The notes under the pieces were generated by a model. The model did no database searches, was not told the DNA's origin, and saw nothing but the letters and a program-made list of their open reading frames with translations. From the NCBI RefSeq assembly GCF_003172935.1, contig NZ_QGKS01000294.1, positions 1-64,000 of the forward strand: a DNA stretch of 64,000 bases. Direction: 5' to 3'. How positions within the stretch are numbered: the stretch's first letter is position 1; each line of letters starts with the position of its first letter. The stretch is from Micromonospora sicca (GTDB lineage Bacteria > Actinomycetota > Actinomycetes > Mycobacteriales > Micromonosporaceae). A program made the translations under genes and the position numbers. This document shows, one piece after another, positions 1 through 64,000 of the stretch.

Positions 1-1928
1 GGGCTGGGCGGAGTGGTCGGGCCGCCGCCCCACTGCGGCTCCGGCCAGGGACCGCAGTACGGGTTCGCCGAGTACCAGCCGGAGTTGCCGGCGCCCTGGG
101 TGATCTGGAAGCCGCTGCCGACGCAGTTGTACATCGGGTTGGCCTGGGCGATGTTGGTGGCCCGGACGTTGGTGAAGGACACCTGGCTGGATGCCTGCAC
201 CTGGAGGGCGAAGGTGCCCGCGCCGTCGATGCGGACGTTGTTGAGGTTGATTCCGCTGGTCTGCCCCTCGATCCAGTGCAGCGCCGCGTACGAGCTGTCC
301 AGGATGTCGGTGTCGGTGACGTTGATGGTGGCGCCCTGGATCGGCTCGTTGAGCGCGGAGAACCAGACCGCGCCGACGCCGAAGCGCCAGTTGTAGTCGG
401 AGTTGCCGTTTCGGATCAGGGTGTTCCGGGCGACCGTGATGGTGCCCGCCACCGCGGTCGGGCCCTGCACGCCGGGATAGCGGTTGGCGACGTGGATGCC
501 GCCGCCGTTGGTGACCGAGTCGGCCGTCACGTTGTCGGTGATCCGGATGTCCCGGCCGCCGTAGGTGACCAGGTTGTTCGCCAGGATCGTCACGCCGACG
601 GTGTTGAAGGTGAAGGCGTTGTTGACGTTCGGCACGTTCTGCGCCCACATGGCGAGGCCGTCGTCACCGGTGTTGCGGACGAAGGTGTTGGTCACCGTGG
701 AGTTGGTGACCCCCCAGTGGAAGTTCACCCCGTCCGCGGTCTGGTCCAGGATCCGGCTGTCGCGGATGGTCAGGTTGTCCATCGGGCCGTCCATCCAGGC
801 CCCGACCTTGGTGTGCTGGAGCCAGAGGTTCTGCACCACCGAGTTGGACATCGCCCCGCCGAGGGCGTTGACCTGGTCCTCGTCGACCCGCTCACGGATG
901 TCGCCGACGATCGCGAAGTCCCGCAGCGTGACGTTGCGGCTGGGCCCGCCGGCCTCGTGCGGGCGGATCTCGCCGCTGTACCCGCCGCCGGGGACGTACT
1001 TGCCGTAGATGCCGACGGCCCGCTTGCGATCGGTGGGATGCCGGCCGCCGAGCACCGAGTACCAGGGCCCGGCCCCGCGCAGCGTCACCCCGTCGACGAC
1101 GACGTGGTCCCAGAGGGTGAAGGTGCCGGCCGGGACCCAGACCGCCTTGCCCTGCGCCTTGCCGGCGTCGACCGCGGCCTGGAACTTCGCGGTCGAGTCG
1201 GTCGCGCCGGTCGGGTCGGCGCCGAAGTCGGTCACCACGTCGAGGACGCCGGCGGGCTTGGCGATCGGCGCGCCGACCAGCTCGAAGTCGGCCAGGTCGA
1301 CGGTGAAGGTGGGCGACTGGGCGGTCGAGGAGACCTGCAACCGGATCTTGGTGCCGGCCGGGTAGGTGGCCCCGAGGAGGGTGCGGGCCTCGTCGTAGAA
1401 GTGGTGCGGGTTGGTGTCGCCGGGGTTGTTGTTGAACGGGTATCCGCCGTAGTACCAGCCGTACTTCGAGGTGACCGGGACCGACTTCACCAGCGAGCCG
1501 TTCGCCCGCAGGTCGAGCGCGGCGTCCCGGCCGGTGCCGGCGGCGTTGTCCGGCAGGCTGTAGCGCAAGGTCACCGCGTCGGCGGGGGCGGTGAGGGTGA
1601 ACTCGACGTACTCGCCGACCGCGTCGAGGGTGACCGCCTCCCGGCCGGAGGCCTCCGAGGGCAGCGTGCCGTAGTGCCGGTCGGGGCCGATCCGGGTGCC
1701 GTTGTGCACCGCCTTCTCGGCCTCCTGCTCGACGAATCCGACGGTGGCGCCGCGGCCGGCGATGTCGAACGGGGACAGGCCGGCCGCGCTGGCCGGGGTC
1801 GCATTGGTGGTGAGGGCCACGACGGTTACCGAGGCGGCGGCGAGCAGGGTGCCGGCGAGGGCGGCCACGCCCGCGCGGACCGGTCTTCTTCGCAGGTGTT
1901 GCGGGGTGCCGATGGTGTGGTGGGCCAT
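1..1928 (-). CDS. Secreted right-handed beta-helix glycoside hydrolase, GH87-like (mycodextranase/alpha-1,3-glucanase type), 3' end outside window
   Basis: The reading frame runs leftwards from an ATG at 1926-1928, preceded by GGGAGAG. It opens with an Arg-rich n-region and hydrophobic core ending in a likely ASAA cleavage site, so the protein is exported. A beta-sandwich-like region (GRGATVGFVEQEAE, then GEYVEFTL) is followed by DFGADPTG and a long stretch of short parallel beta-helix turns. The motif VRNTGDDGLAMW carries the paired acidic residues expected of the GH87 active site. After CGPWPEPQWGGG a Pro/Thr linker begins and leaves the window, so a carbohydrate-binding module probably follows. 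The gene at 8829-10855 is a paralogue, and the two flank an alpha-glucoside transport operon. Family assignment is by recognition; substrate (alpha-1,3- or mixed alpha-glucan) is inferred from context. GH28/GH49-type enzymes are the alternative. Confidence 0.65.
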   Translation of the reverse strand, partial: MAHHTIGTPQHLRRRPVRAGVAALAGTLLAAASVTVVALTTNATPASAAGLSPFDIAGRGATVGFVEQEAEKAVHNGTRIGPDRHYGTLPSEASGREAVTLDAVGEYVEFTLTAPADAVTLRYSLPDNAAGTGRDAALDLRANGSLVKSVPVTSKYGWYYGGYPFNNNPGDTNPHHFYDEARTLLGATYPAGTKIRLQVSSTAQSPTFTVDLADFELVGAPIAKPAGVLDVVTDFGADPTGATDSTAKFQAAVDAGKAQGKAVWVPAGTFTLWDHVVVDGVTLRGAGPWYSVLGGRHPTDRKRAVGIYGKYVPGGGYSGEIRPHEAGGPSRNVTLRDFAIVGDIRERVDEDQVNALGGAMSNSVVQNLWLQHTKVGAWMDGPMDNLTIRDSRILDQTADGVNFHWGVTNSTVTNTFVRNTGDDGLAMWAQNVPNVNNAFTFNTVGVTILANNLVTYGGRDIRITDNVTADSVTNGGGIHVANRYPGVQGPTAVAGTITVARNTLIRNGNSDYNWRFGVGAVWFSALNEPIQGATINVTDTDILDSSYAALHWIEGQTSGINLNNVRIDGAGTFALQVQASSQVSFTNVRATNIAQANPMYNCVGSGFQITQGAGNSGWYSANPYCGPWPEPQWGGGPTTPPS

Positions 1929-2018
1929 GAGCGACGCTCTCCCTTTCGTCAGGCGGCCAGGTCCCCCGTGTCCGTGCGGTGTGGCGGGTTGCTGTCTCGT
2001 CGCTCCTTCCGGTGGTGG

Positions 2019-2056
2019 GGCGCCGACGCCGGCGGTCGGGACGGACCGTCGGCGCC
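2019..2056 (-). terminator. GC-rich stem-loop after the GH13 gene
   Basis: The arms GGCGCCGAC (2019-2027) and GTCGGCGCC (2048-2056) are perfect complements just downstream of the GH13 stop at 2069. There is no T-tract, as is common for high-GC actinomycete terminators. It separates the GH13 gene from the beta-helix gene transcribed in the same direction. Confidence 0.45.
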
Positions 2057-2068
2057 GCGCCGCGCGGG

Positions 2069-3730
2069 TCAGGCCGGCGCCGCCGGCCCGCCGGGCTCCT
2101 CGGTGGTACGCAGCCAGACGGCGGTGTCCGGCGGCAGCAGGTCGTCGTCGAGCGGGCCGCTGGCCAGCAGCAGCCGCTCGTGCGGCGGCAGCGGCACCGC
2201 CGCGTCGGAGAGGTTGACCAGGCAGCGGAATCCGCCGCCCCGGCTGAACGCCAGCACGCCGTCGGGCGCGGGCAGCCAGCTCAGCTCGCCGTCGCCCAGT
2301 GCCGGATCGGCCCGGCGCAAGGCGATGGCGGCTCGGTACAGCTCCAGCATCGAGTGCGGGTCGCCGGTCTGCGCGCGGACCGTGCGGTCCTTCCAGTCCA
2401 CCGGCTGCGGCAGCCAGGGCGCCGTCGCCGCGCCGTCCGGGCTGAAGCCGAAGGGCGGCGTGTCGCCGGTCCAGGGCAGCGGCACCCGGCAGCCGTCCCG
2501 ACCCGGGTCGACCCGGCCGGACCGCTCCCACATCGGGTCCTGGCGCAGCTCGTACGGGATGTCCTCGACTTCCCACAGGCCCAGCTCCTCGCCCTGGTAG
2601 ACGTAGGCGGCGCCGGGCAGCGAGAGGGAGAGCAGCGCGGCGGCCCGGGCCCGCCGGGTGCCCAGTTCCAGGTCGGTGGGGACGCCCTCGCGCTTGGCGG
2701 CGAAGCTGAACGTGGTGTCCGTCCGGCCGTACCGGGTGACGTGCCGGGTGACGTCGTGGTTGGAGAGCACCCAGGTGGCCGGGGCGCCGACCGGGGCGTG
2801 CGCCGTGCGGGTCGTGTCGATGCAGGCCCGCAGCGCGGCCGGCTCCCAGGCACAGCCGAGGAAGTCGAAGTTGAAGGCCGCGTGCAGCTCGTCGGGGCGG
2901 AGGTAGTTGGCGAACCGCTCATGGTCGGGCAGCCACACCTCGCCGATCAGCGCCCGCTCGCCGGGGTAGCTGTCGGCGATCCGCCGCCAGCTGCGGTAGA
3001 TCTCGTGCACCGCGTCCACGTCGACGAACGGGTTCGGGCCGTCCGCGGTGGCTTCGGGCAGCGTCGGGTCCTTGGCCAGCATCGCCGCCGAGTCGATCCG
3101 GATGCCGTCCACGCCCCGGTCGAGCCAGAACCGCAGGATGTCCTCGAACTCGGCGCGCACCCGGGGGTGGTCCCAGTTGAAGTCGGGCTGCTGCGGGGCG
3201 AAGAGGTGCAGGTACCAGTCGCCCGGCGTGCCGTCCGGGTTGGTGGTCCTGGTCCATGTGCGGCCCCCGAACGAGGACACCCAGTCGGTCGGCGGCAGCT
3301 CGCCGTTCGGGCCGCGTCCCTCGCGGAACCAGAACAGTTCGCGTTCCGGGGCGTCCGGGCCGCCGGCCAGCGCCGCCTGGAACCAGGGGTGCACGTCGGA
3401 GCAGTGGTTCGGCACCACGTCGACGATGGTCCGGATGCCGAGTGCGTGTGCCTCCGCGATCAGCGCCTCCGCCTCGGCCAGGGTGCCGAAGACCGGGTCG
3501 ATGTCGCGGTAGTCGGCCACGTCGTAGCCGGCGTCGGCCATCGGCGACGGGTACCAGGGGCTGTACCAGATCGCGTCGACGCCGAGCGCGGACAGGTGGT
3601 TCAGCCGGGACCGGATGCCGGCGATGTCGCCGATGCCGTCGCCGTTGCCGTCGGCGAAGCTACGTGGGTACACCTGGTAGATCACCGCTCCACGCCACCA
3701 CGGACCAATGTCTGGTGTGGACACGAGCAC
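2069..3730 (-). CDS. GH13 alpha-glucosidase (oligo-1,6-glucosidase/AglA type)
   Basis: This is a 553-residue cytosolic GH13 enzyme that hydrolyses alpha-glucosidic bonds of short imported oligosaccharides. The N-terminus WWRGAVIYQVYPRSF is typical of the alpha-glucosidase/oligo-1,6-glucosidase subfamily. Region II is DVVPNHC (about 104-110). The nucleophile is Asp213 in GIRIDSAA, the general acid Glu264 in LIGEVW, and the transition-state stabiliser Asp326 in SNHDV. No signal peptide is present, matching a role after ABC import. The start is a GTG at 3728-3730 with AGCAGG close upstream; an internal start a few codons later is possible. It follows the two permease genes in the same direction with an 87-bp gap and is probably co-regulated by the LacI protein at 7451-8458. 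Confidence 0.9.
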   Translation of the reverse strand: MLVSTPDIGPWWRGAVIYQVYPRSFADGNGDGIGDIAGIRSRLNHLSALGVDAIWYSPWYPSPMADAGYDVADYRDIDPVFGTLAEAEALIAEAHALGIRTIVDVVPNHCSDVHPWFQAALAGGPDAPERELFWFREGRGPNGELPPTDWVSSFGGRTWTRTTNPDGTPGDWYLHLFAPQQPDFNWDHPRVRAEFEDILRFWLDRGVDGIRIDSAAMLAKDPTLPEATADGPNPFVDVDAVHEIYRSWRRIADSYPGERALIGEVWLPDHERFANYLRPDELHAAFNFDFLGCAWEPAALRACIDTTRTAHAPVGAPATWVLSNHDVTRHVTRYGRTDTTFSFAAKREGVPTDLELGTRRARAAALLSLSLPGAAYVYQGEELGLWEVEDIPYELRQDPMWERSGRVDPGRDGCRVPLPWTGDTPPFGFSPDGAATAPWLPQPVDWKDRTVRAQTGDPHSMLELYRAAIALRRADPALGDGELSWLPAPDGVLAFSRGGGFRCLVNLSDAAVPLPPHERLLLASGPLDDDLLPPDTAVWLRTTEEPGGPAAPA

Positions 3731-3817
3731 CTGCTTTCTGCGTCAGTACGTCGGCGGGTTCGCCGGACCTGGATGTGTATCGGGCGAACTGTCGTTGTTC
3801 GCCGCGCACCTTCGGGG

Positions 3818-4705
3818 CTATCCCTTGAGGCTGCCTGTGGTCAGACCGGACATGATGTTCCGCTGGAAGATCAGAAAGACGATGACGGTCGGGATCGCGG
3901 CGATGACCGACGCGGCGACCACCACGTTCATGGGCGTACCGCCCGAGAAGGCGTAGATACCGACGCTGACCGTCCGGGTCTCGGGCGACGGCATGACCAG
4001 CTTCGGCCAGAGAAAGTCCTTCCAGACCGCCGTCACGGCGAAGATCGAGACGACGCCGAGGATGGGGCGCGACATCGGCAGGATGATCGACCACAGCGTG
4101 CGCAGCGGCGTCGCCCCGTCCATGAGGGCGGCCGCCATCAGCTCCTCCGGGATCGAGTCGAAGAACCGTTTCAGCAGGAAGATGTTGAACGCGTTCGCGA
4201 CCGCGGGCAGCCAGATCGCAAACGGCGAGTCGAGCAGGTTGATGTGCAGGATCGGCAGGTCGATCACGGTCACGTACTGCGGAACGATGAGGACCATCGC
4301 CGGGATCATCAGCGTTGCCAGCATCAGGCCGAGGATCACGTTGCCGAACACCGGTCGAAGCTTCGACAAGGCGTACGCCGCGGCGGTGTCGAGGACGAGC
4401 TGGAACAGCAGCGCGCCGGCCGCGTAGTAGAACGTGTTGAACAGCAGCTTCGCGAGGTTCAGGTTGTTCCACGCATCGGCGTAGTTCTGTGACTGCGGAT
4501 CCTTCGGGAACAGCGATGGCGGGGTCTGCGCGATCTCCTGGCCGGACTTGAGCGCGCCGGTGACCATCCAGTAGAGCGGCCCGAGGAAGACGAGCGTGAA
4601 GCCCACGACGACGACGGCCAGCAGCGTCCAGTAGATGACCTTGCCGCGCCCCCGCCGAAGCTGAGCGTGGGAGATGAGGGTCCGGGTCCCGGAGTCCTGT
4701 GCCAT
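3818..4705 (-). CDS. Sugar ABC transporter permease, MalG/AglG type
   Basis: The 295-residue integral membrane subunit has about six hydrophobic segments, the first at about residues 23-47. The cytoplasmic EAA loop that contacts the ATPase reads EELMAAALMDGATPLRTLW, ending about 90 residues from the C-terminus, as in binding-protein-dependent sugar permeases. The gene lies 13 bp after the other permease gene, so the two should form the transmembrane heterodimer. No ATPase gene is in this cluster, so it probably relies on a shared MsiK-type ATPase encoded elsewhere (known for actinomycete sugar importers, inferred here). The ATG is at 4703-4705 behind a GGACGAGGA purine run. Confidence 0.9.
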   Translation of the reverse strand: MAQDSGTRTLISHAQLRRGRGKVIYWTLLAVVVVGFTLVFLGPLYWMVTGALKSGQEIAQTPPSLFPKDPQSQNYADAWNNLNLAKLLFNTFYYAAGALLFQLVLDTAAAYALSKLRPVFGNVILGLMLATLMIPAMVLIVPQYVTVIDLPILHINLLDSPFAIWLPAVANAFNIFLLKRFFDSIPEELMAAALMDGATPLRTLWSIILPMSRPILGVVSIFAVTAVWKDFLWPKLVMPSPETRTVSVGIYAFSGGTPMNVVVAASVIAAIPTVIVFLIFQRNIMSGLTTGSLKG

Positions 4706-4718
4706 TCCTCGTCCCGTC

Positions 4719-5678
4719 CTAGTCCTGTCTCGAGCTGAGCCGCACGTAGACGGCGGAGAAGCCGGCCAGCACCACGAGCATGATCACGCCGAGCGCCGCG
4801 GCGCCGTTGAGGTCGTTCTGGAAGAACCCGTGCTGGTAGATGAGGTACGCCACCGAGGTCGCGGAGTCCTCCGCGCCGGTACCGTTCGCGAGGATCAACG
4901 GTTCGATGAAGAACTGCATCGTGGCGACGATCTGCAGCATCGCCAGGAGCACGAGGATCAGCCGGGTCTGCGGGATTGTGACGTGGCGGATCCGCCGCCA
5001 GATGCCGGCGCCGTCGAGCTCGGCCGCTTCGTAGAGCTCGCCGGGGATGTTCTGCAGTGCCGCCAGGTAGATCAGTACCGCGCCGCCCATGTTCATCCAG
5101 GTCGACGCGATCACCATCGCCGGCATCGTCATCTCGGGGGACTGCATCCACTGCGAGGTCGGCAGGTGCAGCGCCTTGAGGACCGAGTTGAAGAGTCCCG
5201 CGTCGCCGGGGTCGTACGCGTAGAACTTGAAGAGGAAGAGCGCCGAGGCCGGCGGCAGCATCACCGGCAGGTAGACCAGGATCCGCAGGTACCCCTTCGC
5301 GTGGCGAAACTCGTTGAGCAGGATCGCCACGAGGAACGGCACCGCGTACCCGAGTACCAGCGCGAGAATCGTGAAGTAGAACGTGTTCTTCCAGGCCGTC
5401 CAGAAGCTGGGGTCGGCGATGATCCGGTCGTAGTTGTCCCAGCCGACCCAGGTGGTGACGCCGCGCCGGGTGCGCTGGAAGCTCATGACGACGCCGCGGA
5501 TCATCGGATACCAGGAGAAGAACCCGAAGCAGATCACCGCGCCGATCAGGAACGCGTGCCCGGTGAGATTGTCGCGTACCTTGCGACCGAGGCTCGTACG
5601 CCGCCGCGGCCCTGCCGGGTACGGCGACGCGGGGCGACCCGGTTCTCGCTTCGTCCCCGCGACGGTGGTGATCGCCAA
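4719..5678 (-). CDS. Sugar ABC transporter permease, MalF/AglF type
   Basis: The frame is open further upstream, but a TTG at 5676-5678 has AGGAG five bases before it and gives a 319-residue protein with a conventional short cytosolic leader (LAITTVAGTKREPG) before the first membrane helix. The first helix starts near HAFLIGAVICFGFFSW, and the EAA loop is ELYEAAELDGAGIWRRI. It should pair with the permease at 3818-4705 to import alpha-gluco-oligosaccharides delivered by the lipoprotein encoded just upstream. A strong 15-bp stem-loop (5723-5757) lies between that gene and this one, which could lower permease expression relative to the binding protein. Start confidence is moderate; family confidence is high. 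Confidence 0.88.
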   Translation of the reverse strand: MAITTVAGTKREPGRPASPYPAGPRRRTSLGRKVRDNLTGHAFLIGAVICFGFFSWYPMIRGVVMSFQRTRRGVTTWVGWDNYDRIIADPSFWTAWKNTFYFTILALVLGYAVPFLVAILLNEFRHAKGYLRILVYLPVMLPPASALFLFKFYAYDPGDAGLFNSVLKALHLPTSQWMQSPEMTMPAMVIASTWMNMGGAVLIYLAALQNIPGELYEAAELDGAGIWRRIRHVTIPQTRLILVLLAMLQIVATMQFFIEPLILANGTGAEDSATSVAYLIYQHGFFQNDLNGAAALGVIMLVVLAGFSAVYVRLSSRQD

Positions 5679-5722
5679 GGCAACTCCTGGGTGAGTCGGT
5701 GACCGAACGGTGCGGCGCGGAC

Positions 5723-5757
5723 GGTGTGGGGGCCGGCGGCGGGCCGGCCCCCACACC
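5723..5757 (-). terminator. Strong intercistronic stem-loop between binding-protein and permease genes
   Basis: GGTGTGGGGGCCGGC (5723-5737) pairs perfectly with GCCGGCCCCCACACC (5743-5757) across a 5-nt loop. It sits immediately after the binding-protein stop (5764) and before the permease start (5678). There is no T-tract. It is likely an attenuator or 3'-end stabiliser that keeps binding-protein mRNA in excess over permease mRNA, an arrangement known from malE-malF type operons. Confidence 0.6.
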
Positions 5758-5763
5758 TGCGGA

Positions 5764-7143
5764 TCATTTCTCGGCGGCCAAGAGCTGGTTGACCTTGTCT
5801 TCGGCCGTCTTGAGCAGCGCGTCGATGTTCGCGTTCGGGTTCGTCAGCACACCGGACATCGCGGCGTCGAGCACCGCATAGATCGCCTGCGCGTTGCGTG
5901 GCTCACCCTTGATCGGGACCGGGTTCGCCTCGAAGATCGCGAAGTTGGCGGTGTCGACGTTCGCGTTCGCCTTGCGCAGCTCGAGTTCCTGCTTCTGCGC
6001 GTCGCTGCCGCCCGCGAAGAGCAGCGGCTGGGGCAGGCCCACCGGGTAGTTCTGCGGCTTGGACCGGACGTAGTCGAACTGGCCCTTGCCCGGGGTCAGC
6101 TTCTCGTACGCGATCCACTTCAGACCGGCCTTGACCTGCTCGGGGGTGAGGCCCTTCTTGAAGAAGTAACCCTCGCCGCCACCGAGCGTCGCCTTCGCGG
6201 CGCCATCCTGGCCGGGCAGCGGAGCCATCGCCCAGTCCTGGAACTTGCCCTGGAACTGGCTGACGATCGCCTGGGTGGCGTCCGGCGCGCCGACGAACAT
6301 GCCGACCTTGCCCGCGCCGGCGTTGGTCAGCAGGTCGGCCCACTGCAGCAGTTGGCGGTCGCCCATGCTGTTGTCGCCGTACCGCATGTCCTTGAGGTTC
6401 TGCAGGACCTGCTTGCCCATCGCGTTGTTGAAGTCGGCCTTCTTGCCGTCCGCGGTCAGCACCTGGCCGCCCTGGGAGTAGAGCAGGGAGGTGAAGTGCC
6501 AGCCTCCGGTGTTGCCGGCGCTGTACTCCGAGTAGCCGGCGATGCCGTTGCCGAGGGCGGAGATCTTCTTGGCGGCGGCCCGGACCTCGCCCCACGTCTT
6601 GGGTGGGTTGTTCGCGTCGAGCCCCGCCCGCTGGAACAGGACCTTGTTGTAGACCAGGCCCATCGAGTAGTTCTTCACCGGCACGGCATAGAGCTTGCCG
6701 CCGTCGGTGAAGACCTCCTTGAGCGCCGGGTCGACGCTGTCCCAGGTGGGGACCGTGTCCTTGTTGGCGAACTCGGTGATGTCCATCGCCTGACCGGAGT
6801 CGAGCACCTGCTGGAGATCGGTCATGTACCCGTAGAACAGGTCGGTCACGGTGCCGCCGGCGAGGCGAGCCGTGAAGTCCGGCGGGTTGTTGCACTGCTC
6901 GCCGACGCTGACGCTCTTGACGACGATGTTCGGGTTCTGCCGCTGGAACTCGACGACATCGTCGTTCCAGTTCTTCAGCAGCTCTTTCTGGGCGCCGACC
7001 GGCTGGCAGTCGACGGTGATGGTGACCTTGCCGCCGGCATCGGTCTTGGCGTCGTCACTCTTCGTGGAGCAAGCCACCAGGCTGAGCCCCAGGCCGGCCA
7101 CGAGCGCTGACGCCGCAGCCTTCCGGTATTTCGGTACGGACAT
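5764..7143 (-). CDS. Sugar ABC transporter substrate-binding lipoprotein
   Basis: The protein is 459 residues long. It begins MSVPKYRKAAA, followed by a hydrophobic stretch and the lipobox LVAC, so it is lipid-anchored outside the membrane at Cys25. The body is a family-1 extracellular solute-binding protein (MalE-like), with NPNIVVKSVSVG near the N-terminal lobe and GEGYFFKKG in the C-terminal half. It should capture oligosaccharides made by the flanking secreted beta-helix enzymes and pass them to the permeases downstream. The ATG at 7141-7143 has GAAGGGA seven bases upstream. Substrate (alpha-gluco-oligosaccharide) is inferred from neighbours. Confidence 0.9.
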   Translation of the reverse strand: MSVPKYRKAAASALVAGLGLSLVACSTKSDDAKTDAGGKVTITVDCQPVGAQKELLKNWNDDVVEFQRQNPNIVVKSVSVGEQCNNPPDFTARLAGGTVTDLFYGYMTDLQQVLDSGQAMDITEFANKDTVPTWDSVDPALKEVFTDGGKLYAVPVKNYSMGLVYNKVLFQRAGLDANNPPKTWGEVRAAAKKISALGNGIAGYSEYSAGNTGGWHFTSLLYSQGGQVLTADGKKADFNNAMGKQVLQNLKDMRYGDNSMGDRQLLQWADLLTNAGAGKVGMFVGAPDATQAIVSQFQGKFQDWAMAPLPGQDGAAKATLGGGEGYFFKKGLTPEQVKAGLKWIAYEKLTPGKGQFDYVRSKPQNYPVGLPQPLLFAGGSDAQKQELELRKANANVDTANFAIFEANPVPIKGEPRNAQAIYAVLDAAMSGVLTNPNANIDALLKTAEDKVNQLLAAEK

Positions 7144-7398
7144 CTGTCCATCCCTTCGGGAACGGGAGTCTCCATGACGTTCGCTGATCTGCGGTGATCG
7201 TCACCGCGGCCGAACCCTGCTACTGATCCGTCTCCGCCAGTGACCCGCCGCCTGGATCTGCGGCGGACCGGCGTGCGGGATGGTGATCTAGCTCTCGTGC
7301 ACGGCATGTTTCGTGGCGATGACGATACAAAGCCGGACCCTATCGCGCAAGAACCGAACCGAAACATGAAAGACAAGGACTGGCGTCGTTTCGGACGC
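7144..7398 (-). promoter_or_regulatory. Upstream region of the sugar-transport operon
   Basis: There is no gene in this 255-bp stretch between the binding-protein start and the LacI terminator. It must hold the promoter of the transport operon. The clearest structure is an inverted repeat of CATGTTTCG (7305-7313) with CGAAACATG (7360-7368), separated by 46 bp, a possible paired operator. The TTGCAA-type operator seen near the LacI gene is not repeated here. Confidence 0.4.
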
Positions 7399-7435
7399 AA
7401 AAAAAGGACGGACCTCGGGAGGGTCCGTCCTTTTT
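7399..7435 (-). terminator. Bidirectional rho-independent terminator after the LacI gene
   Basis: The stem GGACGGACC (7406-7414) pairs with GGTCCGTCC (7422-7430). It is flanked by an A-run at 7399-7405 and a T-run at 7431-7435, so it can stop transcription from either side. It is a textbook intrinsic terminator, rare in such GC-rich DNA. It lies 16 bp past the LacI stop and isolates the regulator from the transport operon. Confidence 0.9.
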
Positions 7436-7450
7436 GTGCTCCGTCCCGCG

Positions 7451-8458
7451 CTACCCGGTCGCGGCCCGCGCCGGCCCGGTCGAACCGCGCACCACCAGCT
7501 CAGGTTCGAAGAGCAGTTCGTCGCCGAGCACGCCGGCGCCCTCGATCTGGGTCACCAGCAGGTCGACGGCCGCCTGACCCATCGTCTCGATCGGCTGCCG
7601 GACGGTGGTCAGCGGCGGATCGGTGCAGGTCATGAACGCCGAGTCGTCGAAGCCGACCACCGAGACGTCCTCCGGCACCGTGCGGTCCAGCCGGCGCACC
7701 GCACGGATCGCTCCCAGCGCCAGGACGTCGCTCGCGCAGACGATGCCGGTGATCCCCCGGTGCACCAGCTTGGTGGCGGCCACCCGCGCGCCCTCCATCG
7801 AGAAGCTCGACCGCTCCACCCACTCCCCCGCCTCGCTCCAGCCGGCGATCCGCTGCATCGCCGCGAGCTTGCGCCGCGACGGGACGTGGTCCTCGGGGCC
7901 GAGCACCATGCCGATCCGCTCGTGCCCGAGCGAGCGCAGGTGCCCGTACGCCTGCTCCACGGCCACCGCGTCGTCGGTCGACACCCGGGGGAACTCCAGC
8001 TCGTCCACGCCCGCGTTGACCAGCACCACCGGCAGCCCGCGGTCGATCAGCCGACGGTAGTGCTCGTGAGTGGCATCGGCGAGGGCGTACGAGCCACCGG
8101 CGAAGATGACGCCGGAGACCTGGTGGTCCAGCAGCATCTCCACGTAGTCCGCCTCGGACACCCCGCCGATCGTGCGGGCGCAGAGCGCCGGGGTGAAGCC
8201 CCGCTGGGCCAGCGAGCCGGTCACCACCTCGGCCAGCGCCGGGAAGATCGGGTTCTGCAGCTCGGGCAGGACCAGCCCGACCAGCCGGGCCCGTTCGCCG
8301 CGCAGCTTGGTCGGCCGCTCGTAACCGAGCACGTCGAGCGCGGTGAGCACCGCGGTCCTGGTGGCCTCGGAGACGCCGCCGCGGCCGTTGAGCACCCGGC
8401 TCACGGTGGCCTCGCTGACGCCCGCCTTGCGGGCCACCTCACTCAACCGTTTCGTCAC
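7451..8458 (-). CDS. LacI-family transcriptional regulator (alpha-glucoside/MalR-like)
   Basis: The 335-residue protein opens with a LacI helix-turn-helix (RLSEVARKAGVSEATVSRVLNG, residues 4-25) and hinge, followed by a periplasmic-binding-protein-like effector domain starting near LVGLVLPELQNPIF. It should repress the adjacent transport/hydrolase genes until an imported alpha-glucoside binds. The GTG start is at 8456-8458. A perfect palindrome TTCTTGCAAGAA lies 22 bp upstream of the start. Its CTTGCA core resembles the CTTGCAG boxes known for Streptomyces MalR, so autoregulation is likely. It is divergent from the frameshifted GH87-like gene at 8829. Confidence 0.92.
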   Translation of the reverse strand: MTKRLSEVARKAGVSEATVSRVLNGRGGVSEATRTAVLTALDVLGYERPTKLRGERARLVGLVLPELQNPIFPALAEVVTGSLAQRGFTPALCARTIGGVSEADYVEMLLDHQVSGVIFAGGSYALADATHEHYRRLIDRGLPVVLVNAGVDELEFPRVSTDDAVAVEQAYGHLRSLGHERIGMVLGPEDHVPSRRKLAAMQRIAGWSEAGEWVERSSFSMEGARVAATKLVHRGITGIVCASDVLALGAIRAVRRLDRTVPEDVSVVGFDDSAFMTCTDPPLTTVRQPIETMGQAAVDLLVTQIEGAGVLGDELLFEPELVVRGSTGPARAATG

Positions 8459-8479
8459 GGCCGCAATCCTACGTCGGAT

Positions 8480-8491
8480 TCTTGCAAGAAA
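8480..8491. promoter_or_regulatory. Candidate LacI/MalR operator TTCTTGCAAGAA
   Basis: This is a perfect 12-bp palindrome in the LacI-GH87 divergent intergenic region (8459-8828), close to the LacI start. Its centre TTGCAA is typical of LacI-family half-sites. The rest of the intergenic region is AT-richer near 8690-8715 (TTGAATATTTACAACTTG), the likely promoter area for the rightward gene. No other gene is visible there. Confidence 0.6.
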
Positions 8492-8828
8492 TGAACCACG
8501 TACTGCCCGATGATTTCAGCGTGTGGCTGCACGACGACCTGATGCCAATCCCGTCATGGCCGACACCGCGCGCCGGACCCTCGACACCCTCCTGGCATGA
8601 CCGGCGGCGCGCCTGTCGGAGCCGGTGGCCACCCTGCCGGCACCGGCCCGACCGCGACGTCATCGCAAGATGTGAACAAAGCGATGCTTGAATATTTACA
8701 ACTTGTAGCAATAACATGAGCGGGCCACGCCCATGGCCGCCCCAGCGGGCCCCGTCCCCGCGACGGCGCCATCGGAACCTCGGGGCGGCGGCATCCGTCA
8801 AGACCAACCCGAGAGAGTGGGTCATCCG

Positions 8829-10855
8829 ATGTACGGAAGCTTCGACGAGGACGCCGCGTCGGGACGCCGGCGCCGCCGCGCCGCCCGGGCCGCCGCGGTC
8901 ACCGCGGCGGTGGCGCTGAGCGTGCTCACCGGGGGCGCCGCCGCGGCCGGTCCGGCGCCCGTGGTCACCCGGGCCGCCCTCGATCCGTCGCTCGTCGCCG
9001 GCCGTGGCGCCGCCGTCGGCTTCCTCGAGCAGGAGGCCGAACACGCCCGAACCACCGGCACGGTGATCGGTCCCGACCGGTCCGCGTACACGCTGGCGGG
9101 CGAGGCCTCCGGCCGCCGGGCGGTCCGGCTGAACCCCGGGGCAGTACGTCGAGTTCACCCTGCCGGCGGCGGCCGACGCGATCACCGTCCGGTACAGCAT
9201 CCCGGACTCCGCCCGACGGCGGCGGCATCACCGCGCCCCTCGACGTCGCCGTCGGCCACGGTCGGCCCCGCACGATGACCCTGACCTCGCAGTACGCCTG
9301 GCTCTACAACCAGTACCCGTTCAGCAACGACCCCGACGCCGGGCTGCTGCACCCCGACTGGTGGATCACCGAGTGCTCCTGCGTCCCGGCGGCCACCACG
9401 CCCGCGCCGACCATCAGCACGCCGTTCCGGCCGCACCACTTCTATGAGGAGCAGCGCCTGCTGCTGGGCCGCACCCACCGCGCCGGCGAGATCGTCCGGC
9501 TGACCGCGCCGGCCGGCAGCGCCGCCGCCTGGACCGTCATCGACCTGCTGGACTCCGAGCTCGTCGGCCCGCCGCACGTCGCACCGCACGCGGTGAACGC
9601 CGTCGCGCTCGGCGCCGACCAGTCCGGCCGACGCGACTCGGCCGACGCGCTGGACCGCGCCATCGCGGCCGCCCGCGGCACCCACCGCACGGTCTACCTG
9701 CCGCCGGGCACGTACCAGATCAACCGGCACATCATCGTCGACGACGTGACGATCGAGGGCGCCGGCAGCTGGTACACGGTGTTCCGGGGCCGGGAGGTCG
9801 CCCTGGACACCCCCGCCCCCGACGGCTCGGTGCACACCGGGGTCGGCTTCTACGGCCGGGACGCGGCGGCCGGCGGCAGCAGCAACGTGCACCTGTCCGG
9901 CTTCGCCATCGAGGGGGACGTCCGGGAGCGGATCGACCTCGACCAGGTCAACGCCATCGGCGGGGCGCTCAACCACTCCACCATCGACGGGCTGTACCTG
10001 CACCACACCAAGGTGGGCATGTGGTTCGACGGACCGATGACCGACCTGCGGGTCACCGACACCGTCATCGCCGACCAGATCGCCGACGGCGTCAACTTCC
10101 ACACCGGCGTCACCCACTCGTCGGTCTCGAACAGCTTCGTCCGCAACACCGGCGACGACGGCCTGGCCATGTGGTCCGAGCGGACCGGCAACGCGCACAA
10201 CACCTTCGACCACAACACCGTGCAGTCGCCCGTCCTGGCCAACGGCATCGCGCTCTACGGCGGCACCGACAACACCGTGTCGCACAACCTCGTCGCCGAT
10301 CCGGTCCGCGAGGGCAGCGCCATCCAGGTCGGCTCCCGGTTCGGCGCCGAGCCGTTCACCGGGCAGCTGTGGATCACCGACAACACCACCGTGCGCGCGG
10401 GCACGTACGAGCTGAACTGGAACATCGGGCTCGGTGCGATCTGGTTCTACGCCCTGGACCGCAGCATCGACGCGGACATCCAGGTCGTCGGGGACGCCTT
10501 CCTCGACAACACCTTCAACGCGATCATGCTGGTCAGCGACTGGCCGGTGAAGGACCAGGTGTCCATCACCGGCGTCCACTTCCAGGGCATCCGGGTCGAC
10601 GGCACCGGCACCTCGGTGGTCAGCGCCCGGGCGGCGGGGGCCGCCTCGTTCGCCGACGTCGACGCCCGCAACGTCGGGGCGGTCGGGGTCAACAACTGCG
10701 GATCGTTCCACTTCACCCCGGCCGGCTCCGAGTTCAGCCTGACCGACCTCGGCGGCAACGACGGTGGCTGGCTGGCGCCGTGGCTGCTGCCGAACACCAT
10801 CACCTGCAACGACCGTCCGACGGTCGTACCGCCGCCGGCGCCCGCGCCCTGGTGA
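8829..10855 (+). pseudogene. Secreted GH87-like beta-helix glycoside hydrolase, disrupted by two frameshifts
   Basis: This is a paralogue of the gene at 1-1928. The ATG at 8829 has GAGAG upstream and starts a signal peptide ([13 protein letters not shown] followed by a hydrophobic core). The frame then needs two single-base corrections. One is in the C4G4 run at 9134-9141, after GRRAVRLNPG, restoring QYVEFTLP. The other is at about 9210-9214, restoring PDGGGITAPLDVAVG. From 9275 the frame is intact to the TGA at 10855, through WLYNQYPFSNDP, the beta-helix and the acidic motif VRNTGDDGLAMW. Uninterrupted it would be about 675 residues, without the Pro/Thr-linked C-terminal extension of the left copy. 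Either a decaying duplicate or two sequencing errors in GC runs would explain this. Confidence 0.7.
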
Positions 10856-10863
10856 GTCGGCGA

Positions 10864-10915
10864 CCGGCCGGTCACCCTGTCCGGGCCCCCAGCCCTGGAC
10901 GGGGTGACCGGCCGG
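10864..10915 (+). terminator. Stem-loop between convergent genes
   Basis: CCGGCCGGTCACC (10864-10876) is the perfect complement of GGTGACCGGCCGG (10903-10915). It lies 9 bp after the GH87-like stop and just before the end of the DUF5709 gene on the other strand, so it can serve both. There is no T-tract. Confidence 0.6.
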
Positions 10916-10932
10916 ACCCGGCGAACCGGCCG

Positions 10933-11442
10933 CTACCGGTCGTTCACCAGGCCGCCCAGACCGCCTTCGACGTCGGCGTCCCACAGCGGTGTCTCCGACT
11001 CGGCATAGGGCTCATCGATCACGTGCACCGCGGCCTCCTCGGCGCTGGCGCCACCCCCGTCGACCCCGACGTCCCTGCCCACGGAGTCCGCCTCGACATC
11101 CTCGCCGAAGCCGTCGTTGGTGTCGACGAGCCGCCCGGCCCGCAGGTCGCGGTCGAACCCCCGCCGGGTCAGCTCGTCCTCGTCGCCGTAGGGGGCGGGA
11201 TCTTCGTCGGACGAGAGGTCGGGCTCCTCCTCGGCGAGCCGCTGCGCGAGCGACTCGCCCGCGTGCTCCTCGGCTGCGGTGGTCCCGAAGCGGTTGGCGC
11301 CCGACCACCGATCGCTCGCCACGATCCCGACGTCGAGCGGGTCCTCGACACCGTCCTCGAGGGTGTCGGAACCGTCGAGGACGCCGTCGTCCTCGATGTC
11401 GTCGTACTGCTGCACCTCGTAGCTACCGGCATCGGCGCTCAT
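10933..11442 (-). CDS. DUF5709 family protein
   Basis: The 169-residue acidic, soluble protein is rich in Asp, Glu and Gly, with no membrane segment or signal peptide. It starts MSADAGSYEVQQYDD and contains LDVGIVASDRWSGANRFGTTAAEE, which matches the actinobacterial DUF5709 family. Function is unknown for the family. The ATG at 11440-11442 follows GAGAGG with good spacing. It is divergent from the response-regulator gene across a 165-bp gap that holds no other gene. Confidence 0.8.
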   Translation of the reverse strand: MSADAGSYEVQQYDDIEDDGVLDGSDTLEDGVEDPLDVGIVASDRWSGANRFGTTAAEEHAGESLAQRLAEEEPDLSSDEDPAPYGDEDELTRRGFDRDLRAGRLVDTNDGFGEDVEADSVGRDVGVDGGGASAEEAAVHVIDEPYAESETPLWDADVEGGLGGLVNDR

Positions 11443-11607
11443 GGGGAACCTCTCAAAGGGTGGCGCGATCGTTGCTCAGCTGCCGATGTTACTCACTTCC
11501 GCGGCTGGGCCACCGCGCGGCCGATCCGGGTCACGGCTCGTGCCCGAAGGGGCGAAGCGGGAACTCCCGTCGCAGGCCCGTTCACCCGGCGCGGGCGAGG
11601 TGGTTTT

Positions 11608-13275
11608 ATGGGCGCCATGGCGAACCCGGTGATCCTGACCGTCGACGACGATCCGGTGGTGTCCCGGGCGGTCGCCCGCGACGTCCGCCGCCGGTACGGC
11701 GACCGCTACCGCGTGGTGCGGGCGAACTCCGGGCCGGAGGCCCTGGACGCGCTGCGCGAAATCAAGCTACGCAGCGAGCAGGTGGCGCTGCTGCTGGCCG
11801 ACCACCGGATGCCCGAGATGACCGGAATCGAGTTCCTCGAGGCGGCGATGGACCTCTTCCCGGCCGCCCGCCGGGTGCTGCTGACCGCGTACGCGGACAC
11901 CGACGCCGCCATCGACGCGATCAACGTGGTCGACCTCGACCACTACCTGCTCAAGCCGTGGCATCCGCCGGAGGAGAAGCTCTACCCGGTGCTGGACACC
12001 CTGCTCGACGCCTGGGCGGCCAGCCCGGACGCCGCCCTGGCCGAGCTCCGGGTGGTGGGGCACCGCTGGTCCGCGCCGTCGTTCACGGTCCGCGACTTCC
12101 TCGCCCGCAACCTGGTGCCGTACCGCTGGCTGCTGGTGGACGAGCCGGAGGGCGCCCGGCTGCTCGACGCGGCCGGGGCGACCGAGGCGGACCTGCCGCT
12201 GGTGGTGACCGCCGAGGGCAAGACCCTGGTGGCGCCGACCCAGACGGAGCTGGCCGCAGTGGCCGGGCTCACAGTGGCGCCGGCGACGGACTTCTACGAC
12301 CTGGTGGTGGTCGGCGGCGGCCCCGCCGGACTCGGCTCAGCGGTGTACGGGGCGTCGGAGGGGCTGCGGACGGTGCTGGTGGAACGCCGCGCCACCGGCG
12401 GCCAGGCCGGGCAGAGCAGCCGGATCGAGAACTACCTCGGCTTCCCCGACGGGGTCTCCGGCGCCCAGCTCACCGACCGGGCCCGGCGGCAGGCGACGAA
12501 GTTCGGCGCCGAGCTGCTGAGCACCCGCGAGGTGGTGGGGCTGAGCGCCGCCGGGTCGGCCCGACTGCTGCGCTTCGACGACGGCGGCGAGATCGCCGCC
12601 CACACGGTGGTCCTCGCCACCGGGGTGTCGTACCGGGTGCTCGACGCGCCCGGATTGTCGGACTTCACCGGCCGGGGCGTCTTCTACGGCAGCACCGCCA
12701 CCGAGGCGCCGAGCTGCGTCGACCAGGACGTCTACATCGTCGGCGGGGCCAACTCGGCCGGCCAGGCCGCGGTGCACTTCTCGCGGTACGCCTCCCGGGT
12801 CCACCTGCTGATCCGGGGCGCCGACCTCACCGCCTCGATGTCCCGCTACCTCATCGACCAGCTGGAACGGATCGACCAGATCACCGTGCACCCGCACACC
12901 ACGGTGGTCGGCGGCGCGGGCGCGGACCACCTGCGGGAGCTGACCCTCTGCGACGCCCGTACCGGGCAGACCCGGACCGTGCCGACGTCCTGGCTGTTCA
13001 TCTTCATCGGCGCGGAACCCCGCACCGACTGGCTGGACGGACTGCTGGTCCGCGACCCGCGGGGCTTCATCGTCACCGGCCCCGATCTCCTCGCCGGCGG
13101 GCGACGCCCCGCCGGCTGGCCGCTCTCCCGCGACCCGTACCACCTGGAGACCAGCGTGCCCGGGGTGTTCGCCGCGGGCGACGTCCGGGCCCAGTCGGTC
13201 AAACGGGTCGCCTCCGCCGTCGGCGAGGGAGCGATGGCCGTGTCCCTCGTGCACCGCTACCTGGAGGCGCAGTGA
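11608..13275 (+). CDS. Response-regulator receiver fused to a thioredoxin-reductase-like FAD/NAD(P) oxidoreductase
   Basis: The protein is 555 residues. Residues about 7-130 form a CheY-type receiver with acidic pocket VDDDP and phospho-acceptor Asp65 in LLLADHRMPEM. A linker of about 90 residues resembles the thioredoxin-like segment seen in this fusion class. From about residue 229 comes a two-Rossmann flavoprotein: GGGPAG for FAD at about 235 and a second dinucleotide site VYIVGGANSAG at about 375, ending with the GVFAAGDVR FAD motif. The CxxC active site of true thioredoxin reductases is absent: its place reads STATEAPSC, keeping one Cys (370). The start is ATG at 11608 with GAGGTGG before it; a second ATG at 11617 is possible. 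It overlaps the histidine kinase gene by 4 bp, so the pair is a coupled signalling unit. The electron acceptor is unknown. Confidence 0.88.
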   Translation: MGAMANPVILTVDDDPVVSRAVARDVRRRYGDRYRVVRANSGPEALDALREIKLRSEQVALLLADHRMPEMTGIEFLEAAMDLFPAARRVLLTAYADTDAAIDAINVVDLDHYLLKPWHPPEEKLYPVLDTLLDAWAASPDAALAELRVVGHRWSAPSFTVRDFLARNLVPYRWLLVDEPEGARLLDAAGATEADLPLVVTAEGKTLVAPTQTELAAVAGLTVAPATDFYDLVVVGGGPAGLGSAVYGASEGLRTVLVERRATGGQAGQSSRIENYLGFPDGVSGAQLTDRARRQATKFGAELLSTREVVGLSAAGSARLLRFDDGGEIAAHTVVLATGVSYRVLDAPGLSDFTGRGVFYGSTATEAPSCVDQDVYIVGGANSAGQAAVHFSRYASRVHLLIRGADLTASMSRYLIDQLERIDQITVHPHTTVVGGAGADHLRELTLCDARTGQTRTVPTSWLFIFIGAEPRTDWLDGLLVRDPRGFIVTGPDLLAGGRRPAGWPLSRDPYHLETSVPGVFAAGDVRAQSVKRVASAVGEGAMAVSLVHRYLEAQ

Positions 13276-14723
13276 CCACCCCGGCCGACCGGCTCACCCC
13301 CGACGAGCTGCGCACCCTGTTCCTCTTCGCGGCGCTCGACGACGGCCAGCTCGCCTGGCTGGCCGAGCACGGACGGGTGGAGCAGCGCGCCGGTGGGACC
13401 GTCGTGTACGGCGAGGGCGAGGCCGCGACCTGCTTCTTCGTCCTGCTGCGCGGGACGGTCTCGCTGCACCGGCGGGTGGGCGGCGACGACGTCGAGGTCA
13501 GCCGGACCGACCAGCGCGGCGTGTACGGCGGCGCGACCCAGGCGTACCTGGACGACCAGGTCGAGCAGGTCTACCGCAACTCCATGCGGGCGGTGACCGA
13601 CGCGGACTTCTTCGTCCTGCCCGCGGAGCACTTCGCGCACGCCCTGCGCTCCTGGTTCCCGATGGCGATGCACCTGCTGGAGGGGCTGTTCTTCGGCATG
13701 CGGGACAGCCAGGCGATCGTGGGTGAACGGGAGCGGCTGCTCGCCCTCGGCTCGCTGTCCGCGGGCCTGACCCACGAGCTGAACAACCCGGCCGGCGCGG
13801 CCGTCCGGGCCACCTCGGTGCTGCGGGACCGGGTCGCCGGGATGCGGCACAAGCTCGCGCTCATCGCCGACGGCCGGCTGGACGGCCGTGCGTTGCAACG
13901 GCTGGTGGAGTTGCAGGAGGAGGCGGTGGCCCGGGTGGCGACCGCACCGAAGCTGTCCCCGATGGCCGCCTCCGACGCCGAGGACGCGGTGACCGACTGG
14001 CTGGACGAACACGAGGTACGCGGCGGCTGGGACCTCGCGCCGACCCTGGTCGCCGGCGGGCTGGACGCCGCCTGGCTGGACCGGGTGCAGCCGGCGGTGG
14101 GCCGGGCGGACCTGGAGTCGGCGGTGCGCTGGCTGACCTACACCGTGGACACCGAGCTGCTGATCCGCGAGATCGGGGACGCGGTCACCCGGATCTCCGG
14201 CCTGGTCGGCGCCGCCAAGCAGTACTCCCAGCTCGACCGCGCGCCGTTCCAGGTCGTCGACGTGCACGACCTGCTGGACGCCACCCTGGTGATGTTCAAG
14301 GCGAAGATCCCCGCCGACGTCCGGGTGGTCAGGGAGTACGACCACGCGCTGCCGCCGGTGCCCGCGTACGCGGCCGAGCTGAACCAGGTCTGGACGAACC
14401 TGATCGACAACGCGCTGGGCGCCATGGGTGACCGGGGCGTGCTGACGCTGCGTACCGGACGCGCGGGCGACCAGCTGGTGGTGGAGGTGGCGGACACCGG
14501 CCCGGGCATTCCGCCCGAGATCCGCCCGCGCATCTTCGAGCCGTTCTTCACCACCAAGCCGGTCGGCACCGGCACCGGACTCGGGCTGGACATCTCGTAC
14601 CGGATCGTGGTGCGCAAGCACCACGGCGACATCCGGGTCGAGTCCGCGCCCGGGATGACCGTCTTCCGCGTGCTGCTCCCCCTGCCCACCCAGCGTCCCG
14701 CGGGCACGCCCGGCGGCGGGTGA
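13272..14723 (+). CDS. Sensor histidine kinase with N-terminal cyclic-nucleotide-binding-like domain
   Basis: The GTG start at 13272 overlaps the preceding stop (GTGA) and gives 483 residues. Residues about 8-140 form a cNMP-binding/Crp-type beta-roll (LRTLFLFAALDDGQLAWLAEHG, then FFVLLRGTVSLHRR). A dimerisation helix follows with phospho-acceptor His168 in GLTHELNNPAG. The C-terminus is an HATPase with NLIDNALGAMG (N box), VADTGPGIPP (G1) and GTGTGLGLDIS (G2). No membrane segment is visible, so it senses a cytosolic ligand or nucleotide and should phosphorylate the receiver of the upstream oxidoreductase. Conserved pairing of such genes is known in actinobacteria; the signal is not. Confidence 0.9.
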   Translation: MTTPADRLTPDELRTLFLFAALDDGQLAWLAEHGRVEQRAGGTVVYGEGEAATCFFVLLRGTVSLHRRVGGDDVEVSRTDQRGVYGGATQAYLDDQVEQVYRNSMRAVTDADFFVLPAEHFAHALRSWFPMAMHLLEGLFFGMRDSQAIVGERERLLALGSLSAGLTHELNNPAGAAVRATSVLRDRVAGMRHKLALIADGRLDGRALQRLVELQEEAVARVATAPKLSPMAASDAEDAVTDWLDEHEVRGGWDLAPTLVAGGLDAAWLDRVQPAVGRADLESAVRWLTYTVDTELLIREIGDAVTRISGLVGAAKQYSQLDRAPFQVVDVHDLLDATLVMFKAKIPADVRVVREYDHALPPVPAYAAELNQVWTNLIDNALGAMGDRGVLTLRTGRAGDQLVVEVADTGPGIPPEIRPRIFEPFFTTKPVGTGTGLGLDISYRIVVRKHHGDIRVESAPGMTVFRVLLPLPTQRPAGTPGGG

Positions 14724-14730
14724 CCACCTC

Positions 14731-15561
14731 CTAATCGCCGGCGGCTCGCATCTCCTCTTCGGACAGACCCCGGCGCCAGTACCCGGCGAAGGTCACCTGC
14801 CGGCGGTTCAGCCCGCGCTCGCCGACCAGCTGCCGCCGGACCGCCCGCACCATCCCCGCCTCGCCGGCGACCCAGGCGTACGGGGTCGTGGTCGGCAGGT
14901 CAACGGCACGCAGGGCGGGCAGCAGCGCGACCCGACGCCCCGCGCGGAAGACCCAGGTCACCTCGACCTCGGCCGCCGTGGGCAACGGCCGCAGGTCGGC
15001 CGGGTCCGGCGCCTCGACGAGGACCCGGGCGCGGGTGCCCGCGGGCAGCCAGGCCAGGATCCGCTCGACGGCGGGCAGCGCGGTCTCGTCGGCGACCAGC
15101 AGCACCCCGTCGGTGTCGGCGGGCGGGCGGAATCGGACGGTCCGCTCGTCCTGCACCGCCGGGCCGAGCACCACCACCCGGTCGCCGGGCCCGGTCCGCC
15201 CGGCCCAGCGGGACGCCGGGCCGGTGTCGCCGTGCCGGACGAGGTCGATGTCCACCTCGGTCCGCTCCGGGCGGTGCTCCCGGATGGTGTACGAGCGCAT
15301 CACCGCGCGGACGGCGGGGTCCATGGCGCGCCAGGCGGTGAACCAGTCCTCCTCCGTCTCCGGGGGCAGCACCGGCTCGAGCTGACCGGGGTGCGGGAGG
15401 AAGAGGGAGACGCTCTGGTCGCGTCCGCCGCCGGCGAAGCCGGCCAGCCCGTCGTCGCCGAGGGTGACCCGGACCAGGGAGGCGCCGACGCGCCGGGTGC
15501 CGACGACGACCGCTGGGTAGCAGCGGTACCGGGGCGGGGCCGGTGCCAGGGCGGTGCTCAT
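14731..15561 (-). CDS. Siderophore-interacting protein (ferric-siderophore reductase, ViuB/SIP family)
   Basis: The 276-residue cytosolic flavoprotein removes iron from imported ferric siderophores by reduction. The N-terminal FAD-binding barrel includes RSYTIREHRPERTEVDIDLV, the family's flavin-binding signature, followed by GPASRWAGRTGPGDRVVVLGP. The C-terminal NAD(P)H domain has LLVADETALPAVERIL and ends with WVAGEAGMVRAVRRQL and TFAGYWRRG. It overlaps the end of the iron-siderophore lipoprotein gene by 4 bp (ATGA) and shares its iron-box promoter. The ATG at 15559-15561 has GAAGAAGG seven bases upstream. Confidence 0.93.
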   Translation of the reverse strand: MSTALAPAPPRYRCYPAVVVGTRRVGASLVRVTLGDDGLAGFAGGGRDQSVSLFLPHPGQLEPVLPPETEEDWFTAWRAMDPAVRAVMRSYTIREHRPERTEVDIDLVRHGDTGPASRWAGRTGPGDRVVVLGPAVQDERTVRFRPPADTDGVLLVADETALPAVERILAWLPAGTRARVLVEAPDPADLRPLPTAAEVEVTWVFRAGRRVALLPALRAVDLPTTTPYAWVAGEAGMVRAVRRQLVGERGLNRRQVTFAGYWRRGLSEEEMRAAGD

Positions 15562-16577
15562 CCGGCGACCTTCTTCGCGCCCCGGATGGCGGTGGCGAGG
15601 TTCTCTAGCAGCGGGGCGGCGCCGGCGTAGGAGAAGCGGGGCACCGCGTCCCACGGGGCGACCTGGCCGGCGCGCACGGCGGGCAGCTGCGCCCAGGTCG
15701 GCTTCCGGGCGAGGTCGGCGGCCTGCAACGCGGTGCCGCGGTTGTCCAGCAGGATCAGGTCGGCCGGGAACTTCCCGGCGTTCTCCCAGCTGAGCGACTC
15801 GAAGTAGTCGCCCTGCGCCAGCTTCGTGGGCACGACGATGTCGACGCCCAGCTCGGCGAAGTACATCAGGTCGGTGCTGATCTTCGGGTTGGAGACGTAG
15901 AACAGATCGGGGCTGCCGGAGGCGGCGAGCACCCGGATTCCCGGGTTGGCCTTGACCGCCGCCCGGACCGCGTCGCCGGCGGCGGCGAAGCGGGCCCGGG
16001 CGTCGGTGACCTTCTTGGCCGACAGGTCGGCGCCGAGGGACTCGGCGAGCTGCGCGTACCGCTCGATGGGGCGGGTCATCGGAACCCGGGCGGTGGTCAG
16101 GGCGACGGTGGGCGCGAGCGGGAGGATCTTCGCCCGGCTCTCGTCCGGCACGTACCAGAGCGCGCCCGGGTCGTACATGTGGGTGACCAGCAGGTCGGGT
16201 CGGAGGGTCGCGTACCGCTCCAGGTTGAACTCGCCCCACGCGTTGCCGAGGATCTCGACGCCTTCGACGTCGAGGTCGCCGGCCTGCGGGTCGCGGCTGC
16301 CGTCGGCGCGCCGGGTCTCGCCGAACACGCCGGCGATCTGCTCGTCCAGTCCGAAGTCGACGAGCGCGGCGGCGACGCCGGTGAAGGCGACGATCCGCGC
16401 GGGACGGCTGGCCGCGCTGACCTTCTCGCCGCGGTCGTCGGTGAAGGACCAGGGGCCGCCGGTGGGCTTCGCGACGGGTGCGGCGGGATCGCCGCCGCGT
16501 CCGCAGCCGGCGAGCAGCGCGGCGAGGCCGGCGCCGGCGGCGAGCAGCCCACGACGGGTGACGGTGGATTCGAGCAT
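15558..16577 (-). CDS. Iron-siderophore ABC transporter substrate-binding lipoprotein
   Basis: The 339-residue protein has twin arginines (VTRRGLLAAG) and a lipobox LLAGC, so it may be exported by Tat and anchored at the membrane. It has the FecB/FepB fold: RPARIVAFTGVAAALVDFGLDEQIAGVFG, then LRPDLLVTHMYD, where a helical backbone joins two lobes. It should bind the ferric siderophore and dock with the permeases encoded divergently (16676-18732). The ATG at 16575-16577 follows AAGGA at good spacing. The iron box at 16623-16641 lies 46-64 bp upstream. Confidence 0.92.
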   Translation of the reverse strand: MLESTVTRRGLLAAGAGLAALLAGCGRGGDPAAPVAKPTGGPWSFTDDRGEKVSAASRPARIVAFTGVAAALVDFGLDEQIAGVFGETRRADGSRDPQAGDLDVEGVEILGNAWGEFNLERYATLRPDLLVTHMYDPGALWYVPDESRAKILPLAPTVALTTARVPMTRPIERYAQLAESLGADLSAKKVTDARARFAAAGDAVRAAVKANPGIRVLAASGSPDLFYVSNPKISTDLMYFAELGVDIVVPTKLAQGDYFESLSWENAGKFPADLILLDNRGTALQAADLARKPTWAQLPAVRAGQVAPWDAVPRFSYAGAAPLLENLATAIRGAKKVAG

Positions 16578-16622
16578 GGCGAGGTCCTTCGGTACAGGTC
16601 GGGATGACCATGGACAGCGGAG

Positions 16623-16641
16623 TTAGGTTAGCCTAACCTAA
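16623..16641. promoter_or_regulatory. Iron box (IdeR/DmdR operator) TTAGGTTAGCCTAACCTAA
   Basis: This 19-bp perfect palindrome matches the actinobacterial DtxR-family consensus. It sits between the divergent siderophore-binding lipoprotein/reductase operon and the permease/ATPase operon. Iron-loaded repressor bound here would shut off both sides. Confidence 0.95.
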
Positions 16642-16675
16642 AGCGCTGTCAAGAACGTCCGCATCGGAGTCCGCC

Positions 16676-17710
16676 CTGTCCCTCACCCGTACGGCCCCGC
16701 CCCCGACGACACCGCCGGCGGCCCGGGCGCCCCGCCGCACCGCCCGCCGGCTCGCGGGTCTCGCGCTGAGCCTGCTGCTGCTCGCCGTGGTGGCCGGCCT
16801 CAGCATCGCCGTCGGGGCGAAACAGCTCTCCCCCGCCGAGGTGTGGCACGGCCTGCTGCGACCCGACTCCCCCGAGTACGCCGTCGTGCACCGGATGCGC
16901 CTGCCCCGTACGCTGCTCGGCCTCGTCGCCGGCGCGGCGCTCGGCGTCGCCGGCGCGGTCACCCAGACGCTGACCCGCAACCCGCTGGCCGACCCCGGCC
17001 TGCTCGGCATCAACGCCGGCGCCTCCGCCGCGGTCGCCACCGCCACCGCCGTCCTGGGCGTCGCGTCCGGCGACATCTGGTACGCGCTGCTCGGCGCCGC
17101 CGTCGTCACCGTCGCCGTGTACGCGGTCGGCGGTGGTCGCGGTGCCACCCCCACCCGGTTGGCCCTCGCCGGCGCGGCCCTCAACGCCGTCCTCTACTCG
17201 TACGTCAGCGCGGTGATGCTGCTCGACGCGGCGTCGCTGGAGCGGCTGCGGTTCTGGACCGTCGGCTCGCTCGCCGGCGCGCGCGACGACACCGTCCCGC
17301 GGGTGCTCCCCTTCGTCGCCGTCGGACTGCTGGTCGCGCTGGTCAGCGCCCGCCCGCTCGACGCGCTCGCCCTCGGCGATGACTCCGCCCGGACCCTCGG
17401 CGCCCGCCCCGGCGCCATCCGGGCGGCGGCCATCGTGGCGGTCACCCTGCTGTGCGGGGCGGCGACGTCGGCGTGCGGGCCGCTGGTCTCCGTCGGGTTG
17501 CTGGTGCCGCACCTGGTCCGGGCGCTCACCGGGCCGGACCTGCGCTGGTCGCTGCCGTACTGCGCGGTGCTCGCGCCGGTGCTGCTGCTCGCCGCCGACC
17601 TGACCGGTCGGGTGCTGGGCCGCCCCGGCGAACTGCCGGTGGGCACGGTGACCGGGGTGCTGGGCGGCCTGCTCTTCCTGCACCTGGTCCACCGGGGAGC
17701 CCGCCGATGA
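16676..17710 (+). CDS. FecCD-type ferric-siderophore ABC permease, subunit 1
   Basis: This membrane permease of the BtuC/FepD family has about nine to ten hydrophobic segments. The hallmark RMRLPRTLLGLVAGAALGVAG and the arginine-containing coupling region are present, followed by TRNPLADPGLLGINAGAS. The start is uncertain. The first canonical codon (GTG, 16787) would cut off half of the first membrane helix. The coding pattern continues upstream to a CTG at 16676 preceded by GGAG (16666-16669) six bases away, which gives 344 residues with a basic leader. It overlaps the next permease gene by 4 bp (ATGA), and its promoter contains the iron box. Confidence 0.85.
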   Translation: MSLTRTAPPPTTPPAARAPRRTARRLAGLALSLLLLAVVAGLSIAVGAKQLSPAEVWHGLLRPDSPEYAVVHRMRLPRTLLGLVAGAALGVAGAVTQTLTRNPLADPGLLGINAGASAAVATATAVLGVASGDIWYALLGAAVVTVAVYAVGGGRGATPTRLALAGAALNAVLYSYVSAVMLLDAASLERLRFWTVGSLAGARDDTVPRVLPFVAVGLLVALVSARPLDALALGDDSARTLGARPGAIRAAAIVAVTLLCGAATSACGPLVSVGLLVPHLVRALTGPDLRWSLPYCAVLAPVLLLAADLTGRVLGRPGELPVGTVTGVLGGLLFLHLVHRGARR

Positions 17711-18732
17711 TCGTGCTGCGCCTGCCGGGCGGTCTGTCGCTGCGCCTGCGGGCCCGGGCGCTCGCCGTCGGCGCCGGGATCGCGCTGCTCGCCCTCGCCC
17801 TCGGCGTCCTCGCCCTGGCCGGCGGCGAACAGCTCCTGCGCCCGGCCGACGTGCTGCGCACGCTCACCGGCGGGGGCGCACCGGCCGACCGGTTCATCGT
17901 CCTCGACCTGCGGCTGCCCCGGCTCGCCACGGCCCTCGGCGTCGGGGCGGCCCTCGGCCTGGCCGGCGCGGTGTGCCAGGCGCTGCTCCGCAATCCACTC
18001 GGCAGCCCCGACGTGCTCGGCTTCACCCAGGGCGCGGCGACCGGCGGGCTGACCGTGGTGGTGCTGGGCGGCAGCAGCCTCGCCCTGGGCGCCGCCGCCG
18101 TCGCCGGCGGACTCGCCACCGGCGCCGCGGTGTACGCGCTCGCCGGGCGGCGCGGCCTGTCCGGTCACCGGCTGGTGCTGGTCGGGATCGGCGTCACGGC
18201 GATCCTCGCCGGGGTGAACGGCTTCCTGCTGACCCGGGCGCCGCTGATGGACGCCGCCCGGGCCACGCTCTGGCTCACCGGCAGCCTGGATGGGCGGGGC
18301 TGGGTGAACTCGCTGCCCCTGCTGGCGGCGCTGGCCCTGCTCGCGCCGGCCGTCCTCGCCGGCGGGCGGGCGTTGGGCGTGACCGGGATGGGCGAGGACC
18401 TTGCCACGGCGCTCGGCGTGCCGGTGCGGTGGCTGCGGCCGCTGCTGCTCGCGGCGGCGGTCGCGCTGGTGTCGCTCGCCGCGGCCGCCGCCGGACCGGT
18501 GTCGTTCGTCGCGCTCACCGCGCCGCACCTGGCCCGCCGGCTGACCCGGGCGCCGGGACCGAACCTGCTGCCGGCCACCCTCCTCGGCGCCGCGTTGCTG
18601 GTCGCCGCCGACCAGCTCGCGCAGCGCGCCGTCACCGGGCACCAACTGCCGGTGGGCGTGGTGACCGGGGTGCTCGGCGGTGGGCACCTGGTCTGGCTGC
18701 TGGCCACCGAACGTCGAGCCGGCCGGCTGTGA
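17707..18732 (+). CDS. FecCD-type ferric-siderophore ABC permease, subunit 2
   Basis: The 341-residue integral membrane protein is the partner of the upstream permease. It shows the family signature DLRLPRLATALGVGAALGLAGAVCQ followed by LLRNPLGSPDVLGFTQGA, and a late GPVSFVALTAPHLARRL coupling-helix region that meets the ATPase. The ATG at 17707 overlaps the previous stop. The subunits form the heterodimeric channel that moves ferric siderophore into the cytosol. Confidence 0.93.
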   Translation: MIVLRLPGGLSLRLRARALAVGAGIALLALALGVLALAGGEQLLRPADVLRTLTGGGAPADRFIVLDLRLPRLATALGVGAALGLAGAVCQALLRNPLGSPDVLGFTQGAATGGLTVVVLGGSSLALGAAAVAGGLATGAAVYALAGRRGLSGHRLVLVGIGVTAILAGVNGFLLTRAPLMDAARATLWLTGSLDGRGWVNSLPLLAALALLAPAVLAGGRALGVTGMGEDLATALGVPVRWLRPLLLAAAVALVSLAAAAAGPVSFVALTAPHLARRLTRAPGPNLLPATLLGAALLVAADQLAQRAVTGHQLPVGVVTGVLGGGHLVWLLATERRAGRL

Positions 18733-18761
18733 CCCGCCCCCACGAGAACGGAGCACCACCC

Positions 18762-19577
18762 ATGCGCGCCGACACCCCCCGGCTGGTCGGCCGGGCGATG
18801 ACCCTCGCGTACGAGCGGCGGACCGTCGCCGAGGACCTGACGGTGCCCGTACCCGACGGCTCGTTCACCGTGATCATCGGTCCCAACGCGTGCGGCAAGT
18901 CCACGCTGCTGCGCGCGCTGGCCCGGCTGCTCCGCCCCGCCGCCGGCGCGGTCCTGCTCGACGGCGCGGACATCCATCGGCGCGGCACCCGCGAGGTCGC
19001 CCGCGTCCTCGGCATGCTGCCGCAGTCCTCCGTCGCCCCGGACGGCATCACCGTCGCCGACCTCGTCGCCCGCGGTCGCCACCCGCACCAGGGGCTGCTG
19101 CGCCAGTGGTCCCGCGACGACGAGCGGATCGTCGCCGGGGCGATGGCCGACACCGGCGTGGCCGACCTCGCCGACCGGCCGGTAGACCAGCTCTCCGGCG
19201 GGCAGCGGCAGCGGGTGTGGATCGCCATGGCGCTCGCCCAGCAGACCCCGCTGCTGCTGCTGGACGAGCCGACGACGTACCTGGACATCGCCCACCAGGT
19301 CGAGGTCCTGGACCTGTGCGCCCGGCTCCACGAGGAGCAGGGGCGCACCCTGGTGGCGGTGCTGCACGACCTCAACCAGGCCGCCCGCTACGCCACCCAC
19401 CTGGTGGCCATGCGCGACGGCGCGGTGGTCGCCGCCGGGGAGCCGCGCCGGGTGGTGACCGCCGCCCTGGTCGAGGAGGTGTTCGGGCTGCCCTGCCGGG
19501 TCATCGACGACCCCGAGACCGGGACGCCGCTGGTCGTGCCCGCCGCCCGCCGCCGGGTCGGCCCGGCGCCGGCGTAA
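18762..19577 (+). CDS. Ferric-siderophore ABC transporter ATP-binding protein (FepC type)
   Basis: The 271-residue ATPase drives siderophore import. The Walker A is GPNACGKST (note Cys in place of the more usual Gly/Ser), Q-loop MLPQSS, signature LSGGQRQRV, Walker B LLLLDEPT and switch His in AVLHDLNQA, all in order. The ATG at 18762 has GGAG eight bases upstream. An in-frame GTG at 18729 would overlap the permease stop but has no better ribosome site. It is last gene of the iron-regulated rightward operon. Confidence 0.93.
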   Translation: MRADTPRLVGRAMTLAYERRTVAEDLTVPVPDGSFTVIIGPNACGKSTLLRALARLLRPAAGAVLLDGADIHRRGTREVARVLGMLPQSSVAPDGITVADLVARGRHPHQGLLRQWSRDDERIVAGAMADTGVADLADRPVDQLSGGQRQRVWIAMALAQQTPLLLLDEPTTYLDIAHQVEVLDLCARLHEEQGRTLVAVLHDLNQAARYATHLVAMRDGAVVAAGEPRRVVTAALVEEVFGLPCRVIDDPETGTPLVVPAARRRVGPAPA

Positions 19578-19637
19578 CGCTCCGCCGATCCGTCGACCCC
19601 GATGTAGGTTCCGGTCGAACAAGGGCAGGAGCCAGCG

Positions 19638-19871
19638 ATGCCGGTGACCGCAGGAGAGTTCCGGGAGTGGCTCAGCCAGTTCCCCCCGGATACGCCGATC
19701 CCGCCCCCGTTTCGCTCGCCCCGCGCGGCCGCACCGAGGTTTCCGCAACGTGTGCTCAGGGGAAACGCTGCCGCGCGACGAGGTCCAGCATTTCGTCTAC
19801 CGAGCCGGCCGGGTCAGCGACCGGGAACTGCACCGCGCGCACGACGGCGTCCGGGTCGAGCAGCAGGGTGA
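19638..19871 (+). CDS. Small hypothetical protein, possibly truncated
   Basis: The ATG at 19638 has a strong GGCAGGAG ribosome site and begins MPVTAGEFREWLSQFPPDTPI, which looks like a genuine folded start. After about 25 residues the sequence becomes basic, low-complexity Arg/Ala/Pro and runs antisense into the 3' end of the regulator-peroxiredoxin gene. This suggests an original gene that lost its 3' part, with read-through into antisense DNA. I do not recognise a family with confidence. Only the first 100 bp or so are likely to be ancestral coding sequence. Confidence 0.35.
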   Translation: MPVTAGEFREWLSQFPPDTPIPPPFRSPRAAAPRFPQRVLRGNAAARRGPAFRLPSRPGQRPGTAPRARRRPGRAAG

Positions 19872-20637
19872 GCCGCTTGAGCCGGTCCACCCCGCCGGCC
19901 CGGAAGGTCGGTAGGAGCAGGCCGGCGGCGAGCCGGCCGTCCTGGTCGGAGAGCAGCGGGTACGGCAGCCGGGCGTGCTCCGCGAACGCGCGCAGCTGGT
20001 CGGGGCGCTGGGTGCTCACCCCGCGCACCTCGGCGCCGGCGGCCCGGAAGAGGTCGTGCCGGTCGGCGTACGTGCGGGATTCGAGGGTGCAGCCGACGGC
20101 GCCGGGGATGTCCTCCCAGCCGGGTGGCAGGCCCTGGGCGCCGGGGGCGAAGGCCCCAGGGAAGAGGTAGAGCGCAGTCCATTTGCCGGCCGCCGCTGGG
20201 GCGTCCTCGCCACCGTCGTGCCGGGCCAGGGTCATCGTCGGTACCCGTCGGCCGACCAGCTGGTGTACGCGGCGAGCCTCGGCGGAGTCCGCGTCGGCGG
20301 TGGCGGTGAGGTCGCCGGCGCCCATGACGTGCCGGGTGCCCCAGCCCTGCAGGGCGACCAGCACCGGCAGCAGGCCCTCCCCCTTGGCCGTGAGCAGGTA
20401 GTCGTAGCGCGGCGGGTGCGCCGAGTACGGCTGGCGGCGAAGCACGCCGTGCTCGACCAGCGCGCCGAGGCGTTCGGTCAGTGCCCGGCGGCTGACGCCC
20501 AGCTCCCGTTGCAGGGCGTCGAACCGGGTGGTGCCGCCGGCGATGTCGCGGACGATCAGCACGGTCCACCAGTCGCCGAGCACGCCGAGGGCCTGCGCGA
20601 TGCCGCAGTCGGCGTCGCCGAGATCCGTCCGCTTCAC
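19756..20637 (-). CDS. HxlR-family winged-helix regulator fused to a peroxiredoxin (AhpC/TSA-like) domain
   Basis: The 293-residue protein starts at a GTG (20635-20637) with GGGAGG seven bases upstream. Residues about 8-105 are an HxlR domain: Cys11 in DADCGIAQALG, then GDWWTVLIVRDI and LGVSRRALTERLGALVEHGVL (recognition helix and wing). From about residue 150 a thioredoxin-fold peroxiredoxin begins (TALYLFPGAFAPG). A Cys183 in GAVGCTLESRTY occupies the peroxidatic position, preceded by an insertion of about 17 residues. It is followed by EVRGVSTQ and LPYPLLSDQDGRLA. It should be a redox-sensing repressor with its sensor in the same chain. It is divergent from an MFS exporter across 84 bp, its most likely target. 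Confidence 0.85.
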   Translation of the reverse strand: MKRTDLGDADCGIAQALGVLGDWWTVLIVRDIAGGTTRFDALQRELGVSRRALTERLGALVEHGVLRRQPYSAHPPRYDYLLTAKGEGLLPVLVALQGWGTRHVMGAGDLTATADADSAEARRVHQLVGRRVPTMTLARHDGGEDAPAAAGKWTALYLFPGAFAPGAQGLPPGWEDIPGAVGCTLESRTYADRHDLFRAAGAEVRGVSTQRPDQLRAFAEHARLPYPLLSDQDGRLAAGLLLPTFRAGGVDRLKRLTLLLDPDAVVRAVQFPVADPAGSVDEMLDLVARQRFP

Positions 20638-20721
20638 CTGCCACCTCCCGCCCGGTCGCCCTCGTCGACTATAGTCCGTTTCAGATTGGAACTCACTGCC
20701 TCGTGAACGGGGGTCGACGGC
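20638..20721. promoter_or_regulatory. Divergent promoter region between HxlR-peroxiredoxin and MFS genes
   Basis: This 84-bp gap holds an AT-richer stretch with an imperfect dyad, AGTCCGTTTCAGATTGGAACT (20673-20693), whose ends AGT/ACT and inner bases partly mirror each other. It is a reasonable place for HxlR binding and for both promoters. The dyad is weak. Confidence 0.35.
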
Positions 20722-21987
20722 ATGACCGTCAGGCAGGGGGCCGGAGTGTTCTGGCGCTGGTGGACCGCCGGCACGACCAGTTCGGTCGGGTCGGCGGTCG
20801 GCGCGGTGGCGCTGCCGCTGACCGCCCTGACCGTGCTGGACGCGTCCGCGTTCGAGATGGGTCTGATCGCCGCCGCGAGCTACGTCGCCTGGTTGGTGGT
20901 CGGGCTGCCCGCCGGCGTCATCGTGCAGCGGCTGCCGCTGCGCGGCGCCCAGGTCGGCGCCGACCTCGCCCGCGCCGTGGCGGTGGCGTCCATCCCCGTC
21001 GCCTGGTGGTGGGGCTGGCTGACCGTCGCCCAACTGGTCGTCGTGGCGCTGGTTGTCAGCTTCGCCAACGTGCTCTTCGACGTCGCCAACGCCACCTTCC
21101 TGCCGGCCATCGTCGGCCGGGAGCAGTTGCATGCCCGCAACAGCCTCACCTCCGCCACGCACGCCGCCACCCAGCTCAGCGGCCCCGCCCTGGGCGGGCT
21201 CGCGGTGCAGGCGCTCGGCGCGGTGCCGACGGTGCTGGTCAACGCGGCCAGCTACCTGGTCTCGGCCGCGCTGCTGCGCTCGCTGCCGGCCCGGCGGGTC
21301 GACGCCCCGGACCGGTGGCCCCCGCTGGCCGAGATGATCGGTGAGGGCTGGCGCTACGTGACGCGCCACCCGGTGATGGGGCCGACCATGTGGACGGCCA
21401 CGGCGGTGAACTTCGTCTGCGGCGCCCAACTCGCCGTCTACCCGTTCTACCTGGTCCGGGAGCTGCACGCGCCGGCCGCGCTGGTCGGCGTCCTGCTGGC
21501 CGTGGAGGGCGTCGGGTCGTTGGTGGGCGCCACGCTGACCCCGTGGATCGCCCGGCGGTGGGGCACGGCCCGCTCCCTCGTGGTGGCCTGCCTGGTCGCC
21601 GTCGGCGGCGCGTTCGCCGTCCCGGTGGGTGTCGGCTGGCCGGCGTACCTTGCCTTCACGGTCGGCAACGTGGCCTTCGCCGGCGGCGTGGTGGTGCTCA
21701 GCGTGACCACCCGCACCTACCGGCAGACCGCGAGCCCACCGGAGCTGCTCTCCCGGGTGATGGCCACGGTCCGGTTCGTCTCCTGGGGCGCCATCCCGGT
21801 CGGCGGGCTGGTCGCCGGCGCCCTCGCCGGGCTGGTCGGTGCCCGGGTCACCCTCTTCGCCTTCGCCGGGGCGGCAGTGCTGGCCCCGCTGGCCCTGCTC
21901 CTCTCCCCCGTCCGCAGTCTGCGCGACCTGACCGACCTGGCGGTCGACGGACCGACCGCGCGGGAGCACGTGGCAGCCGCGCCCTGA
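20722..21987 (+). CDS. MFS transporter, enterobactin-exporter/multidrug-efflux type
   Basis: The 421-residue protein has about twelve hydrophobic segments. It resembles the MFS_3 (EntS-like) group: an early SSVGSAVGAVALPLTALTVLDA region, the central NVLFDVANATFLPAIVGREQL signature typical of that group, and a second-half QTASPPELLSRVMATVRFVSWG repeat. It probably exports a small hydrophobic compound or siderophore; the nearby iron cluster makes a siderophore possible but unproved. The ATG is at 20722; the HxlR-peroxiredoxin gene is divergent and likely controls it. Confidence 0.88.
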   Translation: MTVRQGAGVFWRWWTAGTTSSVGSAVGAVALPLTALTVLDASAFEMGLIAAASYVAWLVVGLPAGVIVQRLPLRGAQVGADLARAVAVASIPVAWWWGWLTVAQLVVVALVVSFANVLFDVANATFLPAIVGREQLHARNSLTSATHAATQLSGPALGGLAVQALGAVPTVLVNAASYLVSAALLRSLPARRVDAPDRWPPLAEMIGEGWRYVTRHPVMGPTMWTATAVNFVCGAQLAVYPFYLVRELHAPAALVGVLLAVEGVGSLVGATLTPWIARRWGTARSLVVACLVAVGGAFAVPVGVGWPAYLAFTVGNVAFAGGVVVLSVTTRTYRQTASPPELLSRVMATVRFVSWGAIPVGGLVAGALAGLVGARVTLFAFAGAAVLAPLALLLSPVRSLRDLTDLAVDGPTAREHVAAAP

Positions 21988-22019
21988 CGTCGCCGCGCCC
22001 CCGCCGTACTGTTTCTGCC

Positions 22020-22769
22020 CTACCGAGCGGTGGGCGACACCTCGACGCCGGGTTCCTCAGCCATCCGCGACGACACGGCGATGACGAACACGAGTGGCAC
22101 GATCAGCAGTGCCGGTGACCACGCGGACAGGTGTACAGCCACCAGGGCACCGACAGCGGCGCCGCTCATCAGGGCCGCCAGGACCTGAGCCTTGGGCCGC
22201 AAGCCACGCCAAGGGGTCCGAGCGGCAACACCGGCGATCAGGCTCGTGAGCGTGCCTGTCAGGTATGTGGAGGAGAGGCCCGGTACGCCGAACCGCTGGA
22301 TGGCACTGCTCTGCACGCCCAGCGCCGCTGCCGACAGCATCAGGAGAGCAAGATCGACGTGCTCCGAGCGGTTGGCAGGGTTGAGCTCCCAGACGACGAG
22401 AAAGACGACGAACACCAGGAGTTCCAGGACGAGCGCCCGGGTGACCCGACCCGGCCAGACGGGGTCGCCCGGCTGCGCCGAACCGGCGAGTCGGGCTCCC
22501 GCGAGGACTCCGGCGATGAAGCTGACGATGGCGCAGCCTGACGTCAGGGCCAGATCTGCTTCGCCTCTGCCCGCGGAGAGCCCGAGCAGGACCATGTTGC
22601 CCGTCATCACGCTCGAGAAGGCGCCACCCAGGGAGAGGAAGCCAACGGCGTCGGCGCAGCCGGTCAGGAACGTGAGCACGACAACGAGGGCTTGCCTTCG
22701 CTTCAGGAGATCCGGGTTTCCTCTCGCTGTGACGCGGAAGCGCATGACGCGGGGCTTTGTTCTCAACAC
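22020..22769 (-). CDS. DUF1275 (YoaK-like) membrane protein
   Basis: This is a 249-residue membrane protein with about six hydrophobic segments. Typical features are TFLTGCADAVGFLSLGGAFSSVMTGNMV near the N-terminus and LSSTYLTGTLTSLIAG about two thirds along. The family is of unknown function. The GTG start at 22767-22769 has GGAGG ten bases upstream; an ATG eight codons in (22745) lacks a ribosome site. It is divergent from the GntR gene, and the 68-bp gap contains the GTATAC operator-like site, so the regulator could influence it too. Confidence 0.85.
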   Translation of the reverse strand: MLRTKPRVMRFRVTARGNPDLLKRRQALVVVLTFLTGCADAVGFLSLGGAFSSVMTGNMVLLGLSAGRGEADLALTSGCAIVSFIAGVLAGARLAGSAQPGDPVWPGRVTRALVLELLVFVVFLVVWELNPANRSEHVDLALLMLSAAALGVQSSAIQRFGVPGLSSTYLTGTLTSLIAGVAARTPWRGLRPKAQVLAALMSGAAVGALVAVHLSAWSPALLIVPLVFVIAVSSRMAEEPGVEVSPTAR

Positions 22770-22796
22770 TGTCGGCTATCCTCCACAAATTGTTCT

Positions 22797-22805
22797 TCGT
22801 ATACA
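22797..22805. promoter_or_regulatory. Candidate GntR operator TCGTATACA (copy 1)
   Basis: The GTATAC-centred 9-mer lies 33 bp upstream of the GntR start. The reverse complement of the same nine bases occurs at 30930-30938, upstream of the peptide-transport operon. GntR/FCD proteins commonly bind short palindromes of the form TTGTATACAA. Autoregulation is inferred. Confidence 0.6.
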
Positions 22806-22837
22806 CTTCGGCTGGACGTTCATGGAGAGGCGATCAG

Positions 22838-23518
22838 GTGGCTGAAGACCTGCGGGACAAGCTCGGTGCTCAACACCTGCCGCTACGCGACCAGGTCCTC
22901 GCCGCCCTACGGACCGCCATCATCAATGGCGACTACCCTCCCGGTGAGCGGCTGACCGAGGACCGGTTGGCCGAGGACTTCGGCGTCTCGCGCAACCCGG
23001 TCCGGGAGGCACTGCGCGTCGCAGAGGCAGAGGGTTTCGTCGTGATCCTGCCCAGACGAGGGGCGGTTGTCGCCTCCCCCAGCAGCGGAACCATCGCCGA
23101 CATGTTCGCCGTGCGCGAGCGCCTGGAGGCGCTGGCCGCCCGGCTGGCGGCCGAGCGGGCGACGGCGGCGGACGTGGCCGCCCTGAGGGCGCTGCTGGAG
23201 CAGGGCCGCGAGGCGACGGAGCAGCAGGATCTGCGGCGGGTCGCCGAACTGAACACGGCCCTGCACCTGCGCATCCTCCGGATCAGCGGAAACCCCTGGC
23301 TGTCATCGATCGCCAAGGCGCTGTACCTCCATGTGCAATGGGTCTTCCGGCTGGGAGCCGCGGAACGAGCACCCCACTCGTGGAGCGAGCACATTCAGCT
23401 GGTGGACGCCATCGAGTCGGGTGACGGTGAGCGAGCCGAGCAAGCCGCGCTCTCCCACCTTGACGCGGCATCCGCGGCCGCCTACGAGAACGCCGAAGGC
23501 GGGTACGGAGCCCACTAG
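22838..23518 (+). CDS. GntR-family (FadR/FCD subfamily) transcriptional regulator
   Basis: The frame is open further upstream, but the GTG at 22838 with GGAGAGG seven bases before it gives a normal 226-residue protein. The N-terminal winged helix reads LRDQVLAALRTAIINGDYPPGERLTE, then FGVSRNPVREALRVAEAEGF. The C-terminal FCD helical bundle has the metal-binding residues of the type D-x3-x-R, H in ELNTALHLRIL and H in LYLHVQWVF. It is convergent with the transport/gamma-glutamyltransferase operon (3-bp gap at the stops) and shares an operator-like 9-mer with that operon's promoter, so it is the probable regulator. Confidence 0.92.
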   Translation: MAEDLRDKLGAQHLPLRDQVLAALRTAIINGDYPPGERLTEDRLAEDFGVSRNPVREALRVAEAEGFVVILPRRGAVVASPSSGTIADMFAVRERLEALAARLAAERATAADVAALRALLEQGREATEQQDLRRVAELNTALHLRILRISGNPWLSSIAKALYLHVQWVFRLGAAERAPHSWSEHIQLVDAIESGDGERAEQAALSHLDAASAAAYENAEGGYGAH

Positions 23519-23521
23519 TGG

Positions 23522-25312
23522 TCAACGGCCGCAGGCATAGCCCTGCATGCCCCGCGGGTTCGCCCCGGCCCCGAGCACACCCGTAGCCGGGTCGCGGGTC
23601 ACGGCGCAGAGCCGGCCGAGGCTCCACGAGCCGGAGAGCCGTACCTCATGCCCGTACGCGCGCAGTGCCGCCAGGACATCCTCGTCCAGGCGGTCCTCCA
23701 TCACGAGGACGGCGGGCTCGAAGTCGCGCGGGTAGAACGACGCCGGCAGGCTGGTGGTGTGCCACATGGGCGCGTCGATGGCCTCCTGCAGGGCCCGACC
23801 TCCCGCGAGATGACGAAGCAGGAACAGCAGTTGCCATTGATCCTGCTGGTCGCCGCCGGGGGTGCCGCACGCCAGTACGGGCGCGCCGTCGCGGTGCACC
23901 ATCGTCGGGCTCAGGGTGGTACGGGGTCGGCGCCCTGGGGCAAGCGATGAGGCGAGACCTTCCTCGAGCCAGAACATCTGGAGTCGGCTGCCGAGGGGGA
24001 AGCCGAGGTCCGGAATGGTGGGAGAGCTCTGCAGCCAGCCGCCGCTCGGGGTGGCGGAGATCATGTTGCCCCAGCGGTCGACCACGTCGACGTGACAGGT
24101 GTCGCCGCGGGTCACGCCGTCCGGCTTCACCGTCGGCTCGCCCGTCGTGGGATCCACCACGTCGGCCCGACGTCCGGCACTCCGTTGGGCATGGGCAGGG
24201 AGGCGGGGTTCCGCTCCATCGGGACGCCCCGGTCGTAGCTCCGCCGACGCCCGTCCTCCGATCAGACCTGCCCGCTCCCGCGCGTACTCCCTGGAGAGGA
24301 GCGCCTTCACGGGCACGTCGATGCCATCGCCGTACCAGGCCTCGCGGTCGGCGAAAGCGAGCTTGAGCGCTTCGGCCTGGGCGTGGATCCCGCGAGCGGT
24401 TGACGGGTCGTACGCGTGGGGGTCGTCGAGCGCGTCGAGGACCGACAGCGTCTCCAGCAGCACCGGGCCCTGGCCCCAGAAACCGGTCTTCGCCACCGAG
24501 TAGCCGTTCCAGTCGAGGGTTACCGGCTCCTCCCAGGTCGCAGAGTAGGCAGCCAGGTCCGCGCCGGTGACGAGGCCGGCGTGGGGACGCCCGCTGGAGT
24601 CCTGGAACGATTCCCGAGAGAACCGGTCGATCGCCTCGGCGACGAAACCTTCACCCCAGGCACGACGTGCGGCGTCGATCTGCGCCTCGCGGTCGGAGCC
24701 GCCTGCCTGTCCGGCCTTGACCAGTCTTTGAAGAGTCCGCGCGTAGGCCGGGTTGGCGAACATCTCGCCCGCCGCCGGCGGCTTGCCGTTGCGCAGCCAG
24801 AGCTCCGCAGAGGTCTGCCAGTGCTCCTCGAACAGCGATTGCACGGCTGCCACGGTGTCGCCGACCCTGCCGATCAGCGGATGGCCGGCGCCGGCGTATC
24901 CGATCGCCGGCTCCAGCACCTCCTCCAGGAAGAGCGTGCCGTGGTCCCGCAGCAGGAGGAGCCAGGCGTCCACGGCACCGGGCACGGCCGCCGCGAGCGG
25001 GCCGGATCCCGGGATCAGGTCCATCCCGAGGGACCGGAAGTGCTCGATGGTGGCACCGGCGGGCGCGGGCCCCTGCCCACACAGCACCTTCGGGGCCGGG
25101 TCCTGGGCCGTCGCGACGATGGCGGGCACCTCACCGGCTGGCCCGTTGAGGTGTGGTTCCACGACGTGCAGGACGAACCCGGCGGTGACGGCCGCGTCGA
25201 AGGCGTTCCCACCGCGCTCGAGGACCCCCATGGCGGCCTGGCTCGCGAGCCAGTGCGTCGAGGACACCATCCCGAAGGTTCCCTGCAGGGTGGGCCTGGT
25301 CGTGAACGTCAT
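23522..25312 (-). CDS. Gamma-glutamyltransferase family protein (Ntn-hydrolase), cytosolic
   Basis: The protein is 596 residues with no signal peptide, unlike classical periplasmic GGTs. N-terminal GMVSSTHWLASQAAMGVLERGGNAFDAAVTAGFVLHVVEPHLNGPAG is the family's start. Autocleavage/nucleophile Thr405 lies in GDTCHVDVVD, in place of the usual TTH. C-terminal GTPGGDQQDQ and NPRGMQGYACG are substrate-site and terminal motifs. It should cleave gamma-glutamyl amides or related N-acyl compounds. Its ATG overlaps the OppF stop by 4 bp, placing it last in the peptide-uptake operon and implying that it acts on imported substrate. An acylase-type activity is the main alternative. Confidence 0.88.
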   Translation of the reverse strand: MTFTTRPTLQGTFGMVSSTHWLASQAAMGVLERGGNAFDAAVTAGFVLHVVEPHLNGPAGEVPAIVATAQDPAPKVLCGQGPAPAGATIEHFRSLGMDLIPGSGPLAAAVPGAVDAWLLLLRDHGTLFLEEVLEPAIGYAGAGHPLIGRVGDTVAAVQSLFEEHWQTSAELWLRNGKPPAAGEMFANPAYARTLQRLVKAGQAGGSDREAQIDAARRAWGEGFVAEAIDRFSRESFQDSSGRPHAGLVTGADLAAYSATWEEPVTLDWNGYSVAKTGFWGQGPVLLETLSVLDALDDPHAYDPSTARGIHAQAEALKLAFADREAWYGDGIDVPVKALLSREYARERAGLIGGRASAELRPGRPDGAEPRLPAHAQRSAGRRADVVDPTTGEPTVKPDGVTRGDTCHVDVVDRWGNMISATPSGGWLQSSPTIPDLGFPLGSRLQMFWLEEGLASSLAPGRRPRTTLSPTMVHRDGAPVLACGTPGGDQQDQWQLLFLLRHLAGGRALQEAIDAPMWHTTSLPASFYPRDFEPAVLVMEDRLDEDVLAALRAYGHEVRLSGSWSLGRLCAVTRDPATGVLGAGANPRGMQGYACGR

Positions 25313-26310
25313 GAAAGCACCTCACTGTTGTCAGCGGTCCGGACGTCAGGCCGGGTGCCGTCCGGCTGAACCAGGTGGCACGCGGCCTTCCCACCACCGA
25401 CCTCAACCTGCGCCGGCACCTCCGTCGCGCACCTGTCGAACGCGAGCGGGCACCGGGTGCGGAAGCGGCAGCCGGAGGGAGGGTCCAGGGCGGACGGCAG
25501 GTCGTCGCCGAGCAGGACCGGCTGACGCTGCCGTTGGCGGACCGGGTCGGCCACCGGTGCGGCCGCCAGCAGCGCCTGTGTGTAGGGATGGGCGGGTCGC
25601 GTGAAGATCTGCTCACGCGAGCCCGTCTCGACGAGTTGCCCGAGGTACATGACGGCGATCTCGTCCGCCAGGTACTCCACCGCGGACAGGTCGTGGGTGA
25701 TGAAGAGGCAGGCGAACCCGATGTCCCGCTGCAGGTCGGCCAGGAGGTTGAGCACCGACGCCTGCACCGACACGTCGAGCGCGCTCGTGGGTTCGTCCGC
25801 GATGAGCAGCGTTGGCTCGGAGATCAGCGCCCGGGCGATGCTGACCCGTTGGCGTTGCCCTCCGGAGAGCTCATGGGGATAGCGGCGCGCCACTTCGGCC
25901 CGCAGGCCCACCCTCCCGAGTTCCGTGGCGACGCGCGCCTCCCGGTCGCGTCGCGAGATCCGCTCACCCGACAGACGCAACGGCTCAGCCACCACGTCGC
26001 CCACCAGCATGCGCGGGTCCAGCGAGCCGGCGGGGTCCTGGAAGACGATGGACACCTCACTTCGGTGCCGGCGTAGCTGTCGCCGGGACAGGTGCGTGAC
26101 ATCGGTCCCGCCTATCCTGACCACGCCGGCGGTGGGCTCCACGAGCCTCACCACGCACCGGCCCACCGTCGACTTCCCGGAGCCGCTCTCGCCCACCAGC
26201 GCCGTGACCCGGCCCTTCGGAATGGCGAGAGACACACCGTCCACAGCTCGCACCGGCCCGAAGTGCATCACCAGGTCCTCGAGTTCGAGGGCGTTCGGCT
26301 GCGGCGTCAT
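25309..26310 (-). CDS. Oligopeptide/dipeptide ABC transporter ATP-binding protein (OppF/DppF type)
   Basis: The ATG at 26308-26310 (CAGGAG upstream, 4-bp overlap with the previous stop) gives 333 residues. Walker A is GESGSGKST, signature LSGGQRQRV, Walker B LLIADEPTSALD, switch His in FITHDLSAV. The C-terminal HPYTQALLAAAP and CRFRTRCPLAFDRC are the oligopeptide-ABC C-terminal signature with its cysteines. It works as a heterodimer with the OppD-type ATPase just upstream. Confidence 0.93.
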   Translation of the reverse strand: MTPQPNALELEDLVMHFGPVRAVDGVSLAIPKGRVTALVGESGSGKSTVGRCVVRLVEPTAGVVRIGGTDVTHLSRRQLRRHRSEVSIVFQDPAGSLDPRMLVGDVVAEPLRLSGERISRRDREARVATELGRVGLRAEVARRYPHELSGGQRQRVSIARALISEPTLLIADEPTSALDVSVQASVLNLLADLQRDIGFACLFITHDLSAVEYLADEIAVMYLGQLVETGSREQIFTRPAHPYTQALLAAAPVADPVRQRQRQPVLLGDDLPSALDPPSGCRFRTRCPLAFDRCATEVPAQVEVGGGKAACHLVQPDGTRPDVRTADNSEVLS

Positions 26311-27371
26311 AGGTCCGTCTCCTGAGGCTGCGTCCGAGGTGCCGGGCAGGGGTGCCAACATGCCGCGAGGTGGTCCTTCGCCGCGAGCGCGCCTCCGGTC
26401 CCGACCACCTCGAGGGGCGGGGCGGACTCACGGCACTGCGAGTCGGCGGCCGGGCACCGGTCCGCGAACGTGCACGCGTCGGGCTGGCTTGACAGGACGG
26501 GCACGAGGCCGGGGATCTCCTGCAGCCGCGCGGTGCCGGCATGCTTTCCCGGGGTCGGTGAGGCCGACAGCAGCCCGGCCGTGTACCGGTGCAACGGATG
26601 TGCGAACAGGTCGGTGACCTGCGCCCGTTCCACCACCCGCCCGGCGTACATGACGACGACGCGGTCCGCGACGTCGGCGATCACGCCGAGGTCGTGCGTG
26701 ATGATGAGGATGGTCGTGCCCAGCCTGTCGCGCAGGTCGCGGAGCACCTGGAGGATGCCGGCCTGGACCGTGACGTCCAAGGCGGTGGTGGGTTCGTCGG
26801 CCACCAGCACCTTCGGGCCGCAGGCCACCGCCATCGCGATCATCACCCGCTGGCGCATGCCTCCGGAGAGCTGATGCGGGTAGTTGTCGACACGTTTCGA
26901 GGCGGACGGGATCCCGACGAGCGACAGCAACTCCACGGCCCGCGCCCGGGCGGCCGGCCTGGACATCCGCTCGTGAACCTGCAGCACCTCACCGATCTGG
27001 CGCCCGACGGTGAGCACCGGGTTCAAGGACGTCATCGGTTCCTGGAAGATGTAGGCGATCTCCTTACCGCGCACTCGGCGCAGCACCGACTCCCGGGTAC
27101 CGACCAGCTCGGTTCCCCTCAGCCGCACCGAACCGGAGATCCGGGCGCTGCTCGGCAGCAGGCCCGCGATGCTCATCGCGGTGACGCTCTTGCCGCAGCC
27201 TGACTCGCCCACCATGCCGACGATCTCCCCGGGGGCGAGATCCAGACTTACCCGGTCGACCGCCGAGACCGTCCCGCCCTCGGTCGTGAACGAGACCGAA
27301 AGATCGCGTATCTCCAGCACGGGTGCGCCGAGCACGGAGGAGGCGGCGCCCGGGCTTTCCACCGTGGTCAT
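26307..27371 (-). CDS. Oligopeptide/dipeptide ABC transporter ATP-binding protein (OppD/DppD type)
   Basis: The protein is 354 residues from the ATG at 27369-27371 (TGATG overlap with the permease stop, AGGGAG seven bases upstream); a GTG one codon earlier is possible. Walker [11 protein letters not shown]-loop [11 protein letters not shown], signature LSGGMRQRV, Walker [12 protein letters not shown], and H-switch IITHDLGVI are all present. The C-terminal [18 protein letters not shown] and the cysteine cluster ([14 protein letters not shown]) identify the peptide-transporter subfamily. Confidence 0.93.
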
Positions 27372-28255
27372 CACCGGTCTCCCTTCGGGTCGAGGGCGTC
27401 ACGAAGGGCGTCACCGAAGACGTTGAACGCCAGCGCCAGGATCATGATCACCACACCAGGGAAGATCGCTGCCCACGGGGCGCGGGCGGCGAACTGCTGA
27501 GCAGTGGCCAGCATGGTTCCCAGGCTGGGGGCCGGGGGCTGAATGCCGAGGCCGAGGAACGACAGCACCGCCTCTCCCAGGATCGCCGCCGGGATCGCGA
27601 CCGTGGCCTGCACCAGGATCACCGACGTGGCATTGGGCAGGATGTGCCGGGCGAGCACCCACAGGTCGCTCGCACCGTCCACGACGGCCGCGGCGACGAA
27701 GTCCAGCGACTTGAGCCGCAGCGTGTCCGAGCGCACCACGCGGATCACCCCCGGGATCTGCGCGATCCCGATGGCCACGGCGGCGTTGCCGAGGCTGGCG
27801 CCCCGGATGGCGGCCAACCCCACTGCCATGATCAGGAACGGGAACGCGAGCAGGAGGTCGGTGAACCGTGAGATCACCGCGTCCCATGCCCGGAAATAGC
27901 CCGCCGCGAGCCCGAGCGGCACGCCGATGATCAGAGAGGTGGCCACCGCCAGGAGTCCCACCTCGAGGGACGCTCGTGCCCCCAGCATGATGCGGGACAG
28001 GACGTCACGGCCCAGGTCGTCGGTTCCCAGGACGTGTCCGGGAGTGCCCGGAGGCGAGAACGTGTGCCCAAAGTCGGTCTGCTCGACGGAATAGGGGGCG
28101 ATCCAGGGCGACAGCAGGGCGACGACGGCCGCGAGCGCCAGCACGACGAAGCTCACCACGGCGAGAGGGTTCCTTCTCAACCGTCTGAGGACCCGGGTGC
28201 GCCGAGTGAGGCTGGCGGGCCCGGCTTCCGCCATCGGAACGGTGAGGACGGTCAT
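27371..28255 (-). CDS. Oligopeptide ABC transporter permease (OppC/DppC type)
   Basis: The 294-residue permease has an N-terminal cytosolic RRTRVLRRLRRNPLAVVSF segment followed by the OppC_N helix. It then shows GTDDLGRDVLSRIMLGARASLEVG, highly typical of DppC-like subunits, and EAA loop DFVAAAVVDGASDLWVLARHILPN. About six hydrophobic segments are visible. The ATG overlaps the OppB-type stop by 4 bp. It forms the channel with the next permease for import of short peptides or gamma-glutamyl compounds. Confidence 0.93.
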   Translation of the reverse strand: MTVLTVPMAEAGPASLTRRTRVLRRLRRNPLAVVSFVVLALAAVVALLSPWIAPYSVEQTDFGHTFSPPGTPGHVLGTDDLGRDVLSRIMLGARASLEVGLLAVATSLIIGVPLGLAAGYFRAWDAVISRFTDLLLAFPFLIMAVGLAAIRGASLGNAAVAIGIAQIPGVIRVVRSDTLRLKSLDFVAAAVVDGASDLWVLARHILPNATSVILVQATVAIPAAILGEAVLSFLGLGIQPPAPSLGTMLATAQQFAARAPWAAIFPGVVIMILALAFNVFGDALRDALDPKGDR

Positions 28256-29208
28256 GCCGGATCCCCCGTCACACGAATTCGTGGGTCGATGACCGAGTAG
28301 AGCAGGTCAACGAAGAAATTGATCACGATGTAGGCCATCGCGGTGAGCAGGACGACAGCCTGGATCACCGGGTAGTCCCGCTGGAACACCGCATCGATGG
28401 TCATCTTGCCGAAGCCCGGGAGTCCGAAGATCTGCTCGGTGACGACCGCGCCGGATATCAGGCCTCCGAGTTGGAGGCCCACGATCGTCACCACCACGAT
28501 GAGGCTGTTCCGGAGAGCATGCCGGGTGATGACCGCTCGCGGCCGAAGCCCCTTCGCCTTCGCCGTACGCACGTAGTCCGAGGAGAGCGAGTCCAACATC
28601 GCGGATCGCGTCTGTCGCATGATGATGGCGGCGAGCCCCGTGCCGAGAATCACGGCCGGCAGGACGATGTGGTGCAGGTTGTCCACCGGATCCTGCAGGA
28701 GCGGCACGAAACCGGAGGCCGGAAACAGCCCCGTCGCCACGGAGAGGTAGAGGATCGCGAGCAGTCCGAGCCAGAAGTGCGGCACCGACAGACCCACCAG
28801 TGCCAGTCCGTTGGCCAACCACTCCGCCGGGTGCCCGCGGCGTACCGCCGCGAGCACACCGGCGCCGACGCCCAGCACCGCGGCGATGAGGATCGCCAGG
28901 ACGGAGAGCTCGGCCGTCACGGGCAGGGCGGTCGTGAGCATCGACGAAACCGGCGTCCCGGTTCGGATCGAGACCCCGAAGTCCCCTTGCACAGCGCGTT
29001 CCACGTACTGCGCGAACTGGAGTGGCAGCGGCTGGTCCAGCCCGTAGTGGTGACGGATGGCCTCCAGCGCCTCGGGCGACCGGTCCTCTCCTGCCAGTGC
29101 GAGCGCCGGGTCCCCAGGCAGGGCCCGCACACCGAGGAACACCACGACGGTCGACAACAACAGGGTCAGCGCTGACTGCCAGGCGCGCCTGAGTAGGTAG
29201 CGGATCAC
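28252..29208 (-). CDS. Oligopeptide ABC transporter permease (OppB/DppB type)
   Basis: The 318-residue permease has N-terminus MIRYLLRRAWQSALTLLLSTVVVF and the DppB-type GDPALALAGEDRSPEALEAIRHHYGLDQPL region facing outside. Its EAA loop is SSDYVRTAKAKGLRPRAVITRHALRN. The C-terminus DLLYSVIDPRIR is the classic end of this subfamily. It is separated by 6 bp from the binding-protein stop upstream and overlaps the following gene. Confidence 0.93.
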   Translation of the reverse strand: MIRYLLRRAWQSALTLLLSTVVVFLGVRALPGDPALALAGEDRSPEALEAIRHHYGLDQPLPLQFAQYVERAVQGDFGVSIRTGTPVSSMLTTALPVTAELSVLAILIAAVLGVGAGVLAAVRRGHPAEWLANGLALVGLSVPHFWLGLLAILYLSVATGLFPASGFVPLLQDPVDNLHHIVLPAVILGTGLAAIIMRQTRSAMLDSLSSDYVRTAKAKGLRPRAVITRHALRNSLIVVVTIVGLQLGGLISGAVVTEQIFGLPGFGKMTIDAVFQRDYPVIQAVVLLTAMAYIVINFFVDLLYSVIDPRIRVTGDPA

Positions 29209-29214
29209 GAGGAC

Positions 29215-30891
29215 CTACTTGGTGAACCCGGCGAAGGCCGCTCGGATCACGCCGTCCGGGAAGACCTGCAGGCCCTGCACCTTCTTGGAGACGGCGGTCA
29301 GGTTCCGCTGCCGGTAGAGGTAGATCAGCGCGTCATCCTGCTGAAGGATCGTCACCGCCTGCCCGTACAGCTTCTTGCGCGCCTCGACGTCGTTCGACTG
29401 ACGAGCCTCGGTCAGCACGGCATCGAGCTGGGCATTGCTGTAGCCCGAGACGTTCTGGCTGCCGCCGGTACCGACGAAGTTCGTGATGTTGGCATCCGGG
29501 TCGATCCGCCCGCTCCAGCCCAGCTGCAGCAACTCGAAGTTGCCGCGGTCCTGCTCGTCGAGCAGGGAGGAGTACTCCACCGGATTGATCTTCAGGTCGA
29601 ATCCGCCCTCCTTGACCATGGCCTGCAGCGCCTGCGCGAGACGCAATGTGTCGGGCGTGTTCGACGCGAGCATTGTCACCGGGTACGGCGTCGGAACACC
29701 CGCTTCGGCGAGCAGCTGCTTGGCCTTGGCGGGATCGTGCGCCGGGCACGTCTGCGCCTCCGGGGACGAGAACGGGCTGGCGGGAGAGATCGGCGAGCAG
29801 GCGACACCGAAGAGCCCGTTGAAGACCGCTTGGACCAGGGCCTTCCGATCGATCGCGTACTCGAAGGCCTGTCGGACCTTGGCGTTCTTCGCGATGGGGC
29901 GGTCGATGGGCTTGGGCGGTGTCCCGACGCCGTCGACGTTGCCGATGTTGAAGGTGAGGCCCTGGTACCCGAGAGACTGCGACTGCAGGACGGAGACAGC
30001 GGCGTCCGCTCGCAACGAGCCGACATCCTGGGTGGAGATGCTGTCGGCGACCTGGGCGTCGCCGGAGCGCAGCTTGGCAGCGCGGATGCTCGCGTCGCTG
30101 AGAATGTGCCACGAGATGGCGTCGAGGTGGACCTTGCCAGCGTCGTAGAAGTTGGGGTCCTTTACGACGTCGATGGAGTTCTGCGGCACCCGCTTGGCGA
30201 ACTTGAAGGGTCCGACGCAGACCGGCGCCGAGGCGAAGTTCTCTCCCAGGCTGCCCAGCGCCTTCGGGCTCATGATCATTCCGGCGCGGTCCGCCAACGC
30301 TCCGACCAGGGGTGCGAACGGCTGCTTCAGGTGAACGACGACCGTCTGGGGATCAGGCGTGTCGACGCTCTCGATGGGACCGAGTTCGCTCTTGCGCGCC
30401 GACCTGGGGAGGGTCAGGTGTCGTTGCAGGGTGGCCTTCACCGCGGCGGAGTCGAACTGGGTTCCGTCCGCGAAGCGTGCGCCCTGACGCAGCGGGATGG
30501 TGACCGTCCTACCGTCGCTGCTGATGGCGGGGAGGGCGGTCGCGAGCTGCGGCACGACCTGCGCCTGCTCGTTCACGTCGTAGAGCTTCTGGCACATCGC
30601 CTGGAAGACGTAGCGCGAGTAGAGGCTCCGCGACAGGCTCGGGTCCAGGGCGTCGGGCTCCGCGGAGAGGGCGATGACCAGCTTGCCGCCTTGCTTCACC
30701 GCAGCGGGGTCGGCCGGCGTGCCGAAGGAATCCTGGCTTGCGGACTGGTTCCCGTCGGACTGGCCGCCGCCCCCGTTGTCCGACACCGGTGAGCAGGCCA
30801 CGACGGTGCAGGCAACAACGACCGCCGCCACCGCGGCCCGGAGTGGAGCGAGCCTCCCCGGGCTCGTTTCGCTGAAGAAGAGGTTCGTCAT
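29215..30891 (-). CDS. Oligopeptide/dipeptide ABC transporter substrate-binding lipoprotein (SBP family 5)
   Basis: The frame extends upstream, but the ATG at 30889-30891, behind GAGGAG, gives 558 residues. A hydrophobic signal and lipobox VVAC mark it as a lipoprotein, followed by a Gly/Gln/Ser-rich tether. The SBP_bac_5 fold is evident: GGKLVIALSAEPDALDPSLSRSLYSRYVF at the N-lobe and VRQAFEYAIDRKALVQAVFNG in the middle. It binds the imported peptide-like substrate. It heads the operon of transporter and gamma-glutamyltransferase genes. Upstream, the GTATAC site at 30930-30938 lies 39 bp from the start. Ligand specificity cannot be read from sequence. Confidence 0.93.
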   Translation of the reverse strand: MTNLFFSETSPGRLAPLRAAVAAVVVACTVVACSPVSDNGGGGQSDGNQSASQDSFGTPADPAAVKQGGKLVIALSAEPDALDPSLSRSLYSRYVFQAMCQKLYDVNEQAQVVPQLATALPAISSDGRTVTIPLRQGARFADGTQFDSAAVKATLQRHLTLPRSARKSELGPIESVDTPDPQTVVVHLKQPFAPLVGALADRAGMIMSPKALGSLGENFASAPVCVGPFKFAKRVPQNSIDVVKDPNFYDAGKVHLDAISWHILSDASIRAAKLRSGDAQVADSISTQDVGSLRADAAVSVLQSQSLGYQGLTFNIGNVDGVGTPPKPIDRPIAKNAKVRQAFEYAIDRKALVQAVFNGLFGVACSPISPASPFSSPEAQTCPAHDPAKAKQLLAEAGVPTPYPVTMLASNTPDTLRLAQALQAMVKEGGFDLKINPVEYSSLLDEQDRGNFELLQLGWSGRIDPDANITNFVGTGGSQNVSGYSNAQLDAVLTEARQSNDVEARKKLYGQAVTILQQDDALIYLYRQRNLTAVSKKVQGLQVFPDGVIRAAFAGFTK

Positions 30892-30929
30892 TGGGAGCTC
30901 CTCAAGTGGGCGATTCGGGGAGCGTATGT

Positions 30930-30938
30930 TGTATACGA
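30930..30938. promoter_or_regulatory. Candidate GntR operator TGTATACGA (copy 2)
   Basis: This is the reverse complement of the site at 22797-22805, placed in the promoter region of the peptide-transport/gamma-glutamyltransferase operon. The intergenic stretch 30892-31114 otherwise holds only the terminator of the downstream GH79 gene. Confidence 0.6.
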
Positions 30939-31073
30939 TGCATGGCGCAAGGGATCTCCAGGTAGCCGCCGCACGGCCGCACATACGAAGATCATGGATA
31001 GACCCGGCCCGTGATCCGGGTCGGCCAGCTGGCAGACATCCAGTCAGCAGTGACCGGCGGGGTCGGGCCGAGG

Positions 31074-31105
31074 GATGACGGTGACGCCGCTGCGCCACCG
31101 TCATC
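31074..31105 (-). terminator. Stem-loop after the first GH79 gene
   Basis: GATGACGGTG (31074-31083) pairs with CACCGTCATC (31096-31105) just downstream of the GH79 stop at 31115. It separates that gene from the peptide-transport operon promoter. Confidence 0.65.
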
Positions 31106-31114
31106 GGACCCCGA

Positions 31115-32815
31115 CTAGTGCGAGAAGGTGATGATCTGGGCGGTGCCCGGCGCGACGGTCACCGTCGACGAGGTGTGCTCGACCGGGACGGCGGTGGACT
31201 GTGCCGTACCGGCGGCAGTTCCCGCCGGCGTCACGGTGCGGTCGCCGAGGGTGATGCGACCGGCGTCCAGCGAGGCGAATCCCTCCGGCGCCGAACTCCG
31301 CAGCGTCACCTGCTGTCCCGTGCGGTACGACGATGGCAGCTGGAGGGTCACCGCGTCGTAGGCGCTCTCCGCCCTGGCCGGGTCCTGGACGTTGATGAGC
31401 ACCACCGTCAGCGTGCCGTTCAGACCCATGACGGCGTACGCCCGGAGCTTGTCCAGGTCGGCGTCGGCGAGGTCCAGGTCGACGAACCGCCCCTGCGGCA
31501 CCTGCCGGAACGCCCAGATGCCGTAGTACAGCGGAGTCGCCGACAGCTCGTTCGCGTCGAGCGCCGACTGGTCCGCCGCGCAGAAGGCGCCGTAGTAGCG
31601 GTAGGAGATCGGGTAGTCGGCGGAGTCGCGGGGCTGGAAGTCGCCGCAGATCGCTGCGGTGTTGGTGTGGAACTGCAGCCTGTCGACACCGCTCTGGGCC
31701 GCCTGGAGCAGGTAGTCCAGCGACCACAGGGAGGTGGCGTAGGAGTTGCTCACTTCCGGCATCCCGCTGCACGAGGCGGAGTTCGACTCGTTCAGCGTCA
31801 TCGGGATCGTGCCGGGCAGCCGGTCGCCGACCGCCATGATGCCCGCAAGCTTGCTCCGGGTGTTCGTGTACGTGAGGGGGGACATCAGCTGATCGATGGT
31901 CACCCGGGACGAGCCGCAGTGGCTCCACGGATACCAGTGGGAGGCGAGTTCCGAGAGCACCTGCTGCGGGTTGGTGGCCTCGTCGGCCAGCGCCGCGGTC
32001 ACGAACCCGTCCAGCCTGGTGTTGGTCTTCGCCGTGTTGGCCGATGGAGCGATCACCTTCAGGCGCGCCTGCGGCAGTGCCCGGTCGATGGCGGCTTGAT
32101 ACTGCTTGGCCGTCTCCCACATCTCGGCATCGGTCAGCGTGGTGACGTTGTCGTACTCGTTGCCCAACTCCACGCCCAGCAGGTCCCCGCCCAGGGTCTC
32201 GTAGGCGGCCGCCACCTCGGCGACCACCTGGTCGAGACTCACGTCGGGGGACGGGTCCCGCGCCGGATTCTTGATCTTGGAGGGGTCGATGACCGTCTTC
32301 AGCGGCGCGCCGAGGGTCACCTTCCAGCCCGTGTCGTCCAGCAACTGCTTGAGGCCGTTCAGGTCTGACTGGTCGACGGTGCCGCCGATCGCCTGCGGCG
32401 GAGCCGGCGCGTCACTCCACGCACCGAAGGCCGGCCACACCAGGTCCATCGAGTAGCCACCGAGTCGGATCACGCCATGGGGCCCGAGGGTCCGCAGCCG
32501 CTCGGCCATCCGCTCCCTCGTCAGGAAGCCGTGCGCGAAGTCCGCCGACTCCACCGAGAAGCCCTGGAACTCGTCGCCGAGCCGCGCGTTCTGCCCGTTC
32601 ACGGTGGCGGTGAGGGTGAGGCTTGCAGTCGGGGGAAGGGCGTCGTCGGCGGCGGCTCGCATGCCGCTCCCGGCCGCCACCAGCCCGGCCGCCAGCACGC
32701 CGGCGACCAGCGACCGTCGCAGGAGGCGACGTCGGCGAACGGCGGCAGACGTCGCGGTTCGGGCTCCGCGATCCGGCTCGACAGGTGGGCTTGCGGTTTG
32801 AGCACTCATGCGCAC
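31115..32815 (-). CDS. Secreted GH79-like glycoside hydrolase (beta-glucuronidase/heparanase type), copy 1
   Basis: The protein is about 566 residues. A long basic n-region (VRRRRLLRRSLVAG) and hydrophobic core suggest export. The catalytic domain is a clan GH-A barrel: GFSVESADFAHGF, then RLGGYSMDLVWP. The acid/base is Glu220 in VELGNEYDN and the nucleophile Glu343 in MTLNESNSA, both in the spacing expected for retaining GH79. The C-terminal beta domain includes YGIWAFRQVP and LTVVLINVQD. The GTG at 32813-32815 has GGGAG five bases upstream; an ATG two codons later is possible. Substrate is inferred from the neighbouring uronate pathway. Operator-like sites lie upstream at 32926 and 32993. 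Confidence 0.75.
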   Translation of the reverse strand: MRMSAQTASPPVEPDRGARTATSAAVRRRRLLRRSLVAGVLAAGLVAAGSGMRAAADDALPPTASLTLTATVNGQNARLGDEFQGFSVESADFAHGFLTRERMAERLRTLGPHGVIRLGGYSMDLVWPAFGAWSDAPAPPQAIGGTVDQSDLNGLKQLLDDTGWKVTLGAPLKTVIDPSKIKNPARDPSPDVSLDQVVAEVAAAYETLGGDLLGVELGNEYDNVTTLTDAEMWETAKQYQAAIDRALPQARLKVIAPSANTAKTNTRLDGFVTAALADEATNPQQVLSELASHWYPWSHCGSSRVTIDQLMSPLTYTNTRSKLAGIMAVGDRLPGTIPMTLNESNSASCSGMPEVSNSYATSLWSLDYLLQAAQSGVDRLQFHTNTAAICGDFQPRDSADYPISYRYYGAFCAADQSALDANELSATPLYYGIWAFRQVPQGRFVDLDLADADLDKLRAYAVMGLNGTLTVVLINVQDPARAESAYDAVTLQLPSSYRTGQQVTLRSSAPEGFASLDAGRITLGDRTVTPAGTAAGTAQSTAVPVEHTSSTVTVAPGTAQIITFSH

Positions 32816-32925
32816 TGGTTCTCCCTTGCAGCTGTGACCTCTCGCCGGGCCTCTCACCCCTGAGCGGGCGGGACCGGGCGTACGGCCGCGCAACATCGGC
32901 CCGAGATCGTCCGAACTGGTGGCGG

Positions 32926-32939
32926 TGCAATCGTTTGCT
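32926..32939. promoter_or_regulatory. Candidate uronate-LacI operator TGCAATCGTTTGCT
   Basis: This 14-mer is close to the palindromic LacI consensus TGCAAACGTTTGCA (12 of 14). It lies 111 bp upstream of the first GH79 gene start. Related sites occur at 34740, 34876, 51573 and 51663. Confidence 0.6.
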
Positions 32940-32992
32940 GCGTGATGGCAAGTCCAGCACCAGCGGTACGACTGGGCAAGGATTCACACCGA

Positions 32993-33006
32993 TGAAACAA
33001 GTTTCA
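32993..33006. promoter_or_regulatory. Palindromic site TGAAACAAGTTTCA
   Basis: The two half-sites TGAAAC/GTTTCA flank AA. The exact reverse complement of these 14 bp recurs at 34808-34821. It overlaps the stop of the beta-helix gene and is upstream of the GH79 gene, so it may control the latter. It is a LacI-type operator by form. Confidence 0.55.
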
Positions 33007-34701
33007 GCCGGACAGGGGCACCTGTCCACGCTGCGCGGCGTACAGGTCGGCGACGGACGGCGCCGACCCGTGATCGGCGAGCAGCGATTCGAGGTCGCCG
33101 GAGAAATCGCGGGACAGGCCACTGCTGGTGTCCTCGACGCCCTGCACGCCGACGGTCACGCTGCGCGGCGCCACATCGGCGATCGTGACCGCGTACGGTC
33201 GGCCGTTCGTGATCCTGACGTTCCAATGCGCCATCCGCGCGCCGAAGAGGGGGCCCGACGCGGCGGAACCACCCACCCGCCCGTTGTTCTCGAGCGTGAT
33301 GTCCGTCCGCGCGTTCTCGAAGGGCAGGGCGCGGTGGGTGTCGAACGTCCCCTCCGCCATGCGCCCCCGGCGGTAGACGTTCCCGGCCGAGAGCCCCTCG
33401 AGGTTGAGACCGTGATGGATGGCGCCGGAGGGAACGGGGACGCTGAACCGCTCGATCTCGAAGTCTTCCACGAGGTTGTCGTTGGACTGCATGCGGCAGG
33501 CGAAGCTGTGGTGGGCGGCCCGCCCGCCGACGGTCACGTCCGTGATGCTGATCGACTTGGCTGACGTGAGCCCGAACCCGAGGTCGCAGTTTTCGACGCG
33601 TACGTCCCGCGCCCAGCAGTCGTGGACCGCTTGGAAGCACACCCCGTTCGAGCCCGGGTGCCGGTTGTGGGCGGTCTGGGGGACGAGCTCGTTCCTGACC
33701 GTGAGGTGCTCGACGCCGGCGTCCCGCACGGTGGGGCCGATCGCGCGCAGCCGCGCCGGCCAGCCGGGCCGAAGGTCGTACTTGAGTGGCTGTGCCAGCC
33801 GGACGAGGCGCTCGCCGAGCACCGCTTCGACCCGCACGGGCCATTGCAGCGTCGCGTACTGCACGTACTGCCCGCCGGATCCCGTCACCAGTTGGGGCGC
33901 CCCGCGTGGCCAGTCGTAGTCCCGGGTCCCGGGAACGTCGCCGGCGAGGTGCTTCAGCAGGCCGGCGTCCGGCGGGTTCTGGCACTCCAGGACGACCATG
34001 TCACCGGGAGTCAGCCGGCTCGTGCCGGACACGACAAGGGTCCGCTGTCCGCGGGATGCGGCACCGACCTCGGCGAGCACGTCACCGAGCAGCCACCCCT
34101 CGGTCCCGGCGTAGTCCTCCGCCTCCGACCGGGCGCGGCGCTCGGGCGAGACGAACCAGATCTGCCCGCCGGTCCAGGACCAGCGGCTGTTGCCGTTGGA
34201 CTGGCGGTTCGGCCGGTAGCCGTCGTCAAGGGTGCGCGCGAAATGCAGCACGGTGGAGTCCCGACCGACCCCGCGGAGCACCACTCCGGACCAGTGCATC
34301 CAGACCGGCCCGGACAGCGTGTAGGTCCCCGGCGGGACCAGCACGACGCCCCCACCGTGCTCGCCCGCCTGTCGTACGGCCGCATTGAACGCTGCCGTGC
34401 AGTCTGTCCCGTCGGGACGGGCGCCGAAGTCGGTGACCTTCGTGACCACCGAGGGCGTCGGCGGCCGCTCGCCGAGCCGGTAGCCGGCGGCCGACACGTC
34501 CGGCACGAGTGGATGACAGCCGGGGGCCTCCCGCCATTGTTCGAGGAGGTCAGCGGAGGCGTCCCTCGGCTGCGAGACGGCGTCCACCGCTGCCGCCCGG
34601 GCCGGGCGAGCGGCGCCGGCCAGGGTTGTGGCGACGGTGGTGGCCGCCCCCAAGCCGAAGAGCCCTCGTCGGCTGATGGCGGGATGCGTGATCGGCGGCA
34701 T
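33004..34701 (-). CDS. Secreted right-handed beta-helix protein of the pectate-lyase superfamily
   Basis: The protein is 565 residues. The ATG at 34699-34701 has GGAGGA before it. A Tat-type signal (ISRRGLFGLGAATTVAT) is followed by an ARA-like cleavage region. The mature part begins a Pectate_lyase_3-type beta-helix: VTDFGARPDGTDCTAAFNAAV, then GGGVVLVPPGTYTLSGPVWM. Helical turns run to about residue 500 and end with ITDVTVGGRA and DITLENNGRVGG. It should be a polysaccharide lyase or hydrolase acting outside the cell; the active site cannot be assigned from sequence alone. The location inside a uronate locus makes a uronic-acid polymer the likely target. It is divergent from the GH2 gene, with several operator-like sites between them. 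Confidence 0.75.
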   Translation of the reverse strand: MPPITHPAISRRGLFGLGAATTVATTLAGAARPARAAAVDAVSQPRDASADLLEQWREAPGCHPLVPDVSAAGYRLGERPPTPSVVTKVTDFGARPDGTDCTAAFNAAVRQAGEHGGGVVLVPPGTYTLSGPVWMHWSGVVLRGVGRDSTVLHFARTLDDGYRPNRQSNGNSRWSWTGGQIWFVSPERRARSEAEDYAGTEGWLLGDVLAEVGAASRGQRTLVVSGTSRLTPGDMVVLECQNPPDAGLLKHLAGDVPGTRDYDWPRGAPQLVTGSGGQYVQYATLQWPVRVEAVLGERLVRLAQPLKYDLRPGWPARLRAIGPTVRDAGVEHLTVRNELVPQTAHNRHPGSNGVCFQAVHDCWARDVRVENCDLGFGLTSAKSISITDVTVGGRAAHHSFACRMQSNDNLVEDFEIERFSVPVPSGAIHHGLNLEGLSAGNVYRRGRMAEGTFDTHRALPFENARTDITLENNGRVGGSAASGPLFGARMAHWNVRITNGRPYAVTIADVAPRSVTVGVQGVEDTSSGLSRDFSGDLESLLADHGSAPSVADLYAAQRGQVPLSG

Positions 34702-34739
34702 GGCGTTTCCTCCGAGCCCTCGTCGCGTACGGAAAGCCT

Positions 34740-34752
34740 TGAAACCGTTTGC
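34740..34752. promoter_or_regulatory. Candidate uronate-LacI operator TGAAACCGTTTGC (site A)
   Basis: The same 13 bases occur in reverse orientation at 34876-34888 and directly at 51573-51585, upstream of the LacI gene. It lies 39 bp upstream of the beta-helix gene start. Confidence 0.7.
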
Positions 34753-34807
34753 GGTCCGACGTTCACGACACCAAACACCTGGGCCAGCGGTCAATGCGTT
34801 CGAAGAC

Positions 34808-34821
34808 TGAAACTTGTTTCA
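34808..34821. promoter_or_regulatory. Palindromic site TGAAACTTGTTTCA
   Basis: Reverse complement of the site at 32993-33006. It lies in the 269-bp divergent region between the beta-helix gene and the GH2 gene. A further weaker match, ACCAGCCGTTTGCT, sits at 34847-34860. Confidence 0.6.
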
Positions 34822-34875
34822 TCCCACCGAATGCATTGACTGATGTACCAGCCGTTTGCTGGCATCAGGGGAACC

Positions 34876-34888
34876 GCAAACGGTTTCA
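34876..34888. promoter_or_regulatory. Candidate uronate-LacI operator GCAAACGGTTTCA (site B)
   Basis: Inverted copy of site A (34740-34752). It lies 82 bp upstream of the GH2 beta-glucuronidase start. Two such sites about 136 bp apart in one divergent promoter could allow repressor looping (inference). Confidence 0.7.
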
Positions 34889-34970
34889 GGAAGCTGCGCT
34901 GCTCCGGACGCACGCAGGCGCCTGACGAACCGGAACCCGTCCATCCCGGCACCAACGCGAGGACGTAGTC

Positions 34971-37900
34971 ATGAGGATCCGCCTTCCCGGACCGATCACC
35001 GCCTGCCTGTCCGCCCTCGCCGTCGCGCTGGCGATGGTGCTGGTCGCGCCCGCCCACGGCGCCGGCGCGGCCGAAACGGGGATCCGTTTCACGTCGCCGA
35101 GCGGCAGCCTGCTCGGCGGCACCGTGGATCTCGAGGTCGACGCTCCGCCGGATACCACGGCCGTACGGTTCTACCTGGACGACGTCCAGCTGTCCGAGCT
35201 GACCGACGTGTATGCGCGGCAGACCAGGACCACCCCGGTCTGGGCGACCGCCACCGACGCGGCCTGGTTTCCGACCGGCTCACACACGCTGAAGGCCGAA
35301 GCGGACACCCCGTCGGGCACGCTCACGGCGACCAGGCGGGTCGTGACCGAGGCGCCACCGGCCGGCCCCGGAGTCCAGCACCTCGACGGCGGGTGGCAGT
35401 TCGCGACCGCCGCGGAACTGCCCGAGGGCGCCCTGGCGGGGACGGTACCGCCGGCGGTGCGGCCGGAGTACGACACCGGCGCCTGGCCGACCATCGTCGT
35501 ACCCGACTCGTTCGGGGCCGTGCGGGCGAAGTGGAACGACGACAACGGCGTGGTCGGCGTCTACCGCCGGACCGTCGACCTCGACGCGCCCGATCCGGGT
35601 GAACGCACCGCCCTGGCCTTCGAATCGTGCTTCTGGACCTGCAGGTACTTCGTCAACGGCGTGGACGTGGGCAGCAGCACCGGCGGGTACCTGCCCACCC
35701 GGCTCGACCTGACCGGGGCGGTACGGCCGGGTACGAACACGATCGCGGTCGTGATCGACAACCGGGTCTCGACCATGGGCGAGTACGCCCGTCCGGTCCA
35801 GGGCCTGTACTGGAACTGGGGTGGCCTGCTCCAGCAGGTACGCCTGGAGCGCACGCCCGCTGTGGCGCTGACCGAGACCCGGGCCGAGGGAACGGCGGAC
35901 GGGCAGCTGACCCTGCGCCCGACCGGCGTCAACGCCACCACGTCCCCCCGGCAGGTGACCGCGCTGCTGACCGTCGAAGGGCCGGACGGCTCACGCGTGC
36001 TCGGCCCGCAGCAGGTGCACACCACCGTGCCCGCCGGCGGCGGAGCCGCCACCCCGATCGAGCTCGACGTCCCCCGACCCGCCCTCTGGGACCTCGACCA
36101 CCCCAACCTCTACAAAGTGCGCCTTCGTCCGCTGGGCGACGCCGCCTGGCAGGAACTCGTCGAGCAGACCGGCTTCCGCACCGTCGCCGTCCACGGCCTC
36201 GACCTGCTGCTCAACGGCAAGCCGATCCAGGACCTGCCCGGCTTCAACCGGCACGCCGACTACCCCGGACTGGGTCGCACCCAACCGGACGGGCTGGCCG
36301 ACCGCGAGATCAAGACACTGCACGACAAGGGCTTCCGGATCTTCCGGCCCGCCCACTACCCCACCACCCCGGCCGAGCTGCATGCCGCCGACAAGTACGG
36401 CCTGCTGGTCATCGAGGAGATCAACAACATCAGCTCACAGCCGGGCACCTTCCTCGGCAGGTCGGAGGTGCAGGAGTTCGGCAAGCGGACGCTGGCCCGG
36501 ATGGTCGCCCGGGACCGTAGCCACCCGAGCCTGTTCGCCTGGTCCGTCGGCAACGAGAACGCCACCGAGACCGACGGGGCCGTCGACTACGTCCGCGACG
36601 TCATCGGCTACGGGCGCAGCATCGATCCGACCCGGCTCTACACCCAGGTCTCCCACCGGCACACCCGCGACCGGGCCTACCCCTACCAGGACTTCTTCGC
36701 GACCAACTACTACGCCGGCTGGTACTCCACGCTGGAGAGCCTGACCTCGCACCTGGACGCGTTGCAGAAGATGACCGGGCAGCCGATCCTGCTGAGCGAG
36801 TACGGGGCGGAAGCGGTCCACCAGCGGGACGGGGTGGGTCGCGGGACCGAGTTCTACCAGGCCTCCCTGATCGACGAGCACAACCGGCTGTTGAACAACC
36901 GGCCGCACCTCATCGGCAAGATGTACTGGACCTCGACCGAGTTCTGGTGCACTCCGACGTGGGGATCCGGACAGAACCCGGAACCGGTGCCGCCCTTCCA
37001 CACCAAGGGGCTCGACACCTACCACCGGTCCCACAAACTCGGCTGGCGGGTGATGTTCTCGCCGGTGCGGATCGCCCGGGCCAGCGTCCTCGCAGCGCCT
37101 CTGGACCAGCCGGGAACGCTGCACCAGCGGGTGACGATCGTGGACGCGCTCGGCCACGGCGGCCACGGCACGGTCGTGGTCGAACCCCCGCCGGGCTTCG
37201 CCGCGCAGCCGGTGCCCTTCACGGTGCCCGCCGGCGGCGAAACCACGGTCGACGTCACGCTGACCGGGACACTCACCGCCGACCACCTCTCCTCGGTCGG
37301 GTTCGTGCGGGCCGTCGTCGACGCCGACACCGAAGCCCTGCCGGCGCCGTTCACCGTGCGCAGCAGCGACACCGTCACCAGCCCGGCAGGTGACGACTTC
37401 GACTCCGGCACGCTGGACTCCGGCTGGCAGATCATCCGGCCGGACGGCTCCGGCTGGAGTCTCCAGGACCGGCCCGGCTCGCTCCGGCTGTCGACCCTCG
37501 CCGGTGGCGAGACGGGTGCCGGCGGCGACGGCCGGAACCTGTTCGTGCGCACCGACACGCCGCAGGCCGATTTCAGCGCCACCGCCACGCTCGACGCGCC
37601 GCAACTGTCCGCGGACTTCCAGCAGGTCGGGCTCTACGCGTACGTCGACGACGACAACTATGTGAAGGCCGACCTCGGCTGGGTCGACGGGCGACGCGCA
37701 CTGGAGTTCCTGGCCGAGTCGGGCGGAAAGATCGGCAGCCGACTGTCGATCCCGTACGGCGGACAGTCCGCGCACCTACGGCTGGTGCGCCGGGGCGCGG
37801 ACGTCGCCGCGGAGTATTCGAGCGACGGCCGGGACTGGTACCCGCTGGGCACCGCGAGCCTCGGCGGGTCGCCGAAGGTGGCGGTGCAGGCCGTCGGGGG

Positions 37901-38720
37901 CGGCGCCGCACCACCGGTTGTCCCGACATACGTCGACGACCTCACCGTCCTGACCTCCGGGCACGTCTCGGTGCAGGGCCTGATGCTCCCCGACCAGCCG
38001 TTGTTCACGGGCGAGGCGGGGCAGGTCGGGATCACCGTCGCCAACGGCACCGACCATCCGGTCTCCGTCGACGCCCGCCTGGCCGTCCCCGCGGGCTGGG
38101 TGTCGGGGGCGACCTCGCAAGCGGTGCCGGCGTTCGCGAAGGTCACCATCCCGGTCTCCGTGACCCCCGCGCAGGCGCCGCAGGTGGCGACCCTCGCCAC
38201 GGCGGTGACGGCGACCGACTCGCCGGTGTACGGCCGGCCGGAGGCACGAGCGGTGACCGCGCCGCGGGGTGACCAGGTGCGGCTCGCGCTCGATGCCGGC
38301 ACCGCGAACAGCCCGCTGTTGCCGACGTACCGCCGGTTGTCGCCCTCCGACGGCTGGGATCCGGCCAGGGGCTACGGCTGGATCGGCACCCCGCCGCAGT
38401 CCCGCGACCGCGGCGGACCGGACAGCCTGCGCCGGGACATCGTGACCGACCGCGCGGCCGCCACCCTGCGACTCGACGTACCGGCCGGCAGCCACGACGT
38501 CCACCTCCTCGTCGGCGACGCCAGCTTCGCCGCCGACCCGATGACGGTGTCCAGCGAGGGCCGCACGCTCGCCCACCTGGACAGCCCGTCGCCGACCGGC
38601 GAGTTCCGCTGGCTCACGTTCCCGATCGACGGGGGGCCGAACGGCCGCACGGTCGACCTGACCCTCGCCGCGGACAACGCCGGCCAGTACTGGCGGTTCG
38701 CCGCACTCGCCATGTCCTGA
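34971..38720 (+). CDS. Secreted multidomain GH2 beta-glucuronidase-type glycoside hydrolase
   Basis: The 1249-residue protein starts with a signal peptide (to about residue 35) and an Ig-like bacterial domain (about 40-125). The GH2 sugar-binding domain follows (YRRTVDLDAPDPGERTALAFE), then the Ig-like domain and TIM barrel. The acid/base is Glu529 in SVGNENAT and the nucleophile Glu610 in LLSEYGAEA. The NYYAGWYS segment between them resembles the NxYxGWY signature of beta-glucuronidases. After about residue 805 come a laminin-G/DUF1349-like sandwich (DDFDSGTLDSGWQI), a NEW3-type domain (about 1005-1095) and a C-terminal carbohydrate-binding-like domain (SPSDGWDPARGYGW). GAGGAC precedes the ATG. 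It releases glucuronic acid from polymers outside the cell; beta-galactosidase activity is the alternative. Confidence 0.85.
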   Translation: MRIRLPGPITACLSALAVALAMVLVAPAHGAGAAETGIRFTSPSGSLLGGTVDLEVDAPPDTTAVRFYLDDVQLSELTDVYARQTRTTPVWATATDAAWFPTGSHTLKAEADTPSGTLTATRRVVTEAPPAGPGVQHLDGGWQFATAAELPEGALAGTVPPAVRPEYDTGAWPTIVVPDSFGAVRAKWNDDNGVVGVYRRTVDLDAPDPGERTALAFESCFWTCRYFVNGVDVGSSTGGYLPTRLDLTGAVRPGTNTIAVVIDNRVSTMGEYARPVQGLYWNWGGLLQQVRLERTPAVALTETRAEGTADGQLTLRPTGVNATTSPRQVTALLTVEGPDGSRVLGPQQVHTTVPAGGGAATPIELDVPRPALWDLDHPNLYKVRLRPLGDAAWQELVEQTGFRTVAVHGLDLLLNGKPIQDLPGFNRHADYPGLGRTQPDGLADREIKTLHDKGFRIFRPAHYPTTPAELHAADKYGLLVIEEINNISSQPGTFLGRSEVQEFGKRTLARMVARDRSHPSLFAWSVGNENATETDGAVDYVRDVIGYGRSIDPTRLYTQVSHRHTRDRAYPYQDFFATNYYAGWYSTLESLTSHLDALQKMTGQPILLSEYGAEAVHQRDGVGRGTEFYQASLIDEHNRLLNNRPHLIGKMYWTSTEFWCTPTWGSGQNPEPVPPFHTKGLDTYHRSHKLGWRVMFSPVRIARASVLAAPLDQPGTLHQRVTIVDALGHGGHGTVVVEPPPGFAAQPVPFTVPAGGETTVDVTLTGTLTADHLSSVGFVRAVVDADTEALPAPFTVRSSDTVTSPAGDDFDSGTLDSGWQIIRPDGSGWSLQDRPGSLRLSTLAGGETGAGGDGRNLFVRTDTPQADFSATATLDAPQLSADFQQVGLYAYVDDDNYVKADLGWVDGRRALEFLAESGGKIGSRLSIPYGGQSAHLRLVRRGADVAAEYSSDGRDWYPLGTASLGGSPKVAVQAVGGGAAPPVVPTYVDDLTVLTSGHVSVQGLMLPDQPLFTGEAGQVGITVANGTDHPVSVDARLAVPAGWVSGATSQAVPAFAKVTIPVSVTPAQAPQVATLATAVTATDSPVYGRPEARAVTAPRGDQVRLALDAGTANSPLLPTYRRLSPSDGWDPARGYGWIGTPPQSRDRGGPDSLRRDIVTDRAAATLRLDVPAGSHDVHLLVGDASFAADPMTVSSEGRTLAHLDSPSPTGEFRWLTFPIDGGPNGRTVDLTLAADNAGQYWRFAALAMS

Positions 38721-38757
38721 TCCCGACCACGGAACATGTCCTGATCCGACCACGAAA
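38711..38757 (+). repeat. Short tandem duplication spanning the GH2 stop codon
   Basis: CATGTCCTGATCCCGACCAC (from 38711) is repeated with one base missing from 38735 (CATGTCCTGATCCGACCAC). The first copy contains the last codons and stop of the GH2 gene; the second fills most of the 48-bp gap before the next gene. Confidence 0.8.
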
Positions 38758-38768
38758 GGCGTACGCGC

Positions 38769-40430
38769 ATGAGGAATCGTCCCGCCCGCGGCGTCGCCGC
38801 CGCTGTGGCGCTGGTGGTGCTCGCCTGTCCCGGCGTGAGCTTCGCCGAGTCCCCCGGTACGGCGACGGGCCCGGTCCACGCGTCGGTACGGCTCGACCCA
38901 CGGCCCATGGTCGGCGGCGGGTCCGTCCCCGCACACTTCGTCGGCTTCAGTGTCGAGTGGTCCCTGATCGAGCGGTACATGGGACCGACCGCCCGGCCGG
39001 CCTTCGCCAACCTGCTGGGCAACCTGGGGACCGGCGTGCTGCGGATCGGTGGGTCGTCGCAGGACGTCATGCCCTTCGACGCGACCGCGGTCAACACCAA
39101 TGAGGTGATAACCCCGGAGGACCTCGCCGACATCCGCGCGACCCTCGACGCCGCGAACGCCGACCACATCGCGGGCGACGGCACGCCGAACTGGGGTGTC
39201 ATCCTCGGCACCGCCATGTCGCCGCCCACCGCCCAGCGGCCGTGGCGGGTCCCGGAGCACGCCCGGGCCTTCGTCACACAGGGGGTCGGACCGGCGTTCG
39301 CGGGGGCTGACGAGGACGTGGCCGCCGTCTCGCTCGGCAACGAGCCGGACCTCTCCTACCGCTATGACCTGCAGCAGTACCTGGGCGACTTCGCCGCCTT
39401 CTCCGGCGCGAACGCCACCCGGCCGTACCCGATCGTCACCCCGAACACGAGCGAACCCATCGCGCCCTGGACCAGCATCGCCAACCGCAGCGTGGAAACG
39501 CGCTTCTTCTGGGACTGGCCGGCCATCCTGGACGCCACCGCCCCGGCGACGAAGGCGAACGCCGGCGCGTTCGGGGCCTGGGCCGCTGATCACTTCTACC
39601 CACTGGCCCGCACGTGCGCCACGGACCCGTACCGCTGCCCGACGATCCCGGCGCTGCTCTCCGACGAGCGGTCGGCCAACTTCAACTACCAGGTGTACAC
39701 GCACGCCAACGAGGCGGCCCGCCGCGGCCTGGGCTACCGGGTCGAGGAGCTGAACACCGCCGCGGGGCGGGGCGCGCACGGTGTCAGTGACGTCGCCGCC
39801 AGCGCCGTCTGGGCGCTCGACACGATGTTCAACGCGGCGTGCCCGCAGCCGCCGCACGCCCCGTCGGTCAACGCGGAGTGCGGCACCGGCGCCATCGGGG
39901 TGAACTTCCACAACGCCGAGGTGCGGGCCTTCTTCCACCCGGAGGAGGGCAACGGCTACTACAACGCGATCAACTTCGACCCGTCGGCGGCAATGGGCGC
40001 GCCGACCCCGGCGCCCGAGTACTACGCACTGCTGCTGTTCGCTCGGCTCGCGCAGGGCACGACCGGGCTCCGGCCGATGCCCGTGGCGGTCAACGCACCG
40101 CAGGGCGGGCAGGTGAAGGCCTGGCGCGTCGACGGCGGCGCGTCGGAGCGACGGGCGTTCCTCATCAACAAGGGTGACCAGCCGGTTTCACTCGACGTGG
40201 CGGCGCCCGGCGCCACGTACGAGATCGACCGGATGACGCCGGACGACCCGAGCGGCGCCGGCCGCACCCTCGACGCACCCGGCGTACGCATCGACGGGCG
40301 CGTGGTGTCCGCGGACGGCAGCTGGCCCGGATTCCAGCCGACCGTGGGCACCGCCGAGGCGGGGCACTTCCAGGTCACGCTCGGCGCCGGCGAGGCGGTT
40401 GTCGTCACGCTGCACGGCCACGACGGCTGA
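38769..40430 (+). CDS. Secreted GH79-like glycoside hydrolase (beta-glucuronidase type), copy 2
   Basis: The 553-residue protein has a clear signal peptide (RNRPARGVAAAVALVVLAC, cleaved after SFAE). The barrel starts HFVGFSVEWSLIERYMG, with RIGGSSQD as the next strand. The acid/base is Glu192 in SLGNEPDLSY, and the nucleophile is Glu326 or Glu327 in RVEELNTAAG. The C-terminal beta domain (VKAWRVDGGASERRAFLINKGDQPVSLDV) is typical of GH79. It follows the GH2 gene by 48 bp in the same direction and is probably co-transcribed. It is only distantly similar to the GH79-like protein at 31115-32815, so the two may act on different glucuronides. Confidence 0.8.
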   Translation: MRNRPARGVAAAVALVVLACPGVSFAESPGTATGPVHASVRLDPRPMVGGGSVPAHFVGFSVEWSLIERYMGPTARPAFANLLGNLGTGVLRIGGSSQDVMPFDATAVNTNEVITPEDLADIRATLDAANADHIAGDGTPNWGVILGTAMSPPTAQRPWRVPEHARAFVTQGVGPAFAGADEDVAAVSLGNEPDLSYRYDLQQYLGDFAAFSGANATRPYPIVTPNTSEPIAPWTSIANRSVETRFFWDWPAILDATAPATKANAGAFGAWAADHFYPLARTCATDPYRCPTIPALLSDERSANFNYQVYTHANEAARRGLGYRVEELNTAAGRGAHGVSDVAASAVWALDTMFNAACPQPPHAPSVNAECGTGAIGVNFHNAEVRAFFHPEEGNGYYNAINFDPSAAMGAPTPAPEYYALLLFARLAQGTTGLRPMPVAVNAPQGGQVKAWRVDGGASERRAFLINKGDQPVSLDVAAPGATYEIDRMTPDDPSGAGRTLDAPGVRIDGRVVSADGSWPGFQPTVGTAEAGHFQVTLGAGEAVVVTLHGHDG

Positions 40431-40448
40431 CCGGCCGCCACCACGCCC

Positions 40449-40493
40449 GTCGACCGCCCGGCTCATCCGCCACCGATGAGCCGGGCGGTCGAC
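40449..40493. terminator. Strong bidirectional stem-loop between convergent operons
   Basis: A 19-bp perfect stem, GTCGACCGCCCGGCTCATC (40449-40467) with its complement at 40475-40493, has a 7-nt loop. It lies between the second GH79 gene and the end of the leftward uronate operon. Confidence 0.85.
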
Positions 40494-40519
40494 GGGCTGC
40501 CGGGGTGGACGCGTCCGGC

Positions 40520-42013
40520 TCATCCGTTGGCGGTGAGCCGGGCCACGTGGTCCGTCAGGGCCGCCCGGAATCCGTCGTGCTCGGGAAGGTCCGCGCCGAA
40601 GATCTCCTCGACGCGCAGCAGCGAGTCGACCAGCCGTGGCGGATCGCCCGCGTCGGCGGCCGCGGCGGCGCGCAACCGGTCTGCCAGCGGGTCGTCCAGC
40701 GGGAGGTCGCGGCCGTGGACGTCCCGGCCCCGGGCCACGTACGTCATCCACGCCGCGACGGCGAGCGCGGCGTGCTGCGGAACGGCGCCGGCGGCCAGCC
40801 GGTCCCGGACGGTGCCGAGCAGCCGGACCGGCAGCTTTTGGGATCCGTCCATCGCGACCTGGACGGTGCGGTGCCGCAACGCGGGGTTGGCGAAGCGCCG
40901 CAGCACCCCCCGCCGGTAGTCGGTCAGGTCCAGGCCGTCGGGCACCCGCAGCGTCGGTGCCACGTCCTCGACCATGAGTGCCTCGGCGGCCGCCGCCAGC
41001 TGGTCGTCGGAGAGCGCCGCCGCGATCGTGTCGTACCCGCCCAGGGCGCCCAGGTAGGCCAGCAGCGAGTGGGTGGCGTTGAGCATCCGCAGCTTCACCG
41101 CCTCCCAGGCGGCGACGTCCTTGGTCGTCACCGCGCCGGCGAGCTCCCAGGCGGGCCGGGCGGCGGCGAAGTCGTCCTCGATGACCCACTGGCCGAACGG
41201 CTCGGCCACGACGACGCCATGGTCCGCCAGCCCCAGCACCCTTCGGGCGTCGGCGCGGTCCGCAGCCGTCGTGGCCGGCACGATGCGGTCGACCATGCAG
41301 CACGGAAAGCGCACCGACGTCCCGATCCAGTCGGCGAGACCGCCGAGCCCGGACGACGGCAGCGCGTCCAGGAAGTCGTGCACCAGTCCCCGCAGGACGT
41401 GACCGTTGCCGACCAGGTTGTCGCAGGAGAGCACCGTGACCGGTCCGGCGCCCCGCTCCCACCGGCGCTGCAGGCCCCGCACGAGCTGGCCGACCACGGT
41501 CCGGGGCGGCTGGCCGGCGACGTCGGCCAGGACCTGCGGGTCGGACAGGTCCAACCGGCCGGCCCCGTCACGGCGGTAGCCCTTCTCCGTCACGGTCAGG
41601 GTGACCACCCGTACCGCCGGGTCGGCGATCCGATCCACGACGGCGGCCGGCTCGGCCGCGCCGAAGAGCACCTCCCGGACGCTGCCGAGCACCCGCAGCG
41701 GCGCCGCGCCGGGCCCGCGTTCCAGCACGGAGTACAGACCGTCCTGCGGAATCAGTTGGTCACGCACCGACGCCGACCGCTGGGTCACGCCGGCGACGCC
41801 CCAGTCGTCGTGGCCGGCCGCCGCCGCGGCCAACTCGGTGAAGACCACCTGGTGGGCCCGGTGGAAGGCGCCGATCCCGAGGTGCACGATCCCCACCCGC
41901 AGCGACCGCGGGTCGACCGGCGGCGGCGTCCACCGCCCGCCCGACCCGGTCCGGCGCAGTTGCTGTTCCAGCGTCCGCAGGTCGAGCCGCTGGCCCACGG
42001 CCCCGTCACTCAC
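40520..42013 (-). CDS. Mannitol-dehydrogenase-family D-mannonate/altronate oxidoreductase (fructuronate reductase)
   Basis: The 497-residue protein starts at a GTG (42011-42013) overlapping the altronate dehydratase stop. Its N-terminal NAD-binding part has VGIVHLGIGAFHRAHQVVF, the family hallmark, and VTEKGYRRDGAG. The centre has LSCDNLVGNGHVL and VRFPCCMVDRIVPAT. The catalytic lysine region is AWEAVKLRMLNATHS. This family reduces fructuronate to mannonate (UxuB) or tagaturonate to altronate (UxaB). With both a mannonate and an altronate dehydratase in the operon, it could serve either or both steps. Its place last in a fully overlapping operon supports a uronate role. Confidence 0.88.
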   Translation of the reverse strand: MSDGAVGQRLDLRTLEQQLRRTGSGGRWTPPPVDPRSLRVGIVHLGIGAFHRAHQVVFTELAAAAAGHDDWGVAGVTQRSASVRDQLIPQDGLYSVLERGPGAAPLRVLGSVREVLFGAAEPAAVVDRIADPAVRVVTLTVTEKGYRRDGAGRLDLSDPQVLADVAGQPPRTVVGQLVRGLQRRWERGAGPVTVLSCDNLVGNGHVLRGLVHDFLDALPSSGLGGLADWIGTSVRFPCCMVDRIVPATTAADRADARRVLGLADHGVVVAEPFGQWVIEDDFAAARPAWELAGAVTTKDVAAWEAVKLRMLNATHSLLAYLGALGGYDTIAAALSDDQLAAAAEALMVEDVAPTLRVPDGLDLTDYRRGVLRRFANPALRHRTVQVAMDGSQKLPVRLLGTVRDRLAAGAVPQHAALAVAAWMTYVARGRDVHGRDLPLDDPLADRLRAAAAADAGDPPRLVDSLLRVEEIFGADLPEHDGFRAALTDHVARLTANG

Positions 42014-43530
42014 AGCACTGCCCCGAGCTGCCACGGCACGATCTCCTCGCCACCGAGGCCCATCTCCTCGCTGGCGGTGCGCCGGCCGGACGCGACGTCG
42101 AGCAGCAGGTCGTAGACCCGCCTTCCCATCTCCTCGACGGGGAGATTCCGCTCGACGACGGGCGAACAGTCCAAGTCGATGTCGCCGGCCATTCGCCGGG
42201 CCAGCTCGCCGTTGCTGGCGAGCTTGACCGTCGGGACCGGGCGGCTGCCGAAGACCGAGCCGCGGCCGGTGGTGAAGCAGATCAGGTTCGCGCCGCCCGC
42301 GACCATTCCGGTCACCGACACGGGGTCGTAGCCGGGGGTGTCCATGAAGACCAGTCCCGGACGGGGGATCTGCTCGGCGTAGTGCCGCACCGCCGCCAGC
42401 GGGCTGTGGCCCGCCTTGGCGACCGCGCCCAGCGACTTCTCGAGGATGGTGGTGATGCCGCCCTCCTTGTTGCCCGGCGAGGGGTTCGCGTCGAGCGTCG
42501 TGCCCTGCCGCCGCGTGTACTCCTCCCACCAGCGGATCCGCTCCATCAGCGCCCCGGCGACGTCGGCGCTGGTCGCCCGGTCGGCGAGCAGGTGCTCCGC
42601 GCCGTACACCTCGGGGGTCTCGCCGAGCACCGAGGTCGCTCCGGCGGCGACGAGCAGGTCGGAGGCGACGCCCAGGGCGGGGTTGGCGGTCAGACCCGAC
42701 CACCCGTCGGAGCCGCCACACTGCAGGCCGAGGACGAGCTCCTCCACGCCGACCTCGCGGCGTTCCGTCCCGGCGAGCTCGCGCACCATGGCGCGGACCA
42801 GCTCGACGCCGTGACCCACGGCGGCCGCCGTGCCGCCCATGTCCTGGATCGTGTACGCGGAGACCGGTAGGTGCTCGGCGACGCCGAGCTCCGCCATGAA
42901 TCCGGCCACGGCGTTGACCTCGCAGCCGAGCCCGATCACCACCAGCCCGCCGATGTTCGGGTGGCGGGAGTAGCCGGCGAGGGTGCGGCGCAGCAACTCC
43001 CACCCCTCGCCCCGGTCGGCCATGCCACAGCCGGTGCCGTGGGTCAGGGCGACCACCCCGTCGACGCCGTCGACGCCCTCCGCGTCGTCCTCGGTGACCC
43101 GGGCGACCTTGCGGGCGACCGTCGCCGAGCAGTTGACCGTGGTGAGGACGCCGACGTAGTTGCGCGTGGCGACCCGGCCGTCCGGACGGCGGTAGCCGTG
43201 GAAGGTACGCCGGAGGTCGGCGGGCACCTGCGGCGCGGGCTTCGCCGAGCCACCCCCGTCCCGTACGGCGGCGTCCTGCGGCATTCCCAGGTTGTGTACG
43301 TGCACGTGCTCGCCGGCGCGTACGGGGGCGAGGGTCCGCCCGATCACCTGGCCGTACTTGCGTACCACCGCGTCGGCCGGCAGGTCGCGCAGGGCGACCT
43401 TGTGTCCGGGGGGTATGTCGTCGCGCAGGACGACGGGTCCCGCGCCGCCCGCCGGCACGGAGGCGCCGGCGGGCATCGCCGACGTCGCCACGGCCACGTC
43501 GTCGTCGTGGTTCAGCACCACCAGGCTCAC
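42010..43530 (-). CDS. uxaA: Altronate dehydratase (UxaA family)
   Basis: The 506-residue protein has a short N-terminal SAF domain (about 1-90, including GHKVALRDLPADAVVRKYGQVIG), then the altronate/galactarate dehydratase core. Landmarks are FHGYRRPDGRVATRNYVGVL, CSATVARKVA, LTHGTGCGM and LGLQCGGSDGWSGLTANPALG, which carry the conserved cysteines and metal/iron ligands. It converts D-altronate to 2-keto-3-deoxygluconate (KDG). The GTG at 43528-43530 has GGAGG seven bases upstream and overlaps the kinase stop (GTGA). Its presence implies that galacturonate as well as glucuronate can be used. Confidence 0.93.
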   Translation of the reverse strand: MSLVVLNHDDDVAVATSAMPAGASVPAGGAGPVVLRDDIPPGHKVALRDLPADAVVRKYGQVIGRTLAPVRAGEHVHVHNLGMPQDAAVRDGGGSAKPAPQVPADLRRTFHGYRRPDGRVATRNYVGVLTTVNCSATVARKVARVTEDDAEGVDGVDGVVALTHGTGCGMADRGEGWELLRRTLAGYSRHPNIGGLVVIGLGCEVNAVAGFMAELGVAEHLPVSAYTIQDMGGTAAAVGHGVELVRAMVRELAGTERREVGVEELVLGLQCGGSDGWSGLTANPALGVASDLLVAAGATSVLGETPEVYGAEHLLADRATSADVAGALMERIRWWEEYTRRQGTTLDANPSPGNKEGGITTILEKSLGAVAKAGHSPLAAVRHYAEQIPRPGLVFMDTPGYDPVSVTGMVAGGANLICFTTGRGSVFGSRPVPTVKLASNGELARRMAGDIDLDCSPVVERNLPVEEMGRRVYDLLLDVASGRRTASEEMGLGGEEIVPWQLGAVL

Positions 43531-44492
43531 GTCGACACCTCCAGACCGGATGTACGGGCGACCAGCCGGCGCGACTCGTCCAGGCCGGCCAGGTAGCCGG
43601 TGCCGCCGTGCCCCCGCAGGGACAGCGCCGCCGCGGCCGCGCCGAGCCGCACCGCGGCGCACAGGTCGTCGCCGAGGGCCAACCGGGCCGCCACCGGGCC
43701 GGTCAGCACGTCGCCCGCGCCGGTCTGGTCGGCGACGTGATCGACCGGGTAGGCGGGAACCGCAGTCAGGTCGCCGCCGTCGTCGAGCAGCACTCCCCTG
43801 CTGCCCTGGGTGAGGGCGACCGCCCCGGCCCCGAGAGCACGCAGCGCGGCGCAGGCCTCGGCTGGTCCCGCGGGCGTAGCGCCGAGCAGCGCGCCGGCCT
43901 CTCGGGGCCATGCCGGGGTGACCAACCGCGCGTACGGTGCGAGCGTCCGTAGGTGGCTGCCGGCGGTGGCCGCGTCGACGAGTCGGGGACGCCAGTTCGG
44001 GTCGTAGATGAAGCAGCGGGCAGCGCGTGCGGCGACGTGCACGGCCGACCGGGCCGACGCCGAGATGGCGCAGGCCACGCCGCTGGCGAGGACCACCCCG
44101 GCCCGAGCCGCCGCCTCGGGCACATCGCTGTCGGTCAGGCTGGACCCCGCGCTCCCGCGCCGGACGTAGACGAACTCGCGCTGCCCCTCCGGGTCGGCGT
44201 GCTGGAGGTAGAGACCGTGCTGGCCCGCGGTCCGCACCAGCAGCGACGTGTCCACCCCGAGTGCCGCCACCCGGGCCACCAGTTGGTCGCCCAACTCGTC
44301 GTCGGGAACCCGCGCCAGCAGGCAGGTGTGGGCACCCGCGGCGGCCGCCGCGGCAGCGGCGTTGAGGGCGTCGCCGGAGAAGCCCAGCCGCAGTTGCGTC
44401 CCGTCGCGCAGCGGCTCGAGCGCGGTCAGCTCGACGAGAACCTCGCCGATGACCAGTACGTCCGGGGCCTGGCCGGGCAAGCCCGTCACCAT
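43527..44492 (-). CDS. PfkB-family sugar kinase, probable 2-keto-3-deoxygluconate kinase
   Basis: The 321-residue ribokinase-fold enzyme has an N-terminal [14 protein letters not shown] strand and [17 protein letters not shown] substrate loop. Its C-terminal anion hole and catalytic Asp lie in [17 protein letters not shown], the PfkB signature 2. The position between dehydratase and aldolase genes indicates KDG as substrate, giving KDPG. The ATG at 44490-44492 overlaps the end of the mannonate dehydratase gene by 7 bp, consistent with translational coupling. Confidence 0.88.
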
Positions 44493-45694
44493 GGATGCAC
44501 CGTGCCGTCCTCGAGCCGGTTCACCGGCAGGTACGCGGGCGAGTAGGGGTACCGGGCGGCGGCCTCCTCGTCGATGTCCACGCCGAGGCCGGGCGCCTCC
44601 GACGGGTGCAGGTAGCCGCCCTCGAAGTGGTAGTCGTGCGGGAAGACCTGGTCGGTCTGGTCGGTGTGCCGCATGTACTCCTGCAGTCCGAAGTTCGGGA
44701 TCGCGATGTCGAGTTGCAGGGCGGCGGCCATGCAGACCGGGGACAGGTCGGTGGCCCCGTGCGAGCCGCTGCGAACGTGGTGCAGGGCGGCGAAGTCGAA
44801 GATGCGGCGCAGGTGGGTGATGCCACCGGCGTGCACGACGGTGGTACGGATGTAGTCGATGAGCTGCTCCCGGATGAGCTGGCTCGCGTCCCAGACGGTG
44901 TTGAACACCTCTCCCACCGCCACCGGTGTGGTGGTGTGCTGTCGGATGAGCCGGAAGCCCTCCTGCAGGTCGGCCGGGACGGGATCCTCCATCCAGGTCA
45001 GCGCGTACGGTTCCAGGCTGCGCCCGAGCCGGGCGGCCTCGATGGGCGTCAACCGGTGGTGCACGTCGTGCAGGAGCCGCAGGTGGGGCCCGAACTCGTC
45101 GCGGACCCGGGCGAACACGGCGGGCACGTGCGCCAGGTATCGCTCGGTCGACCAGGTGGCCTCGCTGGGCAGTGCGGCGTCGGCCGGCTCGTAGAACATC
45201 TTGTCGCCGCTGACGCCGTAGGTCTTGGCCAGGCCCGGCACACCGCATTGCACGCGCACCGCGCGGTAGCCGAGGTCGACGAAGCGCGCCACCTCGGTCA
45301 GCACCTGGTCGACCGTCTCACCGTTGGCGTGGCCGTACACCGTCACGCCCTCGCGGGACCGGCCGCCGAGCATCTGGTAGACCGGCAGGCCCGCCACCTT
45401 GCCCTTGATGTCCCACAGCGCGGTGTCGACCGCGGCGATCGCGCTCATCGTGACCGGCCCGCGGCGCCAGTACGCCCCCTGGTACAGGTACTGCCAGGTG
45501 TCCTCGATGCGGGCCGGGTCGCGGCCGATCAGCAGCGGTACGACGTGGTCGCGCAGATACGACGCCACGGCCAGCTCGCGGCCGTTGAGGGTGGCGTCGC
45601 CGACTCCGGTGACCCCCTCGTCGGTGACGATCTTCAAGGTGACGAAGTTGCGTCCGGGACAGGTGACGATGACCCGGGCATCAGCGATCTTCAC
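44486..45694 (-). CDS. manD: D-mannonate dehydratase, enolase superfamily (ManD type)
   Basis: The 402-residue enolase-superfamily protein starts at a GTG (45692-45694) with AAGGAGG upstream. It begins [29 protein letters not shown], typical of ManD/RspA. Metal ligands are in [15 protein letters not shown] and VGEVFNT. The His/Asp region [17 protein letters not shown] and the long C-terminal [19 protein letters not shown] match high-activity ManD enzymes. It dehydrates D-mannonate to KDG, the glucuronate branch of the pathway. It overlaps the aldolase stop by 4 bp. Confidence 0.93.
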
Positions 45695-46302
45695 GCTTCC
45701 TCCTTCCGGTCGTCGGCCGCGGCGAGCAGCTCGGCCAGCCGGTCCGCGGCGCCCGGCCGCAGCAGGTCGCTGCCCACGCCCACGGCGCAGGCACCGGCGC
45801 GCAGCCAGTCCGGCACCGCGTCCAGGGCGATTCCGCCGGTGGGCACGAGATCTGCGCCGGGCATCAGCTGCAGCAGACTTGTCAGATAGGCGGGGCCACC
45901 CACGTGGGCCGGGAACACCTTCACCGCCCCGCGACCCGCTGCGGCCGCCACCTCGCCCGGGGTGAACGCGCCCTCCAGGAAGGGCAGACCGCTGCTCTGC
46001 GCGACCTGCCGCACGTCGGGTGCCGGCCACGGGCTGACCAGGAACTGCGCGCCCGCCTGGACCGCCTGCCGCGCGATCGTGTCGTTCGTGACGGTGCCCA
46101 GTCCGAGCAACGCGCCCTCGGGCGCCTCGCGGCGGGCGTCCCGCAACGCCAGTGCCCAGTCCGGGGTCGTGGCGGTCAGCTCGACCACTCGTAGCCCCTG
46201 CGCGAACATCGCCGCCGCGGCTGCCGTGGCCTCCCTCGCCGACGGCAGCCGCAGCACCGGTAGCACGCGCTGCCCGTGCAGGGTGGCACGCGCCCAGGTC
46301 AC
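45691..46302 (-). CDS. 2-keto-3-deoxy-6-phosphogluconate (KDPG) aldolase
   Basis: The 203-residue class I aldolase of the KDPG/KHG family has a GTG at 46300-46302 overlapping the permease stop. [14 protein letters not shown] opens the barrel, [11 protein letters not shown] carries the catalytic Glu, and [25 protein letters not shown] follows. The Schiff-base lysine is Lys128 in AVKVFPAH (usually KFFPA), and the phosphate loop is LVPTGGI. It splits KDPG to pyruvate and glyceraldehyde-3-phosphate, the last step of the uronate route. Confidence 0.92.
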
Positions 46303-47192
46303 GGCTCCGGCTCCTCTTTCACCCGGGCGACGAGCTGGGTCGGGTTGACATAGCGCAGGGCGATGACGAGCAGCACGAGCATCATCGACGTGTAGATCAC
46401 GGCCATGGCGTCCACCGACTGCTGCGCCCGGATGCCCGCGGCCGACATCGAGTAGTAGAGGGCGACGACCAGGGTCTGCGAATCGGGACCGGCGGTCAGG
46501 AAGGTCAGCTCGAACATGCCGACGGTCCGGACGAGGACGAGGATGGCGGAGGCCAGCATCCCGGGCAGCAGCAGCGGCGCCAGCACCCGCAGGAACATCG
46601 ACCGCAACCCCGCTCCGCACATCCGGGCCGCGCTCTCGATGCGTGGGTCGATCTGCTCGATGAACGGCGTCATCGTGAGGATGACGAAGGGGACCGACGG
46701 CACCAGGTTCGCCAGGACGACGCCGGACAGGTGGCCGGCGAGTCCGAACTTGTAGAGCACCGTCGCCAGGGGAATGCCGTAGGTGATGGGCGGCATCAGG
46801 ATCGGCAGCAGGAAGACCAGATAGGCGGCGCGCTTGCCCGGGAAGCTGCGGCGGGCGAGCACGTATGCCGCGGGCACGCCGATCAGCAGCGAGAGCCCGA
46901 CGACGAGCAGCGACACCTCCAGGGTCACCAGGATGACCTGGCCCAGGGTGAACTGGTGCCACGCGTCGCTGTACCACTTCGCGGTGAAGCCCTCGGGGAG
47001 CCAGGTGTCGAACCACTGCCGGCCGAACGAGCTGACCAGCACGGATCCGACGACCCCGAGGAGGTTGAGGAAGAAGAAGATGACCGCGCCCCAGACCAGC
47101 CAGGCGGCCGGACGGGCGACCAGTCGCCGGCGTGGCCGGGCCGGGCCGACGCCCGGTACGCCGGTGCCGGGGATACCGGTGACGCTCACCAT
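46299..47192 (-). CDS. ABC transporter permease (PotC/ThiP-like), uronate locus
   Basis: The 297-residue protein has about six hydrophobic segments; the first is [23 protein letters not shown]. The EAA loop is [28 protein letters not shown]. The ATG at 47190-47192 shares one base with the previous stop (TGATG). It should form a heterodimeric channel with the permease at 47192-48121 for uptake of uronic acid or short uronides. Substrate is inferred from operon partners. Confidence 0.9.
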
Positions 47193-48121
47193 CAGCCCTT
47201 ACCTCCAGAGGATCCGGTGTAGAGGCGGGTCCGCGCGAGCAGCACCACCGAGATGATGACCAGCTCGATGGCGCCCATCACCATGGCGATCGCCGAGGCG
47301 TACGGGTAGTCGTACTGCTCGTACGCCGCCTGGTACGCGGCGATGGAGATGACCCTGGTCTCGCCGGCCGGGTTGCCGACCAGGACCGCCGAGGGGAAGA
47401 CGCTGAAGGCGAGGACGAAGGTCAGGCAGAACGTCGTGGCCAGTCCTGGCATCAGCAGGGGCAGGGTGACCGTCCGGAACCGCTGCCACCAGCCGGCGCC
47501 GAGCGTCGCCGCGGCCCGCTCCAGGGTCGGGTCGATGCCCGACAGGTACGACAGCACGAGCAGGAAGGCGAACGGGAAACCCGTGATGATCAGGGAGAAG
47601 AAGACGCCCCAGTAGTTGTGGACGAGGCGTACCGGCTCGTCGGTGAGGTGCAGCGCCATCAGGACCCGGTTGAACCAGCCCGTCGGGCCGAGGAAGTTGA
47701 GCAGGCCCTGGGCGGTCAGCACGGTGCCCAGGGTGATGGGTACGACGAGCAGGATGGTGACCAGCCGCTTGCCGCGGAACCGCCCCCGCATCCGGTACGC
47801 GATGGGCACCGACGCCAGCACGTTGAGCAGGGCCGCCGGCAGTGCCAGCCCGAGGGTCGTCCAGATGGTCCCCCGCTGGTAGGCGTCCCCGAAGAAGCGG
47901 GCGTAGTCGCTGAACGGGCCACCCTTGGTGGGCTGGAACGACAGGCCCAGCCCGTAGAAGAACGGATACAGGAACAGCAGCACCACGAAGAGCACGGCCG
48001 GCGCGAGCAGCCACAGCTGACCGTCCACGCCGCGTTCGGCGAGGCGGTGCCGCCAGTGGGCGCGAGGCGTACGCGGCGGGCCGGTGGCAACCGTGGCGTG
48101 CGGGGAGGTCGTGACGCTCAT
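47192..48121 (-). CDS. ABC transporter permease (PotB-like), uronate locus
   Basis: The 309-residue membrane protein has the first helix WLLAPAVLFVVLLFLYPFFYGLGLSF and the EAA loop TLERAAATLGAGWWQRFRTVTLPLLMPG. It is of the spermidine/putrescine-iron-thiamine permease class rather than the MalF class, in keeping with the single ATPase carrying a TOBE domain upstream. The ATG overlaps the ATPase stop by 4 bp. Confidence 0.9.
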   Translation of the reverse strand: MSVTTSPHATVATGPPRTPRAHWRHRLAERGVDGQLWLLAPAVLFVVLLFLYPFFYGLGLSFQPTKGGPFSDYARFFGDAYQRGTIWTTLGLALPAALLNVLASVPIAYRMRGRFRGKRLVTILLVVPITLGTVLTAQGLLNFLGPTGWFNRVLMALHLTDEPVRLVHNYWGVFFSLIITGFPFAFLLVLSYLSGIDPTLERAAATLGAGWWQRFRTVTLPLLMPGLATTFCLTFVLAFSVFPSAVLVGNPAGETRVISIAAYQAAYEQYDYPYASAIAMVMGAIELVIISVVLLARTRLYTGSSGGKG

Positions 48122-49269
48122 CCGACCAGCCCCGGTTCCGCCAACCTGGCGCCCGCCGGATCGGCCAGCGGGGCGCTCGGGGCCTCGTCGGAGTCGCTCG
48201 GGAAGACGAGCAGCCGCTCGGGGTCGATGCTCAGCGCGACCGCGTCGCCGGGTGCGACCCGCCGGTCGGTGCGCAGGTGGACCCGGATGCCGGTAGCGGT
48301 ACGCGCCTCTGCCGCCAGTTCCCGGCCCTGGTACTCGACCACCTCGATCTCCGCCGGCATCGTGTTCGTCGCCGCCTCACCCGGTTCGCCGACCCGCACG
48401 TCCTCCGGTCGCACTCCGGCCATCACGGCGTCGCCCGGTGCGACGTCGCCCATCGGGTCGCCCACGAGGCGGAACCCGTCGGCCTCCACCGCCACGAGCG
48501 CGCCCTGCGGGGACACCGCCCGCATCGGCCACAGGTTGCGGTAGCCCATGAAGTCAGCGACGTGCCAGTTGGCCGGCCGGGTGTGCAACGTCTGCGGCGA
48601 GCCGATCTGCTGGACGCGGCCGGCGCGCAGCACGACGAGGCGGTCGGCCAGCGACAGCGCTTCCTCCTGGTCGTGGGTGACGTAGACGGTCGTGAGGCCC
48701 AGCGACTGGTGCAGCCGCCGGATCTCCGTACGCATCTCGAGCCGCAGTTTGGCGTCGAGGTTGCTCAGCGGCTCGTCCATCAGCACCAGCGACGGCTCGA
48801 GGACCACGGCCCGGGCGATGGCCACCCGTTGCTGCTGTCCGCCGGAGAGTTGCCCCGGCAGCTTGCCGGCGTGCTCCTCCAGACGGACGAGACGGATGGC
48901 CTCCGCGGTGCGCCGGCGGATCTCGTCCCTGGGCAGCCGCCGCATCCGCAGTCCGAACGCGACGTTCGCGCGTACGGACATGTGCGGAAACAGCGCGTAG
49001 TTCTGGAAGACCATGCCGAAGCCGCGGCGTTCCGGCGGCAGGGTGTCGACCCGCCGCTCGTCCTGCCAGATGCTGCCGGCGGTCAGCGGCAGCAGCCCGG
49101 CCAGGCAGTTCAGCGCGGTCGACTTGCCGCAGCCCGAGGGACCGAGCAGCGCGATGAACTCGCCCGTCCGAATCGTCAGATCCAGGCCGGCCAGTGCGTC
49201 CTGGCTGCCGAAGCGGCGGGACACACCATCGAGCCGCAGCTGCGAGAAGCCGGGCGTGGTCCCGGTCAT
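48118..49269 (-). CDS. ABC transporter ATP-binding protein with TOBE domain (PotA/MalK-like)
   Basis: The 383-residue protein has Walker A GPSGCGKST, Q-loop MVFQNYALFPH, signature LSGGQQQRV, Walker B LVLMDEPLSNLD and switch His in YVTHDQEEA. The C-terminal third is an OB-fold TOBE region (VMAGVRPEDVRVGEPG, ALSIDPERLLVF). It energises uptake through the two downstream permeases. The ATG at 49267-49269 overlaps the binding-protein stop by 4 bp. Unlike the alpha-glucan importer, this system carries its own ATPase. Confidence 0.93.
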   Translation of the reverse strand: MTGTTPGFSQLRLDGVSRRFGSQDALAGLDLTIRTGEFIALLGPSGCGKSTALNCLAGLLPLTAGSIWQDERRVDTLPPERRGFGMVFQNYALFPHMSVRANVAFGLRMRRLPRDEIRRRTAEAIRLVRLEEHAGKLPGQLSGGQQQRVAIARAVVLEPSLVLMDEPLSNLDAKLRLEMRTEIRRLHQSLGLTTVYVTHDQEEALSLADRLVVLRAGRVQQIGSPQTLHTRPANWHVADFMGYRNLWPMRAVSPQGALVAVEADGFRLVGDPMGDVAPGDAVMAGVRPEDVRVGEPGEAATNTMPAEIEVVEYQGRELAAEARTATGIRVHLRTDRRVAPGDAVALSIDPERLLVFPSDSDEAPSAPLADPAGARLAEPGLVG

Positions 49270-50483
49270 CCCTGCTTGACCTTTCCGCTGCCGATCTCGC
49301 GGTCCCACCGGTCGAACGCCGCCACCAGCGCCTTCGCGTCCAGCGGAACCTCCGTCGGGTTGCTCGCGATCAGCGCGTCGTACTCCGGACGGCCGAAGTT
49401 CCTGATGGCGTCCTGGCTCTTCTGCGGCGCCATCGAAAGCTCGACTCCCTTGACGGCGGGCCCCGGGTAGAAGTAGCCGTCGTCGAAGGCCTTCGCCTGC
49501 TGCTGCGGGGTCAGCATGAAAGCCAGCAGGGCCAGGACGGCCGCCTGCGTGTCCGTCGAGGCGCCCTTCGGGATGACGGCGTAGTGCGCGTCGGTCACCC
49601 AGTGGAACCCCTGCATCGAGCTGACCTTGGCCTCCTTGGGCACCGTCCCGAGCACGCGGGGGTTGATGTCCCAGCCGGTCGTCGAGGCGATCACCTCCAC
49701 GGACCCGTTGGCCAGGTTCTTCATCGTCTCCGTCGTACCGCTCGGGTAGTAGGAGACGTACTGGTTGAGCTCCTTGAGGTAGGCCCAGGTCTTGTCCCAC
49801 CCGTTCACCGGGTCCTTCGGATCCTTGTCCCCGAGGATGTAGGGCAGCCCCATCAGGAAGGTCCGCCCCGGGCCCGAGTTCGACGGACGGGCGTACTGGA
49901 CCTTGCCCGGGTGCGCCTTGGCGTAGGCCAGGAGCTGGTCCGCGGTGGTCGGCGGGTTCTGGACCTTCGCCGGCAGGTACTCCAGCAGCGGCCCGGACGG
50001 GTAGTAGGTGACGGTCACGCCCGCGTTGCCGGCGAGCTTCTGCATCGCGGCGGCCGGTTCGAGGTAGTCCTTCATGCCGGTCAGGCGGTCCTCGAACTTG
50101 GGCAGCACGTCCATCCACAGGCCCTGGTCGATGCCGGCCGCCAGCCCGTCCACGCCGGTGAGCACCAGGCCGATGTCCACGCGTCCCGCGTTCTGCTGCG
50201 CCTTGATCTTGCCGGCGAGTTCCGGCGCCGGGGACTTGGAGTAGGTCACCCGGGAGATGATGTCGGGATTGTTCTTGACGAACTCGTCGATCATCCCCTG
50301 CGTCAGCTGAAGGTTGCCCGCCACGTCGAGGACGTTGAGCGTCACCGCCTTCTTCGGCTTCTGCGGCACCTCGCCGTTGCTGTCGCCGCCGGCACCGGAG
50401 TTGTCCGGCGCTCCGCAGGCAGCGGTGACGGTGAGGATGGACGATGCTGCGGCTATCAGGGCGCTCCGCCGGGTAATGCCCAT
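49266..50483 (-). CDS. ABC transporter substrate-binding lipoprotein, uronate locus
   Basis: The 405-residue protein has a twin-arginine-containing start (MGITRRSALIAAAS) and lipobox TAAC, so it is an exported lipoprotein. The body is a two-lobe extracellular binding protein of the spermidine/putrescine-iron class (EFVKNNPDIISRVTYSKSPAPELAGKI, later ANGSVEVIASTTGWDI). It begins 60 bp after the LacI stop and is probably transcribed with it. It is likely the uronate/uronide receptor. The ATG at 50483 has GGAAGGGAACG upstream. Confidence 0.9.
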   Translation of the reverse strand: MGITRRSALIAAASSILTVTAACGAPDNSGAGGDSNGEVPQKPKKAVTLNVLDVAGNLQLTQGMIDEFVKNNPDIISRVTYSKSPAPELAGKIKAQQNAGRVDIGLVLTGVDGLAAGIDQGLWMDVLPKFEDRLTGMKDYLEPAAAMQKLAGNAGVTVTYYPSGPLLEYLPAKVQNPPTTADQLLAYAKAHPGKVQYARPSNSGPGRTFLMGLPYILGDKDPKDPVNGWDKTWAYLKELNQYVSYYPSGTTETMKNLANGSVEVIASTTGWDINPRVLGTVPKEAKVSSMQGFHWVTDAHYAVIPKGASTDTQAAVLALLAFMLTPQQQAKAFDDGYFYPGPAVKGVELSMAPQKSQDAIRNFGRPEYDALIASNPTEVPLDAKALVAAFDRWDREIGSGKVKQG

Positions 50484-50543
50484 GAACGTTCCCTTCCTCG
50501 ATCAGCCCGAAGGCCGGGTACGGCCGCGTTCCGGCCAGGATTG

Positions 50544-51533
50544 TCAGTTGGTCTGCGCGACTCCGGTCGAGGCACGCACGAGCAGTTGGGTCGGCAGTTC
50601 CCGGCGGGCGTTGCGTACGCCCTCGGGTTGCTCCAGCAGTGAGATCAGCAGGTCCACGGCGGCGCGCCCGGCCTGCGCCTTGCTGAGTGAGACCGTGGTG
50701 AGTGCCGGCGCGGACATGGTCGACATCTGGATGTCGTCGATGCCGATCACGCTCATGTCCTCGGGCACCTGGACGCCGCGGTCGCGCAGCCGGCCGAGCA
50801 GACCGAGTGCCATCAGGTCGTTGTAGGCGATGACCGACGTGACGCCGGAGGCGATGATGAGATCCGCCGCGGCGACCCCGCCTTCGAAATGGGGCGGGAA
50901 GTGACCGGCCACGACCAACTCCATGCCGGCCGCGGCGGTCGCGGCGCGCAGGCCGCGGAGCCGGTCTCGGGACGACCAGGAGGTACGCGGCCCGCCTACC
51001 CAGGCGACCCGTCGGTGGCCGAGCGCCTGGAGATGAGCGACCGCCTGCCGCATGCCGTCCACGTTGTCGAAGACGACGGACGGAACGCTGCCGAAGCGGC
51101 GGTTGACCATGACCAGGGTGGTGCTCTCGCACAGGTCGCGGATCTCTTCCTCCCGGGCCCGGGGAGAGCAGAGGATGAGGCCGTCCACCTGCTTGCCGAG
51201 GACCCGGATGAGTCCGACCTCGGCCGTCGGGTCCTCGTCCGTGTCGGCGAGGAACACGGCGTAGTCCGCCTCCCGCGCCCTGGCCTGCACGCCCTTCACG
51301 ACGCTCGGGAAGAAGGGGTTGGCCAGGTCCGGCACGATCAGGCCGATGTTCCCGGTGCGGCCGGTGATGAGACCCCGGGCGGCGCGGTTGGGCGCGTAGC
51401 CCAGCCGCTGGGCTGCCCGGAGTACGCGTTCACGCGTCGTCGGGTTGACCATCTCGGGCATCGACAGGGCGCGGGACACGGTGGACGGTGAGACGCCCGC
51501 CTCGCGAGCCACCTCTCGGATCGTTGCTCGCAC
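50544..51533 (-). CDS. LacI-family transcriptional regulator of the uronate locus
   Basis: The frame extends upstream, but the GTG at 51531-51533, behind GGAGG with seven-base spacing, gives a 329-residue LacI protein starting RATIREVAREAGVSPSTVSRALS. That is a standard helix-turn-helix with the hinge at about 45-58. The effector domain begins GNIGLIVPDLANPFFPSVV and includes VIGIDDIQMS. It should repress its own operon, the divergent uxaC gene and the secreted glucuronidases. The sites TGAAACCGTTTGCA (51573) and TGCAATCCTTTGCA (51663) lie in the intergenic region with uxaC. The inducer is probably a uronate or keto-uronate (inference). Confidence 0.93.
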   Translation of the reverse strand: MRATIREVAREAGVSPSTVSRALSMPEMVNPTTRERVLRAAQRLGYAPNRAARGLITGRTGNIGLIVPDLANPFFPSVVKGVQARAREADYAVFLADTDEDPTAEVGLIRVLGKQVDGLILCSPRAREEEIRDLCESTTLVMVNRRFGSVPSVVFDNVDGMRQAVAHLQALGHRRVAWVGGPRTSWSSRDRLRGLRAATAAAGMELVVAGHFPPHFEGGVAAADLIIASGVTSVIAYNDLMALGLLGRLRDRGVQVPEDMSVIGIDDIQMSTMSAPALTTVSLSKAQAGRAAVDLLISLLEQPEGVRNARRELPTQLLVRASTGVAQTN

Positions 51534-51572
51534 GGCCCCACCTCCTCCGCCGGTGAACGACAACCGTCAGTC

Positions 51573-51586
51573 TGAAACCGTTTGCA
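51573..51586. promoter_or_regulatory. Candidate uronate-LacI operator TGAAACCGTTTGCA
   Basis: Its first thirteen bases are identical to site A at 34740 and inverted site B at 34876. It is 40 bp upstream of the LacI start, in the LacI-uxaC divergent region. Confidence 0.75.
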
Positions 51587-51662
51587 GTTACATGTCAATA
51601 CTCGGTTGCGTAGATGTTTCGGAACGTTGAACGCCTCTCGCCTTGTAGCCGACGGGCCCTAG

Positions 51663-51676
51663 TGCAATCCTTTGCA
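51663..51676. promoter_or_regulatory. Candidate uronate-LacI operator TGCAATCCTTTGCA
   Basis: Near-palindromic 14-mer, similar to TGCAATCGTTTGCT at 32926. It is 35 bp upstream of the uxaC start and about 90 bp from the other operator in the same divergent promoter. Confidence 0.65.
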
Positions 51677-51710
51677 GGACCGGTTCGACGAGGCGCCAAA
51701 GGAGAGTTGC

Positions 51711-53150
51711 GTGGCACAGCTGCGTCTGCATCCCGACCGAGCCCTGCCGGCAGGGCAGGACGTCCGACCCGTCGCCCGCCGGATCTACCAGGCCACCCGT
51801 GAGCTGTCGCTGCTGTGCATGCACGGGCACGTGGACGCGGCCGTGTTCGCCGACGACCAGCGCTTCTCCGACCCGGCCCAGCTGCTGGTGGTGCCCGACC
51901 ACTACGTCACGCGGATGCTGGTCTCGCAGGGCGTGCCGCTGGAGCAGCTCGGAGTGCCCCGCGTGGACGGCGGTCCGGTGGAGGCCGATCCCCGGGAGAT
52001 CTGGCGGCGCTTCTGCGCCCACTGGCACCTGTTCCGCGGCACGCCCAGTCGGTACTGGCTGGAGCACGAGATCGCCGAGGTCCTGAAGATCGACATCGCG
52101 CCCGGTCCCGACACCGCCGACGAGCTGTACGACCTCATCGACGCCCGGCTGGCCGAGCCGGGTTTCCGGCCGCGGGCGCTGCTGGACGCCTTCAACATCG
52201 AGCTGATCTCCACCACGGACTCCGCCACCTCGACGCTCGAGGACCACGCCAGGCTGGCCGTGGCAGGGCTCGGCGCACGGGTGGTGCCGACCTTCCGGCC
52301 CGACGCGTTGACCCATGTCGGGCACGCCGGCTGGATCCGGCAGGTGCGGCGGCTGCAGGAGCTCTCCGGCGTGGACACCGGGGACTACGACGGATTCATC
52401 GCGGCTCTGCGCAGCCGCCGGGAGACCTTCGCCCTGGCCGGGGCGCGCGCCACTGATCACGGCCACCTCACCGCCGCCGCCGAGCCGCTGCCGGTCCCGC
52501 AGGCGAGGCGGGTCTACGCCGAGGCGTGCCAGGGCAGCGTGAGCGACACGGCGGCCGCCGCCTTCGCCAGCCACATGCTCTTCGAGATGGCTCGGATGTC
52601 CTGTGACGACGGCCTGGTCATGCAGATCCACCCCGGAGTGCTACGCGACCACGATCCGGCGGTCCACGCCGCCTTCGGCTCCGATCGGGGGTTCGACATC
52701 CCGGTGGCGGCCGAATTCACCCGCGCCCTCCAGCCGATGCTCAACGCCTTCGGCCGGGACCCGCACTTCCGGCTGGTGCTCTTCACCGTCGACGAGTCCG
52801 TCTACTCTCGGGAGCTCGCTCCGATCGCCGGCGTCTACCCCTCGGTACGGCTCGGCGCGCCGTGGTGGTTCCTCGACAGCCCCGACGGAATGCGACGCTT
52901 CCGGGAGTTGGTGACCGAGACAGCCGGCTTCTACAACACCTCCGGCTTCGTCGACGACACCCGGGCGTTCCTGTCGATCCCCGCACGGCACGACCTGGCG
53001 CGGCGCATCGACGCCGGCTATCTGGCCCGCCTCGTGGTCGAGCACCGGCTCTCCGAGGACGAGGCCGTCGAGACGGCTGTCGACCTGGCGTACCGCCTGC
53101 CGCAGGAGGTGTACGCACCCGCCACGTCAACCCCGACGACACGTACGTGA
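51711..53150 (+). CDS. uxaC: Glucuronate/galacturonate isomerase
   Basis: The 479-residue amidohydrolase-fold isomerase starts at a GTG (51711) with GGAG upstream. Metal-binding CMHGHVDAAVF near the N-terminus, WRRFCAHWHLFRGTPSRYWLEHE and ISTTDSATSTLEDH match UxaC, as do QIHPGVLRDHDP and the C-terminal APWWFLDSPDGMRRFRE and GFVDDTRAFLSIPARHD. It converts D-glucuronate to D-fructuronate and D-galacturonate to D-tagaturonate, the entry step for the leftward operon. It is divergent from the LacI gene across 177 bp with two operator-like sites. Confidence 0.95.
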   Translation: MAQLRLHPDRALPAGQDVRPVARRIYQATRELSLLCMHGHVDAAVFADDQRFSDPAQLLVVPDHYVTRMLVSQGVPLEQLGVPRVDGGPVEADPREIWRRFCAHWHLFRGTPSRYWLEHEIAEVLKIDIAPGPDTADELYDLIDARLAEPGFRPRALLDAFNIELISTTDSATSTLEDHARLAVAGLGARVVPTFRPDALTHVGHAGWIRQVRRLQELSGVDTGDYDGFIAALRSRRETFALAGARATDHGHLTAAAEPLPVPQARRVYAEACQGSVSDTAAAAFASHMLFEMARMSCDDGLVMQIHPGVLRDHDPAVHAAFGSDRGFDIPVAAEFTRALQPMLNAFGRDPHFRLVLFTVDESVYSRELAPIAGVYPSVRLGAPWWFLDSPDGMRRFRELVTETAGFYNTSGFVDDTRAFLSIPARHDLARRIDAGYLARLVVEHRLSEDEAVETAVDLAYRLPQEVYAPATSTPTTRT

Positions 53151-53261
53151 CCGTGTGGGCCCTGAGCAGCCGTACCAGAATCCCCGCGTCCTCGCCGCGG
53201 GCGACCGCGTCGATCTCACCTGCCGGCGCGCCACGACGGGTTGCCGCTCCTGCCGGCCATG

Positions 53262-54284
53262 TCAGGCGGGGACGACGTAGGGGAAGGTGGTCGAGCGGGC
53301 ATCCTTGGTGACGTCGGGGGTGAGCCCGGAGGTCATGCCGGTGTTGAGGACGAGGGAGAACATGACCTCTGGCGGGTTGTCGGACATGCTGCGTCCGTTG
53401 CGGGTGGCGAAGCCGTAGTTGGCGGGGGTGCCGACCTGGTACGTCAGCACGTCGGGGTAGACCGCCCGCGCCACGCTCCAGCCGTACGCCTGGGGGTCGG
53501 GCGCGGTGCCGTTCGCGGCGACGACCCGGGCGACCGCCGAGGCGATCTCCTCGCCGTCCGCCCTGAGGTCCTCGCAGGGGTGCCGGACGTTGGCGGGGTT
53601 GGAGAAGTCGGTGTCGGTCGGCCAGAAGATCGGCCACATCATGGGGTGGCCGGCGCGGTTGATCTGCCGCCATCCCCCGGCGTCGGTGGCGAGCTTGGTG
53701 GCGGCCCAGACGCCGATCCGGGTGCCGTCGCCCAGCATCGGCTCGTCCCGGGAGACTTCGAGGACGATCGAGTCGACGGTCGTGCCGGCGAAGCTGTTCT
53801 TGGCGTTCTCCGGCCGCCAGGCCGAGCGGTCAAGTTCGGCGCCGTTCTTGAAGGCGTCGTTGACTGTGGCGAGTTGGTCGAGGTCGATGTAGAAGGGGTC
53901 GGTGATCCGCCCGGCCCACATCCGCAGGTTCTGGCCGCTCACCTCCTCGCCGGTCCGCCCTCGGGCGAGCTGGGTGCCGGTGGCGCCGTCGTCCCGGGCG
54001 TCCGCGCCGGTGAGCGCGTGCAGCGTCAGCTCCTGCTTCCCCTGACCGTCCGGTTCGCCGAAGGCCACCCGGTAGGTCAACTCCTCGAGCTCCCCGCCGT
54101 TGATGTGGATCTTGAATTCGTACCGCGCCTCGGCGTGGAATCCCCGCTTGATGTCGGCCCTCGTGACCGAGCTGTTGACGTCCATCACGAAAACGGTGCC
54201 CTGCTCGCCGTTGAAGACGAAAAGATCGTTGAGGTAGAGCTGGCCGCTCTGGGCGGCAAGCGGAGTATCAAGGTGATGCGACAT
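53262..54284 (-). CDS. DUF4331 family protein
   Basis: The 340-residue protein starts MSHHLDTPLAAQSGQLYLNDLFVFNG, the characteristic DUF4331 opening. It continues with TVFVMDVNSSVTRADIKRGFHAEARYEFKIH and ends with NPPEVMFSLVLNTGMTSGLTPDVT. No signal peptide is visible. The family's function is unknown. The ATG is at 54284; the gene is convergent with uxaC and divergent from the ltrA-like gene. The 111-bp gap to uxaC holds no recognisable feature. Confidence 0.85.
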   Translation of the reverse strand: MSHHLDTPLAAQSGQLYLNDLFVFNGEQGTVFVMDVNSSVTRADIKRGFHAEARYEFKIHINGGELEELTYRVAFGEPDGQGKQELTLHALTGADARDDGATGTQLARGRTGEEVSGQNLRMWAGRITDPFYIDLDQLATVNDAFKNGAELDRSAWRPENAKNSFAGTTVDSIVLEVSRDEPMLGDGTRIGVWAATKLATDAGGWRQINRAGHPMMWPIFWPTDTDFSNPANVRHPCEDLRADGEEIASAVARVVAANGTAPDPQAYGWSVARAVYPDVLTYQVGTPANYGFATRNGRSMSDNPPEVMFSLVLNTGMTSGLTPDVTKDARSTTFPYVVPA

Positions 54285-54376
54285 CGACTGCTCCCGAAAT
54301 TACACTTCTGGTCAATCCGAGCTTATCTACGCAGAGCGCCGATAAGCCCCGCAGTTCGGGATTAGGTGACCAGCCG

Positions 54377-55571
54377 ATGACGACGAGCAGGGTAGCCGAG
54401 CTGCTGCGGAAACCCGGGGACCCCGAGCGGGCGACGTTCCTGGAGTTGTTCTTCGACCTCGTGTTCGTGCTCGCGTTCACCCAGCTCTCGCACGGGCTGA
54501 TCCAGCACCTCGACTGGACCGGCGCCTTCCGGACGCTGGTGCTGCTGCTGGCCGTGGTGGGTCTGGTTCACCACGGCGTGGGTGACCGACAGGTTCGACC
54601 CGCAGCGGCCGCCGATACAGCTACTGGTCATCTCGATCATGGGCGGCAGCCTGGTGATGGCCGCCGCACTGCCCGGCGCCTTCGGCGACACCGGCCTGGT
54701 CTTCGCCGTCGTGTACGTCGCCATCCAGCTCGGCCGCAGCATCTTCCTCCGGCTCATCCTTCGGGGCCACGAGCTGCAGCGCAGAGCCGTGCGGGTGCTG
54801 TTCTGGTTCGGCGTGTCCGCGGTGCCGTGGATCGCGGGGGCGCTCGCGCACGGTACGACGCGTGGCCTGCTGTGGACGCTGGCCGTGGCCGTGGAGTACG
54901 GCGCATTCGTGCTCCACTACCCCACGCCCGGGCTCGGCCGCTCGCGCGAGTCGGAACTGCCGGTCGTGGCCGAGCACCTGTCCGAGCGCTACCGGCAGTT
55001 CTTCATCGTCGCCCTCGGCGAGTTGATCCTGCTCACCGGACTGGCGGTCACCGGCACCGGCTTCACGACCGACCGGACGGCGGCGGTCGTGGTGTCGTTC
55101 GCGACCACGGTGCTGCTGTGGCGGATCTACATCCACCGCGCCGGGCAACTGTTGCCCGCGGCCATCGCCGCGGTCCCCGACCCGGACCGCCTTGCCCGAT
55201 CGGCCTCATACGCCCACCTGGTCATGGTGGCCGGCATCGTCGTCACCGCCGTCGGCGATCAACTCGTCATCGTCCAGGCCCTCGGACAGACCCGACCGGC
55301 CTGGATCGCCGTCATCCTCGGCGGACCCGCGCTGTTCATGGCCGGACGTGCCCTCTTCGAATACGAGGTGTTCAAGCGCGTACCCCGAGATCGGCCGGTC
55401 GCGCTGTTCGTGCTGGCCGCCATGTCGCCGGCTTTGCTCCTCGTACCGCCGCTGCTGGTCGCCGTCGCCGCCACCCTGGTCCTGGCCCTGAACGCCGTCT
55501 CCGACGCGACCCGCGCCGGACGACGCCCACCGAGCCACCGTGGCCACCAGGCGGACCATCGCGACGGGTAG
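54377..55571 (+). pseudogene. ltrA: Low-temperature-requirement A (LtrA) membrane protein, frameshifted
   Basis: The first frame (ATG 54377) gives PERATFLELFFDLVFVLAFTQLSH, the unmistakable LtrA start. It loses its sense at the GTGGTGGG run near 54554-54560. The match resumes one frame over as VWFTTAWVTDRFDPQRPPIQLLVI and continues through ERYRQFFIVALGELILLTG to the stop at 55571. Restoring the family's WWxW motif needs two bases (TG) at the run. Intact, the protein would be about 398 residues with about ten hydrophobic segments. Function in the family is unclear. A GT-repeat slip in the genome or a sequencing error are equally possible. Confidence 0.8.
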
Positions 55572-55687
55572 GGCCCGCTGCGGTCGGTCCAGAGCCCCGA
55601 CGCGGCTCAATCTTCTCTTATCCCAAACAAAGGGAAGTATCGATCGCGGCGCGTTTCCTGGACGGCACGCGACCGGTTGTACCGGGC

Positions 55688-56965
55688 GTGACGGCGACAT
55701 CACCCGCCATCGACACGATCCCGTCGGCCACCCTGCCCCGATGGCGCATCACCTGGGCGGAACGCGAGAACGACCGGCGACGCCGCGCGCACCACGCCGA
55801 GACCGAGGCCTGGGTCCGGCGCAACGACCAACTGATCCGGCTGCAGATCGAGGCCGCGACGTTCCTCGGGTACGCGCAGCCGCGTACCGGCCTGCCGGTC
55901 GACCTCGACGACGACGAGGTCATCTACCGGGTGCTGCCGACCGCGGAACTGGTCGAGGCCGAGGCACGGCACGGTTCCGGACTACCCACGCCGGGGCTCA
56001 CCGTCGTCATCACCAGCATCGACGCACCCGGCCGAACCCTGCCCAGAGGTCTGCGGGTCGTCGACGCCGGCATGGCCGTCGTGACCGACCGTCGGGTGGC
56101 CTTCGCCGGGCGCGAGTACCGGCGGGAGTGGGCGTACGCGGACATGGTGGGGCCCGCACACCACCCCCACACCCCGATCACCCTGCTGCACAGCACCGAC
56201 GGAAGTCGGCTCACCGGGCTGCTGGTGCCGACCGCCGCGACCGTGAACTTCCGCTTCTACCTCACCCTCGCCTTCGCCGCCGCAGCCGGCCAACGCGCCG
56301 CCGTCGCCGCGCAGATCGACGCCCTGCGGGACGCCCACCGGCGCGCGCGGCCGACGCCACCGCCACCGGCCGAACCGGAGCACGCCCCGCTGACCGCGCT
56401 GCGTCCCGATCGCCGGCTGGCCACCGCCGCCGCGGTCGTCGCGTTGACCTTCGCGACGGTGCCCGTCGGCGCGTTCGGCGCGGAGCGCGGCGGCCCGCCG
56501 TACCGGGCGAACGCAGGCGCCGGCGTCGCCACCACCGGCGCGCCGCACACCATCGGCGCCGCCGCCCAGAAGAGCCTCGACGAGTCGACGACACCGGACA
56601 GCTCTGCGCCCGCGTCGCCGGCCGGCGAGTCGCCCACTCCGCCGACCGGTGCCGGGTCGGGTGTAGCCGGAAGGGTCCTTCGCCCGCGCACGCCGAGCCG
56701 GGCCACCTCCGCCGCGCCGACGGTCACGGTCACGGTTCGGGCTGCCCGCCCGACCGCGACCGCCGGGCCGGCCCCGACCACCCCTGCTGCGCCGACCACC
56801 GGCCCGGCCCCGACCACGACGCCGCCCCGGAGCACGGATCCGACCACCGACCCGACCACGGGTCCGGCCCCGACCACCGGGTCACCGTCGCCGGAGCCCG
56901 TTCTGATCAACCTCTGTCTGGACCCGCTCCGGCTGCCACTGGCGGAGCGGCTCCTCTGCCCATGA
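55688..56965 (+). CDS. Hypothetical membrane protein with Pro/Thr-rich C-terminus
   Basis: The GTG at 55688 is the first usable start after the frame settles into coding pattern, giving 425 residues; the ribosome site is weak. Residues about 15-220 look like a soluble domain (RWRITWAERENDRRRRAHHAETEAWVRRNDQLIRL, VVDAGMAVVTDRRVAFAGREYRREWAY). A hydrophobic stretch at about 242-265 (AVVALTFATVPVGAFG) should span the membrane. The rest is Pro/Thr/Ala-rich, as in cell-surface stalks, and ends with a Cys-containing LCLDPLRLPLAERLLCP tail. I do not recognise the family. Similar stalked one-pass proteins are common in actinomycetes. Confidence 0.6.
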   Translation: MTATSPAIDTIPSATLPRWRITWAERENDRRRRAHHAETEAWVRRNDQLIRLQIEAATFLGYAQPRTGLPVDLDDDEVIYRVLPTAELVEAEARHGSGLPTPGLTVVITSIDAPGRTLPRGLRVVDAGMAVVTDRRVAFAGREYRREWAYADMVGPAHHPHTPITLLHSTDGSRLTGLLVPTAATVNFRFYLTLAFAAAAGQRAAVAAQIDALRDAHRRARPTPPPPAEPEHAPLTALRPDRRLATAAAVVALTFATVPVGAFGAERGGPPYRANAGAGVATTGAPHTIGAAAQKSLDESTTPDSSAPASPAGESPTPPTGAGSGVAGRVLRPRTPSRATSAAPTVTVTVRAARPTATAGPAPTTPAAPTTGPAPTTTPPRSTDPTTDPTTGPAPTTGSPSPEPVLINLCLDPLRLPLAERLLCP

Positions 56966-57036
56966 GCGACCCGATGAGTCATCGCGCGGGCGTCGCGCGA
57001 CGGGAGATCGCCCGAAGTCAGCCCGGCGCAGCGGGA

Positions 57037-57072
57037 AGCCCCAGCTCAGGATGTCGTTCCCGAGCTGGGGCT
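57037..57072. terminator. Stem-loop between convergent genes
   Basis: AGCCCCAGCTC (57037-57047) pairs perfectly with GAGCTGGGGCT (57062-57072), between the stalked membrane protein and the subtilase gene stops. Confidence 0.75.
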
Positions 57073-57108
57073 GCGTTGCCGCCCGCGGCCGGGCGCTCCG
57101 CTCGACGT

Positions 57109-58167
57109 TCAGGTGCGGGGCGCGGCCACGGCGGCCTGGGCGTCGATGATCCCCCAGCCGTACAGCGGCGAGTAGACGCCGCGCAGGCCGACGACCGGGG
57201 TGCGGGCGGTCGACATCAGCACCGAGTACACGTTGTCGAGGCTGCGCCCCTGGGCGAAGAGCAGGGCCGCGACTCCCGACACGTACGGCGTCGCCATCGA
57301 GGTGCCCGCGTAGGCGTCGTAGTCCCCCTGCCCGCAGCTCGCCGAGCCGGCGCCGACCGGGACGCTGGACCACACGTCGTCATCGCAGTTGACCAGGCCG
57401 GCGCCACCGGGGGCGGCCACCGCCTTCAGGTCAGCCTTCACGCCCAGGTTCGAGTACCACGCCTTCACCTCGTTGCGGTCGGTGGCGGCGACGCAGAGGG
57501 CGCCCGCCTCCCAGGCCGGCGTGTCGCACAGGGGCGCCGTCTCGTTGCCGGCCGCGGCGATGACGGCGACGCCCTTCGCCTGCGCGTACGCGATCGCCTC
57601 GGTGGCGGCGGACTCGAGCCCGGTGAGGGTGAGGGCCTGGGAGCCCGGCAGCGCGCCGAGACTGAGGTTGACCACCTTGGCACCGTGGTCGGCCGCGTAG
57701 CGGATGCCCGCGGCGATGTCGGCGAAGCTGCCGCTGCCCGCCTCCAGCACCTTGATCGGCATGACCTCCGCGTCGGGGGCGACGCCCGCGACACCGAGAC
57801 CGTTGCCGGTGGCGGCGGCCGCGATGCCCGCCACGTGGGTGCCGTGCTCGTCGCCGGCGTCGGCCGTGCCGTTGGGGCCTCGCCAGTCGCCGTTGCCGCA
57901 GGAGGCCGGCCCGCAGTCGACGAAGGTGGCGCCGGGCACGAGCTTGGACTTCAGGTCCGGGTGGCTGAGGTCGACGCCGGTGTCCACCACCGCGATCACC
58001 ACACCGGTTCCCGTGCTGGCTCCCCAGGCCTGTTCGGCATGGATCTGCCGCAGGCCCCACTGCTTGTCGTACAACGGATCGTTGACAGCCGCCTGCGCGG
58101 GCGTTGCGGCGACGGCCACGAGGGCGGTGGCCACCGCGGCGCCGGCGAGTAACCGGGCGATCGACAT
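57109..58167 (-). CDS. Secreted subtilisin-like serine protease (S8 family)
   Basis: The 352-residue protein has a signal peptide ending at about residue 27 (ATPAQA-AVND). It has a very short N-terminal extension, not a full inhibitor propeptide, as in thermitase-type subtilases. Triad residues are Asp62 in VVDTGVDLSH, His108 in DEHGTHVAG and Ser290 in GTSMATPYVSG; the oxyanion Asn is in AAAGNETA. Extra cysteines (FVDCGPASCGNGD, LVNCDDDVW, ASCGQGD) suggest disulfides in the mature enzyme. The ATG at 58165-58167 has GAGGAG upstream. It degrades extracellular protein. Confidence 0.93.
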   Translation of the reverse strand: MSIARLLAGAAVATALVAVAATPAQAAVNDPLYDKQWGLRQIHAEQAWGASTGTGVVIAVVDTGVDLSHPDLKSKLVPGATFVDCGPASCGNGDWRGPNGTADAGDEHGTHVAGIAAAATGNGLGVAGVAPDAEVMPIKVLEAGSGSFADIAAGIRYAADHGAKVVNLSLGALPGSQALTLTGLESAATEAIAYAQAKGVAVIAAAGNETAPLCDTPAWEAGALCVAATDRNEVKAWYSNLGVKADLKAVAAPGGAGLVNCDDDVWSSVPVGAGSASCGQGDYDAYAGTSMATPYVSGVAALLFAQGRSLDNVYSVLMSTARTPVVGLRGVYSPLYGWGIIDAQAAVAAPRT

Positions 58168-58273
58168 GAGATATCTCCTCAGGATGCGACAACGGTTCAG
58201 CTATGCCATCGGTGAGGAGCCGCCAGACGCAACAGCGGACGAAGGCATTGAGCCCGGCCGGTCCGCTCGGCGA

Positions 58274-58726
58274 TCAGACCACGCAGAACTCGTTGCCCTC
58301 CGGGTCGGCCATCACCACGTGGTCGAGCCGGCCGTCCACAACATCCTCACGCAGCACCGTTGCGCCCGCTGCCACCAGCCGCTGGACCGCAGCCCGTACC
58401 CGCGGCGCCCGCACCTCCCAGGGCACCCCGCGCCCGCCGCCGGCCTGAATGTCGAGGTGGATCCGGTTCTTGGCCACCTTCGGCTCAGGAACCCTGAGGA
58501 ACGAGATCCGCGGTCCCCGCCCGGCCGGGTCCTCAAGATAGGCGGCGTCGCCCCACTCGTCCTCGGCAACGCCGAAGTGGCGGAGGAACGCTTCCCAGTC
58601 GGCGAAGCCCGACGGGGGCGCCGCGTCGACGTAGCCCAGCGCCGTCTTCCAGAAGGCGGCCAGGGCCGGTGGGTCCGCGCTGTCGAAGGTCATGGTCCAC
58701 GCGTCGGCCATCTGGTCAGCTTTCAC
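58274..58726 (-). CDS. VOC/glyoxalase-like family protein
   Basis: This about 150-residue protein has two beta-alpha-beta-beta-beta modules: WTMTFDSADPPALAAFWKTALGYV in the first, and NRIHLDIQAG with DVVDGRLDHVVMADPEGNEFCVV in the second, the usual ending of the glyoxalase-like VOC group. The enzymatic activity cannot be told from sequence. The GTG at 58724-58726 has GGGGAAG six bases upstream; an ATG at 58711 is the alternative start. Confidence 0.85.
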   Translation of the reverse strand: MKADQMADAWTMTFDSADPPALAAFWKTALGYVDAAPPSGFADWEAFLRHFGVAEDEWGDAAYLEDPAGRGPRISFLRVPEPKVAKNRIHLDIQAGGGRGVPWEVRAPRVRAAVQRLVAAGATVLREDVVDGRLDHVVMADPEGNEFCVV

Positions 58727-58831
58727 CAGCCACTTCCCCAGGGCAACCGGCACGCGGCCAGCTTCGGTCGGACCATCGTCGGTCGCCGCCGGTGGTCGCC
58801 GGCGACGACGGCGTACCGGGAGCGACAGCGG

Positions 58832-59326
58832 CTATCGCGGGGCAGGTGGCGGCGACAGCCGGGGCACGATCTGGCGGATCGTCGGCCCGCTCGGATCGTG
58901 GTAGTCGAGAACGATGTCCGGGTCCGGGTCGGCATCCGGGTGCGGGTCGCTCGGCTGCCGGTGGGAGTCGTCCGTCGCCGATGCGGTCGGGGCATCGGTG
59001 GTGACGCGGATGGTGACGCGGCAAACCTCGTCGGGGCCCGGCGCGCACGCCCCACAGGTGATCACCATGACCGTCGAGTGGCCCGGCACGGGATCAGCCG
59101 ACTGCCGGCGGTCGACGCCTGCCGGAGTCGGTGTGGAGGCTACGCAGCGGCCGGCCCGGCCCCGGGCGTGCAGCGCACGGGTCAGGTGACCGACGAAGGT
59201 GACCTGCGAGTCAGGGCAGACCACCGCAACTCGCAGACCCCTGCCGGCCGCCGCGGCCACGATCACATCGGCAACGGTCGCCAGCACCACACGCTCGCGT
59301 GCGATCGCGGACAGCTCAAGCACCAT
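58832..59326 (-). CDS. Hypothetical protein (possible P-loop-less remnant of a nucleoside-kinase-like fold)
   Basis: The 164-residue protein starts at ATG 59324-59326 with GAAGGGG upstream. It opens with a hydrophobic beta-alpha pattern ([47 protein letters not shown]), then a low-complexity Asp/Pro segment, and ends DIVLDYHDPSGPTIRQIVPRL. That ending resembles the C-termini of actinobacterial uridine-kinase-like proteins, but no GxxGxGKS P-loop is present. It overlaps the small gene upstream by 11 bp, so they should be one operon. Function unknown. Confidence 0.55.
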   Translation of the reverse strand: MVLELSAIARERVVLATVADVIVAAAAGRGLRVAVVCPDSQVTFVGHLTRALHARGRAGRCVASTPTPAGVDRRQSADPVPGHSTVMVITCGACAPGPDEVCRVTIRVTTDAPTASATDDSHRQPSDPHPDADPDPDIVLDYHDPSGPTIRQIVPRLSPPPAPR

Positions 59327-59501
59327 GACGCCCCTTCGACGCGGGCTGACCGGCGCCGACTCCCACGGACTGCCACCGGCCACGCTTCCGCCCGATCCAG
59401 ATGTCGCCAGCGCGGAAACCGACCACCGCGTCGGCTGCCTGGTCGACCTCCATCCCTGCCACCAACGCAGGCGGCGTGATCGCGGCCACCGTTACATTCA
59501 C
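59316..59501 (-). CDS. Small hypothetical protein
   Basis: The 61-residue protein starts at a GTG (59499-59501) with a strong GGAGGGG six bases upstream. The sequence begins NVTVAAITPPALVAGMEVDQ and has GFRAGDIWIGRKRGRWQSV, a mix of hydrophobic and basic residues without a membrane segment. The family is not recognised. It is translationally coupled to the following gene (11-bp overlap). Confidence 0.5.
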   Translation of the reverse strand: MNVTVAAITPPALVAGMEVDQAADAVVGFRAGDIWIGRKRGRWQSVGVGAGQPASKGRHGA

Positions 59502-59633
59502 CTGCGTCCCCTCCGCAATCGGCGGTGACCGTCACGCCGCGACCGCCTTCTCCGAACTACCGGTTCGCTCCGCCTCGCTGGGCTCAGAGAGCGAAACCGA
59601 TCAGCCCCTCTGCCAGGTTCTGAGAGGGGATGA

Positions 59634-59897
59634 TCAGGAGGTGCGGAAGCGTCCGGCGATCTGGCCGAAGGTGGGCAGGCCCAGGTGGATGACTGAGGGC
59701 TTGAGAGCGGCATCGAGTTGAGCCAGCTTGTCCTCGGCGCCGGCCAGGCTGATCTCCAGGCCCTCGACCTCGCCGAGCCAGCCCCCGCGCTGAGCTTCGG
59801 CGATCCGATCGAGCGGGTTGTCGCGGATCTCGATCAGTCGGTCTCGCTGGGACGGCTCGGGCCGGAGGAGCGAGCATCTGACGCAAGCTTCTCTGCA
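59634..59897 (-). pseudogene. C-terminal remnant of a tyrosine-type site-specific integrase, copy 1
   Basis: Translating this stretch on the minus strand gives ACVRCSLLRPEPSQRDRL, then IEIRDNPLDRIAEAQRGGWL and GEVEGLEISLAGAEDKLAQL, ending IHLGLPTFGQIAGRFRTS and a stop at 59634. This is the conserved tail after the catalytic domain of a family of actinobacterial tyrosine recombinases. An in-frame stop just upstream (59898-59900) cuts it off from any catalytic domain, and none is visible nearby. The rest of 59502-60031 holds no other gene. Confidence 0.7.
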
Positions 59898-60031
59898 CTA
59901 CGAGTTGCGAGAGTCCGGTCCGAGGCCATGCAGTCGTCGGCCCGTCACGATGATCATCCCCGCTCTTGACGCCCCGGCCGCGCTTGTTCAGCTGATGTGG
60001 AGGTTCGTCGTCGCCACACCGACATGCCCCG

Positions 60032-60697
60032 TCACACTCCGATGAAGCTCACTGTTTCTGTCATGTCCGCCCGCCCGGTACGCAGCCGTGGCACGCCTTC
60101 CTTCTCGAATCCCACCGCGACACCGCAGAACAGTACGAGCCCGTCATCGGCTCCGACTATCTGGCTGACAGTCTTGCGATACATCGTCCACATCACCTGG
60201 GGGCAGCTGTGCAACCCTTCCGCCCTTAGCAACAGCATGACCGTCTGCAAGTACATCCCCGCGTCCCCCCACTGTCCGGGCCCCATCGTCCGGTCGAGGT
60301 AGCAGAACAGTACGACCGGCGCCCCGAACGCCTCCGAGTTCAAGGCGGCGATTTTCATGGGCCTGTCGGGGTCGTCGCGCACGATTCCCAGCGCTTTGTA
60401 CCGCTGGGCAGCCGCGGCGGAAAGGCGGTCCAGATACGGCGAGGCCAGTTGGGCCGGGTACATCGGATACTCCCGCTCATCACCCGTGTCTCCCGCCAAT
60501 GCCCTGGCCGTCGCGCGCTTCTTCAGTTCGGCCAAGGGCTCACCGGTCACGACATACACATGCCACGGCTGGAGGTTCCCACTCGACGGAGCCCGCGTCG
60601 CTGCAACCAGCACTCGTTCGAGTATCTCTTTGGATACCGGCTCATCGCTGAACACCCGCACAGCCCGGCGGCTGTCTACAGCTTTATACACATCCAC
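60032..60697 (-). CDS. Nitroreductase-family FMN oxidoreductase
   Basis: The 221-residue protein has SRRAVRVFSDEPVSKEILERVLVAATRAPSSGNLQPWHVYVV, the FMN-binding start of the nitroreductase family. It then has GQWGDAGMYLQTVMLLLRAEGLHSCPQ, where the second FMN contact lies, and ends VAVGFEKEGVPRLRTGRADMTETVSF. It would reduce nitro or quinone compounds with NAD(P)H as a homodimer. The GTG at 60695-60697 follows GAGAGGA at eight bases; another GTG lies two codons on. Base composition is visibly less GC-rich than neighbours and it is flanked by integrase remnants, so it was probably acquired. Confidence 0.88.
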   Translation of the reverse strand: MDVYKAVDSRRAVRVFSDEPVSKEILERVLVAATRAPSSGNLQPWHVYVVTGEPLAELKKRATARALAGDTGDEREYPMYPAQLASPYLDRLSAAAAQRYKALGIVRDDPDRPMKIAALNSEAFGAPVVLFCYLDRTMGPGQWGDAGMYLQTVMLLLRAEGLHSCPQVMWTMYRKTVSQIVGADDGLVLFCGVAVGFEKEGVPRLRTGRADMTETVSFIGV

Positions 60698-60710
60698 GTC
60701 TTTCGTCCTC

Positions 60711-60887
60711 TCACTCGACGGCAACCACCTCTCTACCGTCTTCAGCACGCACAAGAAGCAACAGGTGATCCGGATCGCACTTCGATCTGCGGCAGGCGGC
60801 AGCGCTGTTCCTCGGCCTGTGCATGCGATCGGCCTCCGCCTGCTCCACGAGGTGATGGACCAGTTGGTCGGTGAACGGGCGAATCAT
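60711..60887 (-). CDS. Small hypothetical protein upstream of the nitroreductase gene
   Basis: The 58-residue protein starts at ATG 60885-60887 behind GAGGAG. It begins MIRPFTDQLVHHLVEQAEAD, has a central CRRSKCDPDHLLLLVRAEDG and ends EVVAVE. The predicted helix-turn-strand character and good ribosome site favour a real gene. It precedes the nitroreductase gene by 13 bp. No family is recognised. Confidence 0.4.
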   Translation of the reverse strand: MIRPFTDQLVHHLVEQAEADRMHRPRNSAAACRRSKCDPDHLLLLVRAEDGREVVAVE

Positions 60888-60889
60888 GG

Positions 60890-60990
60890 AGCGGCTCCTC
60901 AACCTCAGTGGTGCGGATGGCGATCTGGGCGAAGGTGGGCATCCCGAGGTCGATGGCAGTGCGACGCCGGGTCTGCTCGACGTCAAGCAC
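60890..60990 (-). pseudogene. C-terminal remnant of a tyrosine-type integrase, copy 2
   Basis: The minus strand reads VLDVEQTRRRTAIDLGMPTF followed by AQIAIRTTEVEE. This matches the IHLGLPTFGQIAGR tail of remnant copy 1 (59634-59897) in the last 15 or so residues. No catalytic domain precedes it; instead a small gene (61003-61236) ends immediately upstream. It is a short scar, identified by comparison of the two copies. Confidence 0.6.
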
Positions 60991-61002
60991 CTGCCCAATT
61001 GC

Positions 61003-61236
61003 CTAGCCGTCGGCGACCTCAATTCGTGGTATCGGAGCCGACGGCAGGTCCGCCGGGTCGGCGACGATCAGCACATCCACCGCACGGTTCGTCACCATGC
61101 AGCGCACGGACTCCCACGGTCCGCGGACGATGCCCTCCAGGCGGTAACCGCGCCGGCGGCTGTAGTCCAGGCACTTCGCGACGGCGGGCTCGACGGGGTC
61201 GATGTCGGCGGGTATCCAGATCACCGCGTTGTCCAT
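61003..61236 (-). CDS. Small hypothetical protein, possibly integrase-associated
   Basis: The 77-residue protein starts at ATG 61234-61236 with AGGAGAGAAGG upstream. It begins DNAVIWIPADIDPVEPAVAKC, continues LDYSRRRGYRLEGIVRG, then VDVLIVADPADLP and PRIEVADG. The alternating beta-alpha pattern resembles the start of a serine-resolvase fold (VIWIPADI, YRLEGIV, VDVLIVAD), but no catalytic serine motif is evident. It sits directly before integrase remnant copy 2 on the same strand, which suggests it once formed a unit with a full integrase. Function unknown. Confidence 0.55.
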   Translation of the reverse strand: MDNAVIWIPADIDPVEPAVAKCLDYSRRRGYRLEGIVRGPWESVRCMVTNRAVDVLIVADPADLPSAPIPRIEVADG

Positions 61237-61399
61237 GCCTTCTCTCCTGATCAACTATCGACGGCCGGGCGAGCGGGAATGATCAGCTGCGCGGGGAGGG
61301 CGGGCGCCCTCGCTGCTGAACCGGCATCGAGGCGCGGCCCGGGCGCCGCGAGGATCGGCCGGCAGGAGGGCGTCCCGGCTTGCCCCGTTCGCGATGTCG

Positions 61400-62053
61400 T
61401 TACTCGCATCTGCCCCAGGTCCATCCGGGTCGGCTGGTCGGCGATCGCACCGCCGGGGCAACGCAGCGTCCCGCCGGTCGACGCCACAGTGCGTGGACCG
61501 TCGTGCCGTCGGGGAGCACGAACGGATCGCAGGCGGTGAAGCCGTGGCGAACGTAGAGGGCAGCCTCGGCGAGAGTGGTGGCCTCCACGTAGGAAGGCAC
61601 GAGGCGATCCATCCGGACGAGGCTGCGGGCGAGCAGGGCGGTGGCGCGGGCGTGACGCCAGGTGGCCGACGGGACCGCGAGGAAGGCGAGATGGTTGTGG
61701 GCGTCGGCGGGACGGTGAGCTTTGAGGACTCGGTCCAGGGCCCGGAAGCGGTCCAGGTGGTCCCCGCAGGCATGGGCGAGCCGTTCGCGGTAGCCGGCCG
61801 GTGGCGGAATGGGACGGTGGCGGTGGAACCAGACGGCGGTGGCGGAGCGGTCGACGAGCAGGTAGACCTCACCGAAGAGCAGGGCGTGTTCGACCCAGAC
61901 TGCGGAGATGGCGGTGAGGACCTGGCGTCGCCGGTCGTCGTCGGGCACGAGCCACGCGCCGATCGCCGAGGAGTGCAGGGCGTCGGCGACGAGGCCCGCA
62001 ATGTGGGTGGTGTCGCACCAGCGGGCGGGAACCGCGGGCGGAATGGCTGCCAT
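61400..62053 (-). CDS. GNAT-family N-acetyltransferase
   Basis: The 217-residue protein starts at ATG 62051-62053 with AGGAG seven bases before it. The N-terminal half has ALHSSAIGAWLVPDDDRRRQVL, the core strand HLAFLAVPSATWRHARATALLARSL in place of the acetyl-CoA loop (Q/RxxGxG/A degenerate here), and PSYVEATTLAEAALYVRHGFTACDPFVLPDGTTVHALWR, the usual GNAT ending. After that the sequence becomes basic low-complexity to the stop, probably non-conserved. The acceptor substrate is unknown. Confidence 0.8.
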   Translation of the reverse strand: MAAIPPAVPARWCDTTHIAGLVADALHSSAIGAWLVPDDDRRRQVLTAISAVWVEHALLFGEVYLLVDRSATAVWFHRHRPIPPPAGYRERLAHACGDHLDRFRALDRVLKAHRPADAHNHLAFLAVPSATWRHARATALLARSLVRMDRLVPSYVEATTLAEAALYVRHGFTACDPFVLPDGTTVHALWRRPAGRCVAPAVRSPTSRPGWTWGRCE

Positions 62054-62430
62054 GGACGATCTCCTGTGGATCAGGCGTTGTTGCCCGAGGGCGGGCCGGC
62101 CGCCACACGAGGCGAGGGTGTGTGGTCGGGCGAGGTCGCCCGCCCCTGGAGCGGGCGTGCCGGTACGGACCGGCGTCGCGTGACCGATCAGCGCGGGCGT
62201 GCAACCAGCTGATCGGACGTGCGGGACGGTCCTGGGTCGCCGCACGAGGGCCGCGCGGTGGAGGTACGTGGGGCGCGGCGCGCCGGGTGCTGCCGTTCGC
62301 CGCCGGCGGATCAGCACCCCGGCGCCCGGGACCGGCGAATATCTGGGTGCGGCCGTGACCGCGCCGCTGTCGCCGGCCGGTTCGTGCTCGGGGGCAGCCG
62401 TGGCCGGGCGTGGTGACGCCGAGGCGTCGA
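62054..62430. other. 377-bp stretch without a recognisable gene
   Basis: Open frames exist on both strands but show only GC-driven low-complexity Arg/Ala/Pro translations with no ribosome site. No repeat, strong hairpin or RNA gene was recognised. It should contain the promoter of the GNAT gene. Confidence 0.4.
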
Positions 62431-63468
62431 TCAGGCAGGTCTGGTGCCGGGCTGGGGCGATCGCTGGGCGGACATGTCGCACCGGGACGAAGCGCAGCGC
62501 CGGGATGCCAGCTCCGGCGTCCACGGGTGCGGTGAGGTGTCGGCTGCCGTGGGCGTACCGGCGGCTGCGGCAGCCGAACCGGTCGCGCTGCCGGACGAGA
62601 GCGTCGTCAGGCCGCCCGTGCCGCGCCCCTCGGCGCGCCCGGGGCCACGACCCACGTCAGCAGCACCCGCGGCCCGTTCGCCGCCGCTTCGACACGGCAC
62701 CGTCACGTCCCGGGACGGGATGGCCGGCGCAGCTGCCGGGTCCGTCGGGATGACAGCGGGCATCCGGATGGCGTGGCCGGTGTCGCCTGGAGTGGTGGTG
62801 GGCACCGCGCCGGCAGGCTGGGGCCGCGGGTCGGCCGGGTCGCCGGGTGGAACCGCCGGTTGGCCGAGGATCGGCCCGGTCAGCCCCAGCACCGGGGCGA
62901 GGACGGGATGCAGTGTCCGGACGATCGGCTCGGTCACCGGCCGGAGAACGGCGTCAACGGGTTCGAGAATTCCCGTGCCGGCGACCGCCTGCACCACCGG
63001 AGCCGCGGCGGCCACGACCGGACGCGTCACGGGCGCGACGACCTCGACGGCTCCCGCCGACCCCGCGCCGGTCGACCGGCCCACGAGGCGACGCACCGGC
63101 GCCACCGCCGCCGACAGGTCGGCGGGCGGGACCCGCACCGCCGGGTCGGACTCGCTGGCAGGCTCGCGGGTGACCGCTCTCCCCGCGGTCACGGGCCCCG
63201 GCTCGCGCGTCGCGCCGGTCCTCGCGCGGCTGTGGTCGACCGTCGCCCGGCCGGACACGGGGGCGGGCGGGCCGGAGAGGACACTGTCGACCATCGCCCC
63301 GGCGCCGCCGAGGAGGTCCCCGACGATGCCCGAGCCCGGTTCGTCGACGGCGTACGCGGTGTCGTGCCTGACGGCGTCGTAGGCGCCCCAGACGGCGACG
63401 ACGCCACCGAGCAGGAGCATCCCACGTACCGCCGCGCGGGCGAATCGTCGGCCGCCACGCCGCTGCAC
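62431..63468 (-). CDS. Hypothetical exported or membrane-anchored Ala/Pro/Val-rich protein
   Basis: The GTG at 63466-63468 has GGGAGG six bases upstream and gives 345 residues. A basic start (QRRGGRRFARAAVRG) precedes one hydrophobic segment (MLLLGGVVAVWGAY), a signal peptide or anchor. The rest is low-complexity Ala/Pro/Val/Thr with repeated VxPVxxxV motifs (APVTRPVVAAAAPVVQAV, DAVLRPVTEPIVRTL, HPVLAPVLGLTGPIL). This suggests a flexible extracellular stalk. The family is not recognised; the C-terminal third is poorly constrained and the true end may be uncertain. Confidence 0.5.
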   Translation of the reverse strand: MQRRGGRRFARAAVRGMLLLGGVVAVWGAYDAVRHDTAYAVDEPGSGIVGDLLGGAGAMVDSVLSGPPAPVSGRATVDHSRARTGATREPGPVTAGRAVTREPASESDPAVRVPPADLSAAVAPVRRLVGRSTGAGSAGAVEVVAPVTRPVVAAAAPVVQAVAGTGILEPVDAVLRPVTEPIVRTLHPVLAPVLGLTGPILGQPAVPPGDPADPRPQPAGAVPTTTPGDTGHAIRMPAVIPTDPAAAPAIPSRDVTVPCRSGGERAAGAADVGRGPGRAEGRGTGGLTTLSSGSATGSAAAAAGTPTAADTSPHPWTPELASRRCASSRCDMSAQRSPQPGTRPA

Positions 63469-63570
63469 GGGCACCCTCCCGAGTCGTCCCACAACGCCCA
63501 CCACAATCGTCGATTGTTGCCCAAAGCGGTCAGTCGATGAGCCTCCGACACGCCGAGTCAGGCGTCGTGG

Positions 63571-64000
63571 CAGCACGACCGGCGCGGCCTCGCCCGCCCT
63601 CGAGGGCCTGGCCCGGAAACTCGCCCACGGCGACGTCGCCGTCGTGCTGATGGAGCCGGCGTTGACCAACATCGGCATCGTCCTGCCCGAGCCGGGCTAC
63701 CTGGCCGGGGTTCGGGAGCTGACCCGTGCGCACGGCACCTACCTCATCAACGGAGACCCACACCTTCTCCGCCGGCCCGGGTGGCGCGACCGCCGCGTGG
63801 GGACTGGATCCCGACGTCGTGACCATCGGCAAGGCCATCGGCGGCGGGATCCCCGTCGGGGCGTACGGGCTGTCCGCAGCGTTGTCGGCGGCGCTGAGCG
63901 GCCGCACCGACCTCGACCTGGTCGACGTGGGTGGGCCGGGCGCCGCGCGTCGCGCAATCGGCGGACGCGCCGCCCCGGTCGCCACCGCACGGGTGGGGTC
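63571..64000 (+). pseudogene. Class III aminotransferase fragment, truncated and frameshifted
   Basis: One frame reads EGLARKLAHGDVAVVLMEPA, then LTNIGIVLPEPGYLAGVREL, and ends at GTYLIN. After a shift at about 63751 it continues as ETHTFSAGPGGATAAWGLDP and VTIGKAIGGGIPVGAYG, whose Lys codon at 63831 is the PLP lysine. These are consecutive parts of a glutamate-1-semialdehyde-aminotransferase-like enzyme. The N-terminal 150 or so residues are missing upstream, and beyond about 63930 (DLVDVG) the sequence diverges. It is a decayed remnant, overlapped on the other strand by low-complexity frames. Confidence 0.7.

Follow-up and report, generated by a model that had tools for sequence, protein, structure and literature searches.

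The window analysed here, a stretch of 64,000 nucleotides of Micromonospora sicca DNA, contains two forward-strand genes that overlap by 4 bases (13272-13275; Table 1). The first (ORF1) joins a receiver (REC) to a glutaredoxin-like middle domain and a thioredoxin reductase (TrxR)-like flavoprotein, and has another in-frame ATG at 11617. The second (ORF2) encodes a histidine kinase whose sensor domain has the CRP fold; no membrane segment was seen by eye in this kinase. The AlphaFold2 models have a mean pLDDT of 83.2 for ORF1 and 80.9 for ORF2. Relatives were collected by a genome scan built on receiver motifs, from which the best 80 of at least 584 loci were kept, all with actinobacterial names, and these were aligned with the window (81 sequences). 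A broader set of 94 rows combines the window, every odd-numbered locus among the 80 (40 in all), plasmid records and further genomes, and includes two genes entered twice (L157/L181 and L169/L182) and a few rows incomplete in length. Among 150 family genomes, 105 have a match at 1e-60, a figure in which REC and cNMP forms are mixed.

Table 1. Features of the flavoprotein-kinase locus (positions in the window)
Feature	Position	Strand	Basis
ORF1: receiver + glutaredoxin-like domain + TrxR-like flavoprotein	11608..13275	+	555 aa; translation, Pfam, 81-sequence alignment, AlphaFold2
Receiver (REC), residues 9-121	11632..11970	+	PF00072 Response_reg, 48.4 bits (cut-off 30.2)
Phospho-acceptor Asp65 codon	11800-11802	+	Invariant, 81/81 (window + best 80 of at least 584 loci)
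Predicted glutaredoxin/mycoredoxin-fold domain without CxxC (S155-x-x-S158), residues ~146-222	12043..12273	+	Profile search, model
TrxR-like FAD/NAD(P)H module, residues 230-552	12295..13263	+	Pfam; TIGR01292 below cut-off; structure comparison
FAD motif GGGPAG, residues 236-241	12313-12330	+	Read in sequence
Former redox site S362-T-A-T365, Glu366 (12703-12705), Cys370 (12715-12717)	12691..12717	+	94-row and 81-sequence alignments
NAD(P) motif GGANSAG, residues 379-385	12742-12762	+	Read in sequence
ORF2: histidine kinase	13272..14723	+	483 aa; GTG start; HATPase_c 89.9 bits; AlphaFold2 model
CRP/PKA-like (cNMP-fold) sensor, residues 41-126	13392..13649	+	PF00027, 29.2 bits (cut-off 27.5); profile matches
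Phospho-accepting His168 codon (GLTHELNNPA)	13773..13775	+	His in 81/81 (window + best 80 of at least 584 loci)
HATPase_c ATP-binding domain, residues 368-472	14373..14687	+	PF02518, 89.9 bits

The receiver has the fold, Asp acceptor, acidic residues, Thr and Lys expected of a response regulator: D13, D14, D15, D65, T93 and K116 are invariant in all 81 sequences (the window and the best 80 of at least 584 loci), in agreement with the normal phospho-acceptor that the sequence-only reading had placed at Asp65. Likewise, ORF2 combines the phospho-accepting His of a histidine kinase with the HATPase boxes, of which N380, D408, G410, G412, G436 and G438 are kept in 80/81 sequences of this alignment, the remaining row being incomplete. 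In 79 of the 80 relatives (best 80 of at least 584 loci) the two genes are direct neighbours, which excludes a chance arrangement and supports the proposed pairing of the flavoprotein with a kinase that has a cNMP-type domain. They are also adjacent in 9/10 plasmid records that carry at least 80% of the protein at a single site, and in all eight kinase matches from another actinobacterial order. The plasmid records with the pair belong to Actinomycetota, Deinococcota, Cyanobacteriota and Burkholderiales; their gene tables are incomplete, so that a neighbour missing from them is not proven absent. With a crude gene caller and neighbour clustering, no other recurrent neighbour beyond the pair was found in the window's clade.

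The TrxR half is conserved to the same degree as the receiver, with 109/332 invariant columns against 41/125 in a comparison of eight sequences from four phyla. Pyr_redox_2 matches residues 230-541 with 114.2 bits (cut-off 26.1), and both dinucleotide-binding motifs are intact, as had been noted. In VIA-align comparisons, the module aligns with 5u63 (Z 32.7, rmsd 2.4, 306 aligned) and 5mh4 (Z 32.4, rmsd 2.2, 299 aligned). The predicted model adopts the arrangement in which NADPH meets the flavin, with an rmsd of 2.2 to 5mh4 ('FR'), 2.5 to 1f6m, a TrxR-thioredoxin complex, and 7.6 to 5mjk ('FO'). Its loop 262-283, which presumably corresponds to a position near the flavin in TrxRs, is poorly modelled (pLDDT <50). 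At the former redox site, STAT (362-365) is followed by E366 and, four residues on, by C370. None of the 94 homologous rows has a Cys at the CxxC hexad, so the STAT reported in place of CxxC holds for the whole set, and decay in one genome is ruled out. The Glu366 column contains E in 90/94 rows and D in 4/94. ORF1 scores 212.5 bits against TIGR01292 (thioredoxin-disulfide reductase), below the equivalog cut-off of 343.45, and thus has the TrxB fold and its FAD and NAD(P)H motifs without the CxxC. Most of the 94 rows retain the GGQ, GANS and GD motifs together with a basic pair, K532-R533, which opens the last helix of the AlphaFold2 model and probably lies close to the flavin. Two REC forms contain no Cys at all in the 499 and 515 residues covered, both sequences ending at the end of their locus. 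The loss of CxxC throughout the 94 rows, these two incomplete sequences without Cys and the conserved basic pair would be consistent with an NAD(P)H oxidase or diaphorase under phosphorylation control, in which reduced FAD would donate its electrons to a small molecule such as O2 or a quinone. We regard such an enzyme as improbable; the repeated neighbourhood of zinc-finger and thioredoxin genes described below points instead to a protein partner.

ORF1 contains only two cysteines, 370 and 448. All 81 sequences of the window's clade (the window and the best 80 of at least 584 loci) have Cys370, and this invariance suggests a function of which our best explanation of the pair makes no use. In the 94 rows, the column holds Cys in 69 and another residue in 25; in an alignment of eight sequences, it is Val in Deinococcus aetherius. 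The sequence-only reading had named a cryptic dithiol formed with Cys370 as the result that would speak against it. Pairing with a second Cys of the same chain is ruled out as a mechanism of the family, since in the same 81 sequences Cys448 is shared by only 25 and Cys370 is the sole Cys in three. Ordinary thioredoxin reduction could still proceed through Cys370 and a thiol of a partner or another subunit, and in addition to being invariant in the clade, Cys370 presumably aligns close to the thioredoxin-docking loop of TrxR. A cNMP-TrxR protein has moreover been reported to reduce thioredoxin (PMC6544261). The replacement of Cys370 in 25 rows, the score below the TIGR01292 cut-off and the presence of a true TrxB elsewhere in the same genome (C501, 406.4 bits) all weigh against this route, which we consider very unlikely. 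The same TrxB rules out ORF1 as its replacement.

The middle domain (residues ~146-222), which was absent from the original observation, is assigned to the glutaredoxin fold from a profile search and a predicted model. A profile of 31 members ranks glutaredoxins first (best match Rv3198.1, E 8.2e-9), and the AlphaFold2 model has the element order beta-alpha-beta-alpha-beta-beta-alpha; the VIA-align comparison covered the TrxR module only. Pfam gives no match on the window's own middle stretch, a Glutaredoxin match in 4/31 members with E up to 0.1, and, for the middle domain of L178, a genome from the other actinobacterial order, a Glutaredoxin match at E 4.8e-4 (20.7 bits, below the curated cut-off of 22.9). 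Judging from the aligned residues, this domain has also lost its CxxC: residue 155 is Ser in 80/81 sequences and residue 158 is Ser in 79/81 and Cys in 2/81 (window and best 80 of at least 584 loci), so that a Trx fold is predicted without the active-site Cys of glutaredoxins and mycoredoxins.

In the case of the kinase sensor, a profile search returned PKG, PKA, DNR and CRP, as expected for a cNMP-binding fold. Cyclic nucleotides are held by a Glu and an Arg of the phosphate-binding cassette. In ORF2, the Glu site is Ala88 (Ala in 78/81, Ser in two and Ile in one; window and best 80 of at least 584 loci) and the Arg aligns with Tyr101 (Tyr in 80/81 of the same sequences), a placement given by 3/4 cassette-spanning domains of the best profile-matched chain and by a second alignment. 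This degradation of the pocket was absent from the original observation. Neither cassette residue of a cyclic-nucleotide receptor is thus present, and within the window's clade the sensor has probably ceased to be a classical cAMP/cGMP receptor, leaving the suggested link to nucleotide signalling unsupported here. In contrast, both residues are kept in 6/6 kinases aligned from another actinobacterial order, a finding that cautions against dismissing nucleotide sensing altogether; the kinases of such relatives may sense nucleotides, and the odds for the window are unchanged.

The UBP-type zinc finger (zf-UBP), likewise absent from the original observation, is a module best known from ubiquitin systems. 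It is encoded immediately beside the pair in 20/80 loci (best 80 of at least 584), and was not found within the stretch examined in the remaining 60 or in the window. The genome that carries the window nevertheless encodes a zf-UBP protein (C44). In L178 zf-UBP is fused to the kinase, in one of the eight kinase matches of that order. Among 12 annotated loci of forms without a receiver, zf-UBP is adjacent in five and trxA is near or adjacent in four. Our literature search, from whose coverage subscription journals are mostly excluded, found no published link between such a pair and zf-UBP among the matches listed, its sole match being a plant paper. The same core also occurs with a cNMP-fold domain in cis or with no regulator detected, and in a tree (quick method, root unused) the regulator types cluster, with three changes against a shuffled mean of 25.6. 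Alternatively, the flavoprotein half would be an input, its FAD/NAD(P)H state reporting the level of reductant and setting the kinase/phosphatase balance or the availability of the receiver. This arrangement would suit a family without active-site thiols in 94 rows and a pair in which Pfam finds no DNA-binding or other output domain on either protein, and domains joined to REC can be inputs (PMC5847659). We think it rather unlikely: crude neighbour clustering found no effector gene beside the pair other than zf-UBP, and a core that also occurs with a cis cNMP-fold domain, or with no detected regulator, fits an enzyme better. The missing DNA-binding domain also agrees with the original proposal that the output is not DNA binding; as a whole, that interpretation is partly supported.

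The reading we prefer, tentatively and with a probability of about 0.45, is a two-component pair with a flavoenzyme output, in which a phosphorylation-gated NAD(P)H-flavin oxidoreductase acts on a partner protein. The kinase would read a cue through its CRP-fold domain, a task that it would share with a UBP-type zinc-finger protein in many relatives, and phosphorylate the receiver at Asp65; the receiver would then gate the TrxR-like module through the glutaredoxin-fold linker devoid of active-site cysteines. The module would take hydride from NAD(P)H to FAD, and, as there is no CxxC, electrons would leave the flavin directly for an acceptor docking from outside. The acceptor would most likely be a cysteine protein of the Trx-fold or zinc-finger type, which is our guess from the gene neighbourhood; the thioredoxin reduction reported for a cNMP-TrxR (PMC6544261) is a further hint of such an acceptor. 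The domains, the conserved pair, the loss of both CxxC motifs and the zinc-finger association can be read from sequence comparison, and we found no biochemistry of the REC form in the literature. A more elaborate proposal, to which we give little credence, is a three-part relay: through phosphorylation, a kinase linked to zf-UBP (adjacent, or fused as in L178) would control a flavoenzyme that, instead of using the TrxR dithiol or any other thiol within it, hands electrons straight from its flavin to a protein partner. No such relay is described in the literature found. Should the flavoprotein prove to be the output, phosphorylation, and not transcription alone, would let bacteria switch electron flow, using a TrxR-fold enzyme without the dithiol that defines thioredoxin reductases. 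Such an enzyme would conflict with the publication of a cNMP-TrxR as an active thioredoxin reductase (PMC6544261), and the link of the kinase to a UBP-type zinc finger is a second point of note.

The architecture of ORF1 is already partly catalogued: by Pfam it fits the REC-TrxR response regulators of a published census, a 'Mycobacterium-like combination' with the same pair of receiver and TrxR-like module, and the accessible part of that census is silent on the CxxC loss, the glutaredoxin-like middle domain, the fixed kinase partner and the zinc-finger neighbour seen here (PMC5847659). ATII-TrxR, a cyclic nucleotide-binding domain-containing thioredoxin-disulfide reductase with CRP-like and TrxR-like domains, is reported to reduce thioredoxin and DTNB with NADPH or NADH; its CRP-like domain lies in the same polypeptide instead of a receiver, and a kinase is not needed (PMC6544261). 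The cNMP-TrxR relatives that we examined share the glutaredoxin-like domain and lack CxxC, and ATII-TrxR is likened to them by description, not by sequence. Low-Mr TrxB has the fold and the FAD and NAD(P)H motifs in common with ORF1, which differs in its missing CxxC, its score below the TIGR01292 cut-off and its additional receiver and glutaredoxin-like domains. TrxR-fold ferredoxin/flavodoxin-NADP+ reductases also work without CxxC; ORF1 is structurally further from them (Z 26.1 to 8c16, and 25.1) than from TrxR (32.7), and its model stops at the final helix with no further extension. AhpF, which ranks second in Foldseek, resembles ORF1 in having a Trx-fold domain before the TrxR-like module. 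AhpF keeps CxxC in both its Trx-like and TrxR-like parts, whereas neither part of ORF1, with Cys370 and Cys448 only, contains the motif, and ORF1 has a receiver. Finally, the best-scoring solved relative of the middle domain is Rv3198.1 (2lqo, listed as a putative glutaredoxin), which we take to be Mycoredoxin-1, and in ORF1 its active-site CxxC is replaced by SxxS.

The likeliest reading of the pair, to which we give a probability of roughly 45%, is that ORF1 is a putative phosphorylation-gated NAD(P)H-flavin oxidoreductase passing electrons to an external protein acceptor. ORF1 and the kinase gene ORF2 overlap by four bases. Pfam places in ORF1 a receiver, scoring 48.4 bits, together with a pyridine-nucleotide oxidoreductase domain at 114.2 bits, and in ORF2 a cNMP-binding-fold domain (29.2 bits, barely above the 27.5 cut-off) and HATPase_c (89.9 bits). 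The thioredoxin-disulfide reductase model TIGR01292 gives ORF1 212.5 bits, far below its 343.45 cut-off, and residues 362–365 read STAT at the CxxC site, followed by Glu366 and, four residues further, Cys370. The sequence-only reading had described both proteins correctly. The genes downstream, which have no apparent relation to the pair, presumably encode a binding protein, permeases and an ATPase, as in a cluster for iron-siderophore uptake; a very acidic ORF diverges from ORF1.

Coordinates of the features in the window and in related sequences
Feature	Sequence	Position	Strand	Remarks
ORF1	window	11608-13275	+	555 aa
ORF2	window	13272-14723	+	483 aa, GTG start
Acidic ORF	window	10933-11442	-	169 aa
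Presumed siderophore-uptake-like genes	window	14731-19577		
Kinase with fused zinc finger	L178	5774-7441		actinobacterial
Zinc-finger gene	G000:C44	24333-24527		window's genome
Zinc-finger gene	G000:C126	6553-6741		window's genome
REC-TrxR gene in two adjacent pieces	G112:C1	2864861-2866518		query 3-324, 325-555
cNMP-type locus	L182	5578-13997		unannotated

The pair is widely conserved. In a scan of species genomes that yielded 80 loci (the best 80 of at least 584, every one actinobacterial by name), the kinase directly follows the flavoprotein on the same strand in 79, the exception (L086) having it 3.9 kb away. Ten plasmid records cover 80% or more of ORF1 at a single place; the kinase adjoins the homologue in nine (Streptomyces, Nocardia, Tsukamurella, Nonomuraea, Deinococcus, Gloeothece, Nostoc sp. 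C052, Caballeronia and Paraburkholderia), and in the tenth, from Nostoc edaphicum, a transposase gene lies beside it and kinases are more distant. A search of 36 genomes from another actinobacterial order gave a match in six, and there the flavoprotein gene adjoins all eight kinase matches, the kinase coming first in two. One relative carries the receiver-flavoprotein (REC-TrxR) gene in two adjacent pieces, perhaps through a frameshift or sequencing error, and in all three annotated cyanobacterial REC-form loci, on plasmids, glgX and an AGE-family epimerase gene precede the REC-TrxR gene. Across the window and its 80 loci, receiver residues D13–D15, D65, T93 and K116 and kinase His168 are invariant (81/81), which bears out the normal phospho-Asp 65 noticed earlier. 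Among eight sequences from across phyla, invariant columns are equally frequent in the TrxR half (109/332) and the receiver (41/125). A rival reading, in which the flavoprotein is the sensor of the pair and not its output, is less likely than the main one.

The flavoprotein half looks functional, judging from alignments and a structural model. Its FAD and nucleotide motifs, previously read as intact, are nearly invariant in both the 81-sequence and the 94-row alignments, and the AlphaFold2 model, in which loop 262–283 is poorly modelled, superposes on the thioredoxin reductase 5mh4 (‘FR’, where NADPH meets flavin) at rmsd 2.2 and on the reductase-thioredoxin complex 1f6m at 2.5, and poorly (7.6) on 5mjk, the other, ‘FO’ arrangement. 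A diaphorase acting on small molecules is a further reading, which we hold to be improbable.

The TrxR-like core also occurs with a CRP-like domain replacing the receiver (cNMP form) or with neither, and the 94 rows, a few incomplete and two genes entered twice, comprise 66 REC, 23 cNMP and five unregulated forms. None has a cysteine in the six residues of the former active site, so that the missing CxxC holds throughout; CxxC occurs elsewhere in the core in three rows, and at position 366 there are 90 rows with Glu and four with Asp. Cys370 is kept in 69/94 of these rows, as against 81/81 in the window's clade, and is Val in Deinococcus aetherius. It is the sole cysteine of three of the 81 proteins, two more REC forms, both ending at a locus edge, have none over 499 and 515 residues, and Cys448 is present in just 25/81; a cryptic dithiol with Cys370 within one chain, which the sequence-only reading had raised, is therefore ruled out as the family mechanism. 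Thiol chemistry through Cys370 as a mixed disulfide, with a partner or across a dimer, is improbable.

Between receiver and flavoprotein, ORF1 has a third domain (residues ~146–222) absent from the earlier description. A profile of 31 members ranks solved glutaredoxins first (Rv3198.1, E 8.2e-9), and the model (mean pLDDT 83.2) gives strand-helix-strand-helix-strand-strand-helix. Pfam Glutaredoxin matches one relative's domain at E 4.8e-4, under the curated cut-off, and a Pfam search of the window's own stretch gave no match. Its active site is S155-x-x-S158, with Ser in 80/81 and 79/81 at the two positions, so this Trx-fold domain has likewise lost its CxxC.

The proposed link to nucleotide signalling stands as regards fold, the sensor profile matching PKG, PKA, DNR and CRP, but not as regards the pocket. 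In the phosphate-binding cassette, the Glu site at position 88 carries Ala (78/81) and position 101, with which the Arg aligns, carries Tyr (80/81), and a classical cAMP/cGMP receptor is unlikely in the window's clade. Both residues are kept in all six aligned kinases of the other actinobacterial order (L178, L184–L187, L189), whereas of four from other phyla two keep Glu and none Arg; the pocket thus seems intact in one branch and altered in others, and relatives may have a nucleotide role. These six kinases and the window's clade form a natural contrast for nucleotide sensing.

A small UBP-type zinc-finger (zf-UBP) gene occurs in 20 of the 80 loci, always as immediate neighbour of the pair: 17 come straight after the kinase and one sits just upstream, all of these on the pair's strand, and two lie on the opposite strand. 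One of the eight kinases of the other order (L178) has a C-terminal zf-UBP fused to it, its three Pfam domains all above cut-off; it adjoins the REC-TrxR gene, and a second, free-standing zf-UBP lies nearby. A phylum sample of 119 genomes, the window's own among them, gave 35 zf-UBP matches; 30 of these came with flanking sequence, and in five of the 30 the kinase or flavoprotein lies within 1.5 kb. No zf-UBP gene lies beside the pair in the window; its genome has two elsewhere, one (C44) sharing its C-terminal tail with operon-encoded ones of Streptomyces, Tsukamurella, Pseudonocardia and Cellulomonas, the other (C126) preceded by an ORF presumably resembling a Na+/H+ antiporter.

Among 12 annotated non-REC loci, zf-UBP is adjacent in five (3/8 cNMP, 2/4 without regulator), and trxA is near or an immediate neighbour in four, all cNMP and within clusters holding clpB; in three of these zf-UBP lies between. 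The unannotated L182 has a cNMP-type gene with clpB, thioredoxin and DUF1931 (Pfam) and, as judged from ORF sequence, presumably dnaJ, grpE and dnaK, a heat-shock gene cluster.

The REC-TrxR architecture is a census entry in PMC5847659, so the window's protein belongs to an architecture already known; the accessible portions of the literature searched hold no mention of CxxC being lost at both sites, of the changed cNMP pocket or of the zinc-finger link. PMC6544261 describes a Red Sea brine cNMP-TrxR that, with either NADPH or NADH, reportedly reduces thioredoxin (Km 1.03 µM) as well as DTNB; the authors depict Cys206-Cys223 and Cys376-Cys467, not CxxC, as redox centres.
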